Origin: a virus
Virus record (IMG/VR): IMGVR_UViG_3300043772_001507
Location: 1-20,929 of that record
Direction: 5' to 3' (one strand)
DNA: 20,929 bases
Positions 1-20,929 of the stretch are shown here, piece after piece. The notes below the pieces were generated by a model. That model was given only the letters and a program-made list of their open reading frames with translations. It did no database searches and was not told the DNA's origin. The translations under genes were made by a program, and so were the position numbers. The first letter of the stretch is position 1; each line of letters opens with the position of its first letter.

Positions 1-278
1 AAATGAATATTCTTACAGATAATTCTATTACGAAATTCCTCAATCTTTTCAAAACCACCGAAACTCCAATCACCTAAATGTATGAGTATATCATTTTCAC
101 CAACAACTTCATTAATATTATTCACTAACGCATCATTCATATGATTAAGTGAATTAAATTTACGAGTTAGATTTTCTGCACCTACCCAGTTAGTAGTCGC
201 AGAACAAATATTTGAGTGACTATAATGTGTATCACTCGTAAAAAATAATCGTTGACCTTTTTCTAAAACTATTTTCAT
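1..278 (-). CDS. Metallophosphoesterase, 3'-truncated by window edge
   Basis: The first 92 codons of a gene that runs off the left edge. The N-terminus reads FFTSDTHYSHSNI (residues 12-24), followed by a segment ending IHLGDWSFGG. The D-x-H and GD motifs are the first two metal-binding blocks of calcineurin-like phosphoesterases, in the short phage form. The family hydrolyses phosphoesters with two metal ions; the substrate cannot be told, and the GNHD and GHxH blocks lie outside the window. It follows the unknown gene at 305-907 with a 26-nt gap. It is one of three metallophosphoesterase genes in the window, near RNA ligase and tRNA-processing genes, so a role in RNA end processing is possible (inference). 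Confidence 0.8.
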   Translation of the reverse strand, partial: MKIVLEKGQRLFFTSDTHYSHSNICSATTNWVGAENLTRKFNSLNHMNDALVNNINEVVGENDILIHLGDWSFGGFEKIEEFRNRIICKNIH

Positions 279-304
279 AGGACAAATATATGTATAATTT
301 TTTA

Positions 305-907
305 TTAATCCAAACTATTTGGTAGATATAATAGTGTTGGGTTCTTTTTTTGAATGTCTATTTCTGGATATTTTTCCTTTAGTGTCATCACATTGAACTT
401 ATCCGAAATAATGTGATATCCGTTTTTTGTTGGTATGATTCCATTAATTTTGTCTCTTATTGGGTCACATTTAACGTTAATAAAAGTTGCAACTTCCTCA
501 ATAAATGATTTTTCTTTTGTATCAATATCTACGACCCACCTTTTTTCTTGTGTTTTAATTTGCCCAACAACAGAATCAAATAAACCTTTTTGGTTTGATA
601 CACCGTCCCTAATACGTTCAGCAAGTGTCGCTAACATATTTAACGAAACATCTTTATGATTTTGTTTTTGAACATGTATATAACCTCTCGCCTTAAACAT
701 TTCACAAAGTTGTTTAATCTCATCATATCTTTTTTCTAAATATAGAATAGAATCAACACAATAAGTTTTAATTGTTCTTACTGATTGGTGATTGTCCCTT
801 TCACCTTCAGGTTGGTCCTTCTTTCTCTTGAAGACATATAACATGTAGAAGTCCCCCGACTCATTAAAATTTAATAAAGGTTTTATTAAATCTAAATTGT
901 CTATCAT
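305..907 (-). CDS. Unknown protein, weakly primase (AEP)-like
   Basis: 200 aa, not firmly recognised. The C-terminal half contains WVVDIDTKE (about residues 123-131) and, some 30 residues later, PTKNGYHII. A D-x-D strand followed by a G-x-H motif resembles motifs I and II of archaeo-eukaryotic primase/PrimPol folds, but motif III is not evident and the protein is short, so this is only a hint. The N-terminal half is charged and probably helical. Its start overlaps the stop of the RNA ligase gene by 4 nt (ATGA), which implies translational coupling with it. A nucleotidyl-transfer or RNA-repair accessory role would fit the neighbours (inference). Confidence 0.5.
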   Translation of the reverse strand: MIDNLDLIKPLLNFNESGDFYMLYVFKRKKDQPEGERDNHQSVRTIKTYCVDSILYLEKRYDEIKQLCEMFKARGYIHVQKQNHKDVSLNMLATLAERIRDGVSNQKGLFDSVVGQIKTQEKRWVVDIDTKEKSFIEEVATFINVKCDPIRDKINGIIPTKNGYHIISDKFNVMTLKEKYPEIDIQKKNPTLLYLPNSLD

Positions 908-1959
908 AATTTTCTAAATTTTGGTTTTAGTGCACTCCATATAATTTTATCATAATCTTTACCATCCCACATCGCAAACATAATTGCCTTTACGATAGGT
1001 TCTTTATCTTTAATAAATTCTGCAAACTCTTTTTTAGTAGGTTCAGGATCCTTATCCCCATATTTACCGTATCTAAAATAATCATAAGTTTTACCTAGTT
1101 GGTTATAATATTGATACCATTGGTATCTTAATTCACTAACATACAATTTAATTTTATTATAAAATTCATCAGGTACATCTTTAATTAAATCTTCTATATT
1201 ACCACCAGTAGATAATATTTCCCATACAGTAGTTGTTGATATGTTTGTCATTATCTTATGTAACCTAAGATACTCCTCACCCTTAATTTTCATTCTGTCA
1301 CCGTTAGAAAATTTAACCACATAACCTTCTTCATCATCTTTTATAATATTTTTCAGAGTAGTATAATCAGTTATACCATCATATTTCTTCACTACCCTAA
1401 ATCCTATATTGGAAATTAAATTTTTTAATCTGATATCATTCCCATCACTATATAAGTCAACTTCATACCCACTTTCAGTATTTATCATCCCTAATAATAC
1501 AACATCCTCAAAATCGTAATCCACTACTATTCTATTGTCATTGTATATTATTTCAAATAAATAAGTATAATCTTTATGTAGTTTATTATACTCATATTTT
1601 TGTAACATTTCAAAACCCTTTACGGATTGTTCTGAAGTGAACGATCCTCTGGTTGCGAACACCCATTCATCCTTATAATTAAAAAGAATACCTAGTGACC
1701 CATCCATTTTATCATAAACATCAAATTCTGATGTAGGGGTATGAACACCCTCTTCCATATTAAAGAATTTCTTAAAAGGTCTGGCAACAATATCTCCATT
1801 AGAATTTGTTACTAAACCTCTACACATTAAAGTTATATCGTCCCATAAAGATTCGTATTGTACTTTTTCACTATAGTTCCATATAATCAAATCTAAATAA
1901 GAATGGGTTTGTTTATATAACAAACCCTTATCATAATATTCATTTAGTTTTTCTTTCAT
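904..1959 (-). CDS. RNA ligase, T4 Rnl1-like
   Basis: 351 aa, close to the length of T4 RNA ligase 1. Nucleotidyltransferase motif I is KMDGS with K84 as the likely AMP-accepting lysine. It is preceded by the family's RGLV (47-50) and RPFKKFFN (60-67) blocks. Motif IIIa is LFEI (about 134), motif IV EEGYVVKF (210-217), motif V MKIKGEEY (about 223). The family seals 5'-phosphate to 3'-OH RNA ends with ATP; in T4 it repairs tRNA cut by host anticodon nucleases. The gene overlaps both neighbours by 4 nt, so it belongs to a coupled operon with the large metallophosphoesterase. With 27 tRNA genes nearby, tRNA repair is the likely job. It could also ligate unusual tRNA precursors (inference). Confidence 0.9.
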   Translation of the reverse strand: MKEKLNEYYDKGLLYKQTHSYLDLIIWNYSEKVQYESLWDDITLMCRGLVTNSNGDIVARPFKKFFNMEEGVHTPTSEFDVYDKMDGSLGILFNYKDEWVFATRGSFTSEQSVKGFEMLQKYEYNKLHKDYTYLFEIIYNDNRIVVDYDFEDVVLLGMINTESGYEVDLYSDGNDIRLKNLISNIGFRVVKKYDGITDYTTLKNIIKDDEEGYVVKFSNGDRMKIKGEEYLRLHKIMTNISTTTVWEILSTGGNIEDLIKDVPDEFYNKIKLYVSELRYQWYQYYNQLGKTYDYFRYGKYGDKDPEPTKKEFAEFIKDKEPIVKAIMFAMWDGKDYDKIIWSALKPKFRKL

Positions 1960-3554
1960 TTTAAAGTAGTAAAACCAATCTCTTTATTTTTATCTCTACT
2001 GAATATAATATGTTGTGCCCTACCATCGTTATGAATGATAATGTGTGACTGTAACCACCCACTAGGTCCGTTATTATAACCAACTCTTAATTTGGTACTG
2101 GTACCTACTGCCAATGCCCCATCTTTACGTCCTGGTGAATGATAATGTCCCACAACAATTTTAGTATTCAATTTACGAAACTGTGGTAAAGATCCTCTAC
2201 TACCATTTGAACCAACATCTCCGTGTTGACCTAACTCCCAATTCTTAACTTTATAAGAATCGTTTCTACCCAATGTAATGTATTTAGGGAATTTTTCATT
2301 AATGATATCTGGTATAACACCTTTAACATCACTAGGATTTTTACCATATTGTTTTAAAAGTCTAGAACTTAAATCCATATACAATGGTGCGTTTTTAAAT
2401 GTAGGTTGTTTTTTCCAATCTTCATTTTTCAACCATCTGTCAACAAAATCATCGTGATTTGATCTAACAATAACAACATTATCATACTCACTAAATTTCT
2501 CCAGTTGTTCCATCATAACATTTATCTCTTTACCCAAATCATTAGTCCCATTCATTTCTTTACCATATTGGACAAACGGATCTTTTATTTGATGATGACT
2601 TATTGAGTCTCCATCGAATACATCGTGTAGAATAACGTGTTTAGGTTTTAAATCCCCCATTAATCCAAATGTAGAATTTAACACATCCTCATCGTGATGC
2701 CCGTAGTGAACGTCACCCAAAACTATTGCAGATACAGATGAATTTTTAGTGATAACACCTTTTTCTACTCTATAATATAAATCTGAAAAATTACCGCTCT
2801 TATCATCGGCAGTTACTTGTCTAACAAAGAAAGTATCTTCATCTTTAATTTCAACGATAACAAAACCAAAAGTGTGGTGGAATTCACCTTTCTTACCTGA
2901 TTTAGAATCAGTGTAATTCTTTTTAGTTATTGATCCTGTTGTTAACATCATTTTAGGTTTTTGATTAACTAACACAGGTATTGTCTCCATATGCACTTTT
3001 GGTGAACCGAAGATACATGAATTAATACCACTCAAACCTTGTAACCCAGTCATAGGATCCACTGCGGTTGGTTGTATCTTTACGTCAGATAAAATAGAAA
3101 CATATTTATGTATGTCGTGTCTATTAGCATCTAAGTATTTTACTACCTTATCATCCCAAAACTCATTATTTTCTTGATTATTAGTCCATACAGATGTTGG
3201 GTTCTTATATCTACCAGCAATAACGTGTATATCTGCCCCCAAATGTTCTGCGTATGCCTCCATATTTGTAAGGAGTCCATTGTGGACAGGTGTATTGTTT
3301 TGCGCCCAAGTAATTAAAAATATTTTTTTATCTTTATCGTATTTTCTTAATTTGGCTGCCTCAAATTGTTCAGATTCCTTATCAACCTTTTCCTTAAAAT
3401 TAAATTTGTCGGAACACCATCTTCTAACAGTTCTTTCTGATCTATCAAAATAGTCAGTAAGAATTGTCATTCTTTCATCCCACTTTAAATTTTTGTCGGT
3501 GTAGATAGAATAAGCATATTCTTTGTCTTTTTCTGTTACGTCTTTAAACTTCAT
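1956..3554 (-). CDS. Large metallophosphoesterase with N-terminal HTH-like segment
   Basis: 532 aa. The C-terminal half carries all blocks of a calcineurin-like, Mre11-type phosphoesterase: GDVHYGHH (280-287), HDVFDG (310-315), SNHDD (365-369), GQHGD (442-446) and GHYHSPG (469-475). Residues about 28-52 (ILTDYFDRSERTVRRWC) look like a helix-turn-helix of the kind used by terminase or recombinase N-termini. The middle (75-250) is a separate unidentified domain. The architecture recalls the T5 A1-type phage proteins, reported as DNA-transfer/DNase factors; I cannot confirm homology. It begins the coupled run with RNA ligase, with a 4-nt overlap. Substrate, DNA or RNA, is unknown. Confidence 0.8.
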   Translation of the reverse strand: MKFKDVTEKDKEYAYSIYTDKNLKWDERMTILTDYFDRSERTVRRWCSDKFNFKEKVDKESEQFEAAKLRKYDKDKKIFLITWAQNNTPVHNGLLTNMEAYAEHLGADIHVIAGRYKNPTSVWTNNQENNEFWDDKVVKYLDANRHDIHKYVSILSDVKIQPTAVDPMTGLQGLSGINSCIFGSPKVHMETIPVLVNQKPKMMLTTGSITKKNYTDSKSGKKGEFHHTFGFVIVEIKDEDTFFVRQVTADDKSGNFSDLYYRVEKGVITKNSSVSAIVLGDVHYGHHDEDVLNSTFGLMGDLKPKHVILHDVFDGDSISHHQIKDPFVQYGKEMNGTNDLGKEINVMMEQLEKFSEYDNVVIVRSNHDDFVDRWLKNEDWKKQPTFKNAPLYMDLSSRLLKQYGKNPSDVKGVIPDIINEKFPKYITLGRNDSYKVKNWELGQHGDVGSNGSRGSLPQFRKLNTKIVVGHYHSPGRKDGALAVGTSTKLRVGYNNGPSGWLQSHIIIHNDGRAQHIIFSRDKNKEIGFTTLK

Positions 3555-3565
3555 ATATTATTTTT

Positions 3566-3763
3566 TTAATTGTTTTTTTTCTTGAAAACTGGAAATTTAC
3601 CATGTGGTACTTCGTAAACATTATCATTGCGCTTAGACTTTAATAAGTGTTTATCATCTTCAAGTGGTTTTATATAGATCCCAACAGAATTGGATTTGTC
3701 TATAAATTCATCACCTTCTTTTAAATCTCTTAGTAAGGTATAATTTTCTTCGTATTCATTCAT
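3566..3763 (-). CDS. Small unknown protein
   Basis: 65 aa, not recognised. It is charged, with alternating short strands (LKEGDEFIDKSNSVGIYI, then VYEVPHGKFPVF), suggesting a small beta-barrel or SH3-like fold rather than a membrane protein. It sits 11 nt before the large metallophosphoesterase gene and is probably cotranscribed with it. A weak Bacteroidetes-type promoter lies just upstream. Confidence 0.6.
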   Translation of the reverse strand: MNEYEENYTLLRDLKEGDEFIDKSNSVGIYIKPLEDDKHLLKSKRNDNVYEVPHGKFPVFKKKNN

Positions 3764-3776
3764 AATTCATTTTTTT

Positions 3777-3807
3777 TAAGTTTAATTATAATTTATATAA
3801 AAATCAA
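3777..3807 (-). promoter_or_regulatory. Possible Bacteroidetes-type promoter
   Basis: On the minus strand TTG (3807-3805), a 20-nt spacer, then TAAACTTA (3784-3777). Spacing is right, but the -7 element misses two bases of TAnnTTTG. It would drive the 3566-3763 / metallophosphoesterase / RNA ligase run. Confidence 0.35.
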
Positions 3808-3811
3808 TAGG

Positions 3812-4546
3812 TTATAATTCAAAGGTAGGTTTTAACCATAGTCCTCTACCAAATACCAACGATGTAAACCCTGGCAACCATTCTTCGGTTTCTCTAAATA
3901 GTTCCAATGTTAGTACAGTATCATGTTTCATCATTTTTAAAACTTCTTCTCTAATTCTTTCAGCGGAAACTACCTTTTCTAGTTTTTCCAAAATAAGTGG
4001 ATTCTTCATCGCCTCAAAAATATCTTGATGAATTTCAAAATCTTTTGTAATTCCAAATCTCAGAGCCCTTAAAAATCTTAAAGGATCATCTAACATTGTT
4101 TGTTCAGCAGGTAAAGGAGTTTTTAGGAGTCTTGCCTCTAAATGTCCTTTACCTCCAAATAAATCTATTAGATTACCATCGTAGTCAATTGCCATCGCAT
4201 TAAGAGTGAAGTCTCTTCTGATAAGATCATCTTCTAGTGTACCTAATTCTAAAATAGGTTGTCTAGTACCTTCTTTATAACCTACTTCTTTTCTAGCCAA
4301 TACAAAGTCCGCAACCAATCCTTCATTCATATCACCTTTTGGGAATTTAGCCCTAATTGTAAACATTTCTGGTGTAGATAGGAATATCGTAAATTCCTTG
4401 TGTGTTAACCAATCTGTCATTATTTGGAATCCTTCTTCCACAGTTCTATCTATATTATCTAGAACAAATGTGAAGTCAATATCCTTAGATTCAATACCTA
4501 AGATACCATCTCTAACACAACCTCCTACTTTATATATCTGCGGCAT
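3812..4546 (-). CDS. CCA-adding / poly(A) polymerase-type tRNA nucleotidyltransferase
   Basis: 244 aa class II head-and-neck enzyme. It shows GGCVRD (8-13), catalytic KDIDF (21-25, D22 and D24), RRDFTLNAMAID (110-121), DDPLRFLRALRF (153-164, base recognition) and AERIREE (195-201). The family adds CCA, or A tails, to RNA 3' ends. It is shorter than typical bacterial enzymes of about 400 aa because the C-terminal body and tail are largely missing, as in compact phage forms. Sequence alone does not separate CCA-adding from poly(A) activity. It lies just downstream of tRNA locus 1, and only 3 of 27 tRNA genes encode a full CCA end, so CCA addition to phage tRNAs is the natural reading (inference). 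Confidence 0.9.
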   Translation of the reverse strand: MPQIYKVGGCVRDGILGIESKDIDFTFVLDNIDRTVEEGFQIMTDWLTHKEFTIFLSTPEMFTIRAKFPKGDMNEGLVADFVLARKEVGYKEGTRQPILELGTLEDDLIRRDFTLNAMAIDYDGNLIDLFGGKGHLEARLLKTPLPAEQTMLDDPLRFLRALRFGITKDFEIHQDIFEAMKNPLILEKLEKVVSAERIREEVLKMMKHDTVLTLELFRETEEWLPGFTSLVFGRGLWLKPTFEL

Positions 4547-4548
4547 AA

Positions 4549-4779
4549 CTATTCAGGTAATAACCCAACTCTTTCAATAAGATTCCAAACTCTTTCTTTG
4601 TACATATCAACTGTCTCATCACCAATTTGTGTTATACCTCTAACAGTCAATTCAGATAAATAATCCAAAAGTTCTCTAGTAATCTTATCAATTTCATCAA
4701 TAGTGAATTGATTTTTTTTCATGCCGTCTTTTAAGATTTGGTATTTTACCACAACGACTCTTCCTAAATTTGTTCCCAT
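4549..4779 (-). CDS. Small unknown protein
   Basis: 76 aa, no recognised domain. Largely helical by composition, with acidic and aliphatic heptad-like stretches (about 24-74). It ends 2 nt before the start of the nucleotidyltransferase gene, so the two are probably cotranscribed. About 20 nt upstream is TATCTTTG (4807-4800), a good match to the Bacteroidetes -7 element but without a TTG at the right distance. It is the first protein gene after RNA locus 1. Confidence 0.6.
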   Translation of the reverse strand: MGTNLGRVVVVKYQILKDGMKKNQFTIDEIDKITRELLDYLSELTVRGITQIGDETVDMYKERVWNLIERVGLLPE

Positions 4780-4875
4780 AGTTATTTGATTTAATAAAAC
4801 AAAGATAATAAAAAAAATGATACTAAAAAATTTTTTAACAAATTTTTAGATAATTTATATTGGTTATAAATAAGG

Positions 4876-5011
4876 TGATAGTGATGAGGTACCCGTCTCG
4901 CCTCAATCTTAACGGCTTCTTATGAGTTTTATCAGTGCACTGGCCGAGGGTGATGAATCCCTTATCCACTCTGGATTGTCGACATCCGTTGAATGGGGGA
5001 AACCACTATCA
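4876..5011 (-). ncRNA. Folded RNA element after tRNA-Met (spacer RNA)
   Basis: No ORF. The two ends are complementary: TGATAGTG and CACTATCA (4876-4883 with 5004-5011, 8 bp). Inside, AACGG pairs with CCGTT (4911-4915 with 4986-4990), and TGAGG with CCTCA closes an 11-nt loop (4885-4905). Minus-strand GGAT and ATCC flank a 7-nt loop, GTCGACA, that keeps the UCGA core of a tRNA T-loop. It begins about 20 nt after tRNA-Met on the transcribed strand. Function unknown; folded by eye only. Confidence 0.4.
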
Positions 5012-5029
5012 ATATTTTAATAGTTTATG

Positions 5030-5103
5030 TGGTCCTTGTTGGAATCGAACCAACCACCTACTGATTATGAGTCAGTTGCTCTAACCGAATGAGCTAAAGG
5101 ACC
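5030..5103 (-). tRNA. tRNA-Met(CAT)
   Basis: Standard cloverleaf. Acceptor GGTCCTT/AAGGACC, D-arm GCTC/GAGC, anticodon loop CTCATAA, T-arm GTTGG TTCGATT CCAAC, discriminator A followed by C-A. Elongator-type. A CAT anticodon could also be an Ile2 tRNA if lysidine-modified, but a separate Ile(TAT) exists at 18357. Confidence 0.9.
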
Positions 5104-5107
5104 AAAA

Positions 5108-5133
5108 TGGGAAGTCACCGATGCCACTTCCCA
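5108..5133 (-). other. Perfect hairpin between RNA genes
   Basis: TGGGAAGT and ACTTCCCA form an 8-bp perfect stem with a 10-nt loop, 4 nt upstream of the 5' end of tRNA-Met. There is no U-tract, so it is not a terminator. It may be a processing signal. The remaining bases to 5164 are AT-rich and hold nothing else I can see. Confidence 0.5.
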
Positions 5134-5164
5134 CGAAGAGTTATTTAATGACATTTTTTCTAAT

Positions 5165-5230
5165 TACACCAAAGTGCCATAGTCGCAGGGTCTCTCTTTA
5201 CTGTCAAACCCGAATCGGTATTAAGGTGTA
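5165..5230 (-). ncRNA. Stem-closed spacer RNA
   Basis: The ends TACACC and GGTGTA pair (6 bp) around internal hairpins CCGA/TCGG and GGGT/ACCC on the minus strand. It abuts the 3' end of the tRNA-like gene at 5229-5385, sharing two bases. No T-arm or D-arm consensus. Function unknown. Confidence 0.3.
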
Positions 5231-5385
5231 GTCAGGACAGGATTCGAACCTGTATGAACACTTTGAATTTTACCTACGCACTGTGAGGTAGTGTCCTTCA
5301 TCATTCGCATTACCTAACCATTGATCGATTTTACGTTTCGGCTGCCGTGCGTGTCACTAAGCGTCTACCATTCCGCCACCTGACT
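5229..5385 (-). ncRNA. 157-nt tRNA-like RNA, Leu-type ends with large internal insertion
   Basis: The 5' part reads as a class II tRNA: acceptor AGTCAGG, then TG, then D-arm GCG GAATGGTAGA CGC. The 3' part is a perfect T-arm (ACAGG TTCGAAT CCTGT), acceptor CCTGACT and discriminator A plus C-A. Between D-arm and T-arm lie about 107 nt instead of about 40. ACGCAC/GTGCGT and AGGTA/TACCT can pair there; no ordinary anticodon arm is evident and there is no group I core. The last 27 nt (5227-5253) are identical to those of the tRNA-like RNA at 7618-7644. It may be a tRNA-Leu with an inserted RNA or a tRNA-mimicking ncRNA. Confidence 0.5.
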
Positions 5386-5389
5386 ATTA

Positions 5390-5483
5390 TGACACATTCT
5401 TAGGCATTCTACTCCCAGCACCGAGGAATCGTATCTAACTTAGCCCATCTCACCGCTGTACGGGTACCTAAGTTTATGTGTCA
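5390..5483 (-). ncRNA. Stem-closed spacer RNA
   Basis: The ends TGACACAT and ATGTGTCA pair (8 bp; 5390-5397 with 5476-5483), continued inward by CTTAGG/CCTAAG (5399-5404 with 5467-5472). An alternative AACTTAG/CTAAGTT pairing exists inside. The element fills the gap between two tRNA-like RNAs, leaving 4 nt and 2 nt at the sides. No ORF. Confidence 0.45.
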
Positions 5484-5485
5484 AA

Positions 5486-5563
5486 TGGATAAGGTGGGAT
5501 TCGAACCCACAATGAACAACCTTTTTACGGGACTCGGCACCGTGCCTCATTACGCTCTTATCC
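5486..5563 (-). ncRNA. tRNA-like RNA with abnormal core
   Basis: The acceptor GGATAAG/CTTATCC and T-arm GTGGG TTCGAAT CCCAC are perfect, with discriminator A. The 46-nt core does not form a normal anticodon arm; instead AATGA pairs with TCATT beside the T-arm and GGCA CGG TGCC forms a small hairpin. The best 7-nt loop would give CGA, but it lacks U33 and its stem has a mismatch. Unlike the canonical tRNAs it is not followed by an encoded C. Degenerate tRNA or tRNA mimic. Confidence 0.45.
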
Positions 5564-5570
5564 ACTTTAG

Positions 5571-5642
5571 TACTCCCACGGAGAATCGAACTCCGATTTT
5601 CAGGATGAAAACCTGATGTCCTAACCGTTAGACGATGGGAGC
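5571..5642 (-). tRNA. tRNA-Glu(TTC)
   Basis: Cloverleaf with acceptor GCTCCCA/TGGGAGT (G1-U72 wobble), Glu-type TCGTCTA D-region, anticodon loop TTTTCAT in stem TCAGG/CCTGA, and T-arm CGGAG TTCGATT CTCCG. Discriminator A followed by C-T; CCA not encoded. A second Glu(TTC) is at 17380. Confidence 0.9.
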
Positions 5643-5858
5643 AAGTTGTGACAACCTTTGGGGTCAGTTATCACTTTTACGTGAAAGGGGAGATCAAGCC
5701 CACTAATATCACGGGTGTAGGTTTTCACGTTAACCATCTCTCCCAAAAACGTCAGTTTTTATCCGACAAAACTGATTAAACGACCTGATCTCTTGTTACC
5801 CCCCTTTTAAGTGCGTGAACATCCTTCTCAAGTTAAATTCTACTGTATACACTCCCTG
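5643..5858 (-). ncRNA. Structured spacer with H-type pseudoknot
   Basis: 216 nt without an ORF between tRNA-Asp and tRNA-Glu. Stem 1 GGGAGA/TCTCCC (5739-5744 with 5688-5693) interleaves with stem 2 ACGTGAAA/TTTCACGT (5723-5730 with 5679-5686). That gives an H-type pseudoknot with loops of 8, 29 and 1 nt, the 29-nt loop holding a CCC/GGG hairpin. Flanking hairpins are TCAGTTTT/AAAACTGA (5752-5775) and GTGATAAC/GTTGTCAC (5648-5674, one G-U), the latter just before tRNA-Glu. Function unknown; pairing seen by eye. Confidence 0.45.
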
Positions 5859-5930
5859 CGGTCTATGAGAGAATCGAACTCTCGGCACATCCGTGACAGG
5901 GATGTATGTTAGCCACTACACTAATAGACC
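5859..5930 (-). tRNA. tRNA-Asp(GTC)
   Basis: Acceptor GGTCTAT/ATAGACC, anticodon loop CTGTCAC, T-arm GAGAG TTCGATT CTCTC, discriminator G as expected for Asp, followed by C-A. A close relative is at 17539, sharing the T-arm and variable region. Confidence 0.92.
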
Positions 5931-6145
5931 AAATTTCCCCACCTTGAGATTACGGGTGAGTAGTTGTTTGGGTTTTCTATTTCTTAAAAACCTCCGAGGC
6001 ATCCCTCACTAAAAACATCCAACACTACTGGGAGGGTTTGTGTCTGTTCCCTTTATTCCCATGATGTCCCACTCGCGCCGTAGACATTCTGCGGAATCAT
6101 TCTTTAAGTCTTGATTCGAAGACTCTGAGCATCTCTAACTCATTG
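5931..6145 (-). ncRNA. Structured spacer RNA
   Basis: 215 nt, no ORF. On the minus strand: AGTCTT CGAATC AAGACT (perfect 6-bp hairpin); TGGGA-ataaa-GGG loop CCC-TCCCA (8 bp with a one-sided 5-nt bulge); GTGAG...CTCAC enclosing GGTTTT/AAAACC; and CACC/GGTG near the end. The density of nested pairs in AT-rich DNA suggests a folded RNA. With 6239-6429 it may form one larger domain interrupted by a tRNA-like module. Candidate families to test are the large ornate phage RNAs GOLLD and ROOL; I cannot confirm either. Confidence 0.4.
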
Positions 6146-6238
6146 TAGTCAGTCAAGGAATCGAACCTTGAAACAGGGAGCTACCCGACATCCATGACCT
6201 TCCATCGGACTCGAACCGACCTTGTATCCAACCTGACT
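6146..6238 (-). ncRNA. tRNA-like RNA with two T-loop motifs
   Basis: The ends AGTCAG and CTGACT pair, and a T-arm CAAGG TTCGATT CCTTG precedes the 3' strand; discriminator A plus C-A. The 61-nt core has no anticodon arm. Where the D-arm should be is a second T-arm-like hairpin, TCGG TTCGAGT CCGA, and near the 3' T-arm is GGG TAGCT CCC. It shares the AGTCAG acceptor with the tRNA-like RNAs at 5229 and 7620. Probably a tRNA mimic or remodelled tRNA rather than a working adaptor. Confidence 0.4.
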
Positions 6239-6429
6239 AAAAATGACTTTACCTTTCAAAGTCTAAGTAGGTTTAGTTGCGGACTTTTACATCTTATACG
6301 TCTATAAGACTCCTTCCTGATGAGGTCTCTTTTTGTGACACGTACATTGTTAGTATTTCAAACAATCCCATTGGTAATCACTGGCACGTTATTCATCATT
6401 TTAACACGAAGCCACCGTGTTGATCATCG
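6239..6429 (-). ncRNA. Structured spacer RNA
   Basis: 191 nt, no ORF, between tRNA-Arg and the tRNA-like RNA. Perfect minus-strand hairpins: AACACG GTGGCTT CGTGTT; ATTGTT/AACAAT; TCTTATA GACG TATAAGA (7 bp, tetraloop); and GACTTT GAAAGGT AAAGTC enclosed by ACTAAA/TTTAGT. Several loops are 7 nt. No tRNA consensus. Function unknown. Confidence 0.4.
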
Positions 6430-6501
6430 TAGCCCCACCTAGAATCGAACTAGGAACTAATCTTTAGAAGAGATTCGTTATATCCATTTAACTATGGAGC
6501 C
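6430..6501 (-). tRNA. tRNA-Arg(TCT)
   Basis: Acceptor GGCTCCA/TGGGGCT with G1-U72 and G-U wobble pairs, anticodon stem-loop AATCT CTTCTAA AGATT, T-arm CCTAG TTCGATT CTAGG, discriminator A followed by C-G. It reads AGA, a codon that appears often in these AT-rich genes. Confidence 0.9.
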
Positions 6502-6507
6502 AAAATT

Positions 6508-6651
6508 AAAAGATGATAAATGACTTTATCAGGAATCTCGTCCTCAGACTTCACACACCATTAGAGAGTTGGGTATTTCTACCTATCCTTACTGTGTACC
6601 CTTGCGACACGTCTCTCCACGCTTGCCATTCTACGCCTTGTATCATCTTTT
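6508..6651 (-). ncRNA. Stem-closed spacer RNA, 11-bp terminal stem
   Basis: AAAAGATGATA at one end pairs perfectly with TATCATCTTTT at the other (6508-6518 with 6641-6651). The element fills the gap between tRNA-Leu (3' end 6653) and tRNA-Arg (5' end 6501). Internal pairs include GAGAG/CTCTC, GGGTA/TACCC, GTGT/ACAC and AGGA/TCCT; two of these interleave like a pseudoknot. It contains CTGAGGA, which fits one half of a hammerhead core, but the GAAA partner is missing. A plus-strand ORF across it is an artefact. Confidence 0.5.
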
Positions 6652-6701
6652 GTACTTGGAGCGGGACTTGAACCCGCACGGGCAATTGCCCACAAGATTT
6701 T

Positions 6702-7396
6702 CTTACCACTATAGTTTTCACTACCACTTTCGTGTTTGTGGTCTGGACTATACCTTAACCAATATCAAACGACTTAGGTTCTCCGTGTCTAGTCTCTACA
6801 CCTTCCTAATTTCTTAGGCTTGGCTCGGTATTCCCATTTTACAGGGTTCACCGAATTTACGGAGTTCTACTCAAAGAGTTTCCCCTCTGGCACTCATATT
6901 TTTTCCCCGATAATTATCGGTGAATGAATGACAGTTAGGACATAACAATTGTATATTTTCAATTCTATTATCAAACCTATTTCCATTCACATGATGAAGT
7001 TCTAATGGGATTTTATCTCCTAACCATTCAATACACCCACAAATCTCACAAATGTGTTCCTTATAACCTAACTTTAACAACTGTTTTTTCAATTGAAAAG
7101 TGGATATAGGTAAACCACTCGAATATGTGGAGTGTTCAACTAATTTACTTGAGATGTCTTTTTGTTTAGACCATTTTTTACCTTTATTCCACAACATTCC
7201 GTGAAAATGTGAGGTATCAATCTCAAATTTTTTAATTCTTGTCTTGATGTTTTCGTAATTCCCCCCAGCCTCTTTAAGACCTAATTTTTGTAAAACTTGT
7301 CTTATTGAACCAGATTCCTTCACTATCAGTTCTAAACTTTCTTTTGTATACTTCTTATTCATATTTATAAATATAAACGGAATACAAAAAAGATTT
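6702..7396 (-). ncRNA. Group I self-splicing intron in tRNA-Leu(UAA)
   Basis: 695 nt. P1: exon ACTT plus intron AAA pairs with TTTGAGT (6869-6875), with a U-G pair at the 5' splice site. P3: CTCCGT (6859-6864) with ACGGAG (6781-6786). P4: CGGT/ACCG. P5: CCC/GGG. P6: CCTAA/TTAGG. P7: GACTA (6790-6794) with TAGTC (6746-6750). P8: AACC/GGTT. P9 hairpins carry two GAAA tetraloops (CAC GAAA GTG and TAGT GAAA ACTA). The terminal G at 6702 precedes the 3' exon. The core string GAGCCAAGCC is as in cyanobacterial tRNA-Leu introns. An HNH gene fills the P1 loop. Complete, and likely active. Confidence 0.93.
6871..7362 (-). CDS. HNH homing endonuclease inside the intron
   Basis: 163 aa starting at MNKKYTK; the longer reading frame upstream is tRNA exon sequence. 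The N-terminal part (6-52) resembles the DNA-binding repeat of phage HNH enzymes (SIRQVLQKLGLKEAGGNY). The nuclease has CEIC (105-108), LHHVNGN (122-128), the downstream NRIENIQLL helix and CPNC (141-144), a complete zinc-bound HNH site. It cuts DNA, presumably an intronless tRNA-Leu allele, so that the intron is copied in. The ORF lies in the P1 loop and its TGA stop overlaps the internal guide strand, so RNA splicing and protein coding share bases. No promoter of its own is visible. Confidence 0.92.
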   Translation of the reverse strand: MNKKYTKESLELIVKESGSIRQVLQKLGLKEAGGNYENIKTRIKKFEIDTSHFHGMLWNKGKKWSKQKDISSKLVEHSTYSSGLPISTFQLKKQLLKLGYKEHICEICGCIEWLGDKIPLELHHVNGNRFDNRIENIQLLCPNCHSFTDNYRGKNMSARGETL

Positions 7397-7431
7397 AAGT
7401 CTGGCGTGTCTACCAATTCCACCATCCAAGC

Positions 7432-7536
7432 TTATGGGGTTGAGAAGTCCTCTGTGTTGTAAGACAGTAGCCCGAATCACTTAATCTTATTTAATCCTGT
7501 TCCTTTCTCAAGAGAACAACACAATATTCTTTATAA
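7432..7536 (-). other. Leader of RNA locus 1
   Basis: Untranslated leader between the boxA-like site and tRNA-Leu. TGTTC/GAACA encloses CTCTTGAG; further on, GGG/CCC encloses CTGT/ACAG (8-nt loop CTTACAAC) and GAG/CTC hairpins. No ORF. Possibly an antitermination or processing leader. Confidence 0.35.
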
Positions 7537-7554
7537 CCAATATGTCAATGAACT
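7537..7554 (-). promoter_or_regulatory. boxA-like element
   Basis: AGTTCATTGACATATTGG on the minus strand, starting 12 nt downstream of the -7 element of promoter 7567-7597. Its core GTTCATTGACA matches 8 of 11 bases of the E. coli boxA core GCTCTTTAACA. Two near-copies precede other tRNAs (17855 and 19255). In rRNA leaders boxA binds NusB/S10 for antitermination. Confidence 0.5.
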
Positions 7555-7566
7555 AATTTTCTTTTT

Positions 7567-7597
7567 CAAAGTTAAAAATAAAAAACCAAAATGTCAA
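7567..7597 (-). promoter_or_regulatory. Bacteroidetes-type promoter for RNA locus 1
   Basis: TTGACAT with its TTG at 7597-7595, a 20-nt spacer, then TAACTTTG (7574-7567), a full match to TTG-N19-21-TAnnTTTG. It directs minus-strand transcription into the boxA-like site, leader and tRNA-Leu. Confidence 0.8.
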
Positions 7598-7619
7598 TTA
7601 TTTTTAAAACTTTTTTTTG

Positions 7620-7700
7620 TAGTCAGGACAGGATTCGAACCTGTGTAATTTCATCTCAAGTCTAAGACTCGGAATTACTGTAACTGCCCAGCACCTGACT
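7620..7700 (-). ncRNA. tRNA-like RNA with extended anticodon arm
   Basis: Acceptor AGTCAGG/CCTGACT, TG, D-arm CTG GGCAGTTA CAG, T-arm ACAGG TTCGAAT CCTGT and discriminator A plus C-A are all good. The anticodon region is a long arm: GTAATT/AATTAC at its base and CGAGTC TTA GACTTG at its tip. If read as a tRNA, the 7-nt loop would be TCTTAGA, giving TTA (ochre) but with C33 instead of U33. Its 3' 27 nt equal those of the RNA at 5229. It lies upstream of the locus 1 promoter, so it would be transcribed with the SPFH gene. Confidence 0.5.
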
Positions 7701-7733
7701 TACTTTAATCTTTATTTTAAAGAGGGGGTGTTG

Positions 7734-7749
7734 TTAACGATTCACCCCC
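7734..7749 (-). terminator. GC-rich hairpin after SPFH gene
   Basis: GGGGGTG on the transcribed strand can pair with CACCCCC (7743-7749 with 7734-7740). The intervening span reads TTAAC-type sequence and the following bases are TCTTTAAAAT, a poor U-tract. It lies 10 nt after the SPFH stop codon. It may be a weak terminator, leaving some read-through into the tRNA-like RNA. Confidence 0.4.
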
Positions 7750-7758
7750 CATTAACTT

Positions 7759-8706
7759 TTATTTAATGTTTAGGAATGTTCCGCCACCACTAGTAACAGT
7801 AGTAGGTAATTTACCATCCCATTTTTGTGCCTTTAAGAACTCAACATATAAAGGTGTAATCTCTTTTTGTTTAAGTTTCATAGTTAAGGCTGCTGCCTGT
7901 GCGTCAATTACTGATTTAGCAGAATCACCTTTTGCTATCGCAATTTTTTCTTGTGCTTCGGCTTCCGCCACTAACTTTCTTTGCATCGCCGCCTGTGCCT
8001 CTTGTACCGCCTTTGTCTTACCCTCAATTGCTTGTTGTAATGATTTAGGTGGGATGATATTAGTTCTTAACTGAGAAACAGTAAACCATTTAGACACTCT
8101 CTTATTACATTCTGTAATGATTGCCGATTCAAACTCTTCTCGTTTATTAAAAATTGCATCAACATCCCAACGGTTTGCTACATCATTAACAGATGAAACG
8201 ATTGCGTTCTTTAACCAACCCTGTTCCACTTCTTTAATATCTAAACGAAGGTTAACGAACATATCACCAATCGCATCTTCCCTAAGTGAATAGTTAAAGG
8301 AAGGTTTAATAGTTGCTGCAAATCCACCTTTAGTAATTACGGTTTGTGCATCGTATTCGATATGTTGTTGATACAATGGGAACTCTTTAACTTGTTCTGT
8401 CCAATCATTGTAAACTACCCAACCAGTCTTATACTGATAACTAGAAACCCCTCGTTCCGATCCAGTAAGGTTAACTTTTAAACCTTTGTTACCTGCATCG
8501 ATTCTCTCAATCGCAAATGGTTGTATCAATGCAACCAAAAAGGATAAAACTAAAACCCCAATAGGTTTAACTAACCATTTTGGGTTAAAATTTTCACTAT
8601 CATCACCCCATCGATTTTTTCCTGTAATATACATTACATCTTTTGTTGTAAACGCAATGAATACTGCAGATACTAACCCAATAATAAAAATAATAAATCC
8701 AATCAT
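7759..8706 (-). CDS. SPFH/Band 7 (prohibitin-stomatin-like) membrane protein
   Basis: 315 aa. Two N-terminal hydrophobic segments (about 1-22 and 46-65) anchor it. The SPFH domain follows (about 67-215), with typical elements GNKGLKVNL, a long beta region, and RTNIIPPKSLQQAIEGK. Next is an Ala/Glu/Lys-rich coiled coil (about 226-285: AQAAMQRKLVAEAEAQEKIAIAKGDS) that drives ring assembly in this family. Related proteins organise membrane microdomains and control FtsH-type proteases. In a phage it may protect or remodel the host membrane (inference). Coupled by a 4-nt overlap to the small membrane gene upstream. Confidence 0.88.
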   Translation of the reverse strand: MIGFIIFIIGLVSAVFIAFTTKDVMYITGKNRWGDDSENFNPKWLVKPIGVLVLSFLVALIQPFAIERIDAGNKGLKVNLTGSERGVSSYQYKTGWVVYNDWTEQVKEFPLYQQHIEYDAQTVITKGGFAATIKPSFNYSLREDAIGDMFVNLRLDIKEVEQGWLKNAIVSSVNDVANRWDVDAIFNKREEFESAIITECNKRVSKWFTVSQLRTNIIPPKSLQQAIEGKTKAVQEAQAAMQRKLVAEAEAQEKIAIAKGDSAKSVIDAQAAALTMKLKQKEITPLYVEFLKAQKWDGKLPTTVTSGGGTFLNIK

Positions 8707-8891
8707 TTTGTTTTGTTTTTAAATAAAATACTTGCGGTTATGTCTCCTAAATATATAAGGACTCCTACCAACCCGACAAACCCTAAAAGTTGGAGGTACC
8801 CGTTAACTTCTCTACTTACGATATACTCACCGTAAAGTGATGTGATTACAATAAATCCTAACCACATTAAACTTAATTTAAAATACTTCAT
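8703..8891 (-). CDS. Small two-span membrane protein
   Basis: 62 aa. Hydrophobic segments at about 5-22 (LSLMWLGFIVITSLYG) and 33-56 (LQLLGFVGLVGVLIYLG), with basic ends. It precedes and overlaps the SPFH gene (ATGA), so the two are coupled and may act together. A good promoter lies 15 nt upstream. No family recognised. Confidence 0.7.
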   Translation of the reverse strand: MKYFKLSLMWLGFIVITSLYGEYIVSREVNGYLQLLGFVGLVGVLIYLGDITASILFKNKTK

Positions 8892-8905
8892 ATTGTTTTT
8901 TTTTA

Positions 8906-8936
8906 CAAATTTAATAATTTATTTATTAAAAACCAA
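8906..8936 (-). promoter_or_regulatory. Bacteroidetes-type promoter for small membrane protein/SPFH
   Basis: TTG (8936-8934), 20-nt spacer, TAAATTTG (8913-8906), full match to TTG-N20-TAnnTTTG. It overlaps the end of the upstream gene at 8926-9264 and starts the membrane-protein operon. Confidence 0.7.
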
Positions 8937-9264
8937 ATTTATTTTTATTTTCAGATAAAAAATAACAATCTATTAAATCATAGATTACCCCATTTGTAGA
9001 TTCTATAATAATTTGTGGTTGGATTGCAATGTATCTTTCTTCACCATTCGGTACAGGTTTTTCCATAGTTTTTGTACCTTTAACCGAATGATCCGCAACA
9101 TATGTCAAAGAATTTTGTGTATCCTCATCAAAAATAAATGACTGATTAACTTTTATAGATTTAACAATACCTTTGGTTCTACCATATTTACTTTTATAGA
9201 TAAATTCTTTACCCACATATAAATCATTAAAGGCATCTATTAATAGATTTAAATTTTTTTCCAT
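8926..9264 (-). CDS. Unknown protein
   Basis: 112 aa, soluble, beta-rich composition (VGKEFIYKSKYGRTKGIVKSI, then ERYIAIQPQIIIES). No recognised motif. The last codons overlap the promoter of the next gene. It is separated by 5 nt from the RlpA-like gene upstream, so probably in the same transcript. Confidence 0.6.
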   Translation of the reverse strand: MEKNLNLLIDAFNDLYVGKEFIYKSKYGRTKGIVKSIKVNQSFIFDEDTQNSLTYVADHSVKGTKTMEKPVPNGEERYIAIQPQIIIESTNGVIYDLIDCYFLSENKNKFGF

Positions 9265-9269
9265 TTAAA

Positions 9270-9632
9270 TTAAATTTTTTTAACTATAACTTTAATAGTT
9301 CCGACATTCTTTTTAGATATTTTCTCAAAACTAGTTAAACTTAAATCAATATGTCTACTACCACCATTACTCACATCAGTTATCTCAACAATATCAATTT
9401 TCCTATTAGTGATATTAGTGACTATTAACGAACTACCATTAACTATATTCCCATTATTTAATTTACCAACCTTTAGATTTAAATCTTTAATTAAATCCCT
9501 ACTTACTGCGGCAGTTGAATGTTTCCTATAAACTTTTTTGTGTTTGCTTGTATCATACCAAGTTGCTCTACATCGATATTCTTTTGATTGTATCATAAAC
9601 ATCGATAAAGATAACAATAAAATATTAATCAT
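9270..9632 (-). CDS. RlpA-like double-psi beta-barrel protein, secreted
   Basis: 120 aa. Residues 1-16 are a hydrophobic signal-like segment (MINILLLSLSMFMIQS). The rest follows the RlpA/expansin barrel pattern: ATWYDTSKHKK (about 23), TAA (40-42), VGKLNNGNIV, VTNITNRKIDIVEITDV, then HIDLSLTSFEKI and GTIKVIV. RlpA proteins bind or cut denuded peptidoglycan. The acidic and glycine residues of active RlpA are only partly kept (EITDVSNGGSRHIDLS), so it may bind rather than cut. A role at the host cell wall, in lysis or exclusion, is inference. Its start overlaps the upstream small gene by 8 nt. Confidence 0.7.
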   Translation of the reverse strand: MINILLLSLSMFMIQSKEYRCRATWYDTSKHKKVYRKHSTAAVSRDLIKDLNLKVGKLNNGNIVNGSSLIVTNITNRKIDIVEITDVSNGGSRHIDLSLTSFEKISKKNVGTIKVIVKKI

Positions 9633-9777
9633 ATAATTTCTTATGTTTTACTTTTCTAGAATATAAATTCTTAGGTGTTTCTGATCTAGAAACAAAACGA
9701 CCATCAAAAAATCCTGCCTCAATTTGTTGTTGCCTTATCTGAGTTCTTTTCATTTTATGTTGATCATATTTTTTCAT
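9625..9777 (-). CDS. Small basic unknown protein
   Basis: 50 aa, rich in Lys, Arg and Gln (MKKYDQHKMKRTQIRQQQIE). Both ends overlap neighbours: its ATG shares ATGA with the stop of the upstream gene, and its stop lies inside the start region of the RlpA-like gene. Tight coupling on both sides argues it is real. No family recognised; a basic peptide of this kind could bind nucleic acid. Confidence 0.6.
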   Translation of the reverse strand: MKKYDQHKMKRTQIRQQQIEAGFFDGRFVSRSETPKNLYSRKVKHKKLYD

Positions 9778-9974
9778 TGTAATCTACTATAAATTTTAAA
9801 AGATATAAAAAATAAATCTATATATAAAAAATTTTTACTAAAATTAATACTAAATAATGAATTATCCAAAGGTTTATTGAAAAAATCACCATCATAATGG
9901 AATAAATGGAGTACAAATCCATTCCAACTACTCCATTCACTACAAAAGAATATAATATTATTTACCTTCATCAT
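9774..9974 (-). CDS. Small aromatic-rich unknown protein
   Basis: 66 aa, unusually rich in Phe, Ile and Asn, with no clear membrane helix. It starts at an ATGATG inside the 3' end of the upstream gene (17-nt overlap) and ends in ATGA with the next gene. The overlaps support it, but composition is close to that of AT-rich noncoding sequence, so it could be spurious. Confidence 0.4.
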   Translation of the reverse strand: MMKVNNIIFFCSEWSSWNGFVLHLFHYDGDFFNKPLDNSLFSINFSKNFLYIDLFFISFKIYSRLQ

Positions 9975-10560
9975 CTATATTTAATTCACATTTAATTTTA
10001 TTAGAAGAATTATCTTTTCTATGTGTGAAATGGGTATGAGAATCAACTGTCATAGTATTTCTATTAGGATTTTTCTTCCACCTTTCATGTCTTATAACTT
10101 GTACCATATCAAACGCCATTCTACAACTATCATCAACAGATGGATGATGTATACCCCAAGAACCATTACTATTCATAGTTGTATCATTTATTAAAACATT
10201 ACGAGGTTGTATCAACATTTGATCTACATTATCTCTCATTCTATGATACCTAGAATAATCTGTACTTAACTTAACGTCTTTAATTGGTTTCCATTCCTTT
10301 TCATCACACCAATGTCCAGTTTCTTTACTAACAGAACCATTAATTAACGCCTTACCATCTTTAATCTCTAATATCTCACCTTGTGGTGTCCTATCACCTA
10401 CTTCTGGTTCTTTATTAGGTCTACACACATCCTCCAAATACCTTTCAAACGTTGGGTGATCTTTAATTACAGTAAATTGCCCAATACCTACTCTAGAATA
10501 AAAATCTAGTGCCTGTTGTACTAACCAAAGTTGTTCATCTGTTAATTCTAATCTATTCAT
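9958..10560 (-). CDS. Unknown phage protein
   Basis: 200 aa. It begins with a helical segment (LTDEQLWLVQQALDFYSRVGIGQF) of a type common in T4-like phage hypothetical proteins. Residues about 50-80 (VGDRTPQGEILEIKDGKALING) look like a small beta domain, and the tail is polar. No catalytic motif recognised. Overlaps the upstream gene by 8 nt. Confidence 0.65.
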   Translation of the reverse strand: MNRLELTDEQLWLVQQALDFYSRVGIGQFTVIKDHPTFERYLEDVCRPNKEPEVGDRTPQGEILEIKDGKALINGSVSKETGHWCDEKEWKPIKDVKLSTDYSRYHRMRDNVDQMLIQPRNVLINDTTMNSNGSWGIHHPSVDDSCRMAFDMVQVIRHERWKKNPNRNTMTVDSHTHFTHRKDNSSNKIKCELNIDDEGK

Positions 10561-10939
10561 CTGTTTTATTTTTTAAATATTGTTTAACATACTCATATGT
10601 AGATTCAAATGAAAAACATATAGGGTTACCATTCTCATCTTTTGCCCCATATGCCTTCATAGGATCCGCGTCATGAATTAAATTACCATATGTATCAAAT
10701 ACAGGTAACCTACTCCAATCTTTAGATCCCCATTCATTCTCAAACATAAACCAATTTATCCAGTCTACACCTTCTTCCGTAAAATTAGAAGTTAAGAAAC
10801 TATCTACTATCATAGAAACATTTTCTTCTAATTTATATTTACCTTCTAAAAAATCAAACCCCATTTGATATAATTCTCTAAAATCATCATTTAATTTTTT
10901 ATACGGCATTAATACACTTAAAAATTCTTCGTATGTCAT
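10553..10939 (-). CDS. Unknown acidic phage protein
   Basis: 128 aa, acidic and aromatic-rich, with WINWFMFENEWGSKDWSRLPVF in the middle. It resembles a recurrent small phage protein type whose function I do not know. Overlaps the upstream gene by 4 nt (ATGA) and the downstream gene by 8 nt. Confidence 0.65.
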   Translation of the reverse strand: MTYEEFLSVLMPYKKLNDDFRELYQMGFDFLEGKYKLEENVSMIVDSFLTSNFTEEGVDWINWFMFENEWGSKDWSRLPVFDTYGNLIHDADPMKAYGAKDENGNPICFSFESTYEYVKQYLKNKTDE

Positions 10940-11226
10940 ATTAATTTTGTTTTTAATAATATTTTTTCTTCTCCATCTTTATTTCTTTCAATAGACTCAA
11001 TAACTAAACCTTTTAAGTCTTTATGTATATACCCCATATCCATACCCACACTAACGTAAGGTCCACCTGACGGATCAATTGCATCGTAATTTAAAAAATT
11101 ACCTTCATCATCCACATTGAATAGGTATCTGTAGTAATCACCACCCTTCATTTCGAAAGAATCACCTTCCCTAATGAAAAGTATTTCGTTACCGTATCTG
11201 TTTATAAATCTATATTCCATTTTCAT
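10936..11226 (-). CDS. Unknown small protein
   Basis: 96 aa. Acidic, with short beta-type segments (EYRFINRYGNEILFIREGDSFEM; then KGLVIESIERNKDGEEKILL). No recognised family. Overlaps the 3' end of the 11210-11485 gene by 17 nt and couples to the next gene through ATGA. Confidence 0.6.
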   Translation of the reverse strand: MKMEYRFINRYGNEILFIREGDSFEMKGGDYYRYLFNVDDEGNFLNYDAIDPSGGPYVSVGMDMGYIHKDLKGLVIESIERNKDGEEKILLKTKLI

Positions 11227-11485
11227 TTGTTTTTTCTACCATTTCATAAGTTAATTCAAAAATATCTGGTTTGCAAGGATAAAATTCACCTTTAACCCCT
11301 TTGATAACATAATCACCCCAAGACAATTCCATTTTACCTTCTAATGTGTTAATGAAATGTCTTAAATTATTTTCATCGCCGCTTACTATTAAATTATCAC
11401 CTAACATTTCATACACTTGTTCAATGTTATCAGATACCCATTGAATTGCTTCAATCTCTACTGGTTTTTTTCTATAAGTTACCAT
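11210..11485 (-). CDS. Phage protein of the KKPVxIEAIQW family
   Basis: 91 aa from the start MVTYRKK, 1 nt after the upstream stop; an earlier in-frame ATG would overlap that gene by 56 nt. Conserved blocks KKPVEIEAIQW (N-terminus) and WGDYVIKGVKGEFYPCKPDIFELTYE (C-terminus, residues about 57-82) match a family found in very many tailed phages. Function unknown. Confidence 0.75.
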   Translation of the reverse strand: MVTYRKKPVEIEAIQWVSDNIEQVYEMLGDNLIVSGDENNLRHFINTLEGKMELSWGDYVIKGVKGEFYPCKPDIFELTYEMVEKTNENGI

Positions 11486-11486
11486 A

Positions 11487-11867
11487 TTATTTATTTTTAA
11501 ATTTTTCATATTCTTCATCACAAAGAGTTCTGTGCCAACCAATATCAGTTCTTAACTTACCAGGTTTTCCTGTCTCTTCACATATCTCATAACTTTTTCT
11601 TTCTGCCTCAGTTATTCTATTAAAGATTTCATCAGTTCCACCATTAATATAAAATCTAAGTCCGCCAAATTTTTCTTTAACTTGACAAGTTTGTTTATCC
11701 CAACCCAAAGTTATTAAATCTTCAATTAATTCCTTGATCAACTCAAACCAACCATTATTTACATCAAAAAAGTTACAATCAGTAATAGGTTGTCTATCCG
11801 AATAAAAACCGTTTTCTAATCCCCCAATGGAAACTAAAAATTCATTCATTTGTTCATTAGTCATCAT
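11487..11867 (-). CDS. Unknown conserved phage protein
   Basis: 126 aa. The centre VKEKFGGLRFYI and the Cys-containing C-terminus (ICEETGKPG...WHRTLCDEEY) are hallmarks of a widespread phage family that may bind a metal through its cysteines. Function unknown. It sits 1 nt before the next gene. Confidence 0.7.
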   Translation of the reverse strand: MMTNEQMNEFLVSIGGLENGFYSDRQPITDCNFFDVNNGWFELIKELIEDLITLGWDKQTCQVKEKFGGLRFYINGGTDEIFNRITEAERKSYEICEETGKPGKLRTDIGWHRTLCDEEYEKFKNK

Positions 11868-11911
11868 ATTTTTTATTTAAAGTTAATGATTTTATTCATC
11901 TTTGTCAAATT

Positions 11912-12379
11912 CTAACCAAATATAAATGGTAGAAAATATTTTACAGATTCCACAATTACTACTGTCTTATTTTGATTTACTAAAATAACTCTGATAGGTT
12001 TAGGTTGACGTTGTTCGGATTCAATCATAACTTGTCGACAAGATCCACAAGGTGCAATTATTGAGTCGATGGGAATTAGATCACCCTTAGCAACAATACA
12101 TATAGTTTCAATAGAAACATTCGGATAATTCGCACCAACATAAAATAAAGCCACTCTTTCCGCGCATAATCCTGATGGATAAGCAATATTTTCCTGATTA
12201 TTACCAACAACAATTTCCCCGTTTTCAAGCCTTATTGATGCACCAACTTTAAAATTACTATAAGGGGCATAGGCATTGTCCATACCACTTATTGCCTTTT
12301 CGACTAATAATATATCATCATTATATAATAATTCTACCGAATCAATTAATTTATAATTAAATTTAAATTCTTTATCCAT
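11912..12379 (-). CDS. Cytidine deaminase
   Basis: 155 aa from MDKEFKF, chosen because it lies 1 nt after the upstream stop. Zinc site GLCAERVAL (C72-A-E74) plus PCGSCRQ (110-116, C111 and C114), the three-cysteine form found in tetrameric Bacillus-type enzymes. N-terminal APYSNFKVGASI (38-49) is the usual substrate loop. Converts (deoxy)cytidine to (deoxy)uridine and so feeds nucleotide salvage during phage DNA synthesis. There is a 44-nt gap to the downstream gene. Confidence 0.93.
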   Translation of the reverse strand: MDKEFKFNYKLIDSVELLYNDDILLVEKAISGMDNAYAPYSNFKVGASIRLENGEIVVGNNQENIAYPSGLCAERVALFYVGANYPNVSIETICIVAKGDLIPIDSIIAPCGSCRQVMIESEQRQPKPIRVILVNQNKTVVIVESVKYFLPFIFG

Positions 12380-12380
12380 T

Positions 12381-12662
12381 TTATTTATTTTTGTCAAATT
12401 CATCTGAACTATCATATAAACCGTTTTCTTGATCCAATCTCATAATTTCAGATAGATGAAACTCTTGATCCCTCTTCAAATTAATCCCATGATCTAATCC
12501 AGAAATAAAATCACCCTTTTCCCAACCAAAAGAACCCTCAGATAAATAAAGTCCTAAAACAATACCTATCTCATTTCCTATATCAGAAGAATCCCCATCA
12601 TTATATGGTAGGTTAGATAACCTTTCAGAAATTTCTTTACAAACTAATAAAAAATCACTCAT
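12381..12662 (-). CDS. Unknown acidic protein
   Basis: 93 aa, acidic, helical ends with a Gly/Asp/Ser-rich middle (LPYNDGDSSDIGNEIGIVLGLYLSEGSFGWEKGDFISGLDHG). No recognised family. Directly upstream of cytidine deaminase, 1-nt gap. Confidence 0.65.
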   Translation of the reverse strand: MSDFLLVCKEISERLSNLPYNDGDSSDIGNEIGIVLGLYLSEGSFGWEKGDFISGLDHGINLKRDQEFHLSEIMRLDQENGLYDSSDEFDKNK

Positions 12663-12665
12663 ATC

Positions 12666-12758
12666 TTAATTAAAATTTCTACCACAATTAATCATAGCGT
12701 TAATTTTTTCTTTTTCTAAAAAATTAATGTAATTAATTAATTTTTTTAATGTTTTCAT
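12666..12758 (-). CDS. Tiny basic ORF
   Basis: 30 aa (MKTLKKLINYINFLEK...), basic and helical. It fits exactly between two genes: its ATG follows the upstream stop by 1 nt, and its stop is 3 nt before the next ATG. That spacing matches neighbouring genes and supports translation. It could also be a leader or spacer. Confidence 0.4.
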   Translation of the reverse strand: MKTLKKLINYINFLEKEKINAMINCGRNFN

Positions 12759-12759
12759 A

Positions 12760-20929: not shown

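Follow-up and report, generated by a model that had tools for sequence, protein, structure and literature searches.

A probably mobile group I intron with an HNH endonuclease gene in a phage-borne tRNA-Leu(UAA) gene

A tRNA-Leu(UAA) gene on the minus strand of an IMG/VR virus record (the whole stretch analysed, 20,929 bases, is called the window) is interrupted by what we regard, with a probability of roughly 0.83, as a composite mobile group I intron, in which a ribozyme carries an HNH endonuclease gene inside its P1 loop. Sequence comparisons document the anatomy of this element, its insertion site, alleles of the gene that lack it, selection on the endonuclease, endonuclease turnover among related introns, and chromosomal relatives with intact as well as broken endonuclease genes. 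The tRNA-Leu(UAA) intron is the textbook example of an old, vertically inherited intron, and our results suggest that this "ancient" intron can also travel on phages as a mobile element.

Results

A group I intron interrupts a phage tRNA-Leu(UAA) gene

The window contains 26 plain tRNA genes. With introns allowed, ARAGORN called tRNA-Leu(taa) at exactly 7431-6653 on the minus strand and placed a 695-nt intron immediately 3' of U34 (gene position 35); the joined exons, 84 nt in length, were again called as tRNA-Leu(UAA) (Table 1). In an Infernal-type check for a group I intron, proposed with the original prediction for this DNA, the Rfam model RF00028 matched positions 6937-6721 with 51.3 bits, above its gathering score of 50 (E value of 7.9e-12 in the locus-restricted scan and of 3.3e-14 in the genome search), whereas a scan of the whole window against Rfam at gathering thresholds did not detect the intron.

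Helices P1, P2 and P3 to P8, a three-way P9, a U.G pair at the 5' splice site and a terminal G all fit. The guide sequence GAGU (6895-6892) pairs with exon ACUU (7400-7397) in such a way that U34 (7397) lies opposite G 6895, forming the splice-site U.G, and both this pair and the intron-final G are conserved. In an alignment of 32 introns, 95.2% of the cells of a 50-pair structure were paired, and double changes were detected in 36 of the 50 pairs, adding up to 355 cells compared to a mean of 108 in shuffled alignments. None of 500 shuffles reached any of the measures used, and slid controls were only 30–43% paired. Moreover, the helices of the P3/P7 pseudoknot core were both 100% paired in the 32 introns, with double changes. 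The P5 hairpin is short and lacks a P5abc extension, and the intron aligns with cyanobacterial tRNA-Leu introns, which we take to belong to subgroup IC3; the window intron RNA thus appears to be IC3-like.

The original prediction of a group I intron in a phage tRNA-Leu(UAA) gene is therefore borne out by the RF00028 match, the ARAGORN call, the covariation and the IMG/VR source record, and the P1 and P3-P9 helices, terminal G and exon borders that it had proposed agree with the structure, the 32-intron covariation and the empty-site alleles described below. Its claim that core strings of the intron are those of the cyanobacterial family held in part: "GAGCCAAGCC" was invariant in 32 of 32 aligned introns, but it is common to the whole class of tRNA introns and not specific to cyanobacteria.

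Table 1. Features of the window in and around the split tRNA-Leu(UAA) gene.
Feature	Position	Strand	Evidence
Whole tRNA-Leu(UAA) gene with intron	6653..7431	-	ARAGORN, introns allowed
5' exon, 35 nt, last base U34	7397..7431	-	ARAGORN; intronless alleles L348, L349
3' exon, 49 nt, starts A35 A36, CCA not encoded	6653..6701	-	ARAGORN
Group I intron, 695 nt, final G at 6702	6702..7396	-	Rfam, ARAGORN, intronless alleles
HNH endonuclease gene, 163 aa, P1 loop	6871..7362	-	phrog_10822, E 1.2e-47; invariant residues; dN/dS
Internal guide sequence GAGU, P1 3' strand	6892..6895	-	Sequence; GAG invariant in 32 introns
P2 hairpin CAGAGGG-GAAA-CUCUUUG	6872..6889	-	Covariation alignment
P3, 5' strand CUCCGU (3' strand ACGGAG, 6786-6781)	6859..6864	-	6/6 pairs covary, 100% paired
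P4 UUCGGU/ACCGAG (6855-6850 with 6829-6824) and P5 CCC/GGG (6846-6844 with 6835-6833)	6824..6855	-	Covariation alignment
P6 and P6a, GAAA loop	6801..6823	-	Covariation alignment
P7 GACUA/UAGUC (6794-6790 with 6750-6746), guanosine-binding helix	6746..6794	-	100% paired, 32 introns
P8 (6780-6777 with 6760-6757); P7 encloses P3' and P8	within 6746..6794	-	32 introns
P9 three-way junction, P9.1 and P9.2, two GAAA-capped arms	6705..6742	-	Covariation alignment
tRNA nucleotidyltransferase (phrog_24229)	3812..4546	-	Context
RNA ligase (phrog_562)	904..1959	-	Context
Neighbour gene (phrog_200), by which close empty-site relatives were identified	7759..8706	-	PHROG

The tRNA nucleotidyltransferase encoded in the window could be a source of the CCA that is missing from the split tRNA. 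Together with the RNA ligase gene it adjoins the large tRNA array, and the two may constitute a tRNA repair set. A tRNA-like sequence was also observed on the minus strand at 7620-7700, scoring 26 bits against an Rfam tRNA cut-off of 29; its acceptor and T arms are normal, and its anticodon region is odd and extended.

Introns at the same site are found in many phages

Relatives of the intron were collected by two pattern scans and from records found by similarity. Introns at the same tRNA-Leu(UAA) site were detected in 70 viral contigs, corresponding to 64 distinct introns, of which 41 were shorter than 300 nt and 23 longer than 500 nt. Among the phage-database records, the 735-kb LR756501.1 holds a 205-nt intron at this site and the 595-kb LR756511.1 a 700-nt intron with an HNH gene, and in the isolated jumbo Agrobacterium phage Atu_ph07 the site is occupied by a 278-nt intron, in a tRNA-Leu(UAA) gene left unannotated in its record. 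Related cores were located beside a split capsid gene in Pelagibacter phage HTVC120P and beside DNA polymerase and helicase genes in crAss-like phages. Cellular relatives in tRNA-Leu(UAA), tRNA-Arg(CCU) and other tRNA genes occur frequently in Alphaproteobacteria and Cyanobacteria, and tRNA-Leu(UAA) genes with introns were found in Bacteroidota and other bacteria.

At some loci the gene was labelled tRNA-Ser(aga) or tRNA-Phe(aaa) by ARAGORN; these labels were rejected, the site being that of Leu-UAA with the junction shifted by 1–3 bases. Record IMGVR_UViG_3300034198_019339 (L041/L233) contains, besides its tRNA-Leu intron, a second group I intron at 55263-55460 (70.7 bits). In Microcoleus phage My-WqHQDG (L226:1313-1598), a tRNA-Arg(CCU) gene, already annotated as a tRNA-Arg of 286 nt, has a 213-nt insert after the anticodon that is probably another phage tRNA intron.

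The window intron groups with phage and Bacteroidales introns

The phylogeny proposed with the original prediction was built from 177 ribozyme cores over about 200 columns, with a bootstrap that had not settled. The window was placed in a clade of 34 rows (bootstrap 100, SH-aLRT 95), the size of which is a biased measure of frequency because the sampling of phages relied in part on a motif of this very clade. It comprises 29 phage introns, including that of the window, and five Bacteroidales chromosomal introns (L140, L211, L172, L132 and L127), which are nested among the phage introns (99/96, 100/92 and 98/85). A single clade of all Bacteroidota Leu introns was rejected by the AU test (p 0.003). 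The suggestion that phages may carry or spread this lineage among bacteria is supported in part, by the 70 viral contigs and by the position of the five Bacteroidales introns inside the phage clade, whereas the direction of transfer depends on the rooting, and monophyly of the phage introns alone within the clade was not rejected (AU test, p 0.118).

The 20 cyanobacterial Leu introns formed a clade of their own (100/99), with the window outside it, and mean core identity to the window was 76% for phage introns, 68% for alphaproteobacterial introns and 58% for cyanobacterial introns. Cyanobacteria are thus among the least similar groups, and this, together with the separate clade, does not sustain the specific tie to the cyanobacterial and plastid lineage that had been claimed for the window intron. 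Direct descent from a cyanobacterial or plastid tRNA-Leu intron, by way of a cyanobacterial phage, is for these reasons unlikely, even though the predicted cyanobacterial insertion point is correct (the exons read ..GACTT / AAAATC.. in the window and around the cyanobacterial introns alike), the three-way P9 layout is the same, and a grouping of the window clade with cyanobacteria, which would fit a sister relation of the two, was not rejected (AU test, p 0.51). Moreover, a 532-aa protein of the window is closest to proteins of Maribacter, Cellulophaga and Flavobacterium phages (45–47% identity), a likeness that speaks against a cyanobacterial phage and makes a Bacteroidota host likely.

The P1 loop encodes a conserved HNH endonuclease

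The gene absent from the original prediction is that of the HNH endonuclease, which fills the P1 loop in the interval from the 5' splice site to the guide sequence. The codons at its 3' end (ATG AGT GCC AGA GGG GAA ACT CTT TGA) overlap the guide and P2, and bases in this part of the gene would consequently serve protein and ribozyme at once. The catalytic residues H124, N136 and H145 and the zinc residues C105, C108, C141 and C144 were invariant in 15 HNH proteins, and dN/dS values of 0.03–0.11 in eight pairs (0.04–0.09 between the window and its relatives) revealed that the gene is under purifying selection. Comparison of the window protein with Pfam HNH models gave matches only below the cut-offs. 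Solved structures, searched by sequence as well as by fold, produced only weak matches; those of the fold search had Z ≤5.5, and several of them were HNH nucleases.

The location of an HNH gene in the P1 loop indicates that ribozyme and endonuclease probably form a composite, mobile element and not a passive intron. An HNH gene that is a dead or unrelated passenger, with the intron persisting by splicing alone, appears improbable, as its reading frame is open, its active-site residues are invariant and its dN/dS is low; such a scheme would nevertheless accommodate the independence of the ribozyme from the HNH and the abundance of sister introns, about 200 nt long, that lack an ORF, given that 41/64 of the viral introns are below 300 nt.

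Of 21 phage introns longer than 500 nt, 19 have a TATTTAT motif a short distance upstream of the HNH start (7374-7365 in the window), within the first 110 nt of the intron. The motif may be a promoter of the endonuclease gene, although the window is AT-rich and contains 18 copies of this 7-mer. When the region before the HNH gene was inspected for a promoter of the Bacteroides type (TTTG, about 20 bases, TAnnTTTG), none was found in the window, and a clear match was present in the chromosomal intron L140.

Endonuclease genes turn over and appear to decay on chromosomes

Three well-supported families (A, B and D) and a loose set C can be distinguished among the HNH proteins of the clade. Comparison of cores and endonucleases showed that the window and L080 have cores 90% identical and HNH proteins only 34% identical, in contrast to L305, for which the corresponding values are 91% and 92%. 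Likewise, L333 has an HNH gene and L318 has none, with cores that are 95% identical, and the core tree requires 13 changes of HNH state. As near-identical ribozymes have either no endonuclease or endonucleases of differing families, these genes must have been gained, lost or swapped repeatedly.

Among the Bacteroidales introns, L140 retains an intact homologous HNH gene in the same P1 loop, whereas that of L211 is frameshifted, and L172, L187 and L132 have remnants or none. Introns L140, L172 and L187 share flanks with homologues of mreC, a penicillin-binding protein and rodA, as read from their protein sequences, which indicates a chromosomal and not a prophage location. When 393 Bacteroidales genomes were searched for the P3 motif of the clade, the starting genome alone contained it, which indicates that copies on chromosomes are rare. 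These copies appear to be decaying descendants.

Two further arrangements were observed in relatives. The 964–967-nt introns L326 and L335 have an HNH frame of 277 aa that continues through much of the ribozyme core, and the added C-terminal region contains a CxxC zinc-finger-like and a helix-turn-helix-like stretch. In Salmonella phage Arash (L225:1310-1797), a free-standing related HNH gene overlaps a tRNA-Leu gene and adjoins an intronless tRNA-Leu(UAA); this arrangement would be compatible with an endonuclease that targets tRNA-Leu genes, at a stage either preceding or following its association with an intron.

Close relatives have the same tRNA gene without the intron

The nearest relatives of the window, as judged by the phrog_200 neighbour gene (87–88% identity), are L348, L349 and L350. 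In L348 and L349/L350 the tRNA order is Leu-Arg-Asp-Glu-Met as in the window, but the tRNA-Leu(UAA) gene is intronless. The joined exons of the window differ from these alleles by substitutions only and align without a gap, which fixes the exon borders and, in agreement with ARAGORN, confirms the predicted position of the intron between U34 and A35. The presence of the same tRNA without the intron also implies that the intron has moved independently of the tRNA, the two having separate histories. In any case, the empty-site alleles would fit intron gain or precise loss alike, the phages with empty sites differing from the window by many substitutions.

Such alleles largely refute the proposal that the intron is a passive passenger, acquired together with its exons when the phage captured a complete, already split tRNA-Leu gene from a host. 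Phages are known to acquire tRNA genes from their hosts, and tRNA-Leu(UAA) genes with introns do occur in Bacteroidota and other bacteria; with the same tRNA found intronless in the same array of close relatives, and with an HNH gene conserved by selection, capture has little probability. A degenerate, non-splicing insertion in a tRNA pseudogene is very improbable, since the C28.U42 mismatch, the single one in the anticodon stem, is also present in the intronless relatives and every catalytic helix pairs in spite of an Rfam score barely above the cut-off.

Discussion

The reading that we favour, a composite mobile intron, would operate as follows. By analogy with known systems, we infer guanosine-initiated splicing, for which the gapless match of the joined exons to the intronless alleles gives indirect evidence: with guanosine, the ribozyme (P1-P9) would excise itself from the precursor and ligate U34 to A35, and a functional tRNA would thus be made despite the insert. 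The P1-loop endonuclease would cleave tRNA-Leu(UAA) genes that lack the intron, close to or exactly at the insertion point, in co-infecting phages and occasionally in a bacterial chromosome, and repair of the cut allele from the intron-bearing copy would install the element there, in a repair-driven homing process. Within the clade, endonuclease genes in the P1 loop have been gained, lost or swapped time and again, and the copies on Bacteroidales chromosomes appear to be decaying.

A broader proposal, which we put forward tentatively and rate at somewhat below even odds, is that phages are both reservoir and vehicle of these introns, with HNH entry driving them into tRNA-Leu genes of phages and occasionally of bacteria (Bacteroidales), followed by HNH decay. 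The data hint at transfer in the direction from phage to bacterium. If true, the role of phages as vehicles would help to explain why the tRNA introns of bacteria, usually deemed ancient or vertically inherited, are patchy and often lack an ORF. In any case, phage copies with endonucleases, alleles without the intron, swapped endonucleases and copies that decay on chromosomes together outline a concrete route for horizontal spread of the tRNA-Leu(UAA) intron, for which the phage intron constitutes a testable system.

A practical consequence concerns annotation. The authors of tRNAscan-SE 2.0 state that the tool was not designed for group I intron detection (PMC8450103), and counts of phage tRNA genes miss split genes, such as the unannotated tRNA-Leu(UAA) of Atu_ph07.

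In their 2014 review, Hausner and colleagues noted that all phage introns observed until then were in protein genes, despite the many tRNA genes of phages (PMC3984707), and in a literature search, with subscription journals outside its scope, no description of a phage tRNA-Leu gene with a group I intron was found. The element described here resembles several known systems. It shares with the cyanobacterial and plastid tRNA-Leu(UAA) (IC3) introns the U34/A35 insertion, core sequence and P1-P9 layout, but the cyanobacterial introns fetched were 212–312 nt long and had no HNH gene, whereas that of the window is phage-borne, has an HNH gene in P1 and belongs to a separate clade. The tRNA introns of Proteobacteria (in Leu-UAA, Arg-CCU and others) are of the same class and, among the large cellular groups, come closest in mean core identity; those fetched differ in being chromosomal, mostly 200–260 nt in length and devoid of HNH genes. 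Phage group I introns with HNH genes, such as those of SPO1 (I-HmuI) and PhiPA3 (gp210, PMC11620839), show the same combination of intron and endonuclease in a phage, but reside in protein genes and not in a tRNA gene. Finally, the Bacteroidales introns L140, L211, L172, L132 and L127 have in common with the window intron the site and the clade, and in L140 a homologous HNH gene in the same loop, and differ in their location on chromosomes, with HNH genes often broken or lost. Mobile group I introns and tRNA-Leu introns are thus each known, and what is new is their combination, the host and the scale.
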